Origin: Mycobacterium intracellulare ATCC 13950
Lineage (GTDB): Bacteria > Actinomycetota > Actinomycetes > Mycobacteriales > Mycobacteriaceae
Reading direction: 5' to 3'
NCBI RefSeq assembly: GCF_000277125.1
Contig: NC_016946.1
Location: forward strand, 5,022,001-5,086,000
DNA: 64,000 bases
Both the position numbers and the translations under genes were made by a program. Below, piece after piece: positions 1 through 64,000 of this stretch; position 1 is the stretch's first letter, and each line of letters begins with the position of its first letter. A model generated the notes under the pieces. That model made no database searches. It had not been told where the DNA came from and worked only from the letters and a program-made list of their open reading frames with translations.

Positions 1-54
1 CGCAGCGAGCAGGCCGACATCATCGCCGGATGGATCGGCAAGCGGTGGCGGTAG
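1..54 (+). CDS. C-terminal end of a truncated upstream gene
   Basis: The first 18 codons are open in frame 1 and end at a TAG stop at 52-54. They encode a tail ending GWIGKRWR. The start lies outside the window. In H37Rv the gene beside fadE6 is Rv0272c, so this may be the end of its homologue, but 17 residues are too few to assign a family. The stop lies just before the operator-like palindrome in front of fadE6. Confidence 0.5.
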   Translation, partial: RSEQADIIAGWIGKRWR

Positions 55-64
55 GTGATGTCGT

Positions 65-82
65 CAACCAACCGACTGGTTG
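65..82. promoter_or_regulatory. Palindromic operator candidate upstream of fadE6
   Basis: CAACCA and TGGTTG form a perfect 6-bp inverted repeat around a 6-nt spacer (ACCGAC), 56 bp upstream of the fadE6 start. This is the size and spacing expected of a TetR-family operator. In H37Rv a TetR gene (Rv0273c) lies two genes away, just outside this window. A related motif, CCAACCGGTTGG, lies at 26844-26855. The regulator is inferred. Confidence 0.5.
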
Positions 83-137
83 TTAGCTTGGAAGGTACTT
101 GGCCGAGACGGCGTCCTGCAGCAACGGAAGGCGACCA

Positions 138-2339
138 ATGCCGATCGCGATAAATCCCGAGCATCAAGAACTGGCCGATTCCGTGCGAGCGCTGGTGGCG
201 CGCATCGCCCCGTCCGAGACGCTGCACGAGGCGATGGAGACGGAGGTCCAGAACCCGCCGCCGTACTGGCAGGCCGCGGCCGAGCAGGGCCTGCAGGGCG
301 TTCATCTGGCGGAATCCGTCGGCGGGCAGGGCTTCGGCGTTCTCGAGTTGGCCATCGTGCTCGCGGAATTCGGCTACGGGGCGGTGCCGGGCCCCTTCGT
401 TCCGTCCGCGATCGCCAGCGCGTTGATCTCCGCGCACGACCCGGACGCCAAGGTGCTCGCCGGGCTGGCATCCGGCGCCGAGATCGCCGCCTACGGCCTG
501 AATTGCTGCGCGCTGACCGCCACCCGGCAGGGCGGTTCTCTGGTGATCCGCGGCGAGCTCCGCGCGGTCCCCGCCGCCGCGCAGGCGTCGCTGCTGGTGC
601 TGCCCGTCGCGATCGACAGCGGCGAGGCGTGGGTGGTGCTGCGCGCCGACCAGCTCGAGATCGAGCCGGTGAAAAGCCTGGACCCATTGCGGCCCATCGC
701 CGACGTGCGGGCCAACGCCGTGGAGGTCGGCGACGACGTCGTCTTGACGAACCTGAGCATGGGCACCGCGCACGCGCTGATGACGACGCTGCTGTCCGCC
801 GAAGCCATCGGCGTGGCGCGCTGGGCGACCGACACCGCGTCGAGCTACGCCAAGATCCGCGAGCAGTTCGGCAGGCCGATCGGCCAATTCCAGGCCATCA
901 AGCACAAGTGCGCCGAGATGATCGCCGACACCGAGCGGGCCACGGCTGCGGTGTGGGATGCCGCCCGCGCGATCGACGAGGCCCGCGAAAACCGTTGGGA
1001 CACCGCGGGTTCCCACGTCGAGTTCGCCGCCGCCGTGGCGGCGACACTGGCGCCGGCGGCCGCTCAACGGTGCGCGCAGGATTGCATTCAGGTGCACGGT
1101 GGGATCGGCTTCACGTGGGAGCACGACACGAACGTGTACTACCGCCGGGCGCTGATGTTGGCCGCCTCCTTCGGCCGCAGCTCGGACTACCCGCAAAAGG
1201 TGGTCGACACCGCGACCACCACCGGGATGCGCGCGGTCGACATCGACCTCGATCCCGAGACCGAGAAGCTGCGGGCGGAGATCCGGGCTGAAGTGGCGGC
1301 GCTCAAGGAGATCGAGCGCGAGCAACGCAAGGTCGCCATCGCCGAGGGCGGCTGGGTGCTGCCGTACCTGCCCAAGCCGTGGGGCCGGGCGGCCGGGCCG
1401 GTGGAGCAGATCATCATCGCGCAGGAGTTCGCCTCCGGGCGGGTCAAGCGGCCCCAGACCGGCATCGCCACCTGGATCGTCCCGTCGATCGTGGCGTTCG
1501 GCACCGAGGAGCAAAAGCAGCGGTTCCTGCCGCCGACCTTCCGCGGCGAGATGATCTGGTGTCAGCTGTTTTCCGAGCCCGGCGCGGGTTCGGATCTGGC
1601 CGGCCTGTCCACGAAGGCCACCCGGACCGACGGAGGGTGGCGCATCACCGGCCAGAAGATCTGGACGACCGCCGCGCAGTTCTCGCAGTGGGGTGCGCTG
1701 CTCGCACGGACCGACCCCAGCGCGCCGAAACACAGCGGCATCACGTACTTCCTGCTGGACATGAAGAGCGAGGGCGTCGACGTCAAGCCGCTGCGCGAGC
1801 TCACCGGCAACGCGATGTTCAACACCGTCTACATCGACGACGTGTTCGTGCCCGACGAGTGCGTGCTCGGTGAGGTGAACCGGGGCTGGGAGGTCAGCCG
1901 CAACACGCTGACCGCGGAGCGGGTGTCGATCGGCAGCAGCGAGGCGAACTTCCTGGCCACGCTGTCGCAGTTCGTCGAGTTCGTTCGTGACGGGCAGTTC
2001 GATCAGGTCGCGCAGCACCGCGCCGGTCAGTTGATTGCCGAGGGCCATGCGGCCAAGGTGCTGAACCTGCGTTCCACGCTGCTGACGCTGGCCGGCGGTG
2101 ACGCGATGCCGTCGGCGGCGATCTCCAAGTTGTTGTCGATGCGCACCGGCCAGGGTTACGCCGAATTCGCGGTCTCGTCCTTCGGGACCGACGCCGCGAT
2201 CGGCGACACCGACCAACTGCCCGGCAAATGGGGCGAGTACCTGCTGGCCAGCCGGGCGACCACCATCTACGGCGGGACGTCCGAGGTGCAGCTGAACATC
2301 ATCGCCGAACGGTTGTTGGGCCTGCCGCGCGATCCGTAA
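138..2339 (+). CDS. fadE6: Acyl-CoA dehydrogenase FadE6, two-domain form
   Basis: 733 residues, close to the roughly 730 of M. tuberculosis FadE6 and about twice a normal acyl-CoA dehydrogenase. The protein is two ACAD units in tandem. The N-terminal half (about 1-370) ends in the family motif CIQVHGGIGFTWEHD. The C-terminal half carries FSEPGAGSDLAGL, the FAD-contact strand GQKIWTTAAQ and the end motif YGGTSEVQLNIIAERLLGL. It should carry out FAD-dependent alpha,beta-dehydrogenation of an acyl-CoA; the substrate is unknown. The start at 138 (MPIAINPEHQ) is preferred over the in-frame ATG at 99 because GGAAGG lies 8 nt upstream and family members begin here. Fused ACADs often have one half active, and the YGGTSE region points to the C-terminal half. 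Confidence 0.9.
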   Translation: MPIAINPEHQELADSVRALVARIAPSETLHEAMETEVQNPPPYWQAAAEQGLQGVHLAESVGGQGFGVLELAIVLAEFGYGAVPGPFVPSAIASALISAHDPDAKVLAGLASGAEIAAYGLNCCALTATRQGGSLVIRGELRAVPAAAQASLLVLPVAIDSGEAWVVLRADQLEIEPVKSLDPLRPIADVRANAVEVGDDVVLTNLSMGTAHALMTTLLSAEAIGVARWATDTASSYAKIREQFGRPIGQFQAIKHKCAEMIADTERATAAVWDAARAIDEARENRWDTAGSHVEFAAAVAATLAPAAAQRCAQDCIQVHGGIGFTWEHDTNVYYRRALMLAASFGRSSDYPQKVVDTATTTGMRAVDIDLDPETEKLRAEIRAEVAALKEIEREQRKVAIAEGGWVLPYLPKPWGRAAGPVEQIIIAQEFASGRVKRPQTGIATWIVPSIVAFGTEEQKQRFLPPTFRGEMIWCQLFSEPGAGSDLAGLSTKATRTDGGWRITGQKIWTTAAQFSQWGALLARTDPSAPKHSGITYFLLDMKSEGVDVKPLRELTGNAMFNTVYIDDVFVPDECVLGEVNRGWEVSRNTLTAERVSIGSSEANFLATLSQFVEFVRDGQFDQVAQHRAGQLIAEGHAAKVLNLRSTLLTLAGGDAMPSAAISKLLSMRTGQGYAEFAVSSFGTDAAIGDTDQLPGKWGEYLLASRATTIYGGTSEVQLNIIAERLLGLPRDP

Positions 2340-2464
2340 CCGGGCGCAGAAATGGGCCATGCCGGCCTGACTGAGTCAAGCCGGCATGGTTCCCCCCATA
2401 CGCGGGCCGTCCATCCCGAGGGTTGGCGTGTCGGTGATGGCCGGCTACCGCGCGGAGATGGTGG

Positions 2465-2776
2465 TCACCACCACCAGTTCCACCAGTGCTGGGGCTTCCA
2501 GTAGCCGGGCCCGTGGACCCAGCCACCGTGCCCCCAGCCGCCGTGACCCCAATTGCCATGTCCCCGACCATCATGGCCACCCCATCCACGACCGCCGGGG
2601 CGCTCGGGAATGAAGCCCGGTCCGCTCTGCGGCCCGGCACTGGCGAAGCTTGTGGAGTGACTCGGCCCGGGGGCGGCCGAAGCCACGGGGGCGCCGCCGA
2701 AGAGCAGCGCGCCCGCCACGGCTCCGGCGCCCACAACACCTACGGCCGCGCCACGTAACGATGCTGACGAGATCAT
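2465..2776 (-). CDS. Small secreted Gly/His/Trp-rich protein
   Basis: 103 residues. The start at 2776 (MISSASLRG) has a strong AAAGGAG 8 nt upstream, which an ORF start at 2794 would ignore. The N-terminus is a classical Sec signal peptide with a hydrophobic AVGVVGAGAVAGALLF core, probably cleaved after ASAAP-type residues near 33-35. The mature part is short and rich in Gly, His and Trp, with repeated GHGGWGHG units and a C-terminus of clustered tryptophans (WWNWWW). This composition suggests metal binding or cell-wall association, but no family was recognised and no function is assigned. It is convergent with fadE6. Confidence 0.75.
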   Translation of the reverse strand: MISSASLRGAAVGVVGAGAVAGALLFGGAPVASAAPGPSHSTSFASAGPQSGPGFIPERPGGRGWGGHDGRGHGNWGHGGWGHGGWVHGPGYWKPQHWWNWWW

Positions 2777-3332
2777 CGAGGGCGCTCCTTTCAAAGACTT
2801 GATATCGATGCTTAAAACGCTAACCGGACATTTCTAAGCAAACAAGCGAATTCGGGGCTTTTGCGGTGTGAATTGCGCAACAATGACGTGATAGCGCCCA
2901 ATCCAGCGCGCGCTGATCAATCCCTATTACGCAATTCATTTATCCGCGAATACTGAGCCAGCGCACGGGTGATCGGCTTATATCTGCAGGTAGTACCCCG
3001 TATACTGATGTACTGCGCGAACCTACCGTATTTACTGAAGTCCGAATATGCGCATTGTCAGATCCACTGATTCGTCTCCGAATTACCGACCACGGGTCGT
3101 CGGATCACCGCAATCCTGTCGCCCGTTTTTACCGGCGACAGCTATTTGCAGGAATTTGCTCTTTCGCCTGCATCCGGCGTCGCGGAGCCGCGCGTAAATC
3201 CGTCCGCGTCCCACCCGGGCCGTCCGCGGCCCGGCGACGCGACTTAGGGTGGCGTCGGTGAGAGAATCAGTATTGACACATAGGCGACGAGCGCTGATTT
3301 ACTGATCCGCACTCACGGAGGAAGACACCGAA
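2777..3332. other. 556-bp intergenic region between divergent small genes
   Basis: The left part is clearly more AT-rich than the flanking genes and should hold the promoter of the secreted protein gene reading left. Around 2986-3028, GGTAG and CTACC and an inner AGTAC/GTACT pair make a loose inverted repeat. The right part holds the promoter of the gene at 3333. An ORF at 3055-3261 has no supporting feature. No RNA gene or mobile element was recognised. Confidence 0.5.
3273..3303 (+). promoter_or_regulatory. Possible SigA-type promoter for the gene at 3333
   Basis: A consensus -35 hexamer TTGACA lies at 3273-3278. The best -10-like string downstream is TTTACT at 3298-3303, a 19-nt spacer, which is longer than ideal. 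It lies 30 bp before the GTG start. The -35 is convincing and the -10 is weak. Confidence 0.4.
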
Positions 3333-3695
3333 GTGAACTTCAAGCCCAGTCCCAACGGACCCAGCGCCGGATCCTTTCGCGCCCCCACCCCGGGGGGCGG
3401 CCCCGCCGGAGACGCCGCGCCGACCGAGCGCCTCAGCCTCGGGCAGCCCCGCGGCCAGCGCATCGCCAGCGAGCCGCCGGCCAACCAGGCGGGACGCACC
3501 CAGCGGACTCGCCGGACCGTCGACCTGGCGGCCGCCACTCACCGGGCCCTCGACATCTGGCAGCGCGAGGCGGCCGATCGGCTCGGCGTCGCCCGCGTGA
3601 CCGGGCAAGAGGTGCTCACCGCGCTGATCGACCAACTCCTGGTCGACCCGAAGCTCACGGCCCAGATCACCCGGGCCATCAAAGAACGCCGCTGA
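3333..3695 (+). CDS. Small protein with ribbon-helix-helix/ParB-like C-terminus
   Basis: 120 residues, GTG start with GGAGGAA 9 nt upstream. The first 55 residues are Pro/Gly-rich and probably disordered. The last 65 (from RTRRTVDLAAATHRAL) look like the small DNA-binding partition proteins of actinobacterial plasmids: a basic beta-strand (RRTVDL) followed by two helices, then the typical VTGQEVLTALIDQLL and a basic end. I infer a dimeric ribbon-helix-helix DNA-binding protein, either a small regulator or a domesticated partition protein. No ParA partner lies nearby. It is convergent with fadD2, whose stop is 3 nt away. The family assignment is by motif appearance only. Confidence 0.7.
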   Translation: MNFKPSPNGPSAGSFRAPTPGGGPAGDAAPTERLSLGQPRGQRIASEPPANQAGRTQRTRRTVDLAAATHRALDIWQREAADRLGVARVTGQEVLTALIDQLLVDPKLTAQITRAIKERR

Positions 3696-3698
3696 GGC

Positions 3699-5399
3699 CT
3701 ATTCGATCTCCATTTCGCGCAGCTCGCGCTTGAGGATCTTGCCGGTGGGGTTGCGCGGCAGCTCGTCGAGGAAGATGACCTCGCGCGGCACCTTGTAGCG
3801 GGCCAGGTGATCGCGCACGTAGTGCTTGACGGTGTCCTCGTCGAGGTCCGCGCCGTCCTTCTTCACCACGAACGCGCGCAGGCGGTGGCCCCATTCCTTG
3901 TCGTCGACGCCGATCGCGGTGGCCTCGACGACGTCGGGGTGCCCGGTGATGAGGTCCTCGACCTCGGCCGGGAAGACGTTCTCGCCGCCGGAGACGATCA
4001 TCTCGTCGTCACGCCCGCTGATGTAGAGCAGGCCGTTCTCGTCGAAGTAGCCGACGTCGCCCGACGACAACAGGCCGTCGATGATCTGCTTCTTGCCCCC
4101 GCCCGTGTAGCCCTCGAACGGGAAGGCGTTGCCGACGAAGATGCGGCCGACCTCGCCCTGCGGCAGCTCCTTGCCGTTGTCGTCGTAGATCTTGACGCGC
4201 ACGCCCTTGACGACCGGCCCGACGGTCGACGAGTTGTACTGCAGGTGCTTGGGTTCGGCGATCGTCGCAAAGGCGATCTCGGTCGAGCCGTACATGTTGT
4301 AGATCACCGGGCCGAGGTCCTTGAGCGAGCGCTCCGCCAGGTCGGCCCCCAGCGCCGATCCCGACACGAACACGATCTTCAGGCTGGACAGGTCGGGCTT
4401 GGAGTCCATCTTCTCGACCGCTTCGAGGATCCGCGACAACATCACCGGGACGACGACCATCGCGGTCACCTTGTACTTCTCGATGTCCTGCAGCACCAGC
4501 GGCGGCTTGAACTTGCGGCGCAGCACCAGCGTCGAGCCCAGGAACATCGCGATCGTGCCGTGCAGATAACCCAGCGCGTGGAACATCGGCGCCGGCAGCG
4601 ACGTCACTTCGCCGGCCTTGAACGGGACGTGCGACAGGATTCCGCCGACCGGCGCCAGCGTCGGCGGGGTGCTGCGGTTCGCGCCCTTCGGGGTGCCGGT
4701 GGTCCCGCTGGTCAGGATGATGATCGAGGCGTGCCTGGCCGCCTTGGGGGCGGGCTCCTTGCTGCTGCGCTCGATCAGGTCGGCCAGCGTCTCGTCGGTG
4801 CTGCCGGACGGCTCGTCACTATCCGGGTTGGTCCCCAGCGCCCGCAGCTTGCCCAGCTCCGGCGAGGCCTTGCTGACGGCCTTGGCGTACTCGTCGTCGT
4901 AGATGATCAGCTTGGCGCCCTCGCGCTCGGACACCTCTTTGATCTGCGGACCCGAGAATTCGCTGTTGAGCAGGATGATGCGCGCGCCGACCCGCGCGGC
5001 GCCGTAGTTGGCGATCAGGAACCAGCGGGTGTTGCGGGCCAGGATGGCGACGCCGTCGCCGCCCTTGACGCCCTTCTCGATCAGCCCGTTGGCCACCGCG
5101 TGCGCCGCCTCGTCGAGTTCGCGGTAGGAGAATTCGCCCTCTTCGTCGATGCACGCCGCGCGGTCGGGATGGCGCCGCGCGTTGAGGGCGGGCAACATGC
5201 CGAACTCGCCCCACTTGTAGATGTCGGCCGCCATCGCGGCGTAGTTCTGCGGCGGCTCGATCCGGAACGCGCCCGACTCGAAGATTTTGCGCACGTAGTG
5301 CAGTTCGGCGGAGCCGCGCTCGACGTACTGGTGCAGTTTCGCTACCGCTTTGGAGGCCTGACCGGGCAGGCCGAGGAGGTTAGGCATGGAATCCACCAT
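3699..5399 (-). CDS. fadD2: Fatty-acyl-CoA ligase FadD2
   Basis: 566 residues, an ANL-superfamily acyl-CoA synthetase that activates a fatty acid via acyl-AMP. Visible motifs are the P-loop LTSGTTGTPKGANRS, the adenine-binding MYGSTE, the hinge region ISGRDDEMIVSGGENVFP and the C-terminal catalytic lysine in PRNPTGKILKREL. The order matches H37Rv Rv0270, next to Rv0269c and fadE6. Two starts are possible: ATG 5399 (MVDSMPN) and ATG 5387 (MPNLLG); neither has a strong Shine-Dalgarno. The second gives 562 residues, nearer the 560 I recall for M. tuberculosis. The upstream extension of the open frame is antisense to the neighbouring polymerase gene and is not real. It is divergently transcribed from that gene across a palindrome. 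Confidence 0.93.
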   Translation of the reverse strand: MVDSMPNLLGLPGQASKAVAKLHQYVERGSAELHYVRKIFESGAFRIEPPQNYAAMAADIYKWGEFGMLPALNARRHPDRAACIDEEGEFSYRELDEAAHAVANGLIEKGVKGGDGVAILARNTRWFLIANYGAARVGARIILLNSEFSGPQIKEVSEREGAKLIIYDDEYAKAVSKASPELGKLRALGTNPDSDEPSGSTDETLADLIERSSKEPAPKAARHASIIILTSGTTGTPKGANRSTPPTLAPVGGILSHVPFKAGEVTSLPAPMFHALGYLHGTIAMFLGSTLVLRRKFKPPLVLQDIEKYKVTAMVVVPVMLSRILEAVEKMDSKPDLSSLKIVFVSGSALGADLAERSLKDLGPVIYNMYGSTEIAFATIAEPKHLQYNSSTVGPVVKGVRVKIYDDNGKELPQGEVGRIFVGNAFPFEGYTGGGKKQIIDGLLSSGDVGYFDENGLLYISGRDDEMIVSGGENVFPAEVEDLITGHPDVVEATAIGVDDKEWGHRLRAFVVKKDGADLDEDTVKHYVRDHLARYKVPREVIFLDELPRNPTGKILKRELREMEIE

Positions 5400-5421
5400 A
5401 TGTGACGTCCGTCTCAGCACG

Positions 5422-5436
5422 GCCAGAAATTCTGGC
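5422..5436. promoter_or_regulatory. Perfect 15-bp palindrome in the fadD2/polymerase spacer
   Basis: GCCAGAA-A-TTCTGGC is a perfect 7+7 inverted repeat with one central base, inside the 45-bp spacer between divergent fadD2 (start 5399) and the polymerase gene (start 5445). Any repressor bound here would cover both promoters. The regulator is unknown. Confidence 0.5.
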
Positions 5437-5444
5437 GAATTAAC

Positions 5445-6713
5445 ATGAACCGCATGACCCGTCCGGTTTTGCTGGAGGTGGCCGGGCGCGAGGTCACCGT
5501 CACCCATCCGGACAAGGTCGTGTTCCCCCGCGCGGACGGCCACAAAACATCGGGCCCCTACACCAAGCTCGACCTGGTCCGCTATTACCTGTCCGTGGCC
5601 GACGGCGCGCTGCGCGGCGTGGCGGGGCGCCCCATGATCCTGAAGCGCTTCGTCAAGGGCATCACCGAAGAGGCGGTGTTCCAGAAGCGCGCGCCGGCGA
5701 AACGGCCGGACTGGGTCGACGTCGCCGAACTCCGTTACGCGCGAGGCACTTCCGCGGCGGAGGCCGTCATCCGCGACGCCGCCGGGCTGGCCTGGGCGAT
5801 CAACCTGGGCTGCGTCGACCTGAATCCGCACCCGGTGCTCGCCGACGACCTCGATCATCCCGACGAACTGCGCGTCGACCTCGATCCGATGCCCGGGGTC
5901 TCCTGGCGGCGCATCGTGGACGTCGCCCTGGTGGCGCGCGAGGTGCTCGAGGACTACGGCCTGACCCCGTGGCCGAAGACGTCGGGGTCGCGCGGCTTCC
6001 ACGTCTACGCCCGCGTCGCCCGGCGCTGGGAGTTCCGCCAGGTGCGGCTGGCCGCGCAGACCGTCGCCCGGGAGGTGGAGCGGCGCGTGCCCGAGGCGGC
6101 GACCAGCCGGTGGTGGAAGGAAGAACGCGAGGGGGTGTTCGTCGACTTCAACCAGAACGCGAAGGACCGCACGGTCGCCTCGGCCTATTCGGTGCGGGCG
6201 ACGCCCGACGCCCGGGTCTCGACCCCGCTGCACTGGGACGAGGTCGCCGGGTGCCGGCCCGAGGCGTTCACGATCGATACCGTGCCCGCGCGGTTCGCCG
6301 AGATCGGTGACCCCTGGGAGGGAATGGACGACGCGGTCGGTGACCTCGACCGGTTGCTGGTGCTGGCCGAGGAGATGGGGCCTCCCGAGCGGGCGCCCAA
6401 AGGGTCGGGCAAGCGCGACAAGGGCACCGGCGGCCGGCGTCAATCCTCGATGCCCCTGATCGAGATCGCCCGCACCAAGACCAAGGACGAGGCGATGGCG
6501 GCGCTGGACACCTGGCGCGACCGCCATCCGGCGGCGGCCGAGCGGCTGCAGCCGGTCGACGTCCTCGTCGACGGCATGCGCGGGCCCAGCTCGATCTGGT
6601 ACCGGATCCGGATCAACCTGCAACACGTTCCCGAGGACCAGCGGCCGCCGCAGGAGGAGCTGATCGCCGACTACAGCCCCTGGGCCAATTACGGCGGCAA
6701 GCAGCAGCCCTAA
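5445..6713 (+). CDS. polD2: LigD-type primase-polymerase domain protein
   Basis: 422 residues. This is a stand-alone archaeo-eukaryotic primase (LigD PolDom) family protein without the ligase or nuclease domains. It matches Rv0269c, whose M. smegmatis homologue was named PolD2 and shown to be an RNA/DNA polymerase. Motifs: HPDKVVFP near the N-terminus, the metal-binding acidic pair in LRVDLDPMPG, and the nucleotide-binding SGSRGFHVY. The C-terminal third (about 310-420) contains a Lys/Gly-rich linker and a tail absent from LigD. ATG 5445 is used; ATG 5454 is also in frame. The function is probably DNA repair or gap filling, possibly in an alternative end-joining pathway. It abuts narU tail to tail with no gap. 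Confidence 0.88.
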   Translation: MNRMTRPVLLEVAGREVTVTHPDKVVFPRADGHKTSGPYTKLDLVRYYLSVADGALRGVAGRPMILKRFVKGITEEAVFQKRAPAKRPDWVDVAELRYARGTSAAEAVIRDAAGLAWAINLGCVDLNPHPVLADDLDHPDELRVDLDPMPGVSWRRIVDVALVAREVLEDYGLTPWPKTSGSRGFHVYARVARRWEFRQVRLAAQTVAREVERRVPEAATSRWWKEEREGVFVDFNQNAKDRTVASAYSVRATPDARVSTPLHWDEVAGCRPEAFTIDTVPARFAEIGDPWEGMDDAVGDLDRLLVLAEEMGPPERAPKGSGKRDKGTGGRRQSSMPLIEIARTKTKDEAMAALDTWRDRHPAAAERLQPVDVLVDGMRGPSSIWYRIRINLQHVPEDQRPPQEELIADYSPWANYGGKQQP

Positions 6714-8105
6714 CTAGATCCCGACCCGGGTTATCGCGTTGTGCCTGCGCAGGTAGCAGTACCAGGTGACGCCCAGCAGGGCGAGGAAGAACGCGATGTA
6801 GAACCGCAGCGCCGGCTCGATGCTGCCGAACTCCGACTTCGACCAGGCGTAGGCCAGCGGCACGATGAACCCGCCGAAGGCGCCCACCGCCGAGATGACG
6901 CCCAGCGCGCCGGCGGCCTGGCGGCGCATCTGCACCATGGTGTCCGGATCGCCGCCGGCCAGCTCGCCCTTGATCTTGAAGATCCGCGAAATCATCCGGT
7001 AGGTCGAGCCATTGCCGATGCCGGTGGCGACGAACAAGAACATGAAGCTGGCGAAGAACGCCGGCAGGTTGACCGCCCGCACCGACCACAGCGCGGCCGC
7101 CGCCCCGAGGGCCAACAGCGCGAAGCTGGCGGCGGTGATGCGCGCCCCGCCGATCCGGTCGGCCAGCTTGCCGCCGAGGGGCCGGATCACCGATCCGATG
7201 CCGGCGCCGAGGAAGGCCCAGGTCAGCGCGATGTCGCCGCGGCCGAACACCGTCTTGAGCAGGGTCGGGAAGGCGGCCGAGTAGCCGATGAAGGACCCGA
7301 ACGTGCCGATGTAGAGCAGCGACATGACCCAGGTGTCGGGGTGGCGCAGCGACTGCCATACCGGCTTCACGTCGGCCTTGGCCTCGGTCAGGTTGTTCAT
7401 GAATCCGAACGCGCACACGGCGGCCACGACGGCCAGCGGCACGTAGAACAGTCCGGCGCGCGCCAGGGCCACCCCGCCGCCCGCGACGACGACGGGCGGG
7501 ATGATCTTATGCACGACGGCGACGCCGACGTTGCCGCCGGCCGCGTTCAGGCCCAGCGCCCAGCCCTTGTCCTTCTCCGGGTAGAAGAAGGAGATGTTGG
7601 CCATCGACGAGGCGAAGTTGCCGCCGCCGAAGCCGGCGGTCGCCGCGACCGCCACCAGGACCGCGAACGGGATGCCGGGATGGCTCACCGCCCAGGCCAG
7701 CAGCAGGCACGGGATCAGCAGCAGCGCCGCCGAGATGGTCGTCCAGTTGCGGCCACCGAAGATCGGCACCGCGAAGGTGTACGGCAGCCGCAGGAAGGCG
7801 CCCACCCCGCTGGGGACGGCGACCAGGCACAGCGCCTGGCTGGGGGTCAGCGCCCAGCCGGACGCGGCGGGCAGCCCGTGCGCGCCCGCGGTCATCTGCA
7901 CCACGACGATGCTCCACAGCATCCACACGCTGAACCCGACGTGCTCGGCGAAGATCGAGAAGATCAGGTTGCGGCGGGCGATCGGCTTGCCGGTCGCCTC
8001 CCAGAACTCCGGGTCTTCGGGTCGCCAGTCGTCGATCCAGTGCCGTCCGGCAGGACGCTCGCGCGTCGGCGCGGGCTGCGATGCCGGGCTGAGGGTCGTG
8101 GTCAT
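6714..8105 (-). CDS. narU: Nitrate/nitrite transporter NarU (MFS, NNP family)
   Basis: 463 residues with about 12 hydrophobic segments. NNP-family signatures are visible: GGRNWTTISAALLLIP, then GFGGGNFASSMANISFFYP and NAAGGNVG. The family exchanges nitrate and nitrite across the membrane. The start at 8105 (MTTTLSPASQ) is preceded by AAGGGAG, so the 37 extra residues of the open frame are discarded. The paralogue narK3 is 4.3 kb away, beside the nitrite reductase genes. In H37Rv this gene (Rv0267) is followed by the 5-oxoprolinase gene oplA; here fecB2 follows directly. Confidence 0.92.
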   Translation of the reverse strand: MTTTLSPASQPAPTRERPAGRHWIDDWRPEDPEFWEATGKPIARRNLIFSIFAEHVGFSVWMLWSIVVVQMTAGAHGLPAASGWALTPSQALCLVAVPSGVGAFLRLPYTFAVPIFGGRNWTTISAALLLIPCLLLAWAVSHPGIPFAVLVAVAATAGFGGGNFASSMANISFFYPEKDKGWALGLNAAGGNVGVAVVHKIIPPVVVAGGGVALARAGLFYVPLAVVAAVCAFGFMNNLTEAKADVKPVWQSLRHPDTWVMSLLYIGTFGSFIGYSAAFPTLLKTVFGRGDIALTWAFLGAGIGSVIRPLGGKLADRIGGARITAASFALLALGAAAALWSVRAVNLPAFFASFMFLFVATGIGNGSTYRMISRIFKIKGELAGGDPDTMVQMRRQAAGALGVISAVGAFGGFIVPLAYAWSKSEFGSIEPALRFYIAFFLALLGVTWYCYLRRHNAITRVGI

Positions 8106-8286
8106 CTGGTGGGACTCCCTTGTGGGTAGGCGCGGGCGGTGACCACTTGACGCTAGAGAGGCACTGTTACCGGTCCGGGTGTGCACAGTTACGCGGGCGA
8201 TACGCAGAAATCGCAACGGGGCGGGCGCGTTTGTCAGAACTCTGCAACGCGAGCCGCCGGGTGGCGGAACGCGATACTCTCACGCG

Positions 8287-9291
8287 ATGCGACAGGGATG
8301 GAATCGACGGGGATTCTTGCAGCTCGCAGGGGCTTCCGGCGTCGCCGCGCTGGCCGGGTCCTCGGCGCTTTCGGCGGGGTGCTCGTCGAGCAAACCCGCA
8401 CCGGGAGCCACGCCGGGATCGGTGACCCTCACCCACCTGTTCGGTCAGACCGTCATCAAAGAGCCGCCCAAGCGCGTCGTCAGCGCCGGCTTCACCGAGC
8501 AGGACGACCTCCTCGCCGTCGGTGTGGTGCCGATCGCGGTGACCAACTGGTTCGGTGACCAGCCGTTCGCGGTCTGGCCGTGGGCCGCGCCCAAGCTCGG
8601 CGGCGCGCGGCCGGTGGTGCTGAACCTGGACAACGGCATTCCGGTCGACCAGATCGCGGGGCTGAAACCGGACCTGATCGTGGCCGTCAACGCCGGCCTC
8701 GACGCCGACACCTATCAGAAACTGTCCGCGATCGCCCCGACCGTCGCGCAATCCGGGGGCGACGCCTTCTTCGAACCGTGGAAGGAGCAGGCCGCCGCCG
8801 TCGGGCAGGCCGTGTTCCAGGCGGACCAGATGAAGTCGCTGGTCGACGGTGTCGACCAGAAGTTCACCGACGTCGGCAAGAGAAACCCGCAGTGGACCGG
8901 CAAGAAGGCGCTGCTGATGCACGGCGCGCTGTGGCAGGGGACCGTCGTGGCCACCATGGCGGGCTGGCGCACGGATTTCCTGAACCAGATGGGGCTGGTC
9001 ATCGCCGACAGCGTCAAACCGTTCGGCACCGACCAGCGCGCCGTCATCCCGCGCGATCACATCAAGTCCGTGCTCGATTCGGCCGACGTGGTGATCTGGA
9101 CGACCCGCAACCCCGACGATCAGAAGGCCCTGCTGGCCGACCCCGAGGTGGCCGGGTCACTGACCACCGCGCAGAACCGCCACATCTTCACCACCGCGGA
9201 GCAAGCCGGCGCGATCGCCTTCGCCTCACCGCTGAGCTACCCCCTCGTCGCCGACCAACTGCCCCCGCTGCTCGCCAAAATCCTGGGCTAG
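8287..9291 (+). CDS. fecB2: Fe-siderophore-type periplasmic binding lipoprotein FecB2
   Basis: 334 residues. The N-terminus has a twin-arginine motif (RRGFLQL), a hydrophobic stretch and a lipobox ending LSAGC, so export by Tat with lipid anchoring is expected. The rest is a type III (FepB/FecB) substrate-binding fold with conserved pieces such as PPKRVVSAG, DQIAGLKPDLIVA and KALLMHG. It should bind a ferric siderophore or similar ligand outside the membrane; no permease or ATPase lies nearby. ATG 8287 is chosen because it starts the signal peptide. The TAG stop is part of a CTAG that also provides the stop of the adjacent transposase on the other strand. It is homologous by position to Rv0265c. 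Confidence 0.9.
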   Translation: MRQGWNRRGFLQLAGASGVAALAGSSALSAGCSSSKPAPGATPGSVTLTHLFGQTVIKEPPKRVVSAGFTEQDDLLAVGVVPIAVTNWFGDQPFAVWPWAAPKLGGARPVVLNLDNGIPVDQIAGLKPDLIVAVNAGLDADTYQKLSAIAPTVAQSGGDAFFEPWKEQAAAVGQAVFQADQMKSLVDGVDQKFTDVGKRNPQWTGKKALLMHGALWQGTVVATMAGWRTDFLNQMGLVIADSVKPFGTDQRAVIPRDHIKSVLDSADVVIWTTRNPDDQKALLADPEVAGSLTTAQNRHIFTTAEQAGAIAFASPLSYPLVADQLPPLLAKILG

Positions 9292-10274
9292 CTGTAGGAG
9301 GACAGGACGTTGGTGACGCCGGTGGTAAGTCGTGATGCTGGTGGCTGGCCGTCGGCGGCAGAGTGTGGTCGATGGTAGTTGAAGTGGATGTTCCAGACCT
9401 TGAGCGCTTCGGTGCGTTGGGATTCTGAGGTCCAGGTGCGGGCGTAGAGGAACTCTTCGGCCAGGATGCGGTGATATCTCTCCACCTTGCCGTTGTGGCG
9501 CGGGGTGTAGGGCGTGATGCGCTGGTGGCGTGCGCCATGCAAGACGTGGGCGAAGTCGCGGGCGCGGTAGCACGAGCCGTTGTCGGTGACGATCCGCTGG
9601 ATGCGGTCGATCCCGTGTGCAGCGAACCAGACCCGGGCACGGTGCATGAATCCGATTGCTGTGATGGCCTTTTCATCGGTGAGCGCTTCGGTGTAAGTCA
9701 ATCGGGAGTAGCCGTCCACCGCGGAATGCAGATAGACGTAGCCGGGGCGGGCCCTTCGCGAGGCTCTGCCCTGGGCGCTGTTCTTGCCGTGCACCCGCCA
9801 CCCACCACCGTCGGGGATGCGGCCGACCTTCTTGACGTCGACGTGCACCATGTGCCCGGGGCGGCGAGCGATAATGCGTTGGGGTACTCGATTCAGATCC
9901 CCGCTGGGGTCAAGGAACTTGCGCCGATGCAAACCCAGCGCAACCAGCTGCCGGCTGACGGTGCGCCGGCCGATCACGATGCCGCGTGCATTGAGTTCGA
10001 AGGCGATCCGCGCCGCTGACCACTTGCGGCCTCGGCGCATCGCCTCGATCGCACTGATGATCTCAGCCGCAGTGGCCGTGGGTTGCCCTACCGGCGCCGA
10101 GGAGCGGTCGTAGAGGCCGAGTTCGCCGAACCGTCGGAACCGGTTGACCCACTTGGAGGCACACGCCCGCGAGATCCCCATCTCAGCAGCTACGTGGGCA
10201 ATGGGACGGTCGACGCAGCGGGCAACGAGGCGGCGACGGCCTTCAACGGACAACGGGGCATTACCGTGGGTCAT
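9288..10274 (-). CDS. IS481-family transposase
   Basis: 328 residues. The N-terminal third holds a helix-turn-helix (AAEMGISRACASKWVNRF) and a second winged region. The catalytic core has the DDE acids in HMVHVDVKKVG, VTDNGSCY and HNGKVERYHR, followed by the usual FNYHRPHSA. The frame is intact, so the enzyme may be active. The start at 10274 lies 77 bp inside the inner right end. The last codons run through the left terminal repeat and stop at the CTAG that is also the fecB2 stop, so the reading frame ends exactly at the element boundary or in target DNA. Confidence 0.93.
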   Translation of the reverse strand: MTHGNAPLSVEGRRRLVARCVDRPIAHVAAEMGISRACASKWVNRFRRFGELGLYDRSSAPVGQPTATAAEIISAIEAMRRGRKWSAARIAFELNARGIVIGRRTVSRQLVALGLHRRKFLDPSGDLNRVPQRIIARRPGHMVHVDVKKVGRIPDGGGWRVHGKNSAQGRASRRARPGYVYLHSAVDGYSRLTYTEALTDEKAITAIGFMHRARVWFAAHGIDRIQRIVTDNGSCYRARDFAHVLHGARHQRITPYTPRHNGKVERYHRILAEEFLYARTWTSESQRTEALKVWNIHFNYHRPHSAADGQPPASRLTTGVTNVLSSYS

Positions 10275-10397
10275 GGACGGGTTCCTTCAGGCTCAGGACG
10301 AGGGGTTTGGCGATTTCTCATCCTGCCGCCGAAGGACCCGTCCTCCTCACATCCCGACCATCCCGGCGTCTACAACGTCATGACCCGCAACAGCTAG
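9288..10397. mobile_element. IS481-family insertion sequence
   Basis: A single DDE transposase gene flanked by related ends. The outermost 35 bp on each side (9288-9322, and 10363-10397 read in reverse) begin CTAGCTGT and match at 28 of 35 positions. A second pair inside, TGTAGGAGGACAGG at 9293 and TGTGAGGAGGACGGG ending at 10351, has the TGT...ACA form usual for this family, so the true element may be 9293-10351 with 10352-10397 a remnant of a related end. No target-site duplication was found with either choice. The element sits between fecB2 and pxpB, where H37Rv has no insertion. Confidence 0.8.
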
Positions 10398-10510
10398 CCG
10401 CCCGCGCGCATCCTGGCTGTTTGAGCGTTTGCTAAGGCAGCTCTGGCAGTGCTCGAAAATCCCGCCGCCGCCCCTCGCACGAGCCCCGATCCCGGGGTTA
10501 CCGTCGAGTA

Positions 10511-11185
10511 ATGAGCGTGACGGACCTTAGCGGCGACCTGGCCCACGAACTGCCGACCGAGCTGGCCGGCAACACCGTCCTGGACTACGGCGACCGGGCG
10601 CTGATGGTGCAATGTGGCAGTGCCGCAGAGGTTTTGGCGTGGACCGCCGCGCTGCGCTCCGAGCCGATCGCGGGCTTGGTCGATGTCGTGCCGGCCGCCC
10701 GCACCGTGCTGGTGAAGCTGGACGGCCCCCGCCGCCAGGGCGTCGTCCGCCGGAGGCTGCACGCGATGCGCGTCACCGCCACGCCACCGGCCCCGTCCGA
10801 GCGCGGCGCCGACGTGGTGATCGACGTGGTCTACGACGGCCCCGACCTCGCCGAGGTCGCCGGCCACACCGGGCTGACCATCCCGCAGGTGATCGACGCC
10901 CACACCGCCACCCTGTGGCGGGTCGGATTCAGCGGATTCGCACCCGGTTTCGCGTACCTGGTCGACGGCGACCCGCGCCTGCGGGTGCCCCGGCGTCCCG
11001 AGCCGCGGACCGCCGTGCCGGCCGGATCCGTCGCCCTCGCCGGAGAATTCAGCGCGATCTATCCCCGGCAATCCCCCGGCGGGTGGCAACTCATCGGCCA
11101 CACCGACGCGGTCCTGTGGGACCTGCAGCGCCCGGACCCTGCGTTGCTGATGCAAGGCATGTGGGTTCAGTTCCGGGCCGTCTAG
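10511..11185 (+). CDS. pxpB: 5-oxoprolinase subunit PxpB (KipI family)
   Basis: 224 residues, with the KipI/allophanate hydrolase subunit 1 motif GFAPGFAYL in the centre and the family start YGDRALMVQ. In bacteria PxpB works with PxpC and a PxpA (LamB/YcsF) protein to cleave 5-oxoproline with ATP. No pxpA gene is present in the window. The next gene encodes PxpC, so the two subunits are co-transcribed. No clear ribosome-binding site is seen before ATG 10511. Homologous by position to Rv0264c. Older annotation as an allophanate hydrolase subunit is the alternative. Confidence 0.85.
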
Positions 11186-11218
11186 CCCAACCGGGCCGCA
11201 CCATTCAAGGAGGCAGTC

Positions 11219-12136
11219 GTGGCAGTCCTGGAGATCCTGCGCACCGGGCCGTTCGCCGTCGTCGAAGACCTCGGCCGGCCGGGACTGGCCCACCTCGGCG
11301 TCAGCCGGTCCGGGGCCGCCGACCGGCGCGCGCACAAACTGGCCAATCGGCTGGTGGCCAACCCCGACGACCGCGCCACCGTGGAGGTGACGTTCGGCGG
11401 GTTCGCGGCCAGGGTCCGGGGCAGCGACGTGGACATCGCGGTGACGGGCGCCGACACCGATCCGACCGTCGACGGAATCGAGTTCGGCACCAACAGCATT
11501 CAGCACGTGCGCGACGGCCAGGTGATCTCTTTGGGCGCCCCGCGGGCGGGGCTGCGAAGCTACCTCGCGGTCCGCGGCGGGATCTGCGTGGAGCCGGTGC
11601 TGGGCTCGCGCAGCTACGACGTCATGTCGGCCATCGGGCCCTCACCCCTGCGGGCCGGGGACCGGCTGCCAATCGGCGAGCACACCGCGGACTACCCCGA
11701 GTTGGACCAGGCGCCGGTGGCGGCCATCACCGGCGGCGTCGTCGAGCTGTCCGTGGTGCCCGGGCCGCGCGACGACTGGTTCCTCGACCCCGACGCGCTG
11801 GTGCGCACCGCTTGGGTGGCGTCCGATCGCAGCGACCGGGTGGGGATGCGGTTGGTCGGCCGGCCCCTGCAATGCCTCCACCCGGACCGGCAGCTGCCCA
11901 GCGAGGGTGCCACCCGTGGCGCAATCCAGGTGCCGCCCAACGGTTTACCGGTGATCCTCGGTCCGGACCACCCCGTCACCGGCGGCTATCCGGTGGTGGG
12001 TGTGGTGATCGACGAGGACGTCGACAAGGTCGCCCAGGTGCGGCCCGGCCAGTCGGTGCGGCTGCACTGGGCGCGGCCGCGCGCCCCGGTCGGCGCCGTG
12101 GCCGGGGCCGGCGTCGCGAGTTGGCCGTTCGGCTAA
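11219..12136 (+). CDS. pxpC: 5-oxoprolinase subunit PxpC (biotin-dependent carboxyltransferase-like)
   Basis: 305 residues, GTG start with AAGGAGG 5 nt upstream. Family marks are the N-terminal [21 protein letters not shown] and the LAVRGGI segment. The protein is the KipA/allophanate hydrolase subunit 2-like partner of PxpB, 33 bp upstream. Together they would be the core of ATP-dependent 5-oxoprolinase. In H37Rv the aminoglycoside acetyltransferase gene aac (Rv0262c) follows; here the gene is followed directly by narK3. Confidence 0.85.
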
Positions 12137-12242
12137 CGCAATTCCGGCGTTCGACTGTAGGACAGCTCACAAAGTCCGACGCACCGGCGTGAGATCACTT
12201 GGCGGCGATCGGCATTCGCGCGCGCCGGCACCCTTCAGGGAC

Positions 12243-12260
12243 TTACCAGATAACTGGTAA
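12243..12260. promoter_or_regulatory. Perfect palindrome upstream of narK3
   Basis: TTACCAG-ATAA-CTGGTAA is a perfect 7+7 inverted repeat with a 4-nt spacer, 153 bp upstream of the narK3 start. Nitrate assimilation genes of mycobacteria are known to be controlled by GlnR and NnaR. This palindrome does not fit the GlnR consensus I recall, so the nnaR-like product encoded downstream is a possible ligand. That link is inference. Confidence 0.5.
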
Positions 12261-12413
12261 TCAACTAACAGCCCATATCGGCCGATTCCGGTTGACCCGC
12301 TCGCGTCCTAGATGTGAGCATCGGAAACCTACGGCGGGGCATGCCCCTTCATGCGGGACGCCCACGCGCGTCGCCGGCCAGACCCCGAACTGCTTCCAAA
12401 GAGAGGGATCGGT

Positions 12414-13859
12414 ATGCACGCACGCGCAGCGTCCATATGCCAACGCGCCCAGGTGATCTCGCCGCACCGCAACCATCGCATCGCGGACTGGAATCCCGAA
12501 GACGCGGCGGCCTGGGAGGCCGGGAACAAGAAGATCGCCCGGCGCAATCTGCTCGGCACCATCGCGGGTGACCACGTGGCCTTCTCGATCTGGACGCTGT
12601 GGCCCGTCATGGCGCTGTTCATGCCGGGCGCCGTCTACGGTTTCTCCGCGGGCGACAAGCTGCTGCTGGGCGCGGTGGCCACCCTGGTCGGTGGTTGCGC
12701 CCGGATCCCCTACACCCTGGGCATCGCCGCCTTCGGCGGTCGCAATTGGACGACGTTCTCGGCCTTCGTGCTGGTGATCCCGACGGCGGGCACGATCGCC
12801 CTGTTGGCCAACCCCGGCCTGCCCCTGTGGCTCTTCGTGCTGTGCGCCGCGCTGACGGGGCTGGGCGGCGGCAACTACGCGGCCTCGCTGGCCAACGTCA
12901 ACGCCTTCTACCCGCAGCGCCTCAAGGGCGCCGCGATGGCGGTCAACGCCGGCGTCGCCAACCTCGGCGTCGCGGTGATCCAGCTGATCGGCCTGCTGGT
13001 GCTGGCCACCGCCGGGCACCAGGCCCCGTACTGGGTGTGCGCGATCTACCTGGTCTTGCTCGTCGCCGTGGGGATCGCGGCCGCGTTGGTCATGGACAAC
13101 GTCCACCACGGCACCCAGCTGCGCACCATGCGCTCGATCCTGTTCGAGCGCGACACCCACGTCATCTCGCTGCTCTACATCGCCACCTTCGGCTCCTGGA
13201 TCGGGTTCTCCTTCGCCTTCGGACAGGTGCTGCAGGTCCACTTCCTGGAAAGCGGGGAAACCGCCAAGCACGCCGCGCTGCACGCCGCGCAGGTCGCCTT
13301 CGTCGGCCCCCTGCTGGGCTCCGTGGCGCGCATCTACGGGGGGCGGCTGGCCGACCGCGTCGGCGGCAGCCGCGTCACGCTTGGCGTCCTCGCCGGGATG
13401 ACCCTGGCGGCCGCGCTGTTGGTCACCATCAGCGCCCTCGAGGACCAGCACGCCGTGACACGTTCCGTCAGCATGATCGGCTGCGTCGCCGGCTTCATGG
13501 TGCTGTTCGTCCTGTCCGGCATGGGAAACGGGTCGGTGTTCAAGTTGATCCCGACGGTCTACGAGGCCCGCAGTCGCGGGCTGGACATGAGCGAAGACGA
13601 CCGTCGTCGTTGGGCGCGCGCGCAGTCGGGATCGCTGATCGGCATCTGCTCCGCGGTCGGCGCGTTCGGCGGCGTGGCAATCAACCTGGCGCTGCGGCAG
13701 TCCTACCTGAGCACCGGCACCGAAACGGCGGCGTATTGGGCGTTTTTGGCTTCCTACGTCGGCGCGGCGATCATGACCTGGATGGTCTACGTCCGGCGTC
13801 CCGTCACGGCCCCGGGCCGCTCCGGGGCGCGGGCGGAAGCCGAGGCCGCCCGTGTGTGA
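12414..13859 (+). CDS. narK3: Nitrate/nitrite transporter NarK3
   Basis: 481 residues, about 12 membrane segments, NNP family. Signatures: FGGRNWTTFSAFVLVIP, LGGGNYAASLANVNAFYP and NAGVANLG. The start at 12414 follows GAGAGGGA; the upstream extension of the frame is not used. It begins the nitrate assimilation operon: the nnaR-like gene, the chelatase gene and the orphan TetR domain follow on the same strand, and nirBD converge from the other side. Homologous by position to Rv0261c. It would import nitrate or export nitrite; the direction cannot be read from sequence. Confidence 0.92.
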   Translation: MHARAASICQRAQVISPHRNHRIADWNPEDAAAWEAGNKKIARRNLLGTIAGDHVAFSIWTLWPVMALFMPGAVYGFSAGDKLLLGAVATLVGGCARIPYTLGIAAFGGRNWTTFSAFVLVIPTAGTIALLANPGLPLWLFVLCAALTGLGGGNYAASLANVNAFYPQRLKGAAMAVNAGVANLGVAVIQLIGLLVLATAGHQAPYWVCAIYLVLLVAVGIAAALVMDNVHHGTQLRTMRSILFERDTHVISLLYIATFGSWIGFSFAFGQVLQVHFLESGETAKHAALHAAQVAFVGPLLGSVARIYGGRLADRVGGSRVTLGVLAGMTLAAALLVTISALEDQHAVTRSVSMIGCVAGFMVLFVLSGMGNGSVFKLIPTVYEARSRGLDMSEDDRRRWARAQSGSLIGICSAVGAFGGVAINLALRQSYLSTGTETAAYWAFLASYVGAAIMTWMVYVRRPVTAPGRSGARAEAEAARV

Positions 13860-13936
13860 GCGGACTCGCAACACGGGCAATGCCACAGCAATTGCCCGGT
13901 AACGCAACCGAAATGTCGCAGGCATACACACTTCAT

Positions 13937-15100
13937 ATGGCCCCCCAACTGGCCCCACCAGACTCCGCGCCGCTGACCGGCTACCGGATCGCCGTGACGT
14001 CGGCGAACCGGGCCGAAGAGCTGTGCGCGTTGCTGCGCCGCAACGGCGCGGAGGTGTCCAGCGCCGCGGCCATCAACCTCATCGCGCTGCCCGAAGACGA
14101 AGAACTGCACCGCCACACCGAAGCGGTCATCGCCGAGCCTCCCGATATCTTGGTGGCGCACACCGGCATCGGCTTCCGCGGCTGGGTCGCCGCGGCCGAC
14201 GGCTGGGGACTGGCCACCCAGCTGCTGGCGTCCCTGTCCCGGGCGCGGATCGTGGCCCGCGGGCCGAAGGCGACCGGCGCCTTGCGCGCCGCCGGACTGC
14301 ACGAGGAGTGGTCGCCCAGGTCCGAATCGTCGAGCGAGGTCCTGCGCTACCTGCTCGAATCGGATGTCGCCGGAAAGCGGGTCGCGGTCCAGCTGCACGG
14401 CGCGGCCGACACCTGGGACCCGTTCCCGGAATTCCTCAACGGGTTGCGGTCCGCGGGCGCCCAGGTGGTCCCCATCCACGTATATCGCTGGAAACCAACG
14501 CCGGCCGGCGGCGACTTCGACCAACTCGTCACCTCGGTCGCCCGGCGGCAGTTCGACGCGGTGACCTTCACCTCGGCGCCCGCGGGCGCGGCGCTGCTGG
14601 AGCGCAGCCGCGAGTTGGGCGTCGAAGAGCAACTGCTGCAAGCACTTCGCAGCGACGTGCACGCGATGTGCGTGGGCCCGGTCACCGCGCAGCCCCTGCT
14701 CCGCGCCGGGGTCCCCACGTCGTCGCCCGAGCGAATGCGGTTGGGGGCGTTGGCCCGTCACATCGCCCAGGAGCTCCCGACCCTTCGCTCGACCACCATC
14801 CGGGCGGCCGGCCACGAGATGGAGATCCGCGGGACCTGCGTGCTGGTCGACGGTTCGCCGCGGTCCCTGTCGGGATCGGGAATGGCGACGCTGCGCGCGC
14901 TGGCGGAGCGCCCCGGCGACGTCGTCGCGCGCAACGACCTGTTGCGGGTGCTTCCCGGCAACAGCAACGATCCCCACGCCGTCGACACGGCCGTGCTGCG
15001 GCTGCGAACGGCGCTGGGCGACAAGAACATCATCGCGACGGTGGTCAAGCGTGGCTACCGGCTCGCGATCGACCATCCGGACGAATCCCCATGGCACTGA
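13937..15100 (+). CDS. nnaR: NnaR-like regulator: HemD domain fused to winged helix
   Basis: 387 residues. Residues about 10-265 form a uroporphyrinogen-III synthase (HemD)-like fold (LTGYRIAVTSANRAEEL, VGPVTAQPLLRAGV). Residues about 285-380 form an OmpR-type winged helix (LRALAERPGDVVARNDLLR, VDTAVLRLRTALGD, TVVKRGYRL). This fusion matches NnaR, the activator of nitrate/nitrite assimilation studied in M. smegmatis, and Rv0260c. ATG 13937 is chosen; ATG 13913 is also in frame. The last 10 bases overlap the start of the chelatase gene, giving translational coupling. It probably controls narK3 and nirBD together with GlnR. Confidence 0.9.
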   Translation: MAPQLAPPDSAPLTGYRIAVTSANRAEELCALLRRNGAEVSSAAAINLIALPEDEELHRHTEAVIAEPPDILVAHTGIGFRGWVAAADGWGLATQLLASLSRARIVARGPKATGALRAAGLHEEWSPRSESSSEVLRYLLESDVAGKRVAVQLHGAADTWDPFPEFLNGLRSAGAQVVPIHVYRWKPTPAGGDFDQLVTSVARRQFDAVTFTSAPAGAALLERSRELGVEEQLLQALRSDVHAMCVGPVTAQPLLRAGVPTSSPERMRLGALARHIAQELPTLRSTTIRAAGHEMEIRGTCVLVDGSPRSLSGSGMATLRALAERPGDVVARNDLLRVLPGNSNDPHAVDTAVLRLRTALGDKNIIATVVKRGYRLAIDHPDESPWH

Positions 15101-15852
15101 TCCTGGTGGCGCACGGCACCCGCAGGCCCGGCGGCGTGGCGATGGTCGAAGACCTTGCGGCACAGGTGAGTACGCTCGTCCGCAGCCCGGTCGACGTGGC
15201 GTTCGTCGACGTGGTGGGACCCACCCCCAGCGAGGTGCTGGCCACAGCGAAGGCCGCCGGCCGGCCGGCCATCGTGGTGCCGGCGTTCCTGTCGCGCGGA
15301 TATCACGTCCGGGCCGACCTGCCCGCCCACGTCGCGATCAGCGGTCATCCGAACGTGACCGTCACCCCCGCGCTGGGCCCGAGCGGGCAGGTCGCGCGGA
15401 TCGTCGGCGATCAGCTGCTGAAATGCGGTTGGCGGCCGGGCGATTCGGTGATTCTGGCGGCCGCGGGAACCTCGGACGACAAGGCCCGCGCCGACCTGCA
15501 CACCACGGCGACGTTGTTGTCGGCGCTCACCGGATCGCGGGTGAGCCTGGCGTTCGCGGCCACCGGGGACCCGCAACTGCACGAGTCCGTCGACCGAGCG
15601 AGGCGCCGCGGTGGACGCGTCGTGGTCGCCTCCTACCTGTTGGCCGACGGCCTGTTCCAACAACGGCTGCACGATTGCGGCGCCGATCTCGTCAGTCAAC
15701 CGCTGGGCACCCATCCCGGCCTGGCGCGCCTGATCGCGAACCGATTCCGCCGCGCCCTGCCGCCCGCCCTGGCCGCCACCGCCCGGCATGCGTCGCGTCG
15801 ATCGGCCCCCCAACAGGTCACCCACGCGCGCGCGTTACGGCCAATTCCTTGA
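15091..15852 (+). CDS. Sirohydrochlorin chelatase, CbiX/SirB-like
   Basis: 253 residues made of two similar halves: LVAHGTRRPGG with PAFLSRGYHVR, and AAAGTSDDKAR with ASYLLADGLFQ. Both halves carry the CbiX-type metal-site histidine or a substitute. The family inserts Fe or Co into sirohydrochlorin. Placed between the nnaR-like gene and convergent nirBD, an Fe chelatase making siroheme for NirB is the best reading. ATG 15091 overlaps the end of the upstream gene by 10 nt. Homologous by position to Rv0259c. The last 40 residues are basic and poorly conserved in appearance. Confidence 0.85.
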   Translation: MALILVAHGTRRPGGVAMVEDLAAQVSTLVRSPVDVAFVDVVGPTPSEVLATAKAAGRPAIVVPAFLSRGYHVRADLPAHVAISGHPNVTVTPALGPSGQVARIVGDQLLKCGWRPGDSVILAAAGTSDDKARADLHTTATLLSALTGSRVSLAFAATGDPQLHESVDRARRRGGRVVVASYLLADGLFQQRLHDCGADLVSQPLGTHPGLARLIANRFRRALPPALAATARHASRRSAPQQVTHARALRPIP

Positions 15853-15883
15853 TCTTTGGGCTCGAACCGGCGATCCTGGCACC

Positions 15884-16336
15884 ATGCCCCGTCGCGAAGA
15901 GCCGTCGCGTGGCATCCTTGATCCGGTCGCCAAGGCGCTGCGTTTGCCGTTCGGCACACCGGAATTCATCGACCGGCTCGTCACCGGAGGGGTCAATCAA
16001 ATCGGCCGCCGGACCCTGACGATGCTGATCACCACCTGGGATGCCGCCGGGGGTGGGCCGTTCGCGGCCAGCGCCGTCGCGTCCACGGGCATGGCCAAGA
16101 CCGCCGAAATCGTCCAAAGCAATTTCGTGGGCCCGGTCTTCGGCCCGCTGCTGAAAATCCTCGGCGCCGACAAGGCGGCCACGCGGGCCTCGTTGTGCGC
16201 CTCCCAGCTCGTGGGCCTAGGCATCATGCGCTACGGCATCCGCTCCGAGCCGCTGCACTCGATGTCGGTGGACGCGCTGGTCGACGCGATCGGTCCGACG
16301 ATGCAGCGCTACCTGGTCGGCGACATCACCCGGTGA
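15884..16336 (+). CDS. Orphan TetR C-terminal (ligand) domain protein
   Basis: 150 residues, matching the length of Rv0258c. From about residue 30 the sequence resembles a TetR-family C-terminal regulatory domain (FVGPVFGPLLKILGADKAA, CASQLVGLGIMRYGI, ending in MQRYLVGDI). The N-terminal helix-turn-helix that should precede it is missing: the upstream DNA is the end of the chelatase gene. It therefore cannot bind DNA in the usual TetR way and may be a ligand sensor, a dimerising inhibitor or a decayed regulator. ATG 15884 is used, with no clear ribosome-binding site. It is convergent with nirD, 12 bp away. Confidence 0.75.
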   Translation: MPRREEPSRGILDPVAKALRLPFGTPEFIDRLVTGGVNQIGRRTLTMLITTWDAAGGGPFAASAVASTGMAKTAEIVQSNFVGPVFGPLLKILGADKAATRASLCASQLVGLGIMRYGIRSEPLHSMSVDALVDAIGPTMQRYLVGDITR

Positions 16337-16348
16337 GCGGTCGCGCGC

Positions 16349-16717
16349 TCAGGCCGCCCGGGCCTCGGCGTCGCGGGCGATCTGCACGAAGCCGTCGGCG
16401 GTGATCCGCACCGGGTACACCGGCACCGAAACGCTCGGATCGTCCAGGCAGGAACCGTCTTCGAGCGAGAACGCCTGCTTGAGAATCGGCGACTGAACCG
16501 TGACGCGGCCTCCGCGGTCGCCGACGATGCCGCGGGACAGCACGGCCGCCCCGGAGAACGGGTCGACGTTGCCCACCGCGTGCACGGACCCGTCGTCGAG
16601 CCGGAACAACGCGGCCTGGGAACCGTCGTCGAGCAGTACGCCGACGCCGCGGCCCGGAATGAGGTGGTCGTACGCGCACGCGCTCGTCCACACGGCAATG
16701 TCGTTGAGAAGCGTCAT
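16349..16717 (-). CDS. nirD: Nitrite reductase small subunit NirD
   Basis: 122 residues, close to the usual 110-120. It has a Rieske-like fold without the cluster ligands, as is normal for NirD (LIPGRGVGVLLDDG, VHAVGNVDPFSGAAVL, ILKQAFSLEDGSCLDD). It is the accessory subunit of assimilatory NADH-nitrite reductase. Its ATG overlaps the nirB stop by 4 nt (ATGA), so the two are translationally coupled. Located in the cytoplasm. Confidence 0.93.
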   Translation of the reverse strand: MTLLNDIAVWTSACAYDHLIPGRGVGVLLDDGSQAALFRLDDGSVHAVGNVDPFSGAAVLSRGIVGDRGGRVTVQSPILKQAFSLEDGSCLDDPSVSVPVYPVRITADGFVQIARDAEARAA

Positions 16718-19308
16718 GATACCTTCCTCGTTCCTTCGGAGTTGTGCTCGCGAACCGTCGGCATGCCAATGGACACAGGGATTTTGCGCCCGGCGTGCTC
16801 GGTGAACGTCACCGTCGAATCGACGGCGTCGGGGGCGTTGACGAACGAAACGAAGCGCGAGAGCTTGTCCGGGTCGTCGAGCACCCCCTTCCATTCGCAC
16901 TTGTAGTTGCGCACGTGCCGCTCCATCGCGGCCTCGAATTCGGCTGCCAGGCCCAGCGAGTCCTCGCAGACGACCTCGCGCACGTGCTCCAGACCGCCGT
17001 CGAGCGACTCGACCCACGGCGCGGTGCGCTGCAGCCGGTCGGCCGTGCGAATGTAGTACATGACGAACCGATCGACGTACCGGACCAGCGTCTCGGTGTC
17101 GAGGTCGCTGACCAGCAGCTGCGCGTGCTTGGGGGTCATCCCGCCGTTGCCGCCGACGTAGAGGTTCCAGCCCTTTTCGGTGGCGATGACGCCGACGTCC
17201 TTGGAGCGGGCTTCGGCGCACTCCCGCGCGCAACCCGAGACGCCCATCTTGATCTTGTGCGGCGCCCGCAGGCCGCGGTAGCGCAGTTCGAGGTCGATGG
17301 CCAGCTGCACCGAATCCTGCTGCCCGTAACGGCACCAGTCGGTGCCCACACAGCTCTTCACCGTGCGCAGCGCCTTGCCGTACGCGTGCCCGGATTCCAT
17401 GCCGCCGTCGACCAGGCGCTTCCAGATCTCGGGCAGTTGGTCCACCCGCGCGCCGAACAGATCGATGCGCTGGCCCCCGGTGATCTTGGTGTAAAGGCCG
17501 AAGTCCTGGGCGATCTGGCCGATCAGGATCAGGTGCTCGGGCTTGATGTCGCCGCCGGGGACCCGCGGCACCACCGAGTAGCTGCCGTTCTTCTGGATGT
17601 TGGCCAGGAAGTGGTCGTTGGAGTCCTGCAGCGAGGCCTGCTCGCCCTCGAGGATGTGGTCCGAGCCGGTGGACGCCAGGATCGACGCGACCACGGGTTT
17701 GCAGATGTCGCAACCCTTTCCGCGGCCGAAGCGCTCCAGCAGTCCGGAGAAGGTCCGCAGCTCGGTGGCGGAGATGATCTCGAAAAGCTCGGCGCGCGAC
17801 TGGCTGAAGTGCTCGCACAGCGCCTTGGACTGCTCGACGCCCTCGGCTTCCAGCAGCTGCTTGAGCAGCGGCACGCACGACCCGCACGACGTCCCGGCCG
17901 AGGTGCACGACTTCAGCGAGGGCACATCGGCGCAGCCGTCGGCGATCGCGCACTTCAGATCGCCCTTGGTGACGTTGTTGCACGAGCAGATCTGGGCCGA
18001 ATCCGGCAGCGCCCCAATGCCCAATGCCTCGCCGCCGCCGGATTGGGCCGGCGCGATCAGCGCGAGCGGATCCCCGGGCAGCTCGCTGCCGACCATCGGC
18101 CGCAGCACCCCGTAGGAGGAGGCGTCGCCGACCAGGACGCCCCCGAGCAGGGTCTTGGCGTCGTCGGAGAGCACCAGCTTCGCGTACGTCCGGTTCACCG
18201 CGTCGTTGATGGCGACCTCGAGGCAGTTCTCGGTGACGCCCATCGCGTCACCGAAGCTGGCGACGTCGACGCCCAGCAGCTTCAGCTTCGTGGACAGGTC
18301 CGCCTCGCCGAACTCCGCGACGCCGTCCAGCAGGCGGTCGGCCACCACCTCGGCCGAGGTGTAGCCCGGACCCACCAGGCCGTAGCACCGGCCGCCGATC
18401 GCGGCGACCTCGCCGATCGCGTAGATGTCGGGATCGCTTGTCCGGCAGGACACGTCGGTGAGCACACCGCCGCGCTCGGCGCGCGTCAGCCCGGCGGCGA
18501 CCGCCAGTTCGTCGCGCGGCCGGATCCCGGCCGCGAAGATCACCAGGCCGGCGTTGACCACCTGCCCGTCGGTCAGGCGCACCCGCACCGACGTCGACCC
18601 GTCCGGGTGGTCGACCGATTCGATCGACTCGGTGCCGGTGCCGACATGCACGGAGATGCCCAGGTCCCCGACCATCCGGGCCAGCAGCGCGCCGCCGGCC
18701 TCGTCGATCTGCTGGGCCATCAGTCGCGGCATCATCTCGATGACGTGGGTCCGCAACCCGAACTGGCGCAGCGCATTTGCGGCCTCCAGCCCCAGCAGGC
18801 CGCCACCGATGACCACGCCCGCGGTCGCGTGTGAGCTTTGCGCCGCGCGCTGGGCATCGGCGCGGATGGCGTCGAGGTCGTCGAGCGTGCGGTACACGTG
18901 GCAGGCGGGCAGGTCGTGGCCGGGCACCGGCGGCACGAACGCGTAGGAGCCGGTCGCCAGGACCAGGGTGTCGTAGTCGTGGCGCCGCCCGTCGGCGGTG
19001 AGCACCGACTTTGTCGCGCGGTCGATTTCGGTGACCCGCTGGTTCAGCACCAGTCGGACCCGGTCGTCGCCCGCGTACTCGTTGCCGGGCAGCGCGAGCA
19101 GCTTGCGGTCCCAGCTTTCGGTGTAGGAGGTCAGCCCCACGCGGTCATAGGCGGCGTCGGTCTCCTCGGCGAAAACCGTTATGCGCCAACGGCCCTCGGT
19201 GTCGCGGGCGCGGAGCGCCTCGACGAACCGGTGGCCCACCATGCCATGTCCGACTACGATGATGTGACGCGGCGCACAGCTTGCGCGCGAAATCCCGTCT
19301 GCAGACAT
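16714..19308 (-). CDS. nirB: Nitrite reductase [NAD(P)H] large subunit NirB
   Basis: 864 residues. In order: an FAD/NAD(P) pyridine nucleotide-disulfide oxidoreductase domain (VVGHGMVGHRF; GGGLLGLEAANAL), a BFD-like [2Fe-2S] site (CSCNNVTKGDLK and SCGSC), a second small cysteine segment (GRGKGCDICKP), and a sulfite/nitrite reductase domain with siroheme/4Fe-4S ligands in CVGTDWC and GVSGCARECAEA. It reduces nitrite to ammonium with NAD(P)H. The start at 19308 has no good ribosome-binding site. The upstream GTAA...TTAC pair at 19319-19336 may be part of the promoter. The chelatase encoded nearby would supply siroheme. Confidence 0.95.
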   Translation of the reverse strand: MSADGISRASCAPRHIIVVGHGMVGHRFVEALRARDTEGRWRITVFAEETDAAYDRVGLTSYTESWDRKLLALPGNEYAGDDRVRLVLNQRVTEIDRATKSVLTADGRRHDYDTLVLATGSYAFVPPVPGHDLPACHVYRTLDDLDAIRADAQRAAQSSHATAGVVIGGGLLGLEAANALRQFGLRTHVIEMMPRLMAQQIDEAGGALLARMVGDLGISVHVGTGTESIESVDHPDGSTSVRVRLTDGQVVNAGLVIFAAGIRPRDELAVAAGLTRAERGGVLTDVSCRTSDPDIYAIGEVAAIGGRCYGLVGPGYTSAEVVADRLLDGVAEFGEADLSTKLKLLGVDVASFGDAMGVTENCLEVAINDAVNRTYAKLVLSDDAKTLLGGVLVGDASSYGVLRPMVGSELPGDPLALIAPAQSGGGEALGIGALPDSAQICSCNNVTKGDLKCAIADGCADVPSLKSCTSAGTSCGSCVPLLKQLLEAEGVEQSKALCEHFSQSRAELFEIISATELRTFSGLLERFGRGKGCDICKPVVASILASTGSDHILEGEQASLQDSNDHFLANIQKNGSYSVVPRVPGGDIKPEHLILIGQIAQDFGLYTKITGGQRIDLFGARVDQLPEIWKRLVDGGMESGHAYGKALRTVKSCVGTDWCRYGQQDSVQLAIDLELRYRGLRAPHKIKMGVSGCARECAEARSKDVGVIATEKGWNLYVGGNGGMTPKHAQLLVSDLDTETLVRYVDRFVMYYIRTADRLQRTAPWVESLDGGLEHVREVVCEDSLGLAAEFEAAMERHVRNYKCEWKGVLDDPDKLSRFVSFVNAPDAVDSTVTFTEHAGRKIPVSIGMPTVREHNSEGTRKVS

Positions 19309-19431
19309 GGCTTTGAGAGTAACGGCCAGAAATTACGTCTTTTTCGCGCAATGTGACAGTCCTATGACGAGGATCTCACAACTCACAGGGACGGCTGTGA
19401 TTGATCGTTCGCTGCCGGCGAACGGCCAGTT

Positions 19432-19458
19432 GGAACTTAAGCGTGGTCGACTCATGTT
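19432..19458 (+). promoter_or_regulatory. SigH/SigE-type promoter with overlapping HAIR operator before hsp20
   Basis: GGAAC at 19432-19436 and GTT at 19456-19458 are separated by 19 nt, the layout of mycobacterial SigH/SigE promoters. Overlapping it at 19436-19456 is CTTAAGC-N7-ACTCATG, which matches the HspR HAIR element (CTTGAGT-N7-ACTCAAG) at 11 of 14 positions with exactly the right spacing. In M. tuberculosis the homologous acr2 gene is known to be repressed by HspR and induced through SigH/SigE, so both readings agree. Confidence 0.75.
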
Positions 19459-19536
19459 TGTACTAGTAGCCGGTCATCGGAGCGCCGGTCACAGGAATCT
19501 CACAACGAAGATCAAGGAATCGAAAGGGGAAGCACC

Positions 19537-19977
19537 ATGAGCAACCTCGCACTGTGGTCGCGACCGGCCTGGGACACCGACCGGTGGCTGCGCGACTTCT
19601 TCGGCCCCGCCGCCGCGGCGGACTGGAACAACCCGCTGAGCAGCGGTTGGCGCCCCGCCGCCGAGATCGTCAAGGACGGTGACGACGCGGTCGTACGTGT
19701 CGAGCTCCCGGGCGTTGACGTCGACCGGGACGTGAACGTCGAGGTCGACCGCGGTCGCCTGGTCATCCACGGCGAACACCGCGACGAGCACGCGGAGGAG
19801 AAGGACGGCCGGACGCTGCGCGAGATCCGCTACGGCTCGTTCCGCCGGTCATTCCAGCTGCCCGCCCACGTCACCGGCGACGCCATCACGGCGTCCTATG
19901 ACGCCGGAGTGCTGACGGTGCGGGTCAGCGGCGCGTACGCCGGGAACCAGGCGCAACGCATCGCGATCACCAAGTAA
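19537..19977 (+). CDS. hsp: Small heat-shock protein Acr2/Hsp20
   Basis: 146 residues, an alpha-crystallin domain protein. The domain covers about 40-135 (VRVELPGVDVDRDV, YGSFRRSFQLP, ASYDAGVLTV) with a short N-terminal arm rich in Trp and Phe and a C-terminal extension. It should act as an ATP-independent holdase for unfolded proteins during heat or oxidative stress. AAGGGGAAG precedes the ATG. The stress promoter and HAIR-like site lie upstream. Homologous by position to Rv0251c. Confidence 0.93.
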   Translation: MSNLALWSRPAWDTDRWLRDFFGPAAAADWNNPLSSGWRPAAEIVKDGDDAVVRVELPGVDVDRDVNVEVDRGRLVIHGEHRDEHAEEKDGRTLREIRYGSFRRSFQLPAHVTGDAITASYDAGVLTVRVSGAYAGNQAQRIAITK

Positions 19978-19993
19978 GGCACCGACGAGACGC

Positions 19994-20029
19994 AAAAGCC
20001 CCCGCACGCACCGCGTGTCGGGGGCTTTT
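19994..20029. terminator. Bidirectional terminator between hsp20 and the PEP-mutase-like gene
   Basis: AAAAGCCCCCG (19994-20004) and CGGGGGCTTTT (20019-20029) form a perfect 11-bp stem with a 14-nt loop. A run of A on one side and T on the other lets it terminate both convergent genes. Confidence 0.9.
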
Positions 20030-20044
20030 GCCCTCTGTTGCGCG

Positions 20045-20818
20045 TCAGCCCCAGCGGGCGAGCAGCTCGTTGGCCCGGCCCGTCAGCGCGGCCTGCAGGA
20101 AGGGCCCGAAGCTGATTCGCGCCACGCCCAGCGGACCGAAGGCCGCGGGGTCGTCCTGGTCGGGCAGCGCGATCGCGTTGACCGGCAACACCAATTCCGC
20201 GGTCAAGCGCCGCAACGTGTCGGGGTGGTGGCGGCCGACCGGGTACAGGACATCGGCGCCGGCGGCGGCCGCCTGATTCAGTCGCGCCACGGCGCGGTCG
20301 ACGCGATCGGACTCCTCGCCGTCTTGGCGCAGGAACAGATCGGTCCGGGCGTTGATGACCACATGCACTCCCGCCGCGTCGGCGGCCGACCGCAGCGCGC
20401 CGACCAGCTCGGCGTGTTCCTCGGCGGACCGCAGCCGTCCGCCCTCCGAGTGCACGGTGTCCTCGATGTTCAGCCCGACGGCCCCGACGCTCAGCAGGCC
20501 CTCGATCAGGCGGTCGGCCGGGAGTCCGTAGCCGGATTCGATGTCCACCGAGACCGGGACGCCTTCCGTTTCCGAGACCGCCGCGGTGATCTGCGCGACG
20601 CGGGTGAGCACGTCGTCGAACGACATGCCCTCGTTGTCGGGTTTGCCGATCGAGTCCGCCATCGGATGGCTCCCCACGGTCAGCGCGGCGAATCCCGCGC
20701 CGACGGCCAGTCGCGCCGACCAGGCGTCCCACACGGTCGGCAGGATGACCGGGTTGCCCGGCCGGTGCAGCTTCAACAGGGTGGCGGCGCGCTCGGCCGG
20801 CGTGGTGGGGCCCGTCAT
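20045..20818 (-). CDS. Isocitrate lyase/PEP mutase family enzyme
   Basis: 257 residues, the size of the short PEP-mutase-like branch. Motifs: ILPTVWDAWSARL, LTVGSHPMADSIG, SVDIESGYG (acidic metal ligands), GLNIEDTVH and INARTDLF. The family breaks or isomerises C-C or P-C bonds of 2-oxo acids. H37Rv Rv1998c is similar in size but sits elsewhere. The typical isocitrate lyase KKCGH motif is absent, so classical isocitrate lyase activity is unlikely; an oxaloacetate or methylisocitrate-type substrate is possible. AAGGGAG precedes the ATG. It was inserted between the Rv0251c and Rv0250c homologues. Confidence 0.85.
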   Translation of the reverse strand: MTGPTTPAERAATLLKLHRPGNPVILPTVWDAWSARLAVGAGFAALTVGSHPMADSIGKPDNEGMSFDDVLTRVAQITAAVSETEGVPVSVDIESGYGLPADRLIEGLLSVGAVGLNIEDTVHSEGGRLRSAEEHAELVGALRSAADAAGVHVVINARTDLFLRQDGEESDRVDRAVARLNQAAAAGADVLYPVGRHHPDTLRRLTAELVLPVNAIALPDQDDPAAFGPLGVARISFGPFLQAALTGRANELLARWG

Positions 20819-20923
20819 CAGTGTTTGCTCCCTTGGCGTCGGAGCTCAATGGTCTGACGTTCGCCTGTGCCGTGGATAGTATTGGGGACGTACTGTGATC
20901 CGAAACACTGCCGAGGAGATGCG

Positions 20924-21229
20924 TTGACGAGCACGACTGGCACGACAGAATTCGCCGAACTGCACGATCTGATCGGCGGCCTGCGGCGGTGCGTGAGCTC
21001 GCTGCGGTCGCGATACGGCGACAGCCCCGCGATGCGTCGCATCGTCATCGACGCCGACCGCATCCTGTCCGACGTCGATCTGCTCGACACCGACGTGTCC
21101 GAGTTGGACCTGGCGGGTGCCACCGTGCAGCAGTCGGGCGAGAAGATCGTCATCCCCGACACCCAGTACGACAGCGAATTCTGGCGTGATGTCGACGACG
21201 AGGGCGTCGGCGGTCACAACAGGGCCTGA
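20924..21229 (+). CDS. Conserved mycobacterial protein (Rv0250c-like)
   Basis: 101 residues from a TTG start at 20924 with GAGGAG 5 nt upstream; an upstream ATG at 20867 has no ribosome-binding site. The protein is acidic and helical with no signal peptide or membrane segment. It begins with a short Thr-rich tail, then a helix (FAELHDLIGGLRRCVSSL) and ends with FWRDVDDEGVGG. Homologous by position and size to Rv0250c. The function is unknown. Lying just upstream of sdhC suggests a link to the Sdh1 operon, though a terminator-like hairpin separates them. Confidence 0.75.
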   Translation: MTSTTGTTEFAELHDLIGGLRRCVSSLRSRYGDSPAMRRIVIDADRILSDVDLLDTDVSELDLAGATVQQSGEKIVIPDTQYDSEFWRDVDDEGVGGHNRA

Positions 21230-21253
21230 ACAACCCGAGCGCCCCGACTCCAT

Positions 21254-21278
21254 GCCCCCCGCTGGAGGGGGCCTTCTC
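21254..21278 (+). terminator. Possible terminator between the Rv0250c-like gene and sdhC
   Basis: GCCCCC (21254-21259) and GGGGGC (21267-21272) form a 6-bp GC stem with a 7-nt loop, followed by a pyrimidine-rich CTTCTC run. It lies before the sdhC promoter region. The T-run is weak. Confidence 0.45.
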
Positions 21279-21324
21279 TCTGTGTACCCTTCGACAGACA
21301 GCCCGTTCGAAGAGGAACAACTAG

Positions 21325-22152
21325 ATGAGCGCACCCACGGCGAACCGTCCTGCGTCCGGTGTCTTTTCACCCACGCGCGCCCGTATACAGCAGCGGACCC
21401 TCCGTACCGACCGGTGGTGGATGTCGCCGCTGAGGATCGACCTCGGCTTCGCCGCATTCGTCATCTACGCGACGGCACGAGCGTTCCAGCAGAACTACTT
21501 CTTCGTCCCCAAATACCACTACCTGACGCCGTTCTACTCGCCGTGCGTCAGCAAGGGTTGCGGTGAGGCCGGCGACATCTGGCCGCAGTTCCTGCCCGAC
21601 GTGTGGTGGCTGCCGTATGCGGCGGTGTCGCTGCCGTTCCTGCTGCTGTTCCGGTTGACCTGCTACTACTACCGCGGCGCCTACTACCGCACGGTGTGGC
21701 AGTCGCCCACCGCGTGTGCGGTGGCCGAGCCCCGCGTGCACTACAGCGGCGAGACGAAGTTCCCGCTGATCATCCAGAACACCCACCGGTACTTCTTCTA
21801 CATCGCCTGCCTCATCTCGATCGTCAACAGCTACGACGCGATCGTCGCGTTCCATTCCGACAGCGGGCCGGGCGGATTCGGCTTCGGGCTGGGCAACCTG
21901 ATCCTGCTGGGCAACGTCATCATGCTGTGGGTCTACACGCTGTCCTGCCACTCCTGCCGGCACGTGACCGGTGGGCGACTCAAGCACTTCTCCAAAAACC
22001 CTGTGCGGTATTGGATCTGGACGCAGGTCAGCGCGATGAACACCCGGCACAAGCAGTTCGCCTGGATCACGCTGGGCACCCTGATGCTCACCGATTTCTA
22101 CATCGCACTGGTGGCCAGCGGCGCCATCAGCGACCTGAGATTCGTTGGCTGA
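21325..22152 (+). CDS. sdhC: Succinate dehydrogenase Sdh1 membrane subunit SdhC
   Basis: 275 residues with about five hydrophobic segments (for example LRIDLGFAAFVIYATA, YAAVSLPFLLLF and ITLGTLMLTDFYIAL). It anchors the SdhAB dimer and reduces menaquinone. The M. smegmatis Sdh1 structure was reported to hold a membrane-embedded Rieske-type FeS cluster instead of the usual heme. The Cys/His group SCHSCRH between transmembrane segments is a good candidate for the ligands here. A second Cys pair (PCVSKGC) lies in an early loop. GAGGAAC precedes the ATG. It is the first gene of sdhCAB; homologous to Rv0249c. Confidence 0.9.
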   Translation: MSAPTANRPASGVFSPTRARIQQRTLRTDRWWMSPLRIDLGFAAFVIYATARAFQQNYFFVPKYHYLTPFYSPCVSKGCGEAGDIWPQFLPDVWWLPYAAVSLPFLLLFRLTCYYYRGAYYRTVWQSPTACAVAEPRVHYSGETKFPLIIQNTHRYFFYIACLISIVNSYDAIVAFHSDSGPGGFGFGLGNLILLGNVIMLWVYTLSCHSCRHVTGGRLKHFSKNPVRYWIWTQVSAMNTRHKQFAWITLGTLMLTDFYIALVASGAISDLRFVG

Positions 22153-22198
22153 AAAGCCATTTGACTTACAAATCAGAACGTAGCTAGCGAGGGTTTTC

Positions 22199-24142
22199 AT
22201 GGTTGATGTCGAGCGGCATGCCTACGACGTAGTCGTCATCGGCGCCGGCGGCGCGGGATTGCGCGCGGTCATCGAGGCGCGCGAACGCGGCCTGCGGGTC
22301 GCGGTGGTGTGCAAGTCCCTGTTCGGCAAGGCACACACCGTGATGGCCGAGGGTGGGTGCGCGGCCTCGATGGGCAACACCAACCCGAAGGACAACTGGA
22401 AGACCCACTTCGGCGACACGATGCGCGGTGGGAAGTTCCTCAACAACTGGCGGATGGCCGAACTGCACGCCAAGGAGGCCCCCGACCGCGTCTGGGAGCT
22501 GGAAACCTATGGCGCGCTGTTCGATCGCCTCAAGGACGGCAAGATCAGCCAGCGCAACTTCGGCGGGCACACCTACCCGCGGCTGGCGCACGTCGGTGAC
22601 CGCACCGGCCTGGAGCTGATCCGCACCATGCAGCAGAAGATCGTCTCGCTGCAGCAGGAGGACTACGCCGAGCTCGGCGACTACGAGGCCCGCATCCGGG
22701 TGTTCGCCGAAACCACGATCACCGAACTGATCAAGGACGGCGACGCGATCGCCGGGGCGTTCGGCTACATCCGCGAAAGCGGCAACTTCATCCTGTTCGA
22801 GGCGCCCGCGGTGGTGCTGGCCACCGGCGGCATCGGCAAGTCGTTCAAGGTCACCTCGAACTCCTGGGAGTACACCGGCGACGGGCACGCCCTGGCGCTC
22901 CGGGCGGGCGCGTCCCTGATCAACATGGAGTTCGTCCAGTTCCACCCGACGGGCATGGTGTGGCCGCCGAGCGTGAAGGGGATCCTGGTCACCGAGGGCG
23001 TTCGCGGCGACGGCGGGGTGCTGAAGAACTCCGACGACAAGCGGTTCATGTTCGACTACATCCCGCCGGTCTTCAAAGGCCAGTACGCCGAGACCGAGCA
23101 AGAGGCCGACCAGTGGCTCAAGGACAACGACTCGGCCCGCCGCACCCCTGACCTGCTGCCGCGCGACGAGGTCGCGCGCGCGATCAACTCCGAGGTCAAG
23201 GCCGGCCGGGGCAGCCCACACGGCGGCGTCTTCCTCGACATCGCGTCGCGGCTGACGCCCGCGGAGATCAACCGCCGCCTGCCGTCGATGTACCACCAGT
23301 TCAAGGAGCTGGCCGGGGTCGACATCACCAAGGAGCCGATGGAAGTCGGGCCGACCTGCCACTACGTGATGGGCGGCGTCGAGGTCGACGCCGACACCGG
23401 GGCGGCCACCGTGCCCGGGCTCTTCGCCGCGGGCGAATGCTCCGGCGGCATGCACGGCTCGAACCGGCTGGGCGGCAACTCGCTGTCGGACCTGCTGGTG
23501 TTCGGCCGGCGCGCCGGCCTGGGCGCCGCCGACTACGTGCGGGCGCTGAGCAGCCGTCCGACGGTCGGCGACGGCGCCGTCGAGGCGGCGGCGAAGCGGG
23601 CCCTGTCCCCCTTCGAGGCGCCGGCGGGCGGCGGCCCCGGCGAGAACCCCTACACCCTGCAGCTCGAGCTGCAGCAGTCGATGAACGACCTGGTCGGCAT
23701 CATCCGCAATGCCGACGAGATCTCCGAGGCTTTGGCCCGGCTCGACAAGCTGCGGGAGCGGTTCAAGAACCTGCATGTGGAGGGGCAGCGCCGCTACAAC
23801 CCGGGCTGGAACCTGGCCATCGACCTGCGCAACATGCTGCTGGTCAGCGAATGCGTCGCCAAGGCCGCGCTGCAGCGCACCGAGAGCCGGGGCGGGCACA
23901 CCCGCGACGACCACCCGTCGATGGACTCGTCGTGGCGCAAGCTGTTGCTGGTCTGCGAGGCAGTCGCCGAGCCAGGCGACGTTGAAGCCGCGGTGATCCC
24001 CGACATCACCATCACGAAGAAAGAGCAGACGCCGATGCGGCCCGATCTGCTGGAACTGTTCGACATCGCCGAGCTGGAGAAGTACTACACCGACGAGGAG
24101 CTCGCCGGGCATCCAGGGCGGACACCCAGGACGGAGAAGTAA
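22199..24142 (+). CDS. sdhA: Succinate dehydrogenase flavoprotein subunit SdhA (Sdh1)
   Basis: 647 residues. The N-terminus has the FAD dinucleotide motif VVIGAGGAGLRA. His46 in GKAHTVMAEGG sits where SdhA proteins attach FAD covalently. The substrate-site features FVQFHPTGM, TEGVRGDGG and PTCHYVMGG, and the second FAD motif FAAGECSGGMHGSNRLGGN, are all present. It oxidises succinate to fumarate. ATG 22199 follows GCGAGGG. It is co-transcribed with sdhC (46 bp upstream) and abuts sdhB. Homologous to Rv0248c. Confidence 0.95.
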   Translation: MVDVERHAYDVVVIGAGGAGLRAVIEARERGLRVAVVCKSLFGKAHTVMAEGGCAASMGNTNPKDNWKTHFGDTMRGGKFLNNWRMAELHAKEAPDRVWELETYGALFDRLKDGKISQRNFGGHTYPRLAHVGDRTGLELIRTMQQKIVSLQQEDYAELGDYEARIRVFAETTITELIKDGDAIAGAFGYIRESGNFILFEAPAVVLATGGIGKSFKVTSNSWEYTGDGHALALRAGASLINMEFVQFHPTGMVWPPSVKGILVTEGVRGDGGVLKNSDDKRFMFDYIPPVFKGQYAETEQEADQWLKDNDSARRTPDLLPRDEVARAINSEVKAGRGSPHGGVFLDIASRLTPAEINRRLPSMYHQFKELAGVDITKEPMEVGPTCHYVMGGVEVDADTGAATVPGLFAAGECSGGMHGSNRLGGNSLSDLLVFGRRAGLGAADYVRALSSRPTVGDGAVEAAAKRALSPFEAPAGGGPGENPYTLQLELQQSMNDLVGIIRNADEISEALARLDKLRERFKNLHVEGQRRYNPGWNLAIDLRNMLLVSECVAKAALQRTESRGGHTRDDHPSMDSSWRKLLLVCEAVAEPGDVEAAVIPDITITKKEQTPMRPDLLELFDIAELEKYYTDEELAGHPGRTPRTEK

Positions 24143-24889
24143 ATGACCTACAACGCGACGATGCGGGTGTGGCGCGGCGACGACGCCAACGGTGCGTTGC
24201 AGGACTTCACCGTCGAGGTCAACGAGGGTGAGGTCGTCCTCGACATCATTCACCGCCTGCAGCAGACCCAGACGCCCGACCTGGCGGTCCGGTGGAACTG
24301 CAAGGCGGGCAAGTGCGGCTCGTGCTCCGCGGAGATCAACGGCTATCCGCGGTTGCTCTGCATGACCCGGATGTCGACGTTCGCCGAGGACGAGGTCGTC
24401 ACGGTCACGCCGCTGCGGACGTTCCCGGTGATCCGGGACCTGGTCACCGACGTCTCGTTCAACTACGAGAAGGCCCGCGAGATACCGTCTTTCGCACCGC
24501 CCAAGGACCTGCAACCCGGCGAGTACCGGATGGCGCAGGAGGACGTCCAGCGCTCCCAAGAGTTCCGCAAGTGCATCGAATGCTTCCTGTGCCAGAACGT
24601 GTGCCACGTGGTCCGCGACCACGAGGAGAACAAGAAGGCGTTCGCCGGCCCCCGCTTCCTGATGCGGATCGCCGAGCTGGAGATGCACCCGCTGGACACC
24701 CGGGACCGGCGCAAGGACGCCCAGGAAGAGCACGGCCTGGGGTACTGCAACATCACCAAGTGCTGCACCGAGGTCTGCCCGGAGAACATCAAGATCACCG
24801 ACAACGCGCTGATCCCGATGAAGGAGCGCGTCGCCGACCGCAAGTACGACCCGGTGGTCTGGCTCGGTAACAAGCTGTTCCGTCGCTGA
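24143..24889 (+). CDS. sdhB: Succinate dehydrogenase iron-sulfur subunit SdhB (Sdh1)
   Basis: 248 residues. The N-terminal plant-ferredoxin-like domain has the [2Fe-2S] ligands in CKAGKCGSC and the later Cys of RLLCM. The C-terminal helical domain has the [4Fe-4S]/[3Fe-4S] ligands in CIECFLCQNVC and CNITKCCTEVCPE. It passes electrons from SdhA FAD to the SdhC quinone site. The ATG follows the sdhA stop directly, with GGAGAAG as ribosome-binding site. Homologous to Rv0247c. Confidence 0.95.
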   Translation: MTYNATMRVWRGDDANGALQDFTVEVNEGEVVLDIIHRLQQTQTPDLAVRWNCKAGKCGSCSAEINGYPRLLCMTRMSTFAEDEVVTVTPLRTFPVIRDLVTDVSFNYEKAREIPSFAPPKDLQPGEYRMAQEDVQRSQEFRKCIECFLCQNVCHVVRDHEENKKAFAGPRFLMRIAELEMHPLDTRDRRKDAQEEHGLGYCNITKCCTEVCPENIKITDNALIPMKERVADRKYDPVVWLGNKLFRR

Positions 24890-25013
24890 GCGCTCCCGCC
24901 GCGCCCTCACCGGCTGGCGGGGTTAGGGCGTCGCGGTACCCGGGTAACCAACCTGCATCCTGTCGGGCCGTCCGGATGGACGGCCGCTGTACCAACGACC
25001 GGAAAGGCAGCTG

Positions 25014-25178
25014 ATGGAACCCAGGCGAGAAACCGCCAGCATCAACAACATTCGGACCGCGATCCGGCAATTGTCCGTGCGCGCCCAGCTCGCGCAGAAG
25101 GAGGGGCGGCACAACGACGCCGCCGAACTCGAGAGCCGCATCCAGGGCTTCCGGGAAGAACTCAGCCACCGCCCCTAG
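25014..25178 (+). CDS. 54-residue basic helical protein
   Basis: A short ORF: ATG 25014, stop TAG 25176-25178, with GGAAAGG about 6 nt upstream. The product begins MEPRRETASINNIRTAIRQL, then continues QLAQKEGRHNDAAELESRIQ. It is a continuous amphipathic, Arg/Glu-rich sequence likely to form a helical hairpin or coiled coil. It lies 124 bp after sdhB on the same strand and ends 20 bp before the convergent flavin reductase gene. H37Rv has Rv0246 (an MFS transporter) in this place. The coding call rests on the ribosome-binding site and protein-like composition. No function is known. Confidence 0.65.
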   Translation: MEPRRETASINNIRTAIRQLSVRAQLAQKEGRHNDAAELESRIQGFREELSHRP

Positions 25179-25198
25179 CGCGCGCCGGCGGCCCCGGT

Positions 25199-25702
<504 letters not shown>

Positions 25703-25768
25703 CTAGAGCGCCAGACGTATTTTCGGGTCCGACCCTACCCGGCGCGCATCGTCCCGGCGCGGACACCC

Positions 25769-26830
25769 TTACTCGTTTTCTAAGCGCTCTGCCCAATACC
25801 CATGCGCGGAAGCGACATCCGGGTGCGAGCGCAGCCGGCTCTTCCAGGCGTTGCGGCCGTAGACCGAGAAGATGGGGTCGGCGGGATCCTGCGACGCCGC
25901 CCAGTCCGTCCCGGTGCCCGCCGCGAGTTCGCGGGGCAGCGCGAGCACGGGTATCCGCGCGTCGAGGCGCGGATTGAAGAAGTAGGGCACCGAGATCCGG
26001 TCGGTCGCCGGGCCCTGCAGGTTGACCCGGTGCTCGGTGGCCCGCAGGTAGCCGCGCGTCGCCGCCTCCAGCAGTTCACCGATGTTGACGATGAACGCCC
26101 CCTCGCGCGGGGGGACGTCGATCCAGGCGCCGTCGAACGCCCGCCGCACCTGCAGGCCCCGGCTGCCCGGCTCCGCCAGCAGCAGCGTGAGCACTCCGGC
26201 GTCCCGGTGCGCGCCCACGCCCTGGGAGCCGGCCGCGCGCCCCGGGTAGCGGATGATCTTGATCAGCGTGGCCGGGGTTTCGGCGAAGGCGGGGTCGAAC
26301 ACGTCCGCCGGGCTGCCCAGCGAGGCCGCCCAGTGCCGCAGCAGGGTGCGGGCCACCGCCGACAGCGCGGCGTCCCACTCCTCGACGAGTCCGGGCAGCT
26401 CGGGCAGCGCGGCCGGCCACTGGTTGGGACCCTGTAGCCACCGGTAGTCGGACTTGCCCAGCCCGCCGATCGGCGGACGTTGCGGCCCGATGTCGATCTG
26501 CTCGCGCCAATCCACCTCGCCGCGGGTCACCTCGCCGCCCAGGCGGGTGTAGCCGCGGAAATGCGGGCTGCGCACCATGGCGACCGAGTCCTTGTCGTGC
26601 TGCGGCAGCGCGAAGAGCCGGCGCGCGGCCTCGAGCATCCGCGTCACCAATTCCGGGGCGACCCCATGGCCGGTCAGATAGAAGAATCCGACCCGGTGGG
26701 CGGCTTCGCGCAGACCGTCCCGCAACCGCGCCGGATCGGCGCGCAGGTCGACGACCGGCACCGCAGTGACGCCCGGCACATCGATCGTCCCGCGCCCGTC
26801 TCCGCAGGTAGCGCGGGTTTTCGACGGCAT
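25769..26830 (-). CDS. 2-oxoglutarate/Fe(II) oxygenase, isopenicillin-N-synthase type
   Basis: 353 residues. The N-terminal DIOX_N region (PVVDLRADPARLRDGL, GFFYLTGHGV) is followed by the double-stranded beta-helix core. The iron ligands are His and Asp in GAHRDAGVLTLL and the distal His in ATEHRVNL. The 2-oxoglutarate-binding RxS is in TDRISVPYFFNP. The substrate is unknown; close families act on amino acids, ethylene precursors and small metabolites. It is not in the H37Rv order, so probably accessory. A perfect palindrome lies 14 bp upstream of the start. Confidence 0.87.
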   Translation of the reverse strand: MPSKTRATCGDGRGTIDVPGVTAVPVVDLRADPARLRDGLREAAHRVGFFYLTGHGVAPELVTRMLEAARRLFALPQHDKDSVAMVRSPHFRGYTRLGGEVTRGEVDWREQIDIGPQRPPIGGLGKSDYRWLQGPNQWPAALPELPGLVEEWDAALSAVARTLLRHWAASLGSPADVFDPAFAETPATLIKIIRYPGRAAGSQGVGAHRDAGVLTLLLAEPGSRGLQVRRAFDGAWIDVPPREGAFIVNIGELLEAATRGYLRATEHRVNLQGPATDRISVPYFFNPRLDARIPVLALPRELAAGTGTDWAASQDPADPIFSVYGRNAWKSRLRSHPDVASAHGYWAERLENE

Positions 26831-26843
26831 CGGCGCACCCTTC

Positions 26844-26855
26844 CCAACCGGTTGG
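26844..26855. promoter_or_regulatory. CCAACCGGTTGG palindrome before the oxygenase gene
   Basis: A perfect 12-bp palindrome immediately upstream of the oxygenase start (26830). It is in the expected place for an autoregulated or TetR-type operator. Half-site similarity to the fadE6 palindrome (ACCAACC...GGTTG) is noted but may be chance. Confidence 0.45.
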
Positions 26856-26924
26856 TTAATTAGGCAATGAAATCTAGCTCACATCCGCTTGCATCCCACT
26901 GACGCTAACGATATTTTAGGTGTT

Positions 26925-26956
26925 GTTACTGGTGGGTAACTTAGACCTAGTACCCA
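26925..26956. promoter_or_regulatory. Nested inverted repeats upstream of fadE5
   Basis: GTTAC-TGGTGG-GTAAC (26925-26940) and TGGGTA-N12-TACCCA (26933-26956) overlap, ending 34 bp before the fadE5 start. They suggest a regulatory protein site in the fadE5 promoter. The protein is not known. Confidence 0.4.
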
Positions 26957-26990
26957 ACCACAAGTGGCATTCTCAACGAGGAGGACCGTA

Positions 26991-28826
26991 GTGAGCCACT
27001 ACAAGAGCAACGTCCGCGACCAGGCGTTCAACCTGTTCGAGGTATTGGGCGTTGACAAGGCCTTGGGCCAGGGCGAATACAGCGACCTGGACGTAGACAC
27101 CGCCAACGAAATGCTCAACGAGATGAGCCGGCTGGCCGAGGGGCCGATCGCCGACTCGTTCGTCGAGGGCGACCGCAACCCGCCGGTCTTCGACCCGAAG
27201 ACGCACTCGGTGACGCTGCCGGAATCCTTCAAGAAGTCCGTACACGCCGTCATCGAGGCCGGGTGGGACAAGGTCGGCATCGACGAGGCCCTCGGCGGCG
27301 TGGCAATGCCCAAGTCGCTGCTGTGGGCGCTGCACGAGCACATCCTGGGCGCCAACCCGGCCGTGTGGATGTACGCCGGCGGCGCGGGTTTCGCGAACAT
27401 CCTGTACCACCTCGGCACCGAGGAGCAGAAGAAGTGGGCCGTCCTGGCCGCCGAGCGCGGCTGGGGTTCGACCATGGTGCTCACCGAGCCGGACGCCGGC
27501 TCCGACGTCGGCGCCGGGCGGACCAAGGCCGTCAAGCAGGACGACGGGTCCTGGCACATCGACGGTGTGAAGCGATTCATCACCTCGGCCGACTCCGGCG
27601 ACCTGTTCGAGAACATCTTCCACCTGGTGCTGGCGCGCCCCGAGGGCGCCGGACCCGGCACCAAGGGCCTGTCGCTGTTCTTCGTGCCCAAGTTCCTGTT
27701 CGACTTCGAGACCGGTGAGCTGGGCGAGCGTAACGGCGTGTTCGTCACCAACGTCGAGCACAAGATGGGCCTGAAGGTGTCGGCGACCTGTGAGCTGAGC
27801 TTCGGCCAGCACGACGTTCCCGCCAAGGGCTGGCTGGTCGGCGAGGTGCACAACGGCATCGCGCAGATGTTCGACGTGATCGAGCAGGCCCGCATGATGG
27901 TCGGCACCAAGGCCATCGCGACCCTGTCGACGGGTTACCTGAACGCGTTGGAGTACGCGAAGTCCCGGGTCCAGGGCGCGGACATGACCCAGATGACCGA
28001 CAAGACGGCACCGCGGGTGACCATCACGCACCACCCCGACGTGCGCCGGTCGCTGATGACCCAGAAGGCCTACGCCGAGGGTCTGCGGGCGCTGTACCTG
28101 TTCACGTCGACCTACCAGGACGCCGCGGTGGCCGAGGCCCTGCACGGTGTGGACGCCGAGCTGGCCGTGAAGGTCAACGACCTGATGCTGCCGGTGGTCA
28201 AGGGTGTCGGCTCGGAGCAGGCCTACGCCAAGCTGACCGAGAGCCTGCAGACGTTCGGTGGGTCCGGCTTCCTGCAGGACTACCCGATCGAGCAGTACAT
28301 CCGGGACGCCAAGATCGACTCGCTCTACGAGGGCACCACCGCCATCCAGGCGCAGGACTTCTTCTTCCGCAAGATCGTCCGCGACAAGGGTGTGGCGCTG
28401 GCCCACGTGTCCGAGCAGATCCAGAAGTTCGTCGACAGCGAGTCCGGCAACGGGCGGTTGAAGACGGAACGCGAGTACCTGGCCAAGGCCCTGACCGACG
28501 TTCAGGCCATGGCGACCTCGCTGACCGGTTACCTGATGGCGGCGCAGGAGGACGTGACCAGCCTCTACAAGGTGGGTCTGGGTTCGGTGCGCTTCCTGAT
28601 GAGCGTCGGTGACCTGGTCATCGGCTGGCTGTTGCAGCGTCAGGCCGCGGTGGCCGTGGCGGCACTCGACGCCGGCGCCAGCGGTGACGACAAGGCCTTC
28701 TACGAGGGCAAGGTCGCGGTGGCGTCGTTCTTCGCGAAGAACTTCCTGCCGATGCTGACCAGCACCCGCGAGGTCATCGAGACGCTGGACAACGACATCA
28801 TGGAGCTCGACGAGGCCGCCTTCTAG
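26991..28826 (+). CDS. fadE5: Acyl-CoA dehydrogenase FadE5
   Basis: 611 residues, the length of M. tuberculosis FadE5. The start is GTG 26991 ([10 protein letters not shown]) with GAGGAGG upstream; the ATG at 26964 is not used. ACAD motifs: the N-terminal helical region, [15 protein letters not shown], the catalytic Glu in [15 protein letters not shown], and a long C-terminal helical extension typical of the very-long-chain type. M. tuberculosis FadE5 is known as an acyl-CoA dehydrogenase with wide chain-length range. It catalyses the first step of beta-oxidation. A strong terminator follows. Homologous to Rv0244c. Confidence 0.95.
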
Positions 28827-28841
28827 GCCGCTTCGTAGGGA

Positions 28842-28889
28842 CGCACAAAAATCCCCCGCCTCCGAAAGAAGGCGGGGGATTTTTGTGCG
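28842..28889. terminator. Strong bidirectional terminator after fadE5
   Basis: A perfect 20-bp stem (28842-28861 with 28870-28889) closes an 8-nt loop. It includes ATCCCCCGCC on one arm and A5/T5 runs, so it terminates both fadE5 and the convergent MarR gene. It is the longest perfect hairpin I found in the window. Confidence 0.93.
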
Positions 28890-28914
28890 CCGGCGAGGTC
28901 GTCTGGACGGGTTT

Positions 28915-29385
28915 TTATCGTTCGGGTGTACTCCTACCCGGGCCATCGCGCAGGGACCGGGTCATGCTGTGCAGGATCCGGAACGCGTCTGACCGCTGGG
29001 CCTCGGTCAGGCCGGCCAGCATTCTGACCTCGACGGACCGGACCGCCTTGCTGGCTTTCTCCAGGCTCTGTCGGCCACGCGGCGTGAGGCGCGTGGGAAG
29101 AATCTTCCCGACGGGTGCCTCCGCGGGCCGGGCCACATAGCCGTCGCGCTCCAGGGCCTGAAGGAGCACGTTCATCGACTGCCGTGTCACGAACGCGCCC
29201 CGCGCGAGCTCGGAGTTCGACAAACCCGGCCGTTGCGCGAGCAGCTCGAGGCAGGAGTAGTGCGTCACGCTCATCCCGAGCGGGCGCAGCACCTCCTCCA
29301 TGGCCGCGCGCAGCGCACTCGACGCCTCTTTCAGCGCGTAGCCCAGGGACGTATCCAGGTCTACGCCGACACCCTCTTGACTCAT
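28915..29385 (-). CDS. MarR-family transcriptional regulator
   Basis: 156 residues with the MarR winged helix: LGMSVTHYSCLELLAQRPGLSN, ELARGAFVTRQSMNVLLQALE as recognition region, and the wing ending LTPRGRQSLEKAS. It probably represses itself and the divergent VOC gene: two identical-arm palindromes occupy the 61-bp spacer, one of them overlapping its own start codon. The ligand is unknown. Not part of the H37Rv order. Confidence 0.88.
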   Translation of the reverse strand: MSQEGVGVDLDTSLGYALKEASSALRAAMEEVLRPLGMSVTHYSCLELLAQRPGLSNSELARGAFVTRQSMNVLLQALERDGYVARPAEAPVGKILPTRLTPRGRQSLEKASKAVRSVEVRMLAGLTEAQRSDAFRILHSMTRSLRDGPGRSTPER

Positions 29386-29400
29386 GTCAGTATTCTGACA
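29385..29400. promoter_or_regulatory. MarR operator candidate 1
   Basis: TGTCAG-TATT-CTGACA, a perfect 6+6 inverted repeat. Its first base is the last base of the MarR start codon complement, so binding would block MarR expression directly. Confidence 0.75.
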
Positions 29401-29410
29401 TACTTCGCTA

Positions 29411-29426
29411 TGTCAGAAATCTGACA
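29411..29426. promoter_or_regulatory. MarR operator candidate 2
   Basis: TGTCAG-AAAT-CTGACA, the same arms as the first site, 26 bp away centre to centre (about 2.5 helical turns). It lies 20 bp before the VOC gene start, over its probable promoter. Confidence 0.75.
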
Positions 29427-29446
29427 CGAATCGAAGGAGCAGCGTC

Positions 29447-29815
29447 ATGCCCGCCACCGGCCCCGACTTCATCTCCCTGCAAGCGCGCGACCTCGACGCA
29501 TCGCAGGCGTTCTACGAGCAGTACCTCGGCCTCGTCCGCTCGCCGGCCGGACCTCCGCACGCCGTTGTGTTCGAAACGCAGCCAATCGCGTTCGCGCTCC
29601 GCGAGGTCGCTCCGGGCACCGACCTCGCATCCGTGGCTCAGCCCGGCATCGGTGCCGCGATCTGGGTGCACGCCACCGACGTCCAGAGCATCCACGATGC
29701 TCTCGTGGCCGACGGCCACACCATCGTCTCCGCACCGATCGACGGCCCCTTCGGCCGGACATTCACCTTCGCCGACCCCGACGGCTACCACGTCACCCTC
29801 CACGACCGCGCCTGA
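29447..29815 (+). CDS. VOC/glyoxalase-family protein
   Basis: 122 residues, one vicinal-oxygen-chelate domain of two babbab modules: FISLQARDLDASQAFYEQYLG, then WVHATDVQSIHDALVADG and FTFADPDGYHVTLHD. This is the size of glyoxalase-, bleomycin-resistance- and fosfomycin-resistance-like proteins. AAGGAG precedes the ATG. Divergence from a MarR regulator with two operators suggests inducible detoxification of a small molecule. The substrate cannot be told from sequence. Confidence 0.87.
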   Translation: MPATGPDFISLQARDLDASQAFYEQYLGLVRSPAGPPHAVVFETQPIAFALREVAPGTDLASVAQPGIGAAIWVHATDVQSIHDALVADGHTIVSAPIDGPFGRTFTFADPDGYHVTLHDRA

Positions 29816-29889
29816 TCGACGACCGGGCGATCACCGCAATGCCCAATACCGCGCGGTTACATCGGAGGAGTCGGTCCGTCGAAGGAACC

Positions 29890-29934
29890 AAAAAGGCCGC
29901 CGCTGGATCCCCTCACTCCAGCGGCGGCCCTTTT
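29890..29934. terminator. Terminator after the VOC gene
   Basis: GGCCGCCGCTGGA (29895-29907) and TCCAGCGGCGGCC (29917-29929) form a perfect 13-bp stem with a 9-nt loop, flanked by AAAA and TTTT. Confidence 0.88.
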
Positions 29935-30096
29935 CGGACGCCCATCGGCCGAGACCGACAGGCGGTCGTTCCGGGGGATGCCCCGTATTGCCGTCGGGGT
30001 CGGGGGGTCAGACCACAACACGGGGCCATCCGGGGTCACGGATACCCGTCGCCTTCGATCGCTAACCCGATGTGACCCATCTCATCGGCCCGACGG

Positions 30097-31443
30097 TCAG
30101 GCCTCCAGGATCGCGGCCACTCCCTGGCCGCCCGCCGCGCAGATCGAGACCAGGGCGCGCACCGGCTTGCCCGCGCCCTTCTGCTCGGCCTTTCGCTGCG
30201 CGAGCTGCTTGGCGGCCTGAGCCAGGATCCGCCCGCCGGTGGCGGCAAACGGGTGGCCGGCGGCCAGCGAGGAGCCGTTGACGTTGAGCTTGGACCGGTC
30301 GATCGAGCCCAGCGCGGCGTCCAGCCCCAGCCGCCCCTTGCAGTACTCCTCGGATTCCCACGCCTGCAGGTGACACAGCACGACCGACGCGAACGCCTCG
30401 TGGATCTCGTAGAAATCGAAATCCTGCAGGCTCAGGCCATTGCGGGCGAGCAGCCGCGGCACCGCGTACGTGGGCGCCATGAGCAGGCCGTCCCGCCCGT
30501 TGACGTAGTCGACCGCCGCCGTTTCGGAGTCCACCAGGTACGCCAGCGGTGTGAGCGAGTGGGCCTCCGCCCACTCGTCGGTGCCCAGCAGGGCGACCGA
30601 GGCGCCGTCGGTCAGCGGGGTCGAGTTGCCGGCCGTCATCGTCGCGTCGCCGGCCTTGACGCCGAACACCGGCCGCAGCTTGGCCAGCTTCTCGGCCGAC
30701 GAGTCCGCTCGCAGGTTGTCGTCGCGGTACAGCCCCAGAAACGGCGTGACGAGGTCGTCGAAGAAGCCGCGGTCGTAGGCGGCGGCCATGTTGCGGTGGC
30801 TGGCGGCGGCCAGCTCGTCCTGGGCGACGCGCGAGATGCCCATCTGCTTGGCGGTGATCGCCTGGTGCTCCCCCATGGACAGCCCGGTGCGCGGTTCGCT
30901 GTTGACCGGGATCTCCACGCCCAGGGTCGCGGGCAGCGTGCCCACCAGCTTCAGCCGCTGCACGTTGGACTTGGCGCGGCGCAACTTGAGCAGGGTGCGG
31001 CGCAAGTTGTCGCCGAGGCCGATCGGCGCGTCGGAGGTGGTGTCCACCCCGCCGGCGGCGGCCACCTCGTAGCGGCCGGCCGCGATGCCGTCGGCGGCGG
31101 CGATCGCCGCCTGCAGGCCGGTGCCGCACGCCTGCTGCAGGTCGAACGCCGGCGTGTACGACGCCAGCTGCGAACCGAGCACGCATTCGCGCGTGAGGTT
31201 GAAGTCCCGGCTGTGCTTGAGCACGGCGCCGCCGACCACCACGCCGAGCCGCTCGCCGGCCAGCCCGAAGCGATCCACCAGCCCGCCCAGCGCGGCGGTG
31301 AACATGTCCTGGTTGGAGGCCTCGGCGTAGGCGCCGTCGGACCGGGCAAACGGGATGCGGTTGCCGCCCAGGATGGCGACGCGCCGCCGCTCGGAGCTGC
31401 GCTGAGCAGCCGGTGTACTTGCCTCAGAACTTGCAGGGGCCAC
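30097..31443 (-). CDS. fadA2: Acetyl-CoA acetyltransferase (thiolase) FadA2
   Basis: 448 residues. Thiolase motifs: the nucleophile Cys in QQACGTGLQA, HEAFAS with the catalytic His, and the C-terminal CAAGGQG Cys. The N-terminal GGNRIPFARSDG is typical of the FadI-like trifunctional-complex beta subunit group. It cleaves 3-ketoacyl-CoA in beta-oxidation. GTG start at 31443 with GGAG upstream. It is divergent from fabG4-htdX across a spacer with an operator-like site also found before the TetR gene at 35111. Homologous to Rv0243. Confidence 0.93.
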   Translation of the reverse strand: MAPASSEASTPAAQRSSERRRVAILGGNRIPFARSDGAYAEASNQDMFTAALGGLVDRFGLAGERLGVVVGGAVLKHSRDFNLTRECVLGSQLASYTPAFDLQQACGTGLQAAIAAADGIAAGRYEVAAAGGVDTTSDAPIGLGDNLRRTLLKLRRAKSNVQRLKLVGTLPATLGVEIPVNSEPRTGLSMGEHQAITAKQMGISRVAQDELAAASHRNMAAAYDRGFFDDLVTPFLGLYRDDNLRADSSAEKLAKLRPVFGVKAGDATMTAGNSTPLTDGASVALLGTDEWAEAHSLTPLAYLVDSETAAVDYVNGRDGLLMAPTYAVPRLLARNGLSLQDFDFYEIHEAFASVVLCHLQAWESEEYCKGRLGLDAALGSIDRSKLNVNGSSLAAGHPFAATGGRILAQAAKQLAQRKAEQKGAGKPVRALVSICAAGGQGVAAILEA

Positions 31444-31512
31444 TGTTTTCTCCGTGCTCGTGCGGTCTATCGGTTTGGGATTCGCCCGTCTGGGGCCATA
31501 CTACCCACTGTT

Positions 31513-31528
31513 CTTACTCTGCAGTAAG
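31513..31528. promoter_or_regulatory. TetR-type operator candidate in the fadA2/fabG4 spacer
   Basis: CTTACT-CTGC-AGTAAG is a perfect 6+6 inverted repeat. Its inner 14 bases TTACTCTGCAGTAA match 11 of 14 positions of TTACTCTTGAGTCA found (reverse strand) before the TetR gene at 35111-35755. A shared regulator of this fatty-acid gene set is likely. Confidence 0.6.
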
Positions 31529-31594
31529 TTCGTCCTCGATACGGTTGTGCTGTAGGCATACCCCGACTTCGCAAGAACATGGAAGGTAGCTCCG

Positions 31595-32959
31595 GTGGCT
31601 CCCAAGGTCTCGTCCGATCTGTTCTCTCAGATCGTCAACTCCGGTCCTGGTTCGTTCCTCGCCAAGCAGCTCGGTGTTCCCCAACCCGAGACGCTGCGCC
31701 GCTATCGCGCCGGTGATCCGCCGCTGGCCGGGGCGCTGCTGATCGGCGGGGAGGGCAGAGTCGTCGAGCCGCTGCGCGCGGCGCTGGACGCCGACTACGA
31801 CCTGGTCGGCAACAACCTGGGCGGGCGCTGGGCCGACAAGTTCGGCGGGCTGGTCTTCGACGCCACCGGCATCACCACGCCCGAAGGGCTCAAGGGGTTG
31901 TACGAGTTCTTCACCCCGCTGCTGCGCAACCTGGGCCACTCGGCCCGCGTGGCGGTGGTCGGCACCACGCCCGACGGCGCCGCCAACCCGCACGAGCGGA
32001 TCGCCCAGCGCGCGTTGGAGGGCTTCACCCGCTCGCTGGGCAAGGAGCTGCGCAACGGCAGCACGGTCGCGCTGGTGTACCTGTCGCCGGACGCCAAACC
32101 CGCTGCGACGGGCCTGGAATCGACCATGCGGTTCATCCTGTCGGCCAAGTCGGCGTACGTGGACGGCCAGGTGTTCTATGTCGGGGAGGCGGACTCCACA
32201 CCGCCGGGTGATTGGGAACGGCCGCTGGACGGCAAGGTCGCCATCGTGACAGGCGCGGCCCGCGGCATCGGCGCGACGATCGCCGAGGTGTTCGCCCGCG
32301 ACGGTGCGCGCGTCGTCGCGATCGACGTCGAATCGGCCGCCGAGGCGCTGGCCGAGACGGCCAGCCGGGTGGGGGGCACCGCGCTGTGGCTCGACGTCAC
32401 TGCCCCCGACGCCGTCGACAAGATCACCGAGCACCTGCGCGAGCATCACGGCGGCCACGCCGACGTCCTTGTCAACAACGCCGGGATCACCCGCGACAAG
32501 CTGCTGGCCAACATGGACGATGCGCGCTGGGACGCCGTCTTGGCCGTCAATCTGCTTGCCCCGCTGCGCCTTACCGAGGGGCTGGTCGGCAACGGCAGCA
32601 TCGGCGAGGGCGGCCGGGTGATCGGCCTGTCGTCGATGGCCGGCATCGCGGGCAACCGCGGCCAGACCAATTACGCCACCACCAAGGCGGGGATGATCGG
32701 CCTGACCCAGGCGCTGGCCCCGGAGCTCTACGACAAGGGCATCACCATCAACGCCGTCGCACCGGGATTCATCGAGACCCAGATGACGGCCGCCATCCCG
32801 CTGGCCACCCGCGAGGTCGGCCGCCGGATGAACTCACTGCTGCAGGGCGGCCAGCCGGTGGATGTCGCGGAGGCCATCGCCTACTTCGCCAGCCCGGCCT
32901 CGAACGCGGTGACCGGCAACGTCATTCGCGTATGCGGCCAGGCCATGCTGGGCGCATAG
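31595..32959 (+). CDS. fabG4: High-molecular-weight 3-oxoacyl-(ACP/CoA) reductase FabG4
   Basis: 454 residues, the two-domain HMwFabG type. Residues about 1-205 form a degenerate flavodoxin/Rossmann domain. Residues about 210-454 are an active short-chain dehydrogenase: [14 protein letters not shown] (cofactor), NNAGITRD, the catalytic Ser in [10 protein letters not shown] and Tyr/Lys in YATTKAG. It reduces 3-oxoacyl chains; M. tuberculosis FabG4 is reported to prefer NADH. GTG start at 31595. It is followed 9 bp later by htdX, which catalyses the next step of the cycle. Homologous to Rv0242c. Confidence 0.94.
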
Positions 32960-32968
32960 GAGAACGTG

Positions 32969-33811
32969 ATGAACCAGCCAAGCGGCCTGAAGAATCTGCT
33001 GCGCGCGGCCGCGGGAGCCCTGCCGGTGGTGTCCCGCGGCGGCGGACTGCCCACCCGCACGGTCACCATCGAGGAACTGCCCATCGACCGCACGAACGTC
33101 GCCGAGTACGCGGCGGTGACCGGCCTGCGCTACGGCAACTGCGTGCCGCTGACCTACCCGTTCGCGCTGACCTTTCCGGCGCTGATGTCGCTGGTGACCG
33201 GGTTCGACTTTCCTTTCGCCGCAATGGGTTCGGTGCACACCGAAAACCACATCACCCAATACCGCCCCATCGCGGTCACCGACACCGTCGGCGTGCACGT
33301 GCACGCCGAGAACCTGCGCGAACACCGCAAAGGTCTGCTGGTCGACCTGGTGACCGATGTCAGCGTCGGCAACGACACCGCGTGGCACCAGGTCACGACC
33401 TTCCTGCACCAGCAACGCACCAGCCTGTCCGACGAACCCAAACCGCCCCCGCAGAAACAGCCCAAGCTGCCGCCACCGCCCACCGTGCTGCGCATCAGCC
33501 CGGGCCTGATCCGGCGCTACGCCGTCGTCGGGGGCGATCACAACCCGATACACACCAACCCGATCGCGGCCAAGCTGTTCGGATTCCCCACCGTGATCGC
33601 GCACGGAATGTTCAGCGCCGCAGCCGTATTGGCCAACATCGAGGCCGCCATCCCGGACGCGGCTCGGTACTCGGTGCGCTTCGGCAAGCCGCTGGTGCTG
33701 CCCGCGACGGCCGGTCTCTACATCGACGAAAACGACGACGGCTGGGACCTTTCGCTGCGCAACATCGCCAAGGGATACCCGCACCTGACCGGCACGGTCC
33801 GGCCGCTTTAG
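32969..33811 (+). CDS. htdX: 3-hydroxyacyl-thioester dehydratase HtdX
   Basis: 280 residues, the same as Rv0241c. It is a double hot-dog protein: the N-terminal half is degenerate and the C-terminal half has the hydratase-2/MaoC motif GGDHNPIHTNPIAAKLFGF with catalytic Asp and His, ending IAHGMFSAAAV. A Pro/Lys-rich linker (about 155-172) joins the halves. It dehydrates 3-hydroxyacyl-thioesters. ATG 32969 follows AGGAGAACG; a GTG one codon earlier is also in frame. Operon with fabG4. Confidence 0.92.
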   Translation: MNQPSGLKNLLRAAAGALPVVSRGGGLPTRTVTIEELPIDRTNVAEYAAVTGLRYGNCVPLTYPFALTFPALMSLVTGFDFPFAAMGSVHTENHITQYRPIAVTDTVGVHVHAENLREHRKGLLVDLVTDVSVGNDTAWHQVTTFLHQQRTSLSDEPKPPPQKQPKLPPPPTVLRISPGLIRRYAVVGGDHNPIHTNPIAAKLFGFPTVIAHGMFSAAAVLANIEAAIPDAARYSVRFGKPLVLPATAGLYIDENDDGWDLSLRNIAKGYPHLTGTVRPL

Positions 33812-33831
33812 CTTCTACCGGTGGCGACCGG

Positions 33832-35085
33832 CTAGCCGGCGTGCGTCGAACCGCGCCCGCAGGCAAGCACTTTCAGCGCGTGGGCGGCGGTCGCGGTCAG
33901 CAGGAACAGCGCAAACAACCACAGCGGCGGGCGGGCGAGTTCCCACACGAAGATCGCCGCCCAGATCGGCGAGCCCTGGGTCACCGCGAGCACACCGGCG
34001 GCCCCGGCCAGCGACACCGCCGGCACGTGCAGGTGCGTCCCGCTCGCCCAGTTGATCGCCAGCACCAGCGCCGCCCCCGCCGCCGCGCCGGTGGCCAGCG
34101 ACGGCGTCAGCAGCCCGCCCGTACCCCCGGCGCGCAGGAACAACGCTGTCAGAAGGGGTTTCAATGCCAGGATCGCCAGCGCGGACACCAGGGTCATGCC
34201 GCTGGCCAGGCTGACCGTCAGGATGCTGCGGCCGTTGCCGGGTAACTCGGGCCACCAATGCGAGCAGACGCCCATTACCAGGCCCGCCCCGGCCAGCGCC
34301 GGGATCAGCACCCAGCTTCGCACCGGGCGCGGCGGCCGCGCCGCGGCCATCAACCGGTTGAAGGCCCAGCCCGCCGCGAAAGCCACCGGCGCCAACAGCA
34401 ATCCGTGCGCTGTCAACAGATAGGTCGATTCCTCGATCGGCCACTGCAGGTTGGGTTGATCGCGCGTGATGGCCGAGCCGATGGCGACCGCCAGGCCGGA
34501 GGACAGGAACGCCGCGCCCACCGCGCGCGGGTGCCAGGTGCCCAGCAAGATCCGGATCGAGAAGAGCGCCCCGGCCAGCGGGACCGCATAGACCGCGCCC
34601 AGCCCCGCCCCGGCCGCGCAGGCCAGCAGGATCTCGCGGTCGCGCCCGGAGAGCCGCTTGAGCCATCCGGTTCCCAAATCGCTTAGCGCCGCGGCGAATT
34701 GGCGTGGCGCCCCTTCCCTGCCGAGCGATGCTCCCGACCCGACGAGCACCACCTGCAGCATGGCGTCGATGCTCCACGAGAGCCGCGGCACGCGTTCTCG
34801 GCGGGCGATGGTTTCCGCCAGCGGCGGCACGTCCGTGCGGTGCCGCAGCAGCCACCACCCGAGCGCGGCCAACGCGGCGCCGATCATCGGGCCGACCACG
34901 CGGCGTATCGGGCTGCTGGCGGCGACCCCGGCCAGCAGGGTGCCGAAGCTGTAGTGGTAGGTGGCGTGCTGGACCGCCCGCAGCACGAGCGTCGTCGCCA
35001 ACCCAGCGACGCCGGCCAGCAGCCCGACGATGACGACCGCGCAAAAGAAGTCGAGGTTGCCGCGGTCCGTGCGGGCGACGGGCAT
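33832..35085 (-). CDS. ClC-family chloride channel or H+/Cl- antiporter
   Basis: 417 residues with about 10-11 membrane helices. ClC signatures: GSGASLGREGAP (the selectivity-filter region with the gating Glu position), GAVYAVPLAGALF, and the later TGGLLTPSLATGAA segment. It moves chloride, in antiporters exchanging it for protons. No CBS domain is present. ATG 35085 has AGGTGG upstream; the GTG at 35094 is in frame but has none. In H37Rv this position holds the VapBC24 toxin-antitoxin genes, which are absent here. Confidence 0.88.
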   Translation of the reverse strand: MPVARTDRGNLDFFCAVVIVGLLAGVAGLATTLVLRAVQHATYHYSFGTLLAGVAASSPIRRVVGPMIGAALAALGWWLLRHRTDVPPLAETIARRERVPRLSWSIDAMLQVVLVGSGASLGREGAPRQFAAALSDLGTGWLKRLSGRDREILLACAAGAGLGAVYAVPLAGALFSIRILLGTWHPRAVGAAFLSSGLAVAIGSAITRDQPNLQWPIEESTYLLTAHGLLLAPVAFAAGWAFNRLMAAARPPRPVRSWVLIPALAGAGLVMGVCSHWWPELPGNGRSILTVSLASGMTLVSALAILALKPLLTALFLRAGGTGGLLTPSLATGAAAGAALVLAINWASGTHLHVPAVSLAGAAGVLAVTQGSPIWAAIFVWELARPPLWLFALFLLTATAAHALKVLACGRGSTHAG

Positions 35086-35110
35086 CGGGGCCACCTGACG
35101 AAAGAGGGGT

Positions 35111-35755
35111 CTAGTCGCCGGCGGCGTCCGAGCCGTCCGGCTGGGACCGGGCCGCTTCCCGCTCCTCCGGTGAGCCCTTGAGGCCGTACCAGAACAGGTC
35201 GATCATCAGCTGGGCCGCCTCGTCGACATCGATATCGCCGGTGGACAACCGATTGGCCACCGCCTCGCCGGCGCCCACCAGCGCCACGGCCATCATCTCG
35301 TGCTCGATGTCCGGCCGCGGCGCGCGGCTGCCGGCCCGCATCAGCCCGGCGACCAGGTCGATGATCTGCTCGCGTCCCTCGCGCACCATGTGGGCGAACG
35401 CCTGCGAGCTGGTGGCCTGGGTGTACATCACGATCCACGACGCCCGGTTCGCGTCGATGTAGCGCATGAACGACGCGATCGTGTTGCGCAGCATGTCATT
35501 CGGGCTCTGCCGAAAGTCGATGTCGGCGCGCAGCACGTCGATGAACCGGGTCATTTCCCGGTTCAGGCAGGCACCGAACAGGTCCTCCTTGGAGCCGTAA
35601 TACAGGTACAGCATGGGCTTGGAGATCTGCGCCTCGGCGGCGATGGCGTCCATCGAGGTCTCGTGGTAGCCGTTGACCGAGAACATCTGCACGGCGGCGT
35701 CGAGCATCTGCTGCTCGCGCACGGCGCGCGGTAACCGCTTGGTACCACCCGCCAT
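35111..35755 (-). CDS. TetR-family regulator (Rv0238-like)
   Basis: 214 residues. The N-terminal helix-turn-helix is MFSVNGYHETSMDAIAAEA plus SKPMLYLYYGSKEDLF. The C-terminal ligand domain follows, with a Pro/Asp-rich acidic tail. ATG 35755 (MAGGTKRL) is chosen over a TTG at 35788, because the TetR fold starts there and the operator lies between. The shared operator with the fadA2/fabG4 spacer suggests it controls the beta-oxidation genes and itself, sensing an acyl-CoA or related lipid. The ligand is inferred. Confidence 0.88.
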   Translation of the reverse strand: MAGGTKRLPRAVREQQMLDAAVQMFSVNGYHETSMDAIAAEAQISKPMLYLYYGSKEDLFGACLNREMTRFIDVLRADIDFRQSPNDMLRNTIASFMRYIDANRASWIVMYTQATSSQAFAHMVREGREQIIDLVAGLMRAGSRAPRPDIEHEMMAVALVGAGEAVANRLSTGDIDVDEAAQLMIDLFWYGLKGSPEEREAARSQPDGSDAAGD

Positions 35756-35780
35756 CGCTCGCCTCTCTAGCCCGTCTATC

Positions 35781-35794
35781 TGACTCAAGAGTAA
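35781..35794. promoter_or_regulatory. Operator candidate upstream of the TetR gene
   Basis: On the gene strand TTACTC-TT-GAGTCA, an inverted repeat with one mismatch, 26 bp upstream of the TetR start. It matches the fadA2/fabG4 site at 31514-31527 in 11 of 14 positions. Confidence 0.55.
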
Positions 35795-35920
35795 GCAATG
35801 CGCCCGGGCCGCACAGCACTAGTGCCCACGGCGGCAACCCGCTTCGCCCGGGGTGGACGATGCGGCGACCCGCTTCGCCGGCTTCGCCTTGGCCCGTCTT
35901 CGCCGCCGCGCCTTGGCCCG

Positions 35921-36020
35921 TCGAGTGTGAATCGTTGGCTTTCGGTGTGAATCTGCGGCGGCGACACGCCGATCGGGCGCGCCGCCACTGCACACTCAAA
36001 GCCGTCAGTTCACACTCAAG
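35921..36020. repeat. Imperfect inverted repeat built on GTGTGAA units
   Basis: The left arm holds GAGTGTGAATCGTTGGCTTTCGG (35923-35945). The right arm read in reverse is GAGTGTGAACTGACGGCTTTGAG, so the two could fold into a long hairpin around a GC-rich centre. It resembles a short interspersed intergenic element; copies elsewhere in the genome were not checked. Confidence 0.5.
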
Positions 36021-36057
36021 GTTGCGGCGGTCGGCCCGGCCGCGCTCGCGATCGCCG

Positions 36058-37209
36058 CTAGTGCCCGCAGGTCGGGCCGGGGCCCTTCATCTTCGCCACC
36101 CGCACCAGCGCCTCGTCCACCCGGCGTGCCGGCAGTTCGCCTGAGGCGACGGCCTTTTGCAAGCGGTCCAGCACCGCGGGCACCTCGTCGGTGGTGACCC
36201 ACAGCGCGACGTCGACGCCGGCCAACAGGCTGCGCAGCACCGCCTCCGACACCCCGTACCGGTCGGAGATGGCGGCCATGCTGGACAGGTCGTCGCTGAA
36301 CACCGGGCCGGTGAACGGCGGACCCTTGTAGCCGACGCCGTTTCGCAGCAATTGCACCGCCTCGGGGCTCAGGCTGGCGGGGACATCGCCGGTGAGGCCC
36401 GGGACCTGCAGGTGGCCCACCATCACCGCGACCGGCGCCGCGGCCACCAGCGACCGGTAGGGCACCAGGTCACTGGTCTGCAGGTCGGCGAGCGGCGGCG
36501 TGACCACACCGCCGGTGTGCGAATCACCCGAGCCGTGCCCGTGCCCGGGGAAATGCTTGAGCACCGGCAGCAGCCCGGCGTCGCGGAGGCCCCGCGCGTA
36601 CGCCCCGGCGTAGTCGGTCACCGTCTGCGGGTCCGCGCCGAAGGAACGGTTGCCGATGACGGCGTCGTCGTCCTCGTCGCTGACGTCGACCACGGGAGCG
36701 AAGTCGACGGTGATGCCCAGGTCGCGCATCTTGCGGCCGCGGTCGGCGGCCAAATCGTGGACCTGCTGGACGGTTTGTGTCTGCGCCAGCTCCCGGGCCG
36801 GCGGCGACGTCCCGATCAGGGTCTTCAGCCGCGACACCCGCCCACCCTCTTCGTCGACGCTGACCGCCAGCGGCAGCGGTCCCGCCTTGGCGCTGATGTC
36901 CGCCAACGGCCCCTGGAAGATTGCGAGGTCGGTCCAGCTGCCGATGAAGATCCCGCCGACGTGGTAGCCGTTGACGACGGCCCGGGCGTCGTCGGCGTTC
37001 TTCACGCCCACCATCAGGAGTTGGGCCAGCTTGTCGCGGATGCCCAGCGCGGCCGGCACCGCCGCCGGGTCGGCGCACACCGGGGGCGCGGGCGCGGCCG
37101 CCGGCTTGCTCGACGTCGACGAGTGGGCGGGTGGCGCCGGGTGGTGGCCGCAGCCGGCCACCAGCGCCGACGCGGCCGCGAGCACGGCGAAGGTGCGCGA
37201 AAATGCCAT
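36058..37209 (-). CDS. lpqI: Lipoprotein LpqI, NagZ-type beta-N-acetylglucosaminidase
   Basis: 383 residues. A lipoprotein signal with lipobox LVAGC near residues 16-20 is followed by a Ser/Pro/Ala linker and a glycoside hydrolase family 3 TIM barrel. Motifs: SVDEEGGRVSRL, the His-Phe-Pro catalytic loop KHFPGHGHGSGDSH, and the nucleophile Asp in FSDDLSSMAAIS. It removes GlcNAc from muropeptides at the cell envelope in wall recycling. Homologous to Rv0237. It stands alone, reading away from the aftD cluster. Confidence 0.93.
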   Translation of the reverse strand: MAFSRTFAVLAAASALVAGCGHHPAPPAHSSTSSKPAAAPAPPVCADPAAVPAALGIRDKLAQLLMVGVKNADDARAVVNGYHVGGIFIGSWTDLAIFQGPLADISAKAGPLPLAVSVDEEGGRVSRLKTLIGTSPPARELAQTQTVQQVHDLAADRGRKMRDLGITVDFAPVVDVSDEDDDAVIGNRSFGADPQTVTDYAGAYARGLRDAGLLPVLKHFPGHGHGSGDSHTGGVVTPPLADLQTSDLVPYRSLVAAAPVAVMVGHLQVPGLTGDVPASLSPEAVQLLRNGVGYKGPPFTGPVFSDDLSSMAAISDRYGVSEAVLRSLLAGVDVALWVTTDEVPAVLDRLQKAVASGELPARRVDEALVRVAKMKGPGPTCGH

Positions 37210-37296
37210 CGGGCCATGCTTTCACAGGGGGGCGTTTCGTCCCCGTCCCCAGGGGGCACAAGCGGTAGGTTGCCCATCAGGGGAGGTCAGCAGGCG

Positions 37297-37491
37297 ATGA
37301 GCGGTTTCACGGTGGCGGCCGCGGCCAGCATCGCGGCGGGGTTGGCCGTCGGGATCGCGACGACGGTCGGCATCACGCTCGCGGTGGCCGACGACACCGC
37401 CGTCCCGGCGCAGGCGCCGGCGCGCCCGGCGTTGCCCTATCAGGTGCAATACGGCGACCGCTGTTTCCACGGACACTGTCTGCACTGGTGA
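37297..37491 (+). CDS. Small exported DUF2613-like protein, paralogue of the next gene
   Basis: 64 residues, ATG 37297 with GGGGAGG 10 nt upstream. The N-terminus is one hydrophobic segment (VAAAASIAAGLAVGIATTVG) ending TLAVADDT, followed by a Pro/Ala-rich stretch and YGDRCFHGHCLHW with two Cys and three His. The hydrophobic segment and the YGDR element match the next small gene, so the two look like tandem duplicates. The Cys/His tail is unique to this copy and could bind metal or form a disulfide. It probably sits in the membrane or is exported. Confidence 0.75.
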   Translation: MSGFTVAAAASIAAGLAVGIATTVGITLAVADDTAVPAQAPARPALPYQVQYGDRCFHGHCLHW

Positions 37492-37577
37492 CGAGCGCTC
37501 GGTCGAACGCTCTTCTGCTAGGTTGGCGCTAGGTTGAAGTCACGACCGCAAGCCCCGCAATTACCCAGGAGCCGTCG

Positions 37578-37751
37578 ATGAACCGGATCGTTGCGCCCGC
37601 GGCAGCGAGCGTTGTGGTTGGCCTGTTGCTCGGCGCGGCCGCGATCTTCGGGATCACGTTGATGGTCCAGCAAGACACGAAGCCGCCACTCCCCGGGGGC
37701 GATCCGCAGTCGTCAGTGCTCAACCGGGTCGAGTACGGCAACCGTAGCTAG
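37578..37751 (+). CDS. Small membrane/secreted protein, Rv0236A-like (DUF2613)
   Basis: 57 residues, the length recalled for Rv0236A. ATG 37578 with AGGAG at 37567-37571. One hydrophobic segment (AAASVVVGLLLGAAAIFGIT) is followed by a short polar tail ending NRVEYGNRS. It lies 58 bp before aftD on the same strand, so they may share a transcript. The function is unknown; conservation beside aftD suggests a role with the arabinosyltransferase, which is inference. Confidence 0.82.
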   Translation: MNRIVAPAAASVVVGLLLGAAAIFGITLMVQQDTKPPLPGGDPQSSVLNRVEYGNRS

Positions 37752-37809
37752 CGGCGAGGTAGGGGCAGCGCGGCCGGAGCCCGCGGAGACGACCCTCACT
37801 TCGTCGGCT

Positions 37810-40800
37810 GTGTCGCGCCGCTGGTTGTGGTTGGTCGGCGCGATCGCGCTGGCGTTGACGTTCGCCCAGTCGCCGGGGCGGATCTCCCCCGACACGAAAC
37901 TCGACCTGACCGCCAACCCCCTGCGATTTTTGGCGCGCGCGACCAACCTGTGGAACAGCGAGCTGCCGTTCGGGCAGGCGCAGAATCAGGCCTACGGCTA
38001 CCTGTTTCCGCACGGCACCTTTTTCCTGATCGGTCACGCGCTGGGCGTGCCCGGCTGGATCACTCAGCGGCTGTGGTGGGCGCTGCTGCTCACAGCGGGC
38101 TTCTGGGGGCTGATGCGCGTCGCCGAGGCGCTGCGGATCGGCAGCCCGGCGTCGCGGGTGATCGCCGCGGTCGCGTTCGCGCTGTCGCCGCGGGTGCTGA
38201 CCACCCTCGGATCGATCTCGTCGGAAACCTTGCCGATGATGCTGGCGCCCTGGGTGTTGCTGCCCACGATCCTCGCGTTGCGGGCGTCGACGGATCGGTC
38301 CGTGCGAGCGCTGGCCGCCCGGGCGGGCCTGGCCGTCGCGCTGATGGGCGCGGTCAACGCCATCGCGACACTGGCCGGCTGCCTGCCCGCGGTGATCTGG
38401 TGGGCATGCCACCGACCGAACCGGCGGTGGTGGCGTTACACCGGGTGGTGGCTGCTGGCGCTGCTGCTAGCCACGCTGTGGTGGGTGGTGGCGCTGGTGA
38501 TGCTGCGCGCCATCAGCCCGCCGTTCCTGGACTTCATCGAATCCTCCGGCGTGACAACGCAATGGTCGTCACTGACCGAGATGTTGCGCGGGACCGACAG
38601 CTGGACCCCGTACGTGGCGCCCAACGCCACCGCGGGCGCCCCGCTGGTGACGGGGTCGGCGGCCATCCTGGGCACCTGCCTGGTCGCCGCGGCCGGGCTG
38701 GCGGGGCTGGCCTCGGCCGCCATGCCGGCGCGTGGCCGCCTGGTCACGATGCTGTTGGTCGGGGCGGTCTTGATGGCCGTCGGCTACAGCGGCGGGCTGG
38801 GCTCTCCGGTGGCGCACGCGGTGCAGGCCTTCCTGGACGCCGGCGGCGCCCCGTTGCGCAACGTGCACAAGCTGGGGTCGGTGATCGGCATCCCGGTGGC
38901 GCTGGGCATCGCCCACCTGCTGGGCCGGATACCGCTGCCGGGCGCCGCCCCGACGCCGGTGTGGCTGCGCGCGTTCGCCCACCCGGAGCGCGACAGGCGG
39001 GTGGCGGCCGCGATGGTGGTCCTGACGGCGCTGATGGTCAGCACCTCGCTGGCGTGGACCGGTCGGCTGGCGCCGCCGGGGACGTTCACCGCCATCCCGC
39101 CGTATTGGCATGAGGCCGCCGACTGGCTCACCGAGCACAACACGGGCGCCCCCACACCCGGGCGGGTGCTCGTCGTGCCGGGGGCGCCGTTCGCCACGCA
39201 GGTGTGGGGCACCAGCCACGACGAGCCGCTGCAGGTGCTGGGCAGCAGCCCGTGGGGGGTGCGCGATTCGATCCCGCTGACCCCGCCGCAGACCATCCGG
39301 GCGCTGGATTCGGTTCAGCGCCTGTTCGCCGCCGGCCGGCCCTCGGCGGGATTGGCCGATACCCTTGCGCGCCAAGGCATTTCCTACCTTGCGGTGCGCA
39401 ACGACCTGGATCCCGACACGTCGCGCTCGGCGCGCCCGATCCTGGTGCACCGCGCCGTGGACGGCTCGCCGGGGCTGCGGAAGGTGGCGCAGTTCGGCGC
39501 CCCGGTGGGGCCCGGCACGCTGTCCGGCTTCGTCGCCGACAGCGGGTTGCGGCCGCGCTACCCAGCGGTCGAGATCTACCGGGTCACCGGCGGCGGTGAC
39601 GTCAGCGACCCCGCCACGCCCTACCTCGTCGACGCCGACCGGCTGGCCCGCGTCGACGGCGGCCCGGAAGCGTTGCTGCGCCTGGACGAACGGCGGCGGC
39701 TGCTGGGCCAGCCGCCACTCGGCCCGGCGCTGCTGACCGCCGACGCGGGCGCCGCCGGGCTGCCGCTGGCGCCGGGAGCCGGCGTGACCGTCACCGACAC
39801 CCCGGTCGCCCGGGAGACGGATTACGGTCGGGTGGACCAACATTCGTCGGCGATCCGGGCCCCCGGCGACGCGCGGCACACCTACAACCGGGTGCCGGAC
39901 TATCCCGTCCCGGGCGCGGAGCCGGTGGCCGGCGCGTGGACCGGCGGGCGGATCACCGTGTCGAGCTCGTCGTCGGATTCCACCGCCATGCCCGACGTCG
40001 CCCCGGCGACCTCCCCGGCCGCCGCGATCGACGGGGACTCCGCGACCGCCTGGGTGTCCAACTCGCTGCAGGCCGCCGTCGGCCAGTGGATGCGGATCGA
40101 TTTCGACCACCCCGTGACGAATGCGGCAATCACGTTGACCCCCAGTGCAACCGCCGTCGGCGCCCAGGTCCGCCGCATCCTGATCGAAACCGCCACCGGC
40201 AGCACCACGCTGCGGTTCGACGAACCGGGCAAGCCGCTCGCCGCGGCGCTCCCCTACGGTGAAACGCCGTGGGTGCGGATCACCGCCGCGGGCACCGATG
40301 ACGGGTCCGCCGGCGTGCAATTCGGCATCACCGACCTGACGATCACCCAGTACGACGCGTCCGGGTTCGCCCACCAGGTCGACCTGCGGCACACCGTGCG
40401 GGTGCCCGGGCCGCCCCCCGGCGCCCCGATCGCAGGGTGGGACCTGGGCTCGGAACTGCTCGGCAGGCCCGGCTGCGCCCCGGCGCCCGACACCGTGCGC
40501 TGCGCGCCGTCGATGGCGCTGACCCCGGAGGAGCCGGTCAACTTCAGCCGGACGTTGACCGTGCCGGCGCCGGTGTTGGTGACCCCGACGGTGTGGGTGC
40601 GGCCCCGGCAGGGCCCGAAGCTGGCCGCCCTGATCGCCGAGCCCAATGCGACTGTCGCCCAGGGTGATTCGGATGCAGTCGATGTGCTGGGCTCGGCCTA
40701 CGCGGGCACCGACGGCGACCCGGCCACCGCCTGGACGGCGCCGCAGCGGGTGGTGCAGCACAAGACCCCGCCGACGCTGACGCTGAGGCTGCCTCGACCC

Positions 40801-42018
40801 ACCGAGGTCACCGGGTTGCGGCTGGTGCCCAGCCGGGCGGCGCTGCCCGTGCGTCCGACGATGGTGGCCGTCAACCTCGGTGACGGCCCGCAAGTGGCGG
40901 CGGTCAAGGCCGATTCAGGCGGGGCGCAGACGCTCGCGCTGAAGCCCCGGGTGACCGACACGGTGACGCTCAGCCTGCTGGACTGGGACGACGTCATCGA
41001 CCGCAACGCGTTGGGCTTCGACCAGCTCAAGCCGCCCGGGCTGGCCGAGGTGGCCGCGCTCGGCGCCGACGGCAACGCGATCGCGCCCGCCGACGCCGCC
41101 CGCAACCGCGGCCGGGAGATCTCCCTCGGGTGCGATCGCGGCCCGGTCATCGCGGTCGCGGGCCGGTTCGTGCACACCGCGATCCACACCACCGTCGGGG
41201 CGATACTGGACGATCAGCCCCTGGCGGCGGTGCCGTGCGACCGCGATCCGATCGCGCTGCCCGCCGGCGACCAGGAGCTGCTGATCAGCCCGGGGGCGCA
41301 GTTCGTCGTCGACGGGGCCCAACTGTCGACCTCGCGGGCCCCCGAAAGCGCGCGGGCCGAACGTCTTTCGTCCTGGCGGGCATGGGGACCGGCCCGGCGC
41401 GAGGTCCAGGCTCCCCCGTCGGCCACCCCCCGGGTGATGGTCATCCCGGAAAGCATCAACCCCGGCTGGGTGGCGCGCACCGGCAGCGGGGCCCGGCTGA
41501 CGCCGATCGCCGTCAACGGCTGGCAGCAGGGGTGGGTGGTCCCCGCGGGCGACCCCGGCACCATCACGCTGACGTTCGCCTCCAACCCGCTCTACGGCGC
41601 GGGACTGGTGGTGGGACTGGCCTTGTTGCCGCTGCTGGCGCTGCTGGCGTTCTGGCGCACCCGAACCCGCGACGCGGGCGCCCCCACGCAACCATGGCGG
41701 CCCGGGGCATGGGCGGCGGTCCCGGCGCTGGCCGCCGGGGCGCTGATCGCCGGCGCCGGCGGCGTCGTCGTGATGGGCGCCGCCCTGGGGTTGCGCTACG
41801 CGCTGCGCGCCCGGCGCTGGGAACGCCTCGCCCTGGTGGGCAGCGCCGGCGGGCTGATTGTGGCCGGGGCGGCGTTGTCGCGCCAGCCCTGGCGCTCGGC
41901 GGACGGCTACGCGGGTCATTCGGCGAACGTCCAACTGCTGGCGCTGGTTTCGCTCGCGGTGCTGACCGCCTCGGTGATCGTCATGCCCGACCGGGAGCGC
42001 CGGCCCGGCGACGAATAG
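37810..42018 (+). CDS. aftD: Arabinofuranosyltransferase AftD
   Basis: 1402 residues, the size of M. tuberculosis AftD (about 1400). The first 450 residues hold about 11 membrane helices of a GT-C glycosyltransferase, with the early acidic region SPDTKLDLTANPLRFL typical of the active site. A very large extracytoplasmic part with carbohydrate-binding modules follows, and the C-terminus has further membrane helices (LVVGLALLPLLALLAFW, LLALVSLAVLTAS). It uses decaprenyl-phospho-arabinose to branch arabinogalactan and lipoarabinomannan. GTG start at 37810; the ribosome-binding site is weak. Homologous to Rv0236c, essential there. Confidence 0.94.
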   Translation: MSRRWLWLVGAIALALTFAQSPGRISPDTKLDLTANPLRFLARATNLWNSELPFGQAQNQAYGYLFPHGTFFLIGHALGVPGWITQRLWWALLLTAGFWGLMRVAEALRIGSPASRVIAAVAFALSPRVLTTLGSISSETLPMMLAPWVLLPTILALRASTDRSVRALAARAGLAVALMGAVNAIATLAGCLPAVIWWACHRPNRRWWRYTGWWLLALLLATLWWVVALVMLRAISPPFLDFIESSGVTTQWSSLTEMLRGTDSWTPYVAPNATAGAPLVTGSAAILGTCLVAAAGLAGLASAAMPARGRLVTMLLVGAVLMAVGYSGGLGSPVAHAVQAFLDAGGAPLRNVHKLGSVIGIPVALGIAHLLGRIPLPGAAPTPVWLRAFAHPERDRRVAAAMVVLTALMVSTSLAWTGRLAPPGTFTAIPPYWHEAADWLTEHNTGAPTPGRVLVVPGAPFATQVWGTSHDEPLQVLGSSPWGVRDSIPLTPPQTIRALDSVQRLFAAGRPSAGLADTLARQGISYLAVRNDLDPDTSRSARPILVHRAVDGSPGLRKVAQFGAPVGPGTLSGFVADSGLRPRYPAVEIYRVTGGGDVSDPATPYLVDADRLARVDGGPEALLRLDERRRLLGQPPLGPALLTADAGAAGLPLAPGAGVTVTDTPVARETDYGRVDQHSSAIRAPGDARHTYNRVPDYPVPGAEPVAGAWTGGRITVSSSSSDSTAMPDVAPATSPAAAIDGDSATAWVSNSLQAAVGQWMRIDFDHPVTNAAITLTPSATAVGAQVRRILIETATGSTTLRFDEPGKPLAAALPYGETPWVRITAAGTDDGSAGVQFGITDLTITQYDASGFAHQVDLRHTVRVPGPPPGAPIAGWDLGSELLGRPGCAPAPDTVRCAPSMALTPEEPVNFSRTLTVPAPVLVTPTVWVRPRQGPKLAALIAEPNATVAQGDSDAVDVLGSAYAGTDGDPATAWTAPQRVVQHKTPPTLTLRLPRPTEVTGLRLVPSRAALPVRPTMVAVNLGDGPQVAAVKADSGGAQTLALKPRVTDTVTLSLLDWDDVIDRNALGFDQLKPPGLAEVAALGADGNAIAPADAARNRGREISLGCDRGPVIAVAGRFVHTAIHTTVGAILDDQPLAAVPCDRDPIALPAGDQELLISPGAQFVVDGAQLSTSRAPESARAERLSSWRAWGPARREVQAPPSATPRVMVIPESINPGWVARTGSGARLTPIAVNGWQQGWVVPAGDPGTITLTFASNPLYGAGLVVGLALLPLLALLAFWRTRTRDAGAPTQPWRPGAWAAVPALAAGALIAGAGGVVVMGAALGLRYALRARRWERLALVGSAGGLIVAGAALSRQPWRSADGYAGHSANVQLLALVSLAVLTASVIVMPDRERRPGDE

Positions 42019-42116
42019 TGCCGAATAGTTTTGGCGCGTAGTGGCTACCCCCGTTTATCGGCTGATTGACTGGATATGCGGTCGGTGCGACAGCCGCCGA
42101 TCGGGGAGTGAGCGCC

Positions 42117-43565
42117 ATGACCTGGTTTTCCGCGCCCGAATACTGGGTGGGCAGACTGGTCCTCGAGCGCGGCGCCGCGGCGATCTATCTGCTGGCGTTC
42201 GTCGCGGCGGCCGCGCAATTCCGCGCACTCATCGGCGAACACGGGATGCTGCCCATTCCCCGGTTTGTGGCGGCGCAGTCGTTTTGGCGCACGCCGAGCA
42301 TCTTTCATCTGCGCTACTCCGATCGGCTGTTCGCGGCGGTCGCCTGGTTCGGCGCGGCACTGTCGGCGGCCGTCGCCGCCGGCGTGGCCGACGCGGCGCC
42401 GCTGTGGGCCGCGATGGCGATGTGGCTCGTGCTGTGGGTGCTCTATCTGTCGATCGTGAACGTCGGGCAGACCTGGTACTCGTTCGGTTGGGAGTCGTTG
42501 CTTCTCGAGACCGGGTTTTTGATGATCTTTCTCGGCAACAACGACGTGGCGCCCCCGGTGCTGACGTTGTGGATGGTCCGATTGCTGTTGTTCCGAGTCG
42601 AATTCGGTGCGGGGCTGATCAAGATGCGCGGCGATCCGTGCTGGCGCGACCTGACGTGTCTGTACTACCACCATGAGACGCAGCCCATGCCCGGGCCGCT
42701 GAGCTGGTTCTTCCACCATCTACCCAAACCGCTGCACCGGGTCGAGGTGGCGGGCAACCATTTCGCGCAGCTGATCGTGCCGTTCGGATTGTTCGCGCCG
42801 CAGCCGGTGGCCAGCGTGGCCGCGGCGATCATCGTCATCACGCAGCTGTGGCTGGTCGCGTCGGGCAACTTCGCCTGGCTGAACTGGGTGACGATTCTGT
42901 TGGCGTGCAGCGCCATCGACGACGCGTCGGTCGCGTCGCTGCTTCCCGGGGGGCTGGTCCCGGCGCACGACGGCCCGGCGGCGCCCGCGTGGTTTGCGGT
43001 CCTGGTTGCCGCGGTGTCGGCGGCGGTGCTGTTCATGAGCTACTGGCCGATTCGGAACATGTTGTCGTCGCGCCAGCGAATGAACATGTCGTTCAACTCA
43101 TTTCACTTGGTGAACACCTACGGGGCCTTCGGCAGCATCGGGCGGATCCGTCGGGAGGTGGTGATCGAGGGCACCGACGATGACCAGCTCAGCGACCAGA
43201 CCGTCTGGCGGGAATACGAATTCAAAGGCAAGCCGGGTGGGCCGCGCCGGCTGCCGCGACAGTGGGCCCCCTATCATCTGCGCCTGGACTGGCTGATGTG
43301 GTTCGCCGCGATCTCGCCGGGCTACGCGCAGCCCTGGCTGCGGCCGTTCCTGCAGCGGCTGCTGCGCAACGACCGGCCGACCCTGCGTCTGTTGCGCCAC
43401 AACCCGTTCCCGGATGCGCCGCCGCGGTTTGTGCGCGCCCAGCTCTACCAGTATCGCTTCACCACCCCGGCCGAGCTGCGCCGAGACCGGGCGTGGTGGC
43501 ATCGCGCCCTGGTGGGTGGCTATGCGCCGCCCATGACGTTGTCGACACCTACCACCACCAATTGA
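42117..43565 (+). CDS. Membrane protein of the lipase maturation factor (LMF) family
   Basis: 482 residues, the same as Rv0235c. Several membrane helices are visible (YLLAFVAAAAQF, MAMWLVLWVLYLSIV, VAAAIIVITQLWLV). LMF-family marks are VGQTWYSFGWESLLLETGF, the LLLFRVEFGAGLIKMRGD region, CLYYHHETQPMPGPLSW and the C-terminal FGSIGRIRREVVIEGT. In animals LMF1 helps lipases fold; in mycobacteria the role is unknown. ATG 42117 follows GGGGAG. It lies 98 bp after aftD on the same strand, an arrangement kept from H37Rv. Confidence 0.88.
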   Translation: MTWFSAPEYWVGRLVLERGAAAIYLLAFVAAAAQFRALIGEHGMLPIPRFVAAQSFWRTPSIFHLRYSDRLFAAVAWFGAALSAAVAAGVADAAPLWAAMAMWLVLWVLYLSIVNVGQTWYSFGWESLLLETGFLMIFLGNNDVAPPVLTLWMVRLLLFRVEFGAGLIKMRGDPCWRDLTCLYYHHETQPMPGPLSWFFHHLPKPLHRVEVAGNHFAQLIVPFGLFAPQPVASVAAAIIVITQLWLVASGNFAWLNWVTILLACSAIDDASVASLLPGGLVPAHDGPAAPAWFAVLVAAVSAAVLFMSYWPIRNMLSSRQRMNMSFNSFHLVNTYGAFGSIGRIRREVVIEGTDDDQLSDQTVWREYEFKGKPGGPRRLPRQWAPYHLRLDWLMWFAAISPGYAQPWLRPFLQRLLRNDRPTLRLLRHNPFPDAPPRFVRAQLYQYRFTTPAELRRDRAWWHRALVGGYAPPMTLSTPTTTN

Positions 43566-43803
43566 GGCCAATCTCGGCGTCACCGGTCGTATCGGCCAGG
43601 ACGCGACGCAAGGCCGCGTGAACCTCCTCTAGGCGCGGTTGCGTTCACGGAAATTCAAACCGTTGTCCGCCCAACCGATCTGCCATAGCCTCGCCTTCCA
43701 CAGCGCCGCAGCCTTGCCTGCGCGAATCCCGTGCCAACCGGCCCCGTCCCGGGTACCGCACCGACGTGCTCAGCCAGCTCGGTGTCCTGATCTGAGGAGC
43801 TCG

Positions 43804-44808
43804 ATGTCGACACGACGCCATACCGCGCTACTGCTGGCTGCCATCGCTCTGCTGCTGCCGGCGTGCGTCTCCCGCCAACAGGCCGCCGGCCCCGGCGCGG
43901 TGCCGGACCGAGTTCCGCTGTCACAGCTGGCCGACCTGACTCTCAAGGTCGGCGATCAAAAGAGCGTTGGCACCGAAGCCATGCTGAGGGCCGCCGGCGA
44001 GCTGCAGAACCTTCCGTACCGGATCGAATTCTCCACCTTCACCTCGGGACCACCGATGGTCGAGGCCGCCGCCGCCGGCAAGATCGATTTCGCCATCACC
44101 GGTGACACCCCACCGATTTTCGGCGCGGTCGCCAACGCCCGCATCAAGGTGGTGTCCGCATTCGACGGTGGGGGCCCCGGCGATCAGATTCTGGTTCACG
44201 CCGATTCGCCTATTCACTCCGTCACCGACCTGCGAGGCAAAACCATCGCGCTGGCCAAGGGCAGTTCGGCGCACGCCAATGTGCTTGATCAGCTCGACAA
44301 GGCCGGACTCAAACCCGACGACGTCCACCTGGTGTTCCTGCAACCGGCCGACGCCCTGTCGGGATTCCGCAATGGCCAGGTCGACGCGTGGGCCGTGTGG
44401 GATCCCTATACCGCGCAGGCCGAACAGCAACTCCCGGTGCGGGGCCTGGTCACACGCAAGTACAAGTACTCGTTCGGGATCGCCTCCGACCAAACGCTGG
44501 CCGACGCCAAACGGAACACCGCCCTGGCGGATCTGCTGGCGCGATACACCCGAGCCGCGGTCTGGGCGCGCGAGCACCCGCAGGAGTGGGCCGCTCAGTA
44601 CGCCGGGTCCGCCGGCATCGACCCCGCCGTCGCCGCCGTCGCGCAGGGGCGCACTCTGCGACAGCCGATCCCCCTCGACGACACCGTGATTGACGCCGAA
44701 CAGCGCCTCACCGACCTACTGGCGGCGGCGGGCCAGATCAAGTCCGCACCGCGCTTCGGCAACTGGGTGGATCGTCGCTTTGCCGCCACCGCCGCCGAAA
44801 CTCACTGA
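43804..44808 (+). CDS. Orphan ABC substrate-binding lipoprotein, SsuA/sulfonate type
   Basis: 334 residues. The signal ends in lipobox LLPAC (near residue 21), then a type II binding fold of the NMT1/SsuA kind: FTSGPPMVEAAAAGKIDFAITGDTPP, VTDLRGKTIALAKGSSAH, FRNGQVDAWAVWDPYTAQAE. Such proteins bind aliphatic sulfonates, nitrate or thiamine precursors. No permease or ATPase gene is nearby. ATG 43804 with GAGGAG upstream is used; the in-frame extension to 43639 would put 55 residues before the signal peptide. It starts the block absent from H37Rv. Confidence 0.87.
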   Translation: MSTRRHTALLLAAIALLLPACVSRQQAAGPGAVPDRVPLSQLADLTLKVGDQKSVGTEAMLRAAGELQNLPYRIEFSTFTSGPPMVEAAAAGKIDFAITGDTPPIFGAVANARIKVVSAFDGGGPGDQILVHADSPIHSVTDLRGKTIALAKGSSAHANVLDQLDKAGLKPDDVHLVFLQPADALSGFRNGQVDAWAVWDPYTAQAEQQLPVRGLVTRKYKYSFGIASDQTLADAKRNTALADLLARYTRAAVWAREHPQEWAAQYAGSAGIDPAVAAVAQGRTLRQPIPLDDTVIDAEQRLTDLLAAAGQIKSAPRFGNWVDRRFAATAAETH

Positions 44809-45430
44809 CCCGCATGAGGTGGGACTTCTGATGACGAGGCCAGACCGCCCCGCGATAGTGGGCGCGGCAAGGCCGACGTAGTGGTGTTCGCATCGGTTGA
44901 CGCCGCCGGGGCGGCCGGCTCAGGCACCGGAGGCTGTGGAGCGAAACAACATTCGCGGTCGTCGCTGCGCCGGTGATTCCGGGCCGCGACGGCGACGTCG
45001 TGTTGCCAGTGGACTCTGGTCAAGCGCACGCGGATGACCGCGCCCGGTGCGGGGCAGCGAATTTTGGATGGTGAGATTTTTATTGAGGAAACCCCCTGGC
45101 ACGCTCATGTTTGCCGGGTGTTGATCGTGTTTTCACTCTGGGACGTGTACGAATTCGCCCGAGGTAGACGGGGCTATCGGCGCCTTGCCAATCAAACCGC
45201 TGCGTTGCAGGCCTTGCCATTCGAACGCGGTGTTCCCCCGGCGTCGGCCTGCATTTGCCACGAGCTCTTCGGGCAGAGCTGGCTAGTCTTCTGAGCACCC
45301 GAACATTTCAAGCAACTGGCATCCACTGGCGGGTGCCGACCGAAGTTGCTCAATGTTGTTGAAGACCAACCTTATCGGCAAGGACGAGCGCGGGGTCCGT
45401 GGTGTTCGCGGCCGGAGGCGGAGGAAACAA
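44809..45430. other. 622-bp region without a convincing gene
   Basis: Base composition is lower in GC than the neighbours. An 86-codon ORF (45034-45294) has codon third positions unlike the flanking genes and no family resemblance. A 16-codon ORF begins at 44831. The region may be debris of an insertion or the long 5' region of the PPE gene at 45431. No RNA structure was recognised. Confidence 0.5.
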
Positions 45431-46693
45431 ATGGAATTCGGAGCGTTACCGCCGGAGATCAACTCCGGCAGGATCTACTCAGGCCCCGGGCCGGCCCCGT
45501 TGTTGGCCGCCGCGGCCGCCTGGGACGGATTAGCGTCCGAATTACGCGCCACGGCAGCGTCTTACGGGTCCGTCGTCGCAGAGCTGAGAACCGCGTGGAA
45601 TGGCCCCTCGTCGACGTCAATGGCGGCCGCGGCCGCGCCGTACGTCGCGTGGCTGATCGGCAGCGCCGCGCAGGCCGAGCAGTCGGCCAGTCAGGCGAAG
45701 GCGGCGGCGGGCGCGTATGAGGCCGTCTTCGCGGCCACGGTGCCGCCGCCGGTGATCGCGGCCAACCGGGCGTTGTTGGCGACACTGGTCGCGACCAACA
45801 TCCTGGGCCAAAACACCCCGGCCATCGCGGCCACCGAGGCCCAGTACGCCGAGATGTGGGCCCAAGACGCGGCCGCGATGTATGGCTATGCGGGTTCCTC
45901 GGCGGCCGCGACTCAACTGGCCCCGTTCACCACGCCGCCGACGACCACCGACGGCAGCGCGGAAACCAACCAGGCCGCCGCGGTCGCCTCGGCTGCCCAG
46001 TCCTCGGCGAGTTCGAACGTGGAATCCGCGGTCTCCCAGGCGCTCTCGCAGGCCCCGGCCGCGGCACAAACCGCGGCGACGGCGACGGCGACGACGTCGC
46101 CGGGAGTGTCGCTCGGTCTCGGGGAAGCCACGGGGGGCCTGAAGAGTTTCAACAGCTTCCTCAGCACCCTGACCGGGCCCTACTCGCCGCTTGGGGTCGC
46201 AGACGCGGGGAAGGGTTTTTATCAGCTTGCGCTCAACACCAAGGCGATGGGCGGCAACGTTCAAAGTGTCGACCCCACACTGCATCCCAAGGGTCTCCAT
46301 GGGGTTCTGGCCCCGTTGCTGCACAGCGATCTGCTGACCGGCTCCACCTCCTTTCAGGCGCCGAGTGCGGGAACGGTGTCGGCGGCGGTGGGTCGTGCCG
46401 GTGTCGTCGGATCGTTGTCGGTTCCCGCGAACTGGGCCTCGGCCGCGCCCGCGATCAGGACCCTGGCCGCCGAGTTGCCCGAGACGATGCTGGACGCCGC
46501 ACCGGCGATGACGATGAGCCCCGGCCAGGGCCTGCTCGGCCCCACCGCCCTGTCGAGCCTGGCCGGACGCGCCGTCGGGAGCAGCGCCACCCGCGCGGTG
46601 GCCGGGCCGGCGGTCCGGGTGCCCGGGGCGGTGGCCGTTGATGACATCGCCACCACCTCCACGGTCATCGTGATCCCGCCGAACCCGAAATAA
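45431..46693 (+). CDS. PPE family protein, SVP subgroup
   Basis: 420 residues. The PPE domain (about 1-180) starts [19 protein letters not shown] and contains the conserved W-x-G turn in TAWNGPSS and the AAYE-like region. The PPE-SVP mark, GSLSVPANW, is near residue 320, and the C-terminus is Ala/Gly/Pro-rich. Such proteins are exported by ESX (type VII) systems, often with a PE partner; no PE gene lies nearby. ATG 45431 has GGAGGAAAC upstream. It is followed 14 bp later by a second PPE gene, so the two form an operon. Confidence 0.92.
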
Positions 46694-46707
46694 GGAAAGG
46701 CACCGCC

Positions 46708-48078
46708 ATGGTTTTCACCGATTTCGCAGCGCTCCCACCAGAGGTCATCTCCACCCAGCTCTACGCCGGCCCCGGCGCGGCGCCCATGCTGTCGGCGGCC
46801 GCCGCATGGCAGGCGCTGGCCGCCGAATTGCATTCCACCGCATCCTCGTACGGCGCGGCGATCTCCGAACTCATCGGCGAGGACTGGCAGGGCCCGTCGT
46901 CGGACTCCATGGCGTCCGCCGCGGCACCGTACGTGAACTGGATCTCGACCACGGCGGGCCTCGCTGAGCAGACTGCCGCCCAAGCCCAGGCCGCGGCCAG
47001 TGCCTATGAGGCCGCGCTGGCCTCCGTCGTCCCGCCCGCGCTGATCGCCGACAACCGCACCCAGCTGGCAGCGCTGCAGGCGACCAACCTGTTGGGGCAA
47101 AACGGCGCGGCGATCGCGGCCACCGAAGCCGAATACGCCCAGATGTGGTCCCAAGACGTCACCGCGATGTTCGGCTACGCCGCCGCCTCCCAGTCCGCCG
47201 GGGAGCTGGCGCCGTTCGAGCAGGCACCCGCTGTCAGCAAGGACACCGGGTCGGCGGCTCAGGCGAGCACCACGGCCGCCGCGGCGTCGAGCTCGTCGTC
47301 CTCGTGGATGCAACAGCTGCAGGACTACGTCAACTCGCTTACCACGGGATACACCCAATCGTGGCAGAAGCTGATCGAGGGCATGACCGGCAGTAAGGAG
47401 GTCGCGCCGCTGTGGGAGGCGCTGTTTTCCAGCGTCAAGGGCGTCGGCGGGCAGGCCACCTGGACCAACGTCGTCGGCGCCAGTGGCGGCCTGGGCGTCT
47501 CGGAATGGAAGGGGGCCTTCGTCTACGCCCCCTGGAGCGCCGGCTTGCCCAAAGCGTCGCTGGGCGCGGGTCTGGCCTCCCCCGGAGGCCTTGGCGCCGG
47601 CGTCCCGGTGCGTCCCGTATCGGCGGTGCTGGGCACCGCGCCGACCGTGGGAAAGCTGTCGGTGCCCTCGAGCTGGGCCACCGCCGCCCCCGCCATCCGG
47701 CTGGCCTCCACCGCACTGCCGGCCACCAGCGCGGCCGCGGCCGCCGCGGCGGGTTTCCCGGCCGAGCTGGTCAACGACGCCACCCTGGGCAGCCTGGCCG
47801 GCGGTGCACTCGGCGGCCCCGCCGCCCGCGTCATCAACACCACCACCGGGATCCAGACCCGCGCGATCGCCGGCCAGCGCCGCACCCAACCGGTCAAACT
47901 CGACCGCATCATCGCCCAACTACAAGAAATGCCCGACCAGGTGCAGCACTGGAACGTCGACGAGGCCGGCCTCGACGACCTGGTCGCCCAACTCAGAACC
48001 ACACCCGGCGTGCACGCCGTGCACGTCAACGACGAACCGACGCCCGCCGCCGCACACCCCGAATCCCAGCTGGGATAA
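46708..48078 (+). CDS. PPE family protein, SVP subgroup, with extra C-terminal domain
   Basis: 456 residues. The PPE domain starts VFTDFAALPPEVISTQLYAGPG with the W-x-G turn in EDWQGPSS. The SVP mark is GKLSVPSSW near residue 317. The last 75 residues differ from the first PPE: PVKLDRIIAQLQEMPDQVQH and WNVDEAGLDDLVAQL suggest a small folded alpha/beta domain. The first 180 residues are clearly similar to the neighbouring PPE, so the pair probably arose by duplication followed by divergence of the tail. AAGGAAAGG precedes the ATG. Confidence 0.92.
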   Translation: MVFTDFAALPPEVISTQLYAGPGAAPMLSAAAAWQALAAELHSTASSYGAAISELIGEDWQGPSSDSMASAAAPYVNWISTTAGLAEQTAAQAQAAASAYEAALASVVPPALIADNRTQLAALQATNLLGQNGAAIAATEAEYAQMWSQDVTAMFGYAAASQSAGELAPFEQAPAVSKDTGSAAQASTTAAAASSSSSSWMQQLQDYVNSLTTGYTQSWQKLIEGMTGSKEVAPLWEALFSSVKGVGGQATWTNVVGASGGLGVSEWKGAFVYAPWSAGLPKASLGAGLASPGGLGAGVPVRPVSAVLGTAPTVGKLSVPSSWATAAPAIRLASTALPATSAAAAAAAGFPAELVNDATLGSLAGGALGGPAARVINTTTGIQTRAIAGQRRTQPVKLDRIIAQLQEMPDQVQHWNVDEAGLDDLVAQLRTTPGVHAVHVNDEPTPAAAHPESQLG

Positions 48079-48097
48079 CCACACCGAAGGAGGCTCC

Positions 48098-48448
48098 ATG
48101 ACACGGCTGCTCGCGCTTCTCACCGTATCGCTGGGCATCACGCTCGCGGCACCCGCACACGCCACGCCGGGCGAGGACGAGGCACCCGCCGATGACAACA
48201 ACGGATCCTTCCTGTCCGACCTCCACACCGTCGGGATCAGCTTCAAGGACCCCGGCCAGGCCGTCGCCGCGGGAAAGTCGGTGTGCGGCATGATCACTCG
48301 CGGCGTATCCGGCCTGCAACTCCTCACCGACATCCGCGACAACAACCCCGCCCTGACCACCAACGGCGCCGCCCAATTCGCCACGATATCGGCGAAGGCC
48401 TACTGCCCCGGGCAGCTCGAAGAGAGCAAGGGCAAAGGCGGGGGCTGA
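48098..48448 (+). CDS. Secreted DUF732 protein
   Basis: 116 residues with a Sec signal peptide (LLALLTVSLGITLAAPAHA, cleavage after AHA). The mature part matches the mycobacterial DUF732 layout: FLSDLHTVGISFKDPGQAV, one Cys in GKSVCGMI and a second in AKAYCPGQL, which probably form a disulfide. A Lys/Gly tail ends the protein. AAGGAGG precedes the ATG. It lies 19 bp after the PPE gene, making a three-gene export operon. The function of the family is unknown. Confidence 0.85.
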   Translation: MTRLLALLTVSLGITLAAPAHATPGEDEAPADDNNGSFLSDLHTVGISFKDPGQAVAAGKSVCGMITRGVSGLQLLTDIRDNNPALTTNGAAQFATISAKAYCPGQLEESKGKGGG

Positions 48449-48472
48449 GCGCCAACTGGCCGATGCCCGCGA

Positions 48473-49627
48473 CTACTTCTGGTAGGACAGCGCCCCGGTG
48501 CCCGCGAGCCTGCCGCCCTCGACGATCAGGTACTCCGGACGGATCGGCGTGCCGGCGAACCAGCTTTCCAGGATCTCCCGGGTGCCGGCCGCGTAGCGCG
48601 CCTGCGCCGACAGGGTCGTCCCCGAAACATGCGGCGTCATCGCGTTATTCGGCATCGTCCGCCACGGATGGGCGACCGGCGGGGGCTGCGGGTACCACAC
48701 GTCGCCGGCGTAACCGCCGAGTTGCCCGCTGCGCAGCGCGTCGGCGATCGCTTCCGGGACGGTCTCCTCGGCGCGGGCGGTGTTGACGATGTAGGAGCCA
48801 CGCCGCATCGTCGAGATCAGCTTCTCGTCGAACATCGCGCGGGTGTCCGCGTACAGCGGCGAGTGGATCGAGACCACGTCGACCGCCCGCACCAGCTCCT
48901 GCACCGTGGGATGGAACGTCACGTTCAGTTCCTTTTCGACCTCCGGTGCCAACCGGCGGGTGTCGGTGTAGTGCAGGTTGACGTCGAACGGCGCCAACCG
49001 GCGCAGCACCGCACGCCCGATCCGTCCGGCGGCGATCACACCCACGTCCATGCCCTCGAGGTCGTAGGCGCGCTCGACGCAGTCGGCGATGTTCCAGCCG
49101 CCCTCGACGGCCCACCGGTGGGACGGGACGAAATTGCGGACCAGTGCCAGGATCTGCATCACCGCGTGCTCGGCGACGCTGATGCTGTTGCTGTAGGTCA
49201 CTTCCGCCACGGTGATCCCGCGCTCCTTGGCCGCATCCAGATCCACGTGGTCCGAGCCGATGCCGGCGGTCAGGGCCAGCTTGAGCTTGGGCGCCTTGGC
49301 GATGCGCTCCTTGGTCAGGTAGGCCGGCCAAAACGGTTGCGAGATCACGATTTCGGCGTCGGGCAACGCGCGTTCGAACTCCGAGTCGGGTCCGTCCTTG
49401 TCCGACGTCACCACCAGTTCGTGGCCCGCGTCTTCGAAAAACTTGCGCAGCCCGAGGGCGCCCGACACGCAGCCAAGCAACTCACCGGGCGTGAAATCGA
49501 TCGTTGACGGAGTCGGCACGGTGCTGCCGTCGGGATATCCGTGGATCGTCGGGATGCTGTCGCGCGCGTAGGCCGGCGGGTATCCGTCGACGGGGTCGGG
49601 ATAAAGCACCATCACACACTTGGCCAT
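48473..49627 (-). CDS. fdh: NAD-dependent formate dehydrogenase
   Basis: 384 residues, a D-2-hydroxyacid-dehydrogenase superfamily member of the metal-free formate dehydrogenase kind. Visible: the substrate-site SNSISVAEHAV, the dinucleotide loop GVIAAGRIGRAVL, an Asp-Thr-Arg after beta-2 (HYTDTRR) that favours NAD over NADP, the catalytic Arg in NTARAEE, and the His of TPHVSGTTLSAQAR. It oxidises formate to CO2 and makes NADH. AAGGAG precedes the ATG. A LysR gene lies directly upstream with a T-N11-A box in the spacer. It is not in the H37Rv order. Confidence 0.92.
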   Translation of the reverse strand: MAKCVMVLYPDPVDGYPPAYARDSIPTIHGYPDGSTVPTPSTIDFTPGELLGCVSGALGLRKFFEDAGHELVVTSDKDGPDSEFERALPDAEIVISQPFWPAYLTKERIAKAPKLKLALTAGIGSDHVDLDAAKERGITVAEVTYSNSISVAEHAVMQILALVRNFVPSHRWAVEGGWNIADCVERAYDLEGMDVGVIAAGRIGRAVLRRLAPFDVNLHYTDTRRLAPEVEKELNVTFHPTVQELVRAVDVVSIHSPLYADTRAMFDEKLISTMRRGSYIVNTARAEETVPEAIADALRSGQLGGYAGDVWYPQPPPVAHPWRTMPNNAMTPHVSGTTLSAQARYAAGTREILESWFAGTPIRPEYLIVEGGRLAGTGALSYQK

Positions 49628-49703
49628 TGAATTCTCCTTAACTGGCGATCAACCCCAGTCTCACGGCGCGGCCACGGGCTGTCCAAGACGCGATTCCGAC
49701 TGG

Positions 49704-49724
49704 CTGATAGGCGACGCCGATCAG
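49704..49724. promoter_or_regulatory. LysR-type box upstream of fdh
   Basis: CTGAT-N11-ATCAG is a perfect inverted repeat of the classical T-N11-A form. It lies in the 109-bp spacer between the LysR gene and fdh, 77 bp before the fdh start, where an activator would bind. Confidence 0.7.
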
Positions 49725-49736
49725 TGGAGACGGGGG

Positions 49737-50648
49737 CTAGGACCGCTCGGAGAGCGTGGCGCCGATGCGGGCCTCGCGCGCGGTCCGCCGCAACGCCCGC
49801 GCCAGCAACGAACCCGGCTCGGCCCGGTTGGTGACCAACGCGATCAGCGCGGTGACCGAGGGCCGGCGCAGTCGCAGCACGCTGGCCCCGGCGGGGATGC
49901 CCAGGGTGTGGATCCACGGTTGGGGCACGATGCTCGCCCACCGGCCGGTGCGCACGTGCGCGAACAACGCTGCCACGGAGTCGGTTTCCAGCTGCGGTGT
50001 CACCTCGAGGCCGTGGGTGGCCAACGCGTCGTCGATGACCCGGCGCCCGCGCATGCCCTGGGTGAGCAGGCACAGCGGCAGCTGCACGGCATCCGACCAC
50101 GCGATGGTGTCCGACTCGCCGCCCAGCAGCTCGGCGGCGGCGATGAGCACCGGCTGTTCGTGGTAGAGCGGCGTGACCAGCAGGTCGGCCGTGTCCTGTT
50201 GGTCCGGATAGAGGATGCCCGCGTCCAATTCGAACTTGCGGACGCGTTCGACGATGCCGGCCGAACGCAGATTGACCTCGAGCCGGACCCGCACCAGGGG
50301 ATGCGCGGCACAGAACGGATCCGTAAGCAGCGCAACGGTGGTCGATGCGGCCGGGACCACCCCCAGCCGCAACTCACCGGTCAGCCCGGCCTGCAGCGCG
50401 GTGACCTCCCGTTTGAGCGAGTCGCGGTCGGCCAGGATGCGCCGCGCCCAGGGCACCAGCCGCTCGCCTTCGGGGGTGAGGCCTTCGAACCGCTGCCCCC
50501 GCCGCACCAGCGGGACGTTGAGTTCGGATTCGAGCTTGCGGATGGCCTCCGACAGCGCGGGCTGCGACACGTAGCACGCCCGCGCGGCGCGCGCGAAGTG
50601 GCGCTCTTGCGCGAGCGCGACGAAGTACTCCAGCTGACGAAACAGCAT
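49737..50648 (-). CDS. LysR-family regulator, probable fdh activator
   Basis: 303 residues. The N-terminal winged helix (LEYFVALAQERHFARAARAC and SQPALSEAIRKLESEL) is canonical, followed by the periplasmic-binding-like effector domain (GELRLGVVPAASTTVALL). It lies on the same strand upstream of fdh and probably activates it through the box in the spacer; formate or a C1 compound may be the effector. ATG 50648; no strong ribosome-binding site. The same-strand arrangement (not divergent) is somewhat unusual for a LysR and its target. Confidence 0.9.
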   Translation of the reverse strand: MLFRQLEYFVALAQERHFARAARACYVSQPALSEAIRKLESELNVPLVRRGQRFEGLTPEGERLVPWARRILADRDSLKREVTALQAGLTGELRLGVVPAASTTVALLTDPFCAAHPLVRVRLEVNLRSAGIVERVRKFELDAGILYPDQQDTADLLVTPLYHEQPVLIAAAELLGGESDTIAWSDAVQLPLCLLTQGMRGRRVIDDALATHGLEVTPQLETDSVAALFAHVRTGRWASIVPQPWIHTLGIPAGASVLRLRRPSVTALIALVTNRAEPGSLLARALRRTAREARIGATLSERS

Positions 50649-50736
50649 GCGCCCATTCGACCACGCGCACGGTTACTCGTCGCAGTGGTGGGGGAACCCA
50701 CGGAGCGAACCACAACGCACGCGAAGGAGGCGCACG

Positions 50737-50949
50737 GTGGCCAAACAGTTCGAGGTCGGGGACCACGTCCGATGGAATTCGGAAGCCGGTCACGTCAGCG
50801 GCATCGTGGTCAAGAAGCACACCCGCGACACCGAGTACAAGGGCCACAAACGGCACTGCACGAAAGACGACCCGCAATACGAGATCAGAAGCGACAAAAC
50901 CGACCACGTCGCGATGCACAAGGGCGACGCCCTGGAGAAGATCGACTAG
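50737..50949 (+). CDS. HVA1/TUDOR-domain small protein (DUF2945)
   Basis: 70 residues, GTG start with AAGGAGG 6 nt upstream. The sequence AKQFEVGDHVRWNSEAGHVSG and the later QYEIRSDKTDHVAMHKG follow the hypervirulence-associated TUDOR-like domain (DUF2945), a small beta-barrel found in bacteria and fungi. The function is unknown. It lies 19 bp before a DUF488 gene on the same strand, so they form a two-gene unit. Confidence 0.83.
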   Translation: MAKQFEVGDHVRWNSEAGHVSGIVVKKHTRDTEYKGHKRHCTKDDPQYEIRSDKTDHVAMHKGDALEKID

Positions 50950-50968
50950 GACACGCCGCGACACCACC

Positions 50969-51526
50969 ATGAGCGACGACGGCGAGATCTGGACGATCGG
51001 GCATTGGACATGCCCGGTGCCCACCTTCCTGGAACCCCTCGATCAGGCCCGCATCGACCTGCTCGTCGACGTGCGCGCCCAGCCCGGCTCGCGACGCAAT
51101 CCCCAGTTCGGCAGTGCGGAGATGGCGCGCTGGCTCGGCGACGCCGGCATCGGCTACCTCCACCTTCCCGCGCTCGGGGGACGACGCGGCCGGCAAAGCG
51201 TCGACCCCACCATCAACGCGGGCTGGCAGAACGCCAGCTTCAAGAATTACGCCGATTACACCCTCACCGACGAATACCAGCGCGGCCTGGCGGAACTGAT
51301 CACGCTCGCCCGCTCCCACCGCGTGGCGATCATGTGCGGTGAGCCCGTGCCGTGGCGATGCCATCGGCAATTGATCGCGAACAGCCTTGTCGCCCAGGGC
51401 TGGACGGTATGGCACCTCATCAGCGGATCCACGCCGCGTGAGCATCGACTCGGGCAATGGGGCGCCACACCCGTCGTCGACGAGCGCGGGCGGGTGACGT
51501 ACCCGGCGGACGCCGGCGGTGCCTGA
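50969..51526 (+). CDS. DUF488 family protein
   Basis: 185 residues. The DUF488 pattern is clear: WTIGHWTCPVPTFLEPL at the start, LLVDVRAQPGSRRNPQF, then the conserved CGEPVPWRCHRQLIANSL with its paired cysteines and His. The family is widespread, often next to DNA-repair or stress genes, and its activity is not established. Co-transcribed with the TUDOR-like gene upstream. Confidence 0.87.
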   Translation: MSDDGEIWTIGHWTCPVPTFLEPLDQARIDLLVDVRAQPGSRRNPQFGSAEMARWLGDAGIGYLHLPALGGRRGRQSVDPTINAGWQNASFKNYADYTLTDEYQRGLAELITLARSHRVAIMCGEPVPWRCHRQLIANSLVAQGWTVWHLISGSTPREHRLGQWGATPVVDERGRVTYPADAGGA

Positions 51527-51571
51527 ATGGCCCACTGAAGCAACGGGTTTGGCACGCGGCAGCGCCGTGAG

Positions 51572-52276
51572 CTAGTCAGCGCTTGCTGCGACCACCACAC
51601 AGCACCGGCCCGGCGTCGGCTGCAGCCGGGCATCCAGGCAACGCGGGGTCATCGCGTCGACCATCCCGTTGATCAGCGCGTGGTTCATGCCGCAGGCCAA
51701 TTCGGTCTGTTCCTGAGCCAGCGCATGGAACGGGCAGTTGACCAGGTACACGCCGTCGTCGTCGTGACCCGGTTCATAGCCATACTCCCGCAACAAGCGT
51801 GCCACCAGTTTCAGCGCCGCACGCGCGTCGGCCGGCCGCCGGCGGGCCGCGCTCAGCGCGCTCTCCGCGATGCTCCGGCCGTAGTCGTGGGCGTTGCGGT
51901 GCAACACCTCTACGACGGGCGCGCCGCTCTGCTGGGATTGGACGATGGCCCGGCCCATCAGCCGCCCGGCCAACTCGTACTGACGTTGCGGCAAACTCAC
52001 GGCGATGTCGCGACGGACACGTCGGTACAGCTTCGAGGTGCGCCCCGCTCCCGGGCCGGTCCGGCCGGTCAACCGGGCGTAGTCACATTCCAGCAGGCCT
52101 TCGTCCGTCAGCCGGTCGAGATGAAACTTCGCCTGGTGCCGGGCGATTCCCACCACTTCGGCCGCCTGATCGCGGCTCACCGGTCCGGGCTGCGAACACA
52201 CAAACTGATACAGCTCGTAGCGCACGGGGTCGGCGAGGGCGCCGATTCCGGCGGCATCGCGTTGCAGTTGGTCCAT
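51572..52276 (-). CDS. Winged-helix regulator with C-terminal cysteine cluster (SufR-like)
   Basis: 234 residues. The N-terminal winged helix of ArsR/SufR type covers about 10-80 (LADPVRYELYQFVCSQPGP, GIARHQAKFHLDRLTDEGLL). The C-terminal part has cysteines spaced as in Fe-S sensing SufR proteins: CPFHALAQ, LACGMNH, MTPRCLD and GRCCVVV. I infer a redox or metal sensor. ATG 52276 is chosen because AGAAG lies 8 nt upstream; a GTG at 52285 is in frame. It is divergent from a leader-peptide operon with a consensus promoter and probably controls it. No suf genes are nearby. Confidence 0.8.
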   Translation of the reverse strand: MDQLQRDAAGIGALADPVRYELYQFVCSQPGPVSRDQAAEVVGIARHQAKFHLDRLTDEGLLECDYARLTGRTGPGAGRTSKLYRRVRRDIAVSLPQRQYELAGRLMGRAIVQSQQSGAPVVEVLHRNAHDYGRSIAESALSAARRRPADARAALKLVARLLREYGYEPGHDDDGVYLVNCPFHALAQEQTELACGMNHALINGMVDAMTPRCLDARLQPTPGRCCVVVAASAD

Positions 52277-52303
52277 CGCGCCCACTTCTAAATCACAAGA
52301 GTC

Positions 52304-52332
52304 TTGACGTTACAGCGAATAATTTCTAAAGT
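52304..52332 (+). promoter_or_regulatory. Consensus SigA promoter of the small membrane protein operon
   Basis: TTGACG (52304-52309), a 17-nt spacer and TAAAGT (52327-52332). This is one of the two best SigA-type promoters in the window and lies in an AT-rich stretch. It is 35 bp before the leader ORF start. Confidence 0.7.
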
Positions 52333-52366
52333 TTAATTACTTATCTGTTAGTTTTCAGGAGCCGCC

Positions 52367-52480
52367 ATGGTCACCTTGCCCACCAGCGCCGCCCACATCC
52401 ATCGGTTCGACGATCAGGCTACCCGCGCGCATCGCCGACCACGATGCGATATCGCCGTGGTAAAGCGCCCGGTGTCGTGA
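52367..52480 (+). CDS. 37-residue leader peptide coupled to the next gene
   Basis: ATG 52367 with CAGGAG about 5 nt upstream; the stop TGA (52478-52480) overlaps the GTG start of the next gene (GTGA). The peptide is hydrophilic, rich in Arg and His (HIHRFDDQATRAHRRPR). The strong promoter and ribosome-binding site belong to this ORF, while the next gene has none of its own, so translation of the leader is probably needed to express it. No attenuator hairpin was recognised. Coding status rests on these signals only. Confidence 0.6.
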   Translation: MVTLPTSAAHIHRFDDQATRAHRRPRCDIAVVKRPVS

Positions 52481-52881
52481 AGCACTTTGTGCTCCGGACC
52501 GCCGCGCGGTCGGCCACCTGGACCATCGGGCTGGCGCTGGCGGCGAGGACCGTTCCCCACGTTGTGCTGACGGCATCGGGCCTCATCGTCGCCGTGGTGT
52601 TCTTCTCGGTAACGCAGACGACCCTGTCGGTGAAGATCTTGAAATTGCCCCATGGATACGCGTCGCTGCTGCTGGGCTGCACCGGGCTGACCCTGACCAT
52701 CGGCGCGATGAGCCTGGCTTCGGTGTCGACGCACGGACTCAGCATCTACGGCGGCGCATCGTGGCTCGCCGCGACGGTCATGGTCTGGCTCGTGACGACG
52801 ATCGGCGCGATCCTGCTGTTCGACGTCTACGTTCCCCGTGATATCGGCTTCCCCAAAGTTGCCGAGTCACTGCGGAATTGA
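52477..52881 (+). CDS. Small membrane protein of phage-holin-like (PF04020-type) family
   Basis: 134 residues from GTG 52477, chosen because it overlaps the leader stop (GTGA); the longer frame from 52444 lacks a ribosome-binding site. Four hydrophobic segments: WTIGLALAARTVPHVVL, SGLIVAVVFFSVTQT, LLLGCTGLTLTIGAMSLA, and SWLAATVMVWLVTTIGAILL. The size and layout resemble the phage-holin family IV of small actinobacterial membrane proteins. It is probably not a true holin; no phage genes are nearby. The function is unknown. Confidence 0.72.
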   Translation: MKHFVLRTAARSATWTIGLALAARTVPHVVLTASGLIVAVVFFSVTQTTLSVKILKLPHGYASLLLGCTGLTLTIGAMSLASVSTHGLSIYGGASWLAATVMVWLVTTIGAILLFDVYVPRDIGFPKVAESLRN

Positions 52882-52897
52882 CCGACGAGAGGGAACC

Positions 52898-53173
52898 ATG
52901 GGAGACACACATCACGACCCGACCGATCGTCATCGGACGGCGCATCCGCGCGCCGGTCTCACGATGAAGGACAACTTCTTTTGGCCCGGGTTCATTCTGC
53001 TGGGGGTCGCATTGTGCGGCATCATCGCCAGCTTGGCCGTCGCCGCCTACCAGCATTACGAATGGCTCAGCACGGTGGCGATCATCGCGCTACTCGCCAC
53101 CGTCGCCGCAACCTTGTGGTTCGTTGTGGAACTTCGCCGGGTCACGCTGTTGGAGAATCAACAAGACTGGTAG
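52898..53173 (+). CDS. Two-helix membrane protein of unknown function
   Basis: 91 residues, ATG 52898 with GAGAGGGA upstream, 16 bp after the previous gene. The N-terminus is His/Asp-rich and polar (DTHHDPTDRHRTAHP). Two membrane helices follow: WPGFILLGVALCGIIASLAV and TVAIIALLATVAATLWFVV, with a charged tail. The His-rich start could bind metal, which would fit the Cys-cluster regulator across the spacer. Not recognised as a known family. Confidence 0.72.
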   Translation: MGDTHHDPTDRHRTAHPRAGLTMKDNFFWPGFILLGVALCGIIASLAVAAYQHYEWLSTVAIIALLATVAATLWFVVELRRVTLLENQQDW

Positions 53174-53208
53174 CGGGACGCGCCGATCCCGTTGGAGCAC
53201 CTGCCATT

Positions 53209-53682
53209 TCAGGCCGTCAGGCGGGGCCGTAGCCGCGGCGCGGTGATATCCGCCCCGGCGGCGAGGGCGTCGATCAGCGCATCGGCGAAGTCCACCAGCC
53301 CGGCCGCATCAACCGCGTGCGGCGCCGGCCGATCCTGCTGCGCCAGATGGGCGCGGGCACGGCTGAGCAGCGTGGTCGCACCCTTGACGTTGCCACGCTG
53401 CGCGTGGGTGATCCCCACCGCGAGCTGCGTCAGGCCTTGCCACAGGGCCTGCTCGTCGGCCGGTCCGTTCTTCCAGGCGGCCTCGAGCACCTCATGGGCG
53501 TTGAAGGCGAGGCCTCGGTCCAGCAGATCCTGGGCGTACGCCAGCGTCTCGACCGGCGCCAGCGCCAGGTCGTCCGGAATGCGTGGAACGCCTTCGCTGC
53601 CCGGCGGCAGGGGCCGGCCCAGGGCGTCGCGGGGTCGGGCGCTGCGGGGCCGGCCCGATTCGTCGCGATCACGCTCGGTCAT
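53209..53682 (-). CDS. DUF309 family protein
   Basis: 157 residues. The N-terminus is Arg/Asp/Pro-rich. The DUF309 helical core has FNAHEVLEAAWKNGPADEQ and LWQGLTQLAVGITHAQRGN, followed by LLSRARAHLA. The family is conserved and uncharacterised. ATG 53682 is used; the TTG at 53688 is in frame. It starts 18 bp after the ThDP enzyme stop on the same strand, so the two are probably co-transcribed. Confidence 0.85.
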   Translation of the reverse strand: MTERDRDESGRPRSARPRDALGRPLPPGSEGVPRIPDDLALAPVETLAYAQDLLDRGLAFNAHEVLEAAWKNGPADEQALWQGLTQLAVGITHAQRGNVKGATTLLSRARAHLAQQDRPAPHAVDAAGLVDFADALIDALAAGADITAPRLRPRLTA

Positions 53683-53700
53683 CGGCAATGGATTCCCGAA

Positions 53701-55347
53701 TCACAGCGTTTCGTCCAGCTCGCCGAGCCGGTCGGTCAGCCGCAGGTTCTCCGAGTAGTCGACCGGGCAGCTGATCAACGAGACGCCCTCGTCGTCGAGC
53801 GCGGCGCGCAGCGTCGGGAGCAGTTCGTCGGCATGAGTGATCCGATATCCCTTGGCGCCGAAGCTTTCCGCGTACGTCACCACGTCCGGGTTGTTGAATT
53901 TCACGTAGTAGTGCGCCCCGAGCTCGAGATCCATCTTCCATTCGATGAGGCCGTACCCGCCGTCCTCCCAGATCAGCACGACCAGCGGTATCCGCTCGCG
54001 CACGGCGGTCTCGATCTCCTGCGAGTTCATCAGGAACGCGCCGTCGCCGACGACGGCCAGCACCTTGGACTCCGGCTGCGCCAGCTTGACGCCGAGCGCC
54101 CCGGGAAGGGCGAAGCTCATGGTGGACAGGCCGTTTGAGATCAGGCAGGTGTTCTTTTCATACGTCGGGTAGAGCCGGGCCATCCACATCTTGGTGGCGC
54201 CGGTGTCGACCAGGACGACGTCGCTGCGGCCCAGCGCCGCGCGGGTGTCGGCGACCACCCGCGCCGGCGCCAGCGGGTAGCGCGAATCCTGTTGCCCCCG
54301 GGCGAATTCCTCGGCGAGCAGGCCCGACCCGGGCACGTCGGCGGCGTGGCTGAAGCTGTGACCGGAGAGCGCGTCGGTGAGGGCGTTCAGCGAATCGCTG
54401 ATGTCCCCGATGATCCCCACGTCGACCGAGTAGTGCGCGTCGACCTCGGCGGGGAACCGGTGAATGTGGATGATCTTCTTGTCGGCCTGGGGGTTGATGC
54501 GGACCGGGTCGAATTCCTGCAACTCGTAGCCGACGGCGATGACGACGTCGGCGTTGTCGAACCCGAAGTTGACGTAGTCGTGCCGCATGAAGCCCAGCGT
54601 GCCGATGCTGTTGCGGTGGTCGTCGGGCATGACGCCCTTGCCGTGGAAGGTGTTGGCCACCTGGATGCCGAACTCGTCGGAGAAGCGCACCAGGGCTTTG
54701 GTGGCGTCGGCGCGCGCGGCGCCGTGCCCGGCCAGCACCACCGGGCGCTTGGCGTTGCGCAGGATTGCGACGGCGCGTTCCACCTGGCGGGGCGCCGGAG
54801 CGTCGGGGCGCACGACGTTGCGCGGCAACGGCCCCAGGTCGTAATCCTTCTCGTCGGCGTCGATGTGCTCGGGCACCGCGAGATAGACCGCGGCCGGGCG
54901 TTCGGACTCGGCGAGCTTGAACGCCTTGCGCACCATCTCCGGGATGGCGCGCGGGGTCGGGATGCCGGCCGCCCACCGGGTGATCGGGGCGAACATCGAC
55001 ACCAGGTCGACGTATTGGTGTGACTCCTTGAACTCCCGGTCGTGGCCCACCTGCGCGGAGATGGCGACCAGCGGGGTGCTGTTGGTGGTGGCGTCGGCGA
55101 CGCCGAGCTGCATGTTGATCGCGCCGGGCCCCAGGGTGGCCGACACCACCGCCGCCCGGCCGGTGACCCGGCCGTACATCTCGGCCATGAAGGACGCGGC
55201 CTGCTCGTGCCGGGTGAGCACGTAGCGGATGGGCGACGCCGCCAGGGCCTGCACGAATCGGATGTTCTCCTCGCCGGGCACCCCGAACACGACGGAAACG
55301 CCCTCGTTTTCCAGGCACTTGACGATCAACTCGGCGGCTCTGCTCAT
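53701..55347 (-). CDS. ThDP enzyme annotated-type acetolactate synthase, possible 2-oxoglutarate decarboxylase
   Basis: 548 residues in the three-domain ThDP layout. The PYR domain has the cofactor Glu in TRHEQAASFMAEMYGR and the signature VKCLENEGVSVVFGVPGEEN. The middle domain is Rossmann-like (PVVLAGHGAARADATKALV). The PP domain has the metal motif VVGDGAFLMNSQEIE with IWEDGGYGLI. Typical annotation is acetolactate synthase large subunit, but no small subunit is present. The N-terminal pattern (GVPGEEN, SHQYVDLVSMF) is of the kind I recall from cyanobacterial 2-oxoglutarate decarboxylases, which are also found beside succinate-semialdehyde dehydrogenase. gabD1 is divergent 80 bp away. Substrate unproven. 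Confidence 0.85.
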   Translation of the reverse strand: MSRAAELIVKCLENEGVSVVFGVPGEENIRFVQALAASPIRYVLTRHEQAASFMAEMYGRVTGRAAVVSATLGPGAINMQLGVADATTNSTPLVAISAQVGHDREFKESHQYVDLVSMFAPITRWAAGIPTPRAIPEMVRKAFKLAESERPAAVYLAVPEHIDADEKDYDLGPLPRNVVRPDAPAPRQVERAVAILRNAKRPVVLAGHGAARADATKALVRFSDEFGIQVANTFHGKGVMPDDHRNSIGTLGFMRHDYVNFGFDNADVVIAVGYELQEFDPVRINPQADKKIIHIHRFPAEVDAHYSVDVGIIGDISDSLNALTDALSGHSFSHAADVPGSGLLAEEFARGQQDSRYPLAPARVVADTRAALGRSDVVLVDTGATKMWMARLYPTYEKNTCLISNGLSTMSFALPGALGVKLAQPESKVLAVVGDGAFLMNSQEIETAVRERIPLVVLIWEDGGYGLIEWKMDLELGAHYYVKFNNPDVVTYAESFGAKGYRITHADELLPTLRAALDDEGVSLISCPVDYSENLRLTDRLGELDETL

Positions 55348-55427
55348 CCGGCACCTCCCTTGAAGGAACGATAGTGGCAGGGTGGGTGTTGGACTTTTCA
55401 GCTACTCATCCGATGAAGGAGGGCCAG

Positions 55428-56846
55428 GTGCCCATCGCCACCATTAACCCGGCTACCGGCGAGACGGTGAAAACCTTCACCCCGGCCACCGATCAAGAAG
55501 TCGATGCCGCGATCGCCCGTGCCTACGAACGCTTCCTCGACTACCGCCACAACACCACGTTTGCCCAGCGCGCGGGGTGGGCAAACGCCACCGCCGACCT
55601 GCTGGAAGCGGAGGCCGACGACGTCGCCGCCATGATGACGCTGGAGATGGGCAAGACCCTGAAATCGGCCAAGGCCGAGGTGTTGAAGTGCGCCAAGGGT
55701 TTTCGGTACTACGCCGAGCACGCCGAGCAGCTGCTCGCCGACGAGCCGGCCGACGCCAAGGCGGTGGGCGCGAAGAAGGCCTACATCCGCTATCAACCGC
55801 TCGGCGTCGTGCTGGCGGTGATGCCCTGGAACTTCCCGCTGTGGCAGGCCGTGCGGTTCGCCGCCCCGGCGCTGATGGCCGGCAACGTCGGGATCCTCAA
55901 GCACGCCTCGAACGTCCCCCAGAGCGCGCTGTACCTTTCCGACGTCATCACCCGCGGGGGCTTCCCCGAGGGCTGCTTCCAGACCCTGCTGGTCTCCTCG
56001 GGCGCCGTCGAGCGCATCCTGCGCGACCCGCGCGTCGCGGCGGCCACCCTGACCGGTAGCGAGCCGGCCGGCCAATCGGTGGCGGCCATCGCCGGCGACG
56101 AGATCAAGCCGACGGTGCTCGAGCTCGGCGGCAGCGACCCGTTCATCGTGATGCCCTCGGCGGACCTGGACGAGGCCGCCAAGACCGCGGTCACCGCACG
56201 GGTGCAGAACAACGGCCAATCCTGCATCGCCGCAAAGCGGTTCATCGTCCACACCGACATCTACGACGCGTTCGTCGACAAGTTCACCGAGCGCATGCAG
56301 GCGCTCACCGTCGGCGACCCGACCGACCCCGACACCGACGTGGGCCCGCTGGCCACCGAGTCCGGCCGCGACGAGATCGCCAAGCAGGTCGACGACGCCG
56401 CCGCCGCGGGCGCCACCATCCGCCTCGGCGGAAAGCCCATCGACGGGCCGGGGTGGTTCTACCCGCCCACGGTGGTGACCGACATCACCAAGGACATGGC
56501 CCTCTACACCGAGGAGGTGTTCGGCCCCGTCGCGTCGATGTACCGGGCGGCCGACATCGACGAGGCCATCGAGATCGCCAACGCCACCACGTTCGGCCTG
56601 GGGTCCAACGCCTGGACCAACGACGAGGCCGAGCAGCAGCGCTTCATCGACGACATCGAGGCCGGCCAGGTCTTCATCAACGGGATGACGGTGTCCTACC
56701 CCGAGCTGGGGTTCGGCGGCGTCAAACGGTCCGGCTACGGACGCGAACTCGCGGGCCTGGGCATCCGCGCGTTCGTCAACGCCAAGACCGTCTGGGTCGG
56801 CGAATCCGAAAGCGGCTCCTCGTCGGGCGACGACAAGGTCGAGTGA
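55428..56846 (+). CDS. gabD1: Succinate-semialdehyde dehydrogenase GabD1
   Basis: 472 residues; M. tuberculosis GabD1 is about 457. Aldehyde dehydrogenase motifs: MPWNFPLWQAVRFAAPAL, ELGGSDPFIV with the general-base Glu, and NNGQSCIAAKRF with the nucleophile Cys. It oxidises succinate semialdehyde to succinate; the M. tuberculosis enzyme uses NADP. GTG 55428 with GAAGGAGG upstream is chosen over ATG 55374 and ATG 55413. A Ser/Gly/Asp tail of 15 residues is extra. Divergent from the ThDP enzyme; homologous to Rv0234c. Confidence 0.93.
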   Translation: MPIATINPATGETVKTFTPATDQEVDAAIARAYERFLDYRHNTTFAQRAGWANATADLLEAEADDVAAMMTLEMGKTLKSAKAEVLKCAKGFRYYAEHAEQLLADEPADAKAVGAKKAYIRYQPLGVVLAVMPWNFPLWQAVRFAAPALMAGNVGILKHASNVPQSALYLSDVITRGGFPEGCFQTLLVSSGAVERILRDPRVAAATLTGSEPAGQSVAAIAGDEIKPTVLELGGSDPFIVMPSADLDEAAKTAVTARVQNNGQSCIAAKRFIVHTDIYDAFVDKFTERMQALTVGDPTDPDTDVGPLATESGRDEIAKQVDDAAAAGATIRLGGKPIDGPGWFYPPTVVTDITKDMALYTEEVFGPVASMYRAADIDEAIEIANATTFGLGSNAWTNDEAEQQRFIDDIEAGQVFINGMTVSYPELGFGGVKRSGYGRELAGLGIRAFVNAKTVWVGESESGSSSGDDKVE

Positions 56847-56850
56847 GCTG

Positions 56851-57792
56851 CTAGGCCGACGCGCCCGCCAGCGCCTTTTCGTCCTCGTCGGCGAACGTGT
56901 CCTCGAGCTGCAGCGGCGAGTAGTCCAGGTCGATCTCGCCGAGCGGCCGGCCGCGGGCGCTGGAGATGGTGCCGAACCGCCGCATCCCCTTGTCGGAGGC
57001 GTACTGCATGAACTCGTCGACCGACAGGCCGAACGGCATCGGGTCGTAGAGGGCGAAGCCCTCCTCGATCAGCCGCAGCCCGAGCGGCATGAGTTCGTTC
57101 ATGCGCGTTTCGAAGACGCCCCAGTTGGCGTCGTCGGCGGCCACGTGGCGACGGCAGGTGAAAGTGCCCCACGCCATGTGGCGGCGCTCGTCGTCGCCGA
57201 TCCGCCGGACCAGCTCCTGCATGCCGGGCAGGATGCCGCGTTCCACGCAGATCTTGTGCCAGCCGAAGTAGCCGGTCAGCGCCAACATGCCTTCGACCAT
57301 GTGGTTGTAGGTCACCGACGCCCGCACCTGGGCGGCCGGCGACGGATCGAGCGTCAGCGCGTTCAGACACGCCGGCAGTTCCTCGTAGAAGATGGTGCGG
57401 TAGGTCGGGACGTCGTCGAGGAAGTAGTGCAGGTCCTCGGTGATGCCGACGGCGTCGAGCCACATGCGGAACACCTGGACGTGCTTGGCTTCCTCGAAGG
57501 CGAACTGCGTCAGGTACATCTCGTCACCCAGCCGGCCTTCGGCCCGCATCGCGGCCATGAACGGCTGGATGTCCTGGGTCACCGATTCCTCGCCGGCGAT
57601 GAACTCGGCGCACAACCGCGTCGCATAGCTGCGTTCGTCCTCGGTGAGGCGTTCCCAGTCCTCCCGGTCGCGGGAGAAATCAATGTCGGCCGGATTCCAG
57701 AATTTCGCGTTGCCGCCCGCAAACAGCTTGAGCGGCAAGCTATCCCAGTTGAGACCGCCCTCGGCCATCGAGGCGATTCGGGTTCGATTCAT
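56851..57792 (-). CDS. nrdB: R2-like ligand-binding oxidase (R2lox), Mn/Fe type
   Basis: 313 residues, one less than M. tuberculosis Rv0233 (R2lox). Often annotated as ribonucleotide reductase beta subunit NrdB, but it belongs to the oxidase branch. The metal ligands are visible: Glu in AGEESVTQD, Glu and His in [10 protein letters not shown], Glu in YNHMVEGML, Glu and His in [11 protein letters not shown]. The Val of EESVTQD and Tyr of LTGYFGW are the pair reported to form an ether cross-link. The fold binds a long-chain fatty acid. GAGGAGG lies within the upstream TetR gene and the ATG overlaps its stop by 4 nt. Convergent with gabD1. Confidence 0.92.
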
Positions 57793-58475
57793 GAGACCTC
57801 CTCAGATCGTTGGGGGGCTGAGTTGACGGAGGAGTCCGCCGAGAATGCCGCGGCCAGCACGCCGACGAGCCTGCGCACGGCCAGCGCCGGCTGCTCGGGG
57901 GTGGGCTCGTCGAGCCCGAGGATCGGGTCCAGCCCGCGCATGTAGGGCGCCAGCGCCAGGTGCGGAAAGATCAACAGCAGCAACGACAACAGCGCGTCGG
58001 TGTCCGACTCGGCGCGCAGGTCGCCGCGCAGGTGCGCGTCGCGGACCAGCGGGCGCATCACTTCCAGGTAGTGGCGGTGGATGACGTTCTGCACGCTGAC
58101 GCGGGCCTCGGTGTCGACTTCGAGGGTCGCCGCGGCGTGCAGTGCGCGCTCGTGCGGGTGGTCGGCAAAGTAGGCCACCCAGGCGTCGAGCCAGTCGGTC
58201 AGGAACTCGAAGAAGGGCCGGCTCGGGTCGAGTTCGCGGATGCGGCCCTCCATGTAGGCCCGCACCCGCTGGCTGGCGATGTCGGCGATGAACGCGTACA
58301 GGTCGCGCTTGTCGGCGAAGTACTGGAACAGGCTGCCCTTGGCGACGCCCGCGCGGCGCGCGATGACGTTGAGGCTGCCACGGGAGAAGCCGTGCGCCCC
58401 GAATTCCGCCTCCGCGGCTTCGATGATCGCGGCGCGACGAGCGGGGTCGACGCGCGCCCAGGTGACCGTCGGCAA
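57789..58475 (-). CDS. TetR-family regulator upstream of R2lox (Rv0232-like)
   Basis: 228 residues from a TTG start at 58475, which has GAGGAG 9 nt upstream. The ATG at 58508 lies inside a perfect palindrome just behind the promoter and is less likely. TetR fold: [21 protein letters not shown] and [19 protein letters not shown] for the DNA-binding helices, then a long ligand domain. The 4-nt overlap with R2lox couples the two genes, so the regulator probably controls its own operon and may sense a fatty-acid-like ligand. Homologous to Rv0232. Confidence 0.9.
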
Positions 58476-58493
58476 TGCTGGCTCCTCGCTTCG

Positions 58494-58508
58494 ATGACCA
58501 CTGGTCAT
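58494..58508. promoter_or_regulatory. Perfect operator palindrome of the TetR-R2lox operon
   Basis: ATGACCA-C-TGGTCAT is a perfect 7+7 inverted repeat. It overlaps the -10 region and the likely transcription start of the promoter, so repressor binding would block RNA polymerase. Confidence 0.75.
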
Positions 58509-58534
58509 ATTACGGTGACCTGCGTCACAGTCAA
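58507..58534 (-). promoter_or_regulatory. SigA-type promoter of the TetR-R2lox operon
   Basis: On the minus strand, TTGACT (58529-58534), a 16-nt spacer and TAATAT (58507-58512). The spacer contains a GTGAC-N4-GTCAC inverted repeat (58515-58528). Very close to the vegetative consensus. Confidence 0.7.
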
Positions 58535-58719
58535 GGGGTCGCGTCCAGCCGCCTTGCCGAGTGCCCGGCGGCCTGGGCACGCGAATCCCAGCGCCCGGCC
58601 GACCGGGCGCTCGGCGAGCGAACTTCAGGCGGGGGTTTGCTTGCCGACCGTGACGGCAGAGTCACGTTCGGCCCCCGGCGCGACTGCACAGTCACGCCCG
58701 GGCGCCGAAGGCAACGAAC

Positions 58720-60429
58720 CTAGGGGCGCATCTGGTAGGCGCCGCTGAGCGGAAGGACGTGCTCCTTCCAGATCTGCGCGTACCGCGAGGGGTCGTGGAC
58801 CGGGCGGCGGATCATCCGCATCGCGTAACGCGCCTGGGCGTCCGTCGTCGCGGGCTTGTCGCTCAGCTCCACGGCGTAGGCGTTGAAGTCGCGGACCAGC
58901 ACGGCGAAGATCTCGTCGAGCAATCCCTCGTCGACACCCGAGAGCCCGGCCTCCTCCAAGATGAGCTGGGCGTAGGGCACCGTGGCGAACAGCTGACCGA
59001 CGGCGAACGCGAAGTCGATGTCCTTCTGCTGCGCGGCATCCGGGGTGGCGCTGGCCAGCATCTCGGCCAGCACGTCGACCTGCGAGCGCAGCAGCGCGAC
59101 GTTGGGCAGGTGGCCGAAGCTCTCGAACGGCGCGCGCCAGTCGTGGAAGCGCACCTTGCCCAGGCCGCCCGTAGGGCCCTGCGCGAACAGGAAGGTGTCG
59201 TCGGCGGCGTCATCCCGGCGGCCGATCGACGGCAGCGCGTCGTTGGGGGCGAACAGGAAGTTGGGCATGAACTTGCCCAGCAGCCCGATGTTGATGTGGA
59301 CGGTGCCCTCCAGCCGGGGCAGCAGGCCGATTTCGCGGGCCATGGCCTCGAAGATGGTGTCCTTCTCCACGCCCTTGGCGGCGATGACGTCCCACAGCGC
59401 GGTGATGACGCGCTCGCCCTCGCTGGTGATCTTGGCCTTGGTGAGCGGGCTGTACAGCAGGTAGCGGCGGTCGTCGGTTGACGCGCTGCGCATGTAGTCG
59501 CAGGCGCGGGTGGCGACCAGCCGCATCGCGACCAGCCGCGCATACGCGTCGGTGAGCAGCCGCCGCACATGCGTGAAGTCGGTGACGACGGTCCCGTACA
59601 GGATGCGATTGGACGCGTGGGTGACCGCCTCGTACATCGCGTGGGTACACATGCCGACCGCGCCCCATCCGAGGTTGTACTTGCAGACGTTGACGGTGTT
59701 GAGCGCGGCGTGGAACGCCTCGGGGCCGCGGTGCAGGATGTCGGCCTCGGTCACCGGGTAGTCGCGCAGCGCGTAATTGGCGACGTAGTTCTGCGAGTTC
59801 ACCACGTTCTTGATCAGCTGATAGCGCTCGTGCTGGGAGTCGGCGGCGAAGAACACGTACTCGGCGTCGTTCTTCGAGGCGCCGGCGAACTTGCCGAAGG
59901 TGGAGACCATCCGGGCCACGTTGGCGTTGCCGATGTAGTACTTCTCCCCATTGGCGACCCAGCCCCCGCCGGAGGGCGTCAGGTTCATGTCGGTCTGGTA
60001 GACGTCGGCGCCGTGCGTCTGCTCCGACAGGCCGAACGCGAACACCTCGCCGGCCTCGAGCAACCCGGCGGCCTTGCGCTTGGCGTCGGAGTTGGCGCTC
60101 ATCCAGATCGGGCCCAAACCCAGGGCGGTGACCTGGAAGGGGTACCAGTAGTTGAGCCCGTAGAAGCCGACGATCTCGGCGAACGCGCTGATCCGGTAGG
60201 TGTCCCAGCGGCAGTCGGGGGCACCGTAGGCCGACGGCGTCAGCAGCGACGCGAAGATGCGCTCCCGACCGATGTGGTCCAAAAACTCGGAGTACCAGAC
60301 CCTTTCGTGGTCGTCAGACTTCAACCGCGCCTTGCCCCGGGACTCGAAGAAGTCGACCGTGGCGGCCATGATCTCCGCCGAGCGGCGGTCCGGGTACTGG
60401 CGTTGCAGGTGATTGGGGTTGAGCAACAT
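58720..60429 (-). CDS. fadE4: Acyl-CoA dehydrogenase FadE4
   Basis: 569 residues; M. tuberculosis FadE4 is about 568. ACAD landmarks: GLSEQTHGADVYQTD, the FAD strand NGEKYYIGN, and a long C-terminal helical region; the usual YGGT tail motif is not obvious. The ATG at 60429 (MLLNPNHLQ) has GGGAG upstream; the longer frame from 60531 is rejected. Substrate unknown. It stands alone on its strand between the TetR-R2lox operon and a DUF5996 gene. Homologous to Rv0231. Confidence 0.9.
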   Translation of the reverse strand: MLLNPNHLQRQYPDRRSAEIMAATVDFFESRGKARLKSDDHERVWYSEFLDHIGRERIFASLLTPSAYGAPDCRWDTYRISAFAEIVGFYGLNYWYPFQVTALGLGPIWMSANSDAKRKAAGLLEAGEVFAFGLSEQTHGADVYQTDMNLTPSGGGWVANGEKYYIGNANVARMVSTFGKFAGASKNDAEYVFFAADSQHERYQLIKNVVNSQNYVANYALRDYPVTEADILHRGPEAFHAALNTVNVCKYNLGWGAVGMCTHAMYEAVTHASNRILYGTVVTDFTHVRRLLTDAYARLVAMRLVATRACDYMRSASTDDRRYLLYSPLTKAKITSEGERVITALWDVIAAKGVEKDTIFEAMAREIGLLPRLEGTVHINIGLLGKFMPNFLFAPNDALPSIGRRDDAADDTFLFAQGPTGGLGKVRFHDWRAPFESFGHLPNVALLRSQVDVLAEMLASATPDAAQQKDIDFAFAVGQLFATVPYAQLILEEAGLSGVDEGLLDEIFAVLVRDFNAYAVELSDKPATTDAQARYAMRMIRRPVHDPSRYAQIWKEHVLPLSGAYQMRP

Positions 60430-60677
60430 GGCGGGACTCCCAGCGGTTCTCGACGCAGACGAGGGTGACGGTACTGCAACGGCGCGCCCGTCGGGGCACT
60501 TGTGCGCAGGAGGCCGTCGAGCCGGCGGCACCCGGCGTCATCGTCGAGCAGGCGCCCGAAACACTGACGGTGAGTCGAATCGCGGCATGCACAGCCGGTC
60601 GACCGACCCGCCGCGGCTGACCAGCGCAGCGGTATGACGATCCGAGAGCAGGGCATAGTCCGCGATCGGCGTGGTGC

Positions 60678-61613
60678 TCACGGCTTTTGCCACCGGTCGG
60701 GATCGGCCTCCAAGGCGCCGCGATCCCAGCGGCCGAGGTCCGCGGCGGCCGCGTAAGTCGTTTGCAGGAACTGCAGTAAATCCCCGTCGGGATCCTCGGC
60801 AATGCGCACCGCCTCGTAGGGCAGGACGAATTCACCGTGGTCTGCACTGAAATGCGCCGCAGCGGGCGCTATCGGGTAGTCGGCGTAGCCGTCCGGTTGC
60901 GGGTAGGCGTAGGAGTAGAAAGCGCCTTCCTCACCGCCGCCGGGCCAGAAGCCGCAGCTGCTCAATTCGTGCGAATAACCCTCGACCATCACCCAGTCGC
61001 CGCAGTTCGGTGCGCCGCCGGGATGTTTGGGCGCCGGCCTCCCGGAAAACCGTGTACACGCCAGATCCATTGCCCCCCAGAAGAAATGCACCGGGCTGAC
61101 CTTGCCGATGAACGATGCGCGAAACTGGCTCATCACCCGGTGCGCCTGCAGGAGTTGCCGCCAGAACAAGCGCGCGGCGTCGGAATCATAGGAGGCGTGC
61201 TGATGGTCCTCGGCGAACCGGATGGCCGGATCCACCTCGTTGGGGCTGGCGCTGATGCGTGTCGCGACCCCCAAATCGTCCAGGGCCGACATGGTTTCGT
61301 CGTAGAACTGCGCCACCGGTTTGGCCGTCAACGGCACCGAGACTTGTCGCCCGTCGCTGTGACGAATCCGCAGCACGGCGTCGATGACGTCGAATTCTAT
61401 GTCAAACACCCCGGTTTCGTGGGGTATCGCGCCCGTGGTCAATCCGCGCGGGCTCACGTACAGCGTCACCTGCCACCAGTGGTTGACCATCGGCGTGCGC
61501 ACCATGCGGACCTTGCCGACGATCTGGGTCCACATGTGCAGCGTTTCGCGAGTCGGAGTCCAGTCGTCGACCCGTAGCGACGGCCATCGATCGGTCCCGG
61601 TTGCGGCGTCCAT
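60678..61613 (-). CDS. DUF5996 family protein
   Basis: 311 residues, ATG 61613 with GGGGAG 6 nt upstream. Recognised pieces of this uncharacterised family are [40 protein letters not shown] and [16 protein letters not shown]. It is Trp- and Tyr-rich, cytoplasmic by appearance (no signal or membrane segment). The ends of the fold suggest a lipocalin-like or carbohydrate-binding role, but nothing in the sequence decides it. It is divergent from php across 196 bp. I am unsure whether it occurs in this position in H37Rv. Confidence 0.8.
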
Positions 61614-61809
61614 GTCGGCTCCCCTTGTATGCGGCTCAGTTCGCGGGTACCCGCCGCAGCTGCCCGCTACCAGAACGGGAACGTGCCGCACGTTTCTGCG
61701 GTCATCCGATGCGTCATATCCACTGGTACGGCCGGTGCACGAGCGATGCGCGGAGGTAAGGTCCTCGAACCCGTCGAATTCAGGCGGCCGGAGCTCTAGC
61801 ATCGGATGC

Positions 61810-62790
61810 GTGTCGCGACTGAATACCGCACGTGGACCGATTGATACCAGCGACCTCGGCGTCACGCTCATGCATGAGCACGTGTTCATCATGACCACCG
61901 AGATCGCCGAGAACTATCCCGAAGCCTGGGGCGACGAAGAACGGCGGGTGGCCGACGCCATCGACAGGCTCAACGAGCTCAAGGCCCGCGGCGTGGACAC
62001 CATCGTCGACCTCACGGTGATCGGTTTGGGCCGGTACATCCCGCGGATCGCCCGCGTCGCGGCGGCCACCGAGCTGAATATCGTTGTGGCGACCGGGCTT
62101 TACACCTACAACGACGTGCCGTTCCGGTTCCACTACGAGGGCCCCGGCGGATTGCTGGGCGGCCCGGAGATCATGACCGAGATGTTCGTCCGCGACATCG
62201 AGCAGGGCATCGCCGACACCGGCATCAAGGCCGGAATCCTCAAGTGCGCCACCGACGAGCCCGGCATCACCCCCGGCGTCGAGCGGGTGCTGCGCGCCGT
62301 CGCCCAGGCGCACAAACGCACCGGGGTGCCGATCTCCACGCACACCCACGCCGGACTGCGACGCGGCCTCGAGCAGCAACGCATCTTCGAGGAGGAGGGC
62401 GTCGACCTGACCCGGGTGGTGATCGGCCATTCCGGCGACAGCACCGACATCGGCTACCTCGAGGAGTTGATCTCCGCCGGCTCCTACCTCGGCATGGATC
62501 GGTTCGGCCTCGACGTGATCTCGCCGTTCGAGGAGCGGGTGCGGATCGTGGCGGAGATGTGCGAGCGTGGGCACGCCGACAGGATGGTGCTCTCCCACGA
62601 CGCCAACTGCTACTTCGACGCGCTCCCCGAAGAGCTGGTGCCGCAGATGGCCCCGAACTGGCATTACCTGCACATCCACAACGACGTCATCCCCGCGCTC
62701 AAGGAGCGCGGCGTCACCGACGAGCAGCTGCACACCATGCTGGTCGACAATCCGCGCCGCATCTTCGAGCGTCAGGGTGGCTATGAGTGA
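61810..62790 (+). CDS. php: Phosphotriesterase-like lactonase Php
   Basis: 326 residues, the same as Rv0230c. An amidohydrolase TIM barrel with all metal ligands: HxH in LMHEHVF, the bridging Lys in GILKCATDE, His in STHTHAG, His in GHSGDSTD and Asp in SHDANCYF. Proteins of this group are PLL lactonases, with acyl-homoserine and other lactones as likely substrates and weak paraoxonase activity. GTG start at 61810, weak ribosome-binding site. Its stop overlaps the start of the next gene, so the two are coupled. Confidence 0.9.
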   Translation: MSRLNTARGPIDTSDLGVTLMHEHVFIMTTEIAENYPEAWGDEERRVADAIDRLNELKARGVDTIVDLTVIGLGRYIPRIARVAAATELNIVVATGLYTYNDVPFRFHYEGPGGLLGGPEIMTEMFVRDIEQGIADTGIKAGILKCATDEPGITPGVERVLRAVAQAHKRTGVPISTHTHAGLRRGLEQQRIFEEEGVDLTRVVIGHSGDSTDIGYLEELISAGSYLGMDRFGLDVISPFEERVRIVAEMCERGHADRMVLSHDANCYFDALPEELVPQMAPNWHYLHIHNDVIPALKERGVTDEQLHTMLVDNPRRIFERQGGYE

Positions 62791-64000
62791 GCCGGTCCCG
62801 CCGATCGGCACCCAGATTTCGCAGCTAGCCCAACTCGCCCCCGACGAGCCCGCCGTCACCTGTGACGGGGTGACCCTGACCCGGGCCGAGCTCGACCGCT
62901 CGACGAATAGGTTGGCCCGGGCCTACGCAGAGCGGGGCGTGGGCGTCGGCGACTACGTGACCATGGTGCTGCCGAACTCGATCGAGTGGATCCAGGCCGC
63001 CGTGGCCTGCTGGAAGCTGGGCGCGGTGCCCCAGCCGCTGTCGGCTCGGCTGCCCGACGCGGAGTTGGCGGGCCTGCTCGAATTGCGGCCACCGGCCTTG
63101 TTGGTGGGGCGCGATCATGTCGAATTCCCCTGCGTGCCAGCGGGTTTCGTGCCCGATCCGGCGCTGCCGGACGGCGCGCTGCCCGAGGCGGTGTCGCCGG
63201 TGTGGAAGGCGATGGGATCCGGCGGCAGCACCGGGCGGCCCAAGCTGATCGAATCCGGCGGCGACAGCCGGATACCGCCGCTGATCGGCTACCCGCTGGG
63301 CGCCCAGGAGGGCGACACCACGCTGGTGCCGGTGCCGCTGAGCCACAACACGGGCTTCACCACCGCCACCATCGCCCTGCTGATGCGCCATCACCTGGTG
63401 CTGATGAGCCGGTTCGATCCGGTTCAGTTCCTCCGGCTGATCACCGATCATCGCGTCACGTTCCTGACGACGGTGCCGACGATCATGCAGCGGACGCTGC
63501 CGGTCTATCACGCCGACCCCGCCTCGTACGACCTGTCGTCGCTGCGACGGTTCTGGCACCTGGGGGCGCCGTGCCCGCCGGCCATCAAGCAGGCCTGGAT
63601 CGACCTGCTGGGCCCGGAGAAAGTGTGGGAACTCTACGGCGGCACCGAATTACAGGCGCTGACCTTCATCTCCGGCGACCAGTGGCTGGCGCACCGGGGT
63701 TCGGTGGGCGTGGTCGTCGCCGGCGAGATGAAGGTGCTCGACGACGACGGCAACCCGTGCCCGCCCGGCGTGGTCGGCGAGATCTACATGCGGCCCGGGC
63801 CAGACAGCGCGCCCACCTACCGCTACGTCGGCGCCACGGCGAAAAGCCGCGACGGCTGGGACTCGCTGGGCGACCTCGGGTATTTCGACGACGACGGCTT
63901 CCTGTACCTGTCGGACCGGCGGGTCGACATGTTCACCGTCGGCGGCCGCAACGTCTACCCCGCCGAAATCGAGAACGCGCTGTCGGCGCACCCGGACGTG
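62783..64000 (+). CDS. Acyl-CoA synthetase (AMP-binding), truncated by the window end
   Basis: 406 codons open to the last base, no stop in the window. It is an ANL-superfamily enzyme: P-loop GSGGSTGRPKLI (with Gly-Ser-Gly for the usual Ser-Gly), LYGGTELQALTF for adenine, and the hinge LSDRRVDMFTVGGRNVYPAEIE. The C-terminal catalytic lysine lies beyond the window. ATG 62783 overlaps the php stop by 8 bp, with AGGGTGG upstream. It resembles bile-acid or cholesterol side-chain CoA ligases in length and the short N-terminal domain, but the substrate is not assigned. Confidence 0.87.
   Translation, partial: MSEPVPPIGTQISQLAQLAPDEPAVTCDGVTLTRAELDRSTNRLARAYAERGVGVGDYVTMVLPNSIEWIQAAVACWKLGAVPQPLSARLPDAELAGLLELRPPALLVGRDHVEFPCVPAGFVPDPALPDGALPEAVSPVWKAMGSGGSTGRPKLIESGGDSRIPPLIGYPLGAQEGDTTLVPVPLSHNTGFTTATIALLMRHHLVLMSRFDPVQFLRLITDHRVTFLTTVPTIMQRTLPVYHADPASYDLSSLRRFWHLGAPCPPAIKQAWIDLLGPEKVWELYGGTELQALTFISGDQWLAHRGSVGVVVAGEMKVLDDDGNPCPPGVVGEIYMRPGPDSAPTYRYVGATAKSRDGWDSLGDLGYFDDDGFLYLSDRRVDMFTVGGRNVYPAEIENALSAHPDV

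Follow-up and report, generated by a model that had tools for sequence, protein, structure and literature searches.

Gene arrangement at the locus

The analyzed window is a stretch of 64,000 nucleotides from Mycobacterium intracellulare ATCC 13950. Positions 53701–55347 on the minus strand contain a gene for a ThDP-dependent enzyme of the PRK08322 family, which starts with ATG and encodes 548 amino acids; the assignment is based on the open reading frame, the domains, the family cut-off, the residues and the trees. On the plus strand, positions 55428–56846 contain gabD1, encoding an NADP-dependent succinate-semialdehyde dehydrogenase (SSADH; PRK09406). The longest open reading frame of gabD1 opens at a GTG at position 55374. 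However, the GTG at position 55428 is likely to be the true start, because the similarity to the family begins only at residue 17–19 and because an AAGGAGG motif precedes the second GTG, which is present in 26 of 30 aligned loci.

The two genes are separated by an intergenic region of 80 bp (55348–55427, assigned to neither strand), which carries the ribosome-binding sites of the two genes as well as a conserved block, AACGATAGTGGCAGG. The block is identical in 21 of the 30 aligned loci, and its final 12 bases are found in 24. A scan of the region with the sigma-70 consensus yielded no match. The region is probably a promoter region common to both genes, which would allow their co-regulation.

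A Pfam search with the ThDP protein retrieved three ThDP-enzyme domains, all above the cut-off. The score with the PRK08322 model (NF006187) was 783.8 bits, compared with a curated cut-off of 509. The remaining 24 of the best 25 of 54 matching models, acetolactate synthases included, stayed below their own cut-offs. This was the case for two AlsS models (451.4 versus 510 and 426.4 versus 551.1) and the IlvB model (363.7 versus 538.35), and the protein was likewise below the cut-off of the glyoxylate carboligase model. Close relatives bear the database name "acetolactate synthase large subunit", and the closest solved structures are AlsS enzymes (4rjj, 1ozf; 323–326 bits, near full length). In a family and domain search no gene for a small subunit was found adjoining the ThDP gene; the flanking genes encode the SSADH, a DUF309 protein and R2lox. 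Thus, coordinates, models and flanking genes all agree with the sequence-only reading, which had described a ThDP enzyme that lacks a small subunit and is divergent to gabD1 at a distance of 80 bp. From its sequence, the ThDP protein would most likely be a 2-oxoglutarate decarboxylase.

GabD1 scored 901.7 bits with the NADP-SSADH model, well above the curated cut-off of 730, and its closest solved structures are succinate-semialdehyde dehydrogenases (4it9/3vz1). The same genome also encodes an OGDH/KGD-type E1 elsewhere and a GABA transaminase. Oxidation of the resulting succinate had been ascribed to Sdh1 at 21325–24889. Genes for the flavoprotein (22199–24139) and the Fe-S protein (24143–24886) are indeed present, but the part at 21325–22149 has no Pfam match.

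Conservation of the gene pair

Among 198 genomes of the genus, 60 intact copies of the ThDP gene with 81–100% protein identity were found. A divergent gabD1 accompanies 57 of them, in 56 cases at a distance of less than 1 kb, and the pairing is kept well beyond chance. The genus also contains 26 copies with 64–67% identity, and within 5 kb of these, no match to gabD1 was obtained (E <= 1e-180). Furthermore, no aldehyde dehydrogenase was found in 7.7–11.8 kb per locus at any of 27 loci of the clade beyond the paired group, i.e. 8 of the 26 copies just mentioned, G090, family f88, and Streptomyces-type and more distant actinobacterial loci. SSADH adjacency is therefore a trait of the close mycobacterial group within the clade.

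The reverse comparison started from 77 genomes that carry a close gabD1; 19 of them lack a match to the ThDP gene, and thus gabD1 works without it. The sequence-only reading had suggested that H37Rv lacks the ThDP gene in this position. An IS6110 probe for M. tuberculosis matched none of these 19 genomes. It matched 11 of 396 genomes of the genus, and no genome recognizable as M. tuberculosis was among them.

Gene neighborhoods of more distant relatives

A shared metabolic partner was sought near the 8 copies with 64–67% identity (L050–L057), G090 (L058), f88 (L193–L198) and more distant actinobacterial copies (L172–L177). The survey covered a selection of open reading frames, and their picking was rough in GC-rich loci; L178 was overlooked. 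The neighbors were mixed and included SecA, AdoHcyase, a response regulator, carbonic anhydrase, an SDR, a MOSC protein, an efflux MFS protein and a NYN domain protein, among others. Citrate synthase was encountered once, at L180, a locus outside the clade, and a 2-oxoacid:ferredoxin oxidoreductase-type protein once, at L175. Therefore, the context does not fix the substrate at those loci. The aldehyde dehydrogenases beside the Leisingera, Vibrio and Erythrobacteraceae homologs were also considered as SSADH partners, but were left out of the count because they are not of the GabD1 type and scored below every listed cut-off.

The homolog of Enterococcus is flanked by genes for a Mem_trans carrier and an Fe-alcohol dehydrogenase. 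A gene with a glutamate-synthase domain adjoins the copy in Streptomyces Mg1 and the copies with 70% identity at L171 and L199; it is absent beside the copy of Streptomyces NBC_00080.

Phylogenetic placement and active-site residues

In the FastTree analysis, the window protein fell into a clade of its own (59 sequences, support 1.0), and the cyanobacterial proteins formed another (34 sequences, support 1.0). Left out of this set were L001 (the window gene itself), L003, L004, the truncated L156, L170 and a disrupted copy from L066, and L153 was shortened to 560 amino acids. A set of 79 sequences was chosen by hand from the FastTree sequences and the lists of relatives. IQ-TREE also placed the window protein outside the cyanobacterial 2-oxoglutarate decarboxylases. 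The two methods differed in that FastTree joined the cyanobacterial with the proteobacterial clade (1.0), whereas IQ-TREE joined the proteobacterial with the window clade (100). AU tests with constrained trees from fast searches rejected neither of the two conflicting arrangements (p = 0.092 and 0.335); an exclusive sister relationship of window and cyanobacterial clades was disfavored (p = 0.035). The protein did not group with the AlsS or the IlvB-like protein, of which one each was included; the separation from glyoxylate carboligase is based on the model score. Within these sequences and models, a grouping with AlsS or glyoxylate carboligase, which would have spoken against a decarboxylase, was not found, but neither was the expected position among the cyanobacterial enzymes.

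For the cyanobacterial MaKGD, K386, K471 and Q254 have been docked against 2-oxoglutarate (PMC10418658). Both lysines are present in the window protein and in all 59 clade members. Among the listed relatives of the enzyme from Enterococcus, all 120 have them as well. The AlsS of B. subtilis has A and Q at these positions. As K386 also occurs in every other PRK08322-like group of the residue table, it is weak evidence of specificity. The window protein also keeps E50, M410, D435, D462, Y465 and L467. In contrast, the docked contacts Q254 and V382 and the ThDP contact H385 are replaced by M, T and T, and M254, T382 and a non-His residue at position 385 are the hallmark of the clade. At position 408, the window protein and most of the clade have S.

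Comparison with known systems

The cyanobacterial decarboxylases (SynPCC7002_A2770, sll1981, MaKGD) are also PRK08322-like ThDP enzymes of about 550 amino acids. For the cyanobacterial enzymes, kcat/KM values of 0.8–9 x 10^3 M-1 s-1 have been reported. The window protein is 45–48% identical to cyanobacterial homologs, close homologs standing in for the characterized proteins. In 23 of 29 loci, such a homolog has a GabD1-type aldehyde dehydrogenase gene (54–59% identity to GabD1) within 1 kb. There, the SSADH gene lies upstream on the same strand, whereas it is divergent in M. intracellulare. The window protein further differs by its clade and by Q254M, V382T, H385T and A408S. The proposal that the two genes form the same bypass as in Synechococcus is therefore overstated: the SSADH pairing, the lysines and the PRK08322 assignment agree with it, but clade, AU test and residues differ and SSADH adjacency is limited to the close mycobacteria.

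A further counterpart was found in Oenococcus oeni. Its protein P0243 belongs to the window clade (UFBoot 100), has the same residue pattern and is 49% identical to the window protein. Leuconostoc oenos is an earlier name of this species. A 2-oxoglutarate decarboxylase was reportedly purified from L. oenos in 1990, and conversion of 2-oxoglutarate in O. oeni via succinate semialdehyde to 4-hydroxybutyrate or succinate has been described (PMC7555314). By inference, P0243 would be the purified enzyme, although its predicted pI is 5.75 versus a reported 4.2. In our analysis, the presence of P0243 in the clade together with 2-oxoglutarate decarboxylation in O. oeni is the best new support for a decarboxylase function.

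The mycobacterial KGD/HOAS (Rv1248c type), which we take to be a PF16870-type E1, also acts on 2-oxoglutarate, but belongs to a different protein family.

Discussion

We hypothesize that the ThDP enzyme would decarboxylate 2-oxoglutarate non-oxidatively to succinate semialdehyde and that GabD1, transcribed away from the same 80-bp region, would oxidize the semialdehyde to succinate with NADP. The enzyme would act like the cyanobacterial decarboxylase/SSADH bypass, but would represent a non-cyanobacterial branch of the family, the one with the O. oeni homolog. Its gene would probably have been acquired by lateral transfer and then have been joined to gabD1 within one mycobacterial group. Since an OGDH/KGD-type E1 and a GABA transaminase are encoded in the genome too, the route to succinate and NADPH would be auxiliary and not the sole passage of this step of the citric acid cycle. 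We hold this explanation with a little more confidence than doubt. Counted for it were the conserved pairing, the intergenic block, the paired cyanobacterial counterparts, the PRK08322 assignment with AlsS and IlvB below cut-off, the two lysines, P0243, the flanks of the Enterococcus gene and the glutamate-synthase-domain neighbors. Counted against it were the clade placement, the changes at 254, 382 and 385, the unpaired loci, the gabD1 genes in genomes without the ThDP gene, the E1 and the transaminase, and the pI of P0243.

Among the alternatives, the enzyme might decarboxylate another 2-oxo dicarboxylic or related acid, e.g. oxaloacetate, 2-oxoadipate or a substituted 2-oxoglutarate, to a semialdehyde that GabD1 would then oxidize. 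A pocket that retains both lysines but departs from the cyanobacterial enzymes at docked positions would fit, as would the AEC/Mem_trans carriers adjoining the relatives in Pectobacterium, Roseomonas and Enterococcus, a family that also transports other organic acids. However, the score of GabD1 clearly exceeds the NADP-SSADH cut-off and O. oeni ties the clade to 2-oxoglutarate, and we regard this alternative as rather unlikely. Less likely still is a catabolic acetolactate synthase, converting pyruvate to acetolactate and lying beside gabD1 by history. The nearest structures, the database name and a report that calls Zymomonas ZMO0687, presumably our relative P0322, Als-like on similarity (PMC5010730) point in this direction. 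They are opposed by the scores below both AlsS cut-offs but above that of PRK08322, by A386/Q471 of B. subtilis AlsS versus the lysines of the clade, and by the conserved SSADH pairing.

GabD1 could also serve the GABA shunt or aldehyde clearance, and the proximity of the ThDP gene would then have no metabolic meaning. The GABA transaminase and the 19 genomes without a ThDP gene are in line with this, but the divergent pairing, kept in 57 of 60 genomes across 81–100% protein identity, speaks against it; we regard it as slightly less probable than an acetolactate synthase. Finally, ligation is common among the ThDP enzymes of this superfamily, and the enzyme might be a carboligase that transfers 2-oxoglutarate as donor to another acceptor, with succinate semialdehyde as a side product scavenged by GabD1. 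Precedents are Rv1248c (with glyoxylate) and MenD, which are described as using 2-oxoglutarate as carboligation donor (PMC10418658). Among the selected neighbors examined, none was recognized as belonging to the pathway of an acceptor or a product, and we consider a carboligase very improbable.

The passage from 2-oxoglutarate to succinate in mycobacteria has long been disputed, and the dispute centered on Rv1248c. In the non-subscription literature searched, no earlier report of such a decarboxylase in mycobacteria was found, although a passing mention is possible. A broader claim, to which we give slightly less than an even chance, is that a large mycobacterial group with the M. avium complex in it has a dedicated non-oxidative 2-oxoglutarate decarboxylase that is unrelated to Rv1248c, was acquired from a branch shared with lactic acid bacteria (there it would be the enzyme purified from O. 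oeni) and is wired to gabD1 in a true variant of the citric acid cycle. For the decarboxylase of Oenococcus, P0243 offers a candidate gene. If the decarboxylase function is true, the misleading name "acetolactate synthase" would be corrected, and the citric acid cycle would vary genetically in a genus for which a variant cycle had initially been suggested on the basis of another enzyme. A second, dedicated decarboxylase together with gabD1 in most close relatives would then offer a new setting in which the variant-cycle idea could be tested.

Organization and conservation of the gene pair

The ThDP enzyme gene (53701-55347, minus strand) is an ORF encoding 548 aa, and gabD1 is a plus-strand ORF, the longest form of which begins at 55374 with a likely start at 55428. 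The ORF coordinates confirmed the sequence-only reading that the two genes are divergent, with a start-to-start gap of 80 bp. The three standard ThDP-enzyme domains were detected in the window protein by a domain search, and PRK08322 was the only model whose cut-off was passed among the best 25 of the 54 NCBIfam models matched. GabD1 scored above the NCBIfam cut-off for NADP-dependent succinate-semialdehyde dehydrogenase (SSADH), and the solved structures closest to it were SSADHs (579-573 bits; next group 390). The structure 4it9 is presumably the SSADH of Synechococcus PCC 7002. Named matches of the ThDP protein included a Mycobacterium intracellulare protein (98% identity) and proteins of M. 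avium, M. timonense, and M. colombiense (95-97%), so the genome probably belongs to the M. avium complex.

In a sample of 198 genomes of the genus, 87 matched the ThDP protein at E <= 1e-150: 60 with intact copies at 81-100% (the window's copy included), 26 with copies at 64-67%, and one with a broken copy. We suspect that these genomes comprise slow and rapid growers. A divergent gabD1 was present within 1 kb of 56 of the 60 close copies, and at 2.3 kb in one more. Genome G148, unpaired in this count, carries a cut gabD1 33 bp from its ThDP copy (locus L032); in the 73%-complete genome G070 the ThDP copy and the sole gabD1 match are on different contigs; and for the close copy of G090 no aldehyde dehydrogenase (ALDH) was found in the 9.7 kb of sequence covered. 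An additional close copy, in G790, is paired with gabD1. For all 26 copies at 64-67%, the flanking 5 kb contained no gabD1 match, and ThDP matches were absent from 19 of the 77 genomes with GabD1 at 78% or more. The ThDP-gabD1 unit is genuine and has been maintained, though it characterises a single group.

The broken copy, in genome G089, has five in-frame stops, and gabD1 still adjoins it. At this locus (L066, G089:C83:71900-83000) the broken gene is divergent to gabD1 in a 3.2-Mb mycobacterial genome, which is probably reduced; the ThDP-GabD1 pathway seems to have been lost there.

Of 30 aligned loci, 21 have an exact copy of the intergenic block AACGATAGTGGCAGG and 24 have its final 12 bases unchanged; the arrangement is altered in L022, L033, and L041. 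Because the species compared are close, part of this conservation may reflect shared descent. In the region 56851-58580, on the other side of gabD1, lies an R2-like ligand-binding oxidase gene (R2lox) convergent with gabD1, followed by a gene taken as a TetR regulator. Among 13 loci of relatives that were compared, six have R2lox close to gabD1, and two of these six are without the ThDP gene.

Gene context outside the paired group

In cyanobacteria, a GabD1-type ALDH (54-59% to GabD1) was found within 1 kb in 23 of 29 genome loci, upstream and on the same strand, in contrast to the divergent gabD1 of the window. Two of the six loci without it (L137 and L144) have fewer than 650 bases upstream. 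In Haloarcula, a PRK09406-like ALDH gene (610 bits, below the cut-off of 730) shares a strand with a 41% homologue and overlaps its start. At the 51 other genome loci no GabD1-type ALDH was found within 1 kb, and 11 had another ALDH; no ALDH was found at any of 27 window-clade loci examined outside the paired group.

On an unannotated Enterococcus faecalis plasmid stretch (L043, LR962590.1), a window-clade locus, genes for a Mem_trans carrier, the ThDP enzyme, and an iron-containing alcohol dehydrogenase are consecutive. The dehydrogenase matched 14 models, all below cut-off, including, not as the best, 4-hydroxybutyrate dehydrogenase. This row could serve 2-oxoglutarate uptake and a 4-hydroxybutyrate path. 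A carrier gene also lies alongside the Pectobacterium and Roseomonas homologues. A glutamate-synthase-domain gene adjoins the homologue in Streptomyces Mg1 and in genomes G301 and G722, and was not found at the Streptomyces NBC_00080 locus. On a Sulfitobacter plasmid (L047, NZ_CP081123.1) the gene directly 3' of one for NADP glutamate dehydrogenase encodes a 41% homologue, another case of proximity to 2-oxoglutarate metabolism.

Family tree and active-site residues

FastTree (164 proteins) placed the window protein in a 59-member clade (support 1.0) with other mycobacteria, Streptomyces, Pectobacterium, Roseomonas, Enterococcus, and distant actinobacteria, and the cyanobacterial proteins in a separate clade of 34 (support 1.0). 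IQ-TREE (79 proteins) recovered both (UFBoot 100) and placed Oenococcus, Bombilactobacillus, Bifidobacterium, Hafnia, and Zymomonas proteins in the window clade. In this second tree the mycobacterial copies at 64-67% stand separate from the close mycobacterial copies, which join Streptomyces and family f88 (100); this placement suggests lateral transfer. Deep branching differed between the two trees; the AU test rejected only an exclusive window-cyanobacteria pairing (p = 0.035; alternatives 0.092 and 0.335).

Residues were numbered as in MaKGD, the Microcystis 2-oxoglutarate decarboxylase, with P0209, a Crocosphaera protein that is as long as MaKGD (550 aa), as the reference row in place of MaKGD itself. 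Model-based docking of 2-oxoglutarate in MaKGD predicts contacts with V382, A408, L467, Q254, K386, and K471; the accessible part of that paper describes substitutions at E50, M410, D435, D462, Y465, and L467, and K386 or K471 mutants were not found in it (PMC10418658). In the alignment the window protein retains E50, K386, M410, D435, D462, Y465, L467, and K471. Among solved structures, AlsS enzymes score best against it (ancestral AlsS 352 bits, then 326-321). The presence of both lysines, where the AlsS row has A (386) and Q (471), argues against AlsS identity. The window protein differs at Q254M, V382T, H385T, and A408S, which argues against its being simply the cyanobacterial enzyme; among the cyanobacterial sequences, V382 and H385 occur in 34 of 34 and Q254 in 33. 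M254, T382, and a non-His residue at 385 are shared by all 59 window-clade members and by each of the 120 relatives listed for the Enterococcus enzyme; position 408 is S in 50 clade members and A in the nine distant actinobacterial ones. His replaces Lys at 471 in 21 of 47 homologues from non-cyanobacterial genome loci (L089-L135), which may mark a division of the family by specificity.

The key evidence on the substrate is the Oenococcus oeni clade member, P0243. Kapol and Radler reportedly purified the decarboxylase of Leuconostoc oenos in 1990, and P0243 may be this enzyme. The predicted pI of P0243, 5.75, does not match the 4.2 reported for the purified O. oeni decarboxylase, as cited in the accessible part of PMC10418658. 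According to the accessible part of a review (PMC7555314), O. oeni can form succinate semialdehyde by decarboxylating alpha-ketoglutaric acid; reduction of the semialdehyde then gives 4-hydroxybutyrate, and its oxidation gives succinate.

Proposed pathway

Beyond gene structure, conservation, clade, and residues, the mechanism is one that we infer. The ThDP ylide would attack 2-oxoglutarate positioned by K386 and K471, and loss of CO2 followed by protonation would yield succinate semialdehyde, which GabD1 would oxidise with NADP to succinate for subsequent oxidation by Sdh. The window carries genes for the succinate dehydrogenase flavoprotein and iron-sulphur subunits, and the 5.40-Mb genome encodes a GABA transaminase (above cut-off), an OGDH/KGD-type E1, and further ThDP relatives of the window protein at 24-31%.

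Taken together, the idea of a cyanobacterial-type bypass was partly supported: the SSADH pairing and K386/K471 are kept, but the enzyme belongs to a separate clade and carries the four substitutions. We lean slightly towards 2-oxoglutarate decarboxylation as its main activity. No report of such a decarboxylase was found in the literature searched for mycobacteria. Because the genome has an OGDH-type E1, the route would be auxiliary, perhaps serving 2-oxoglutarate overflow or NADPH supply.
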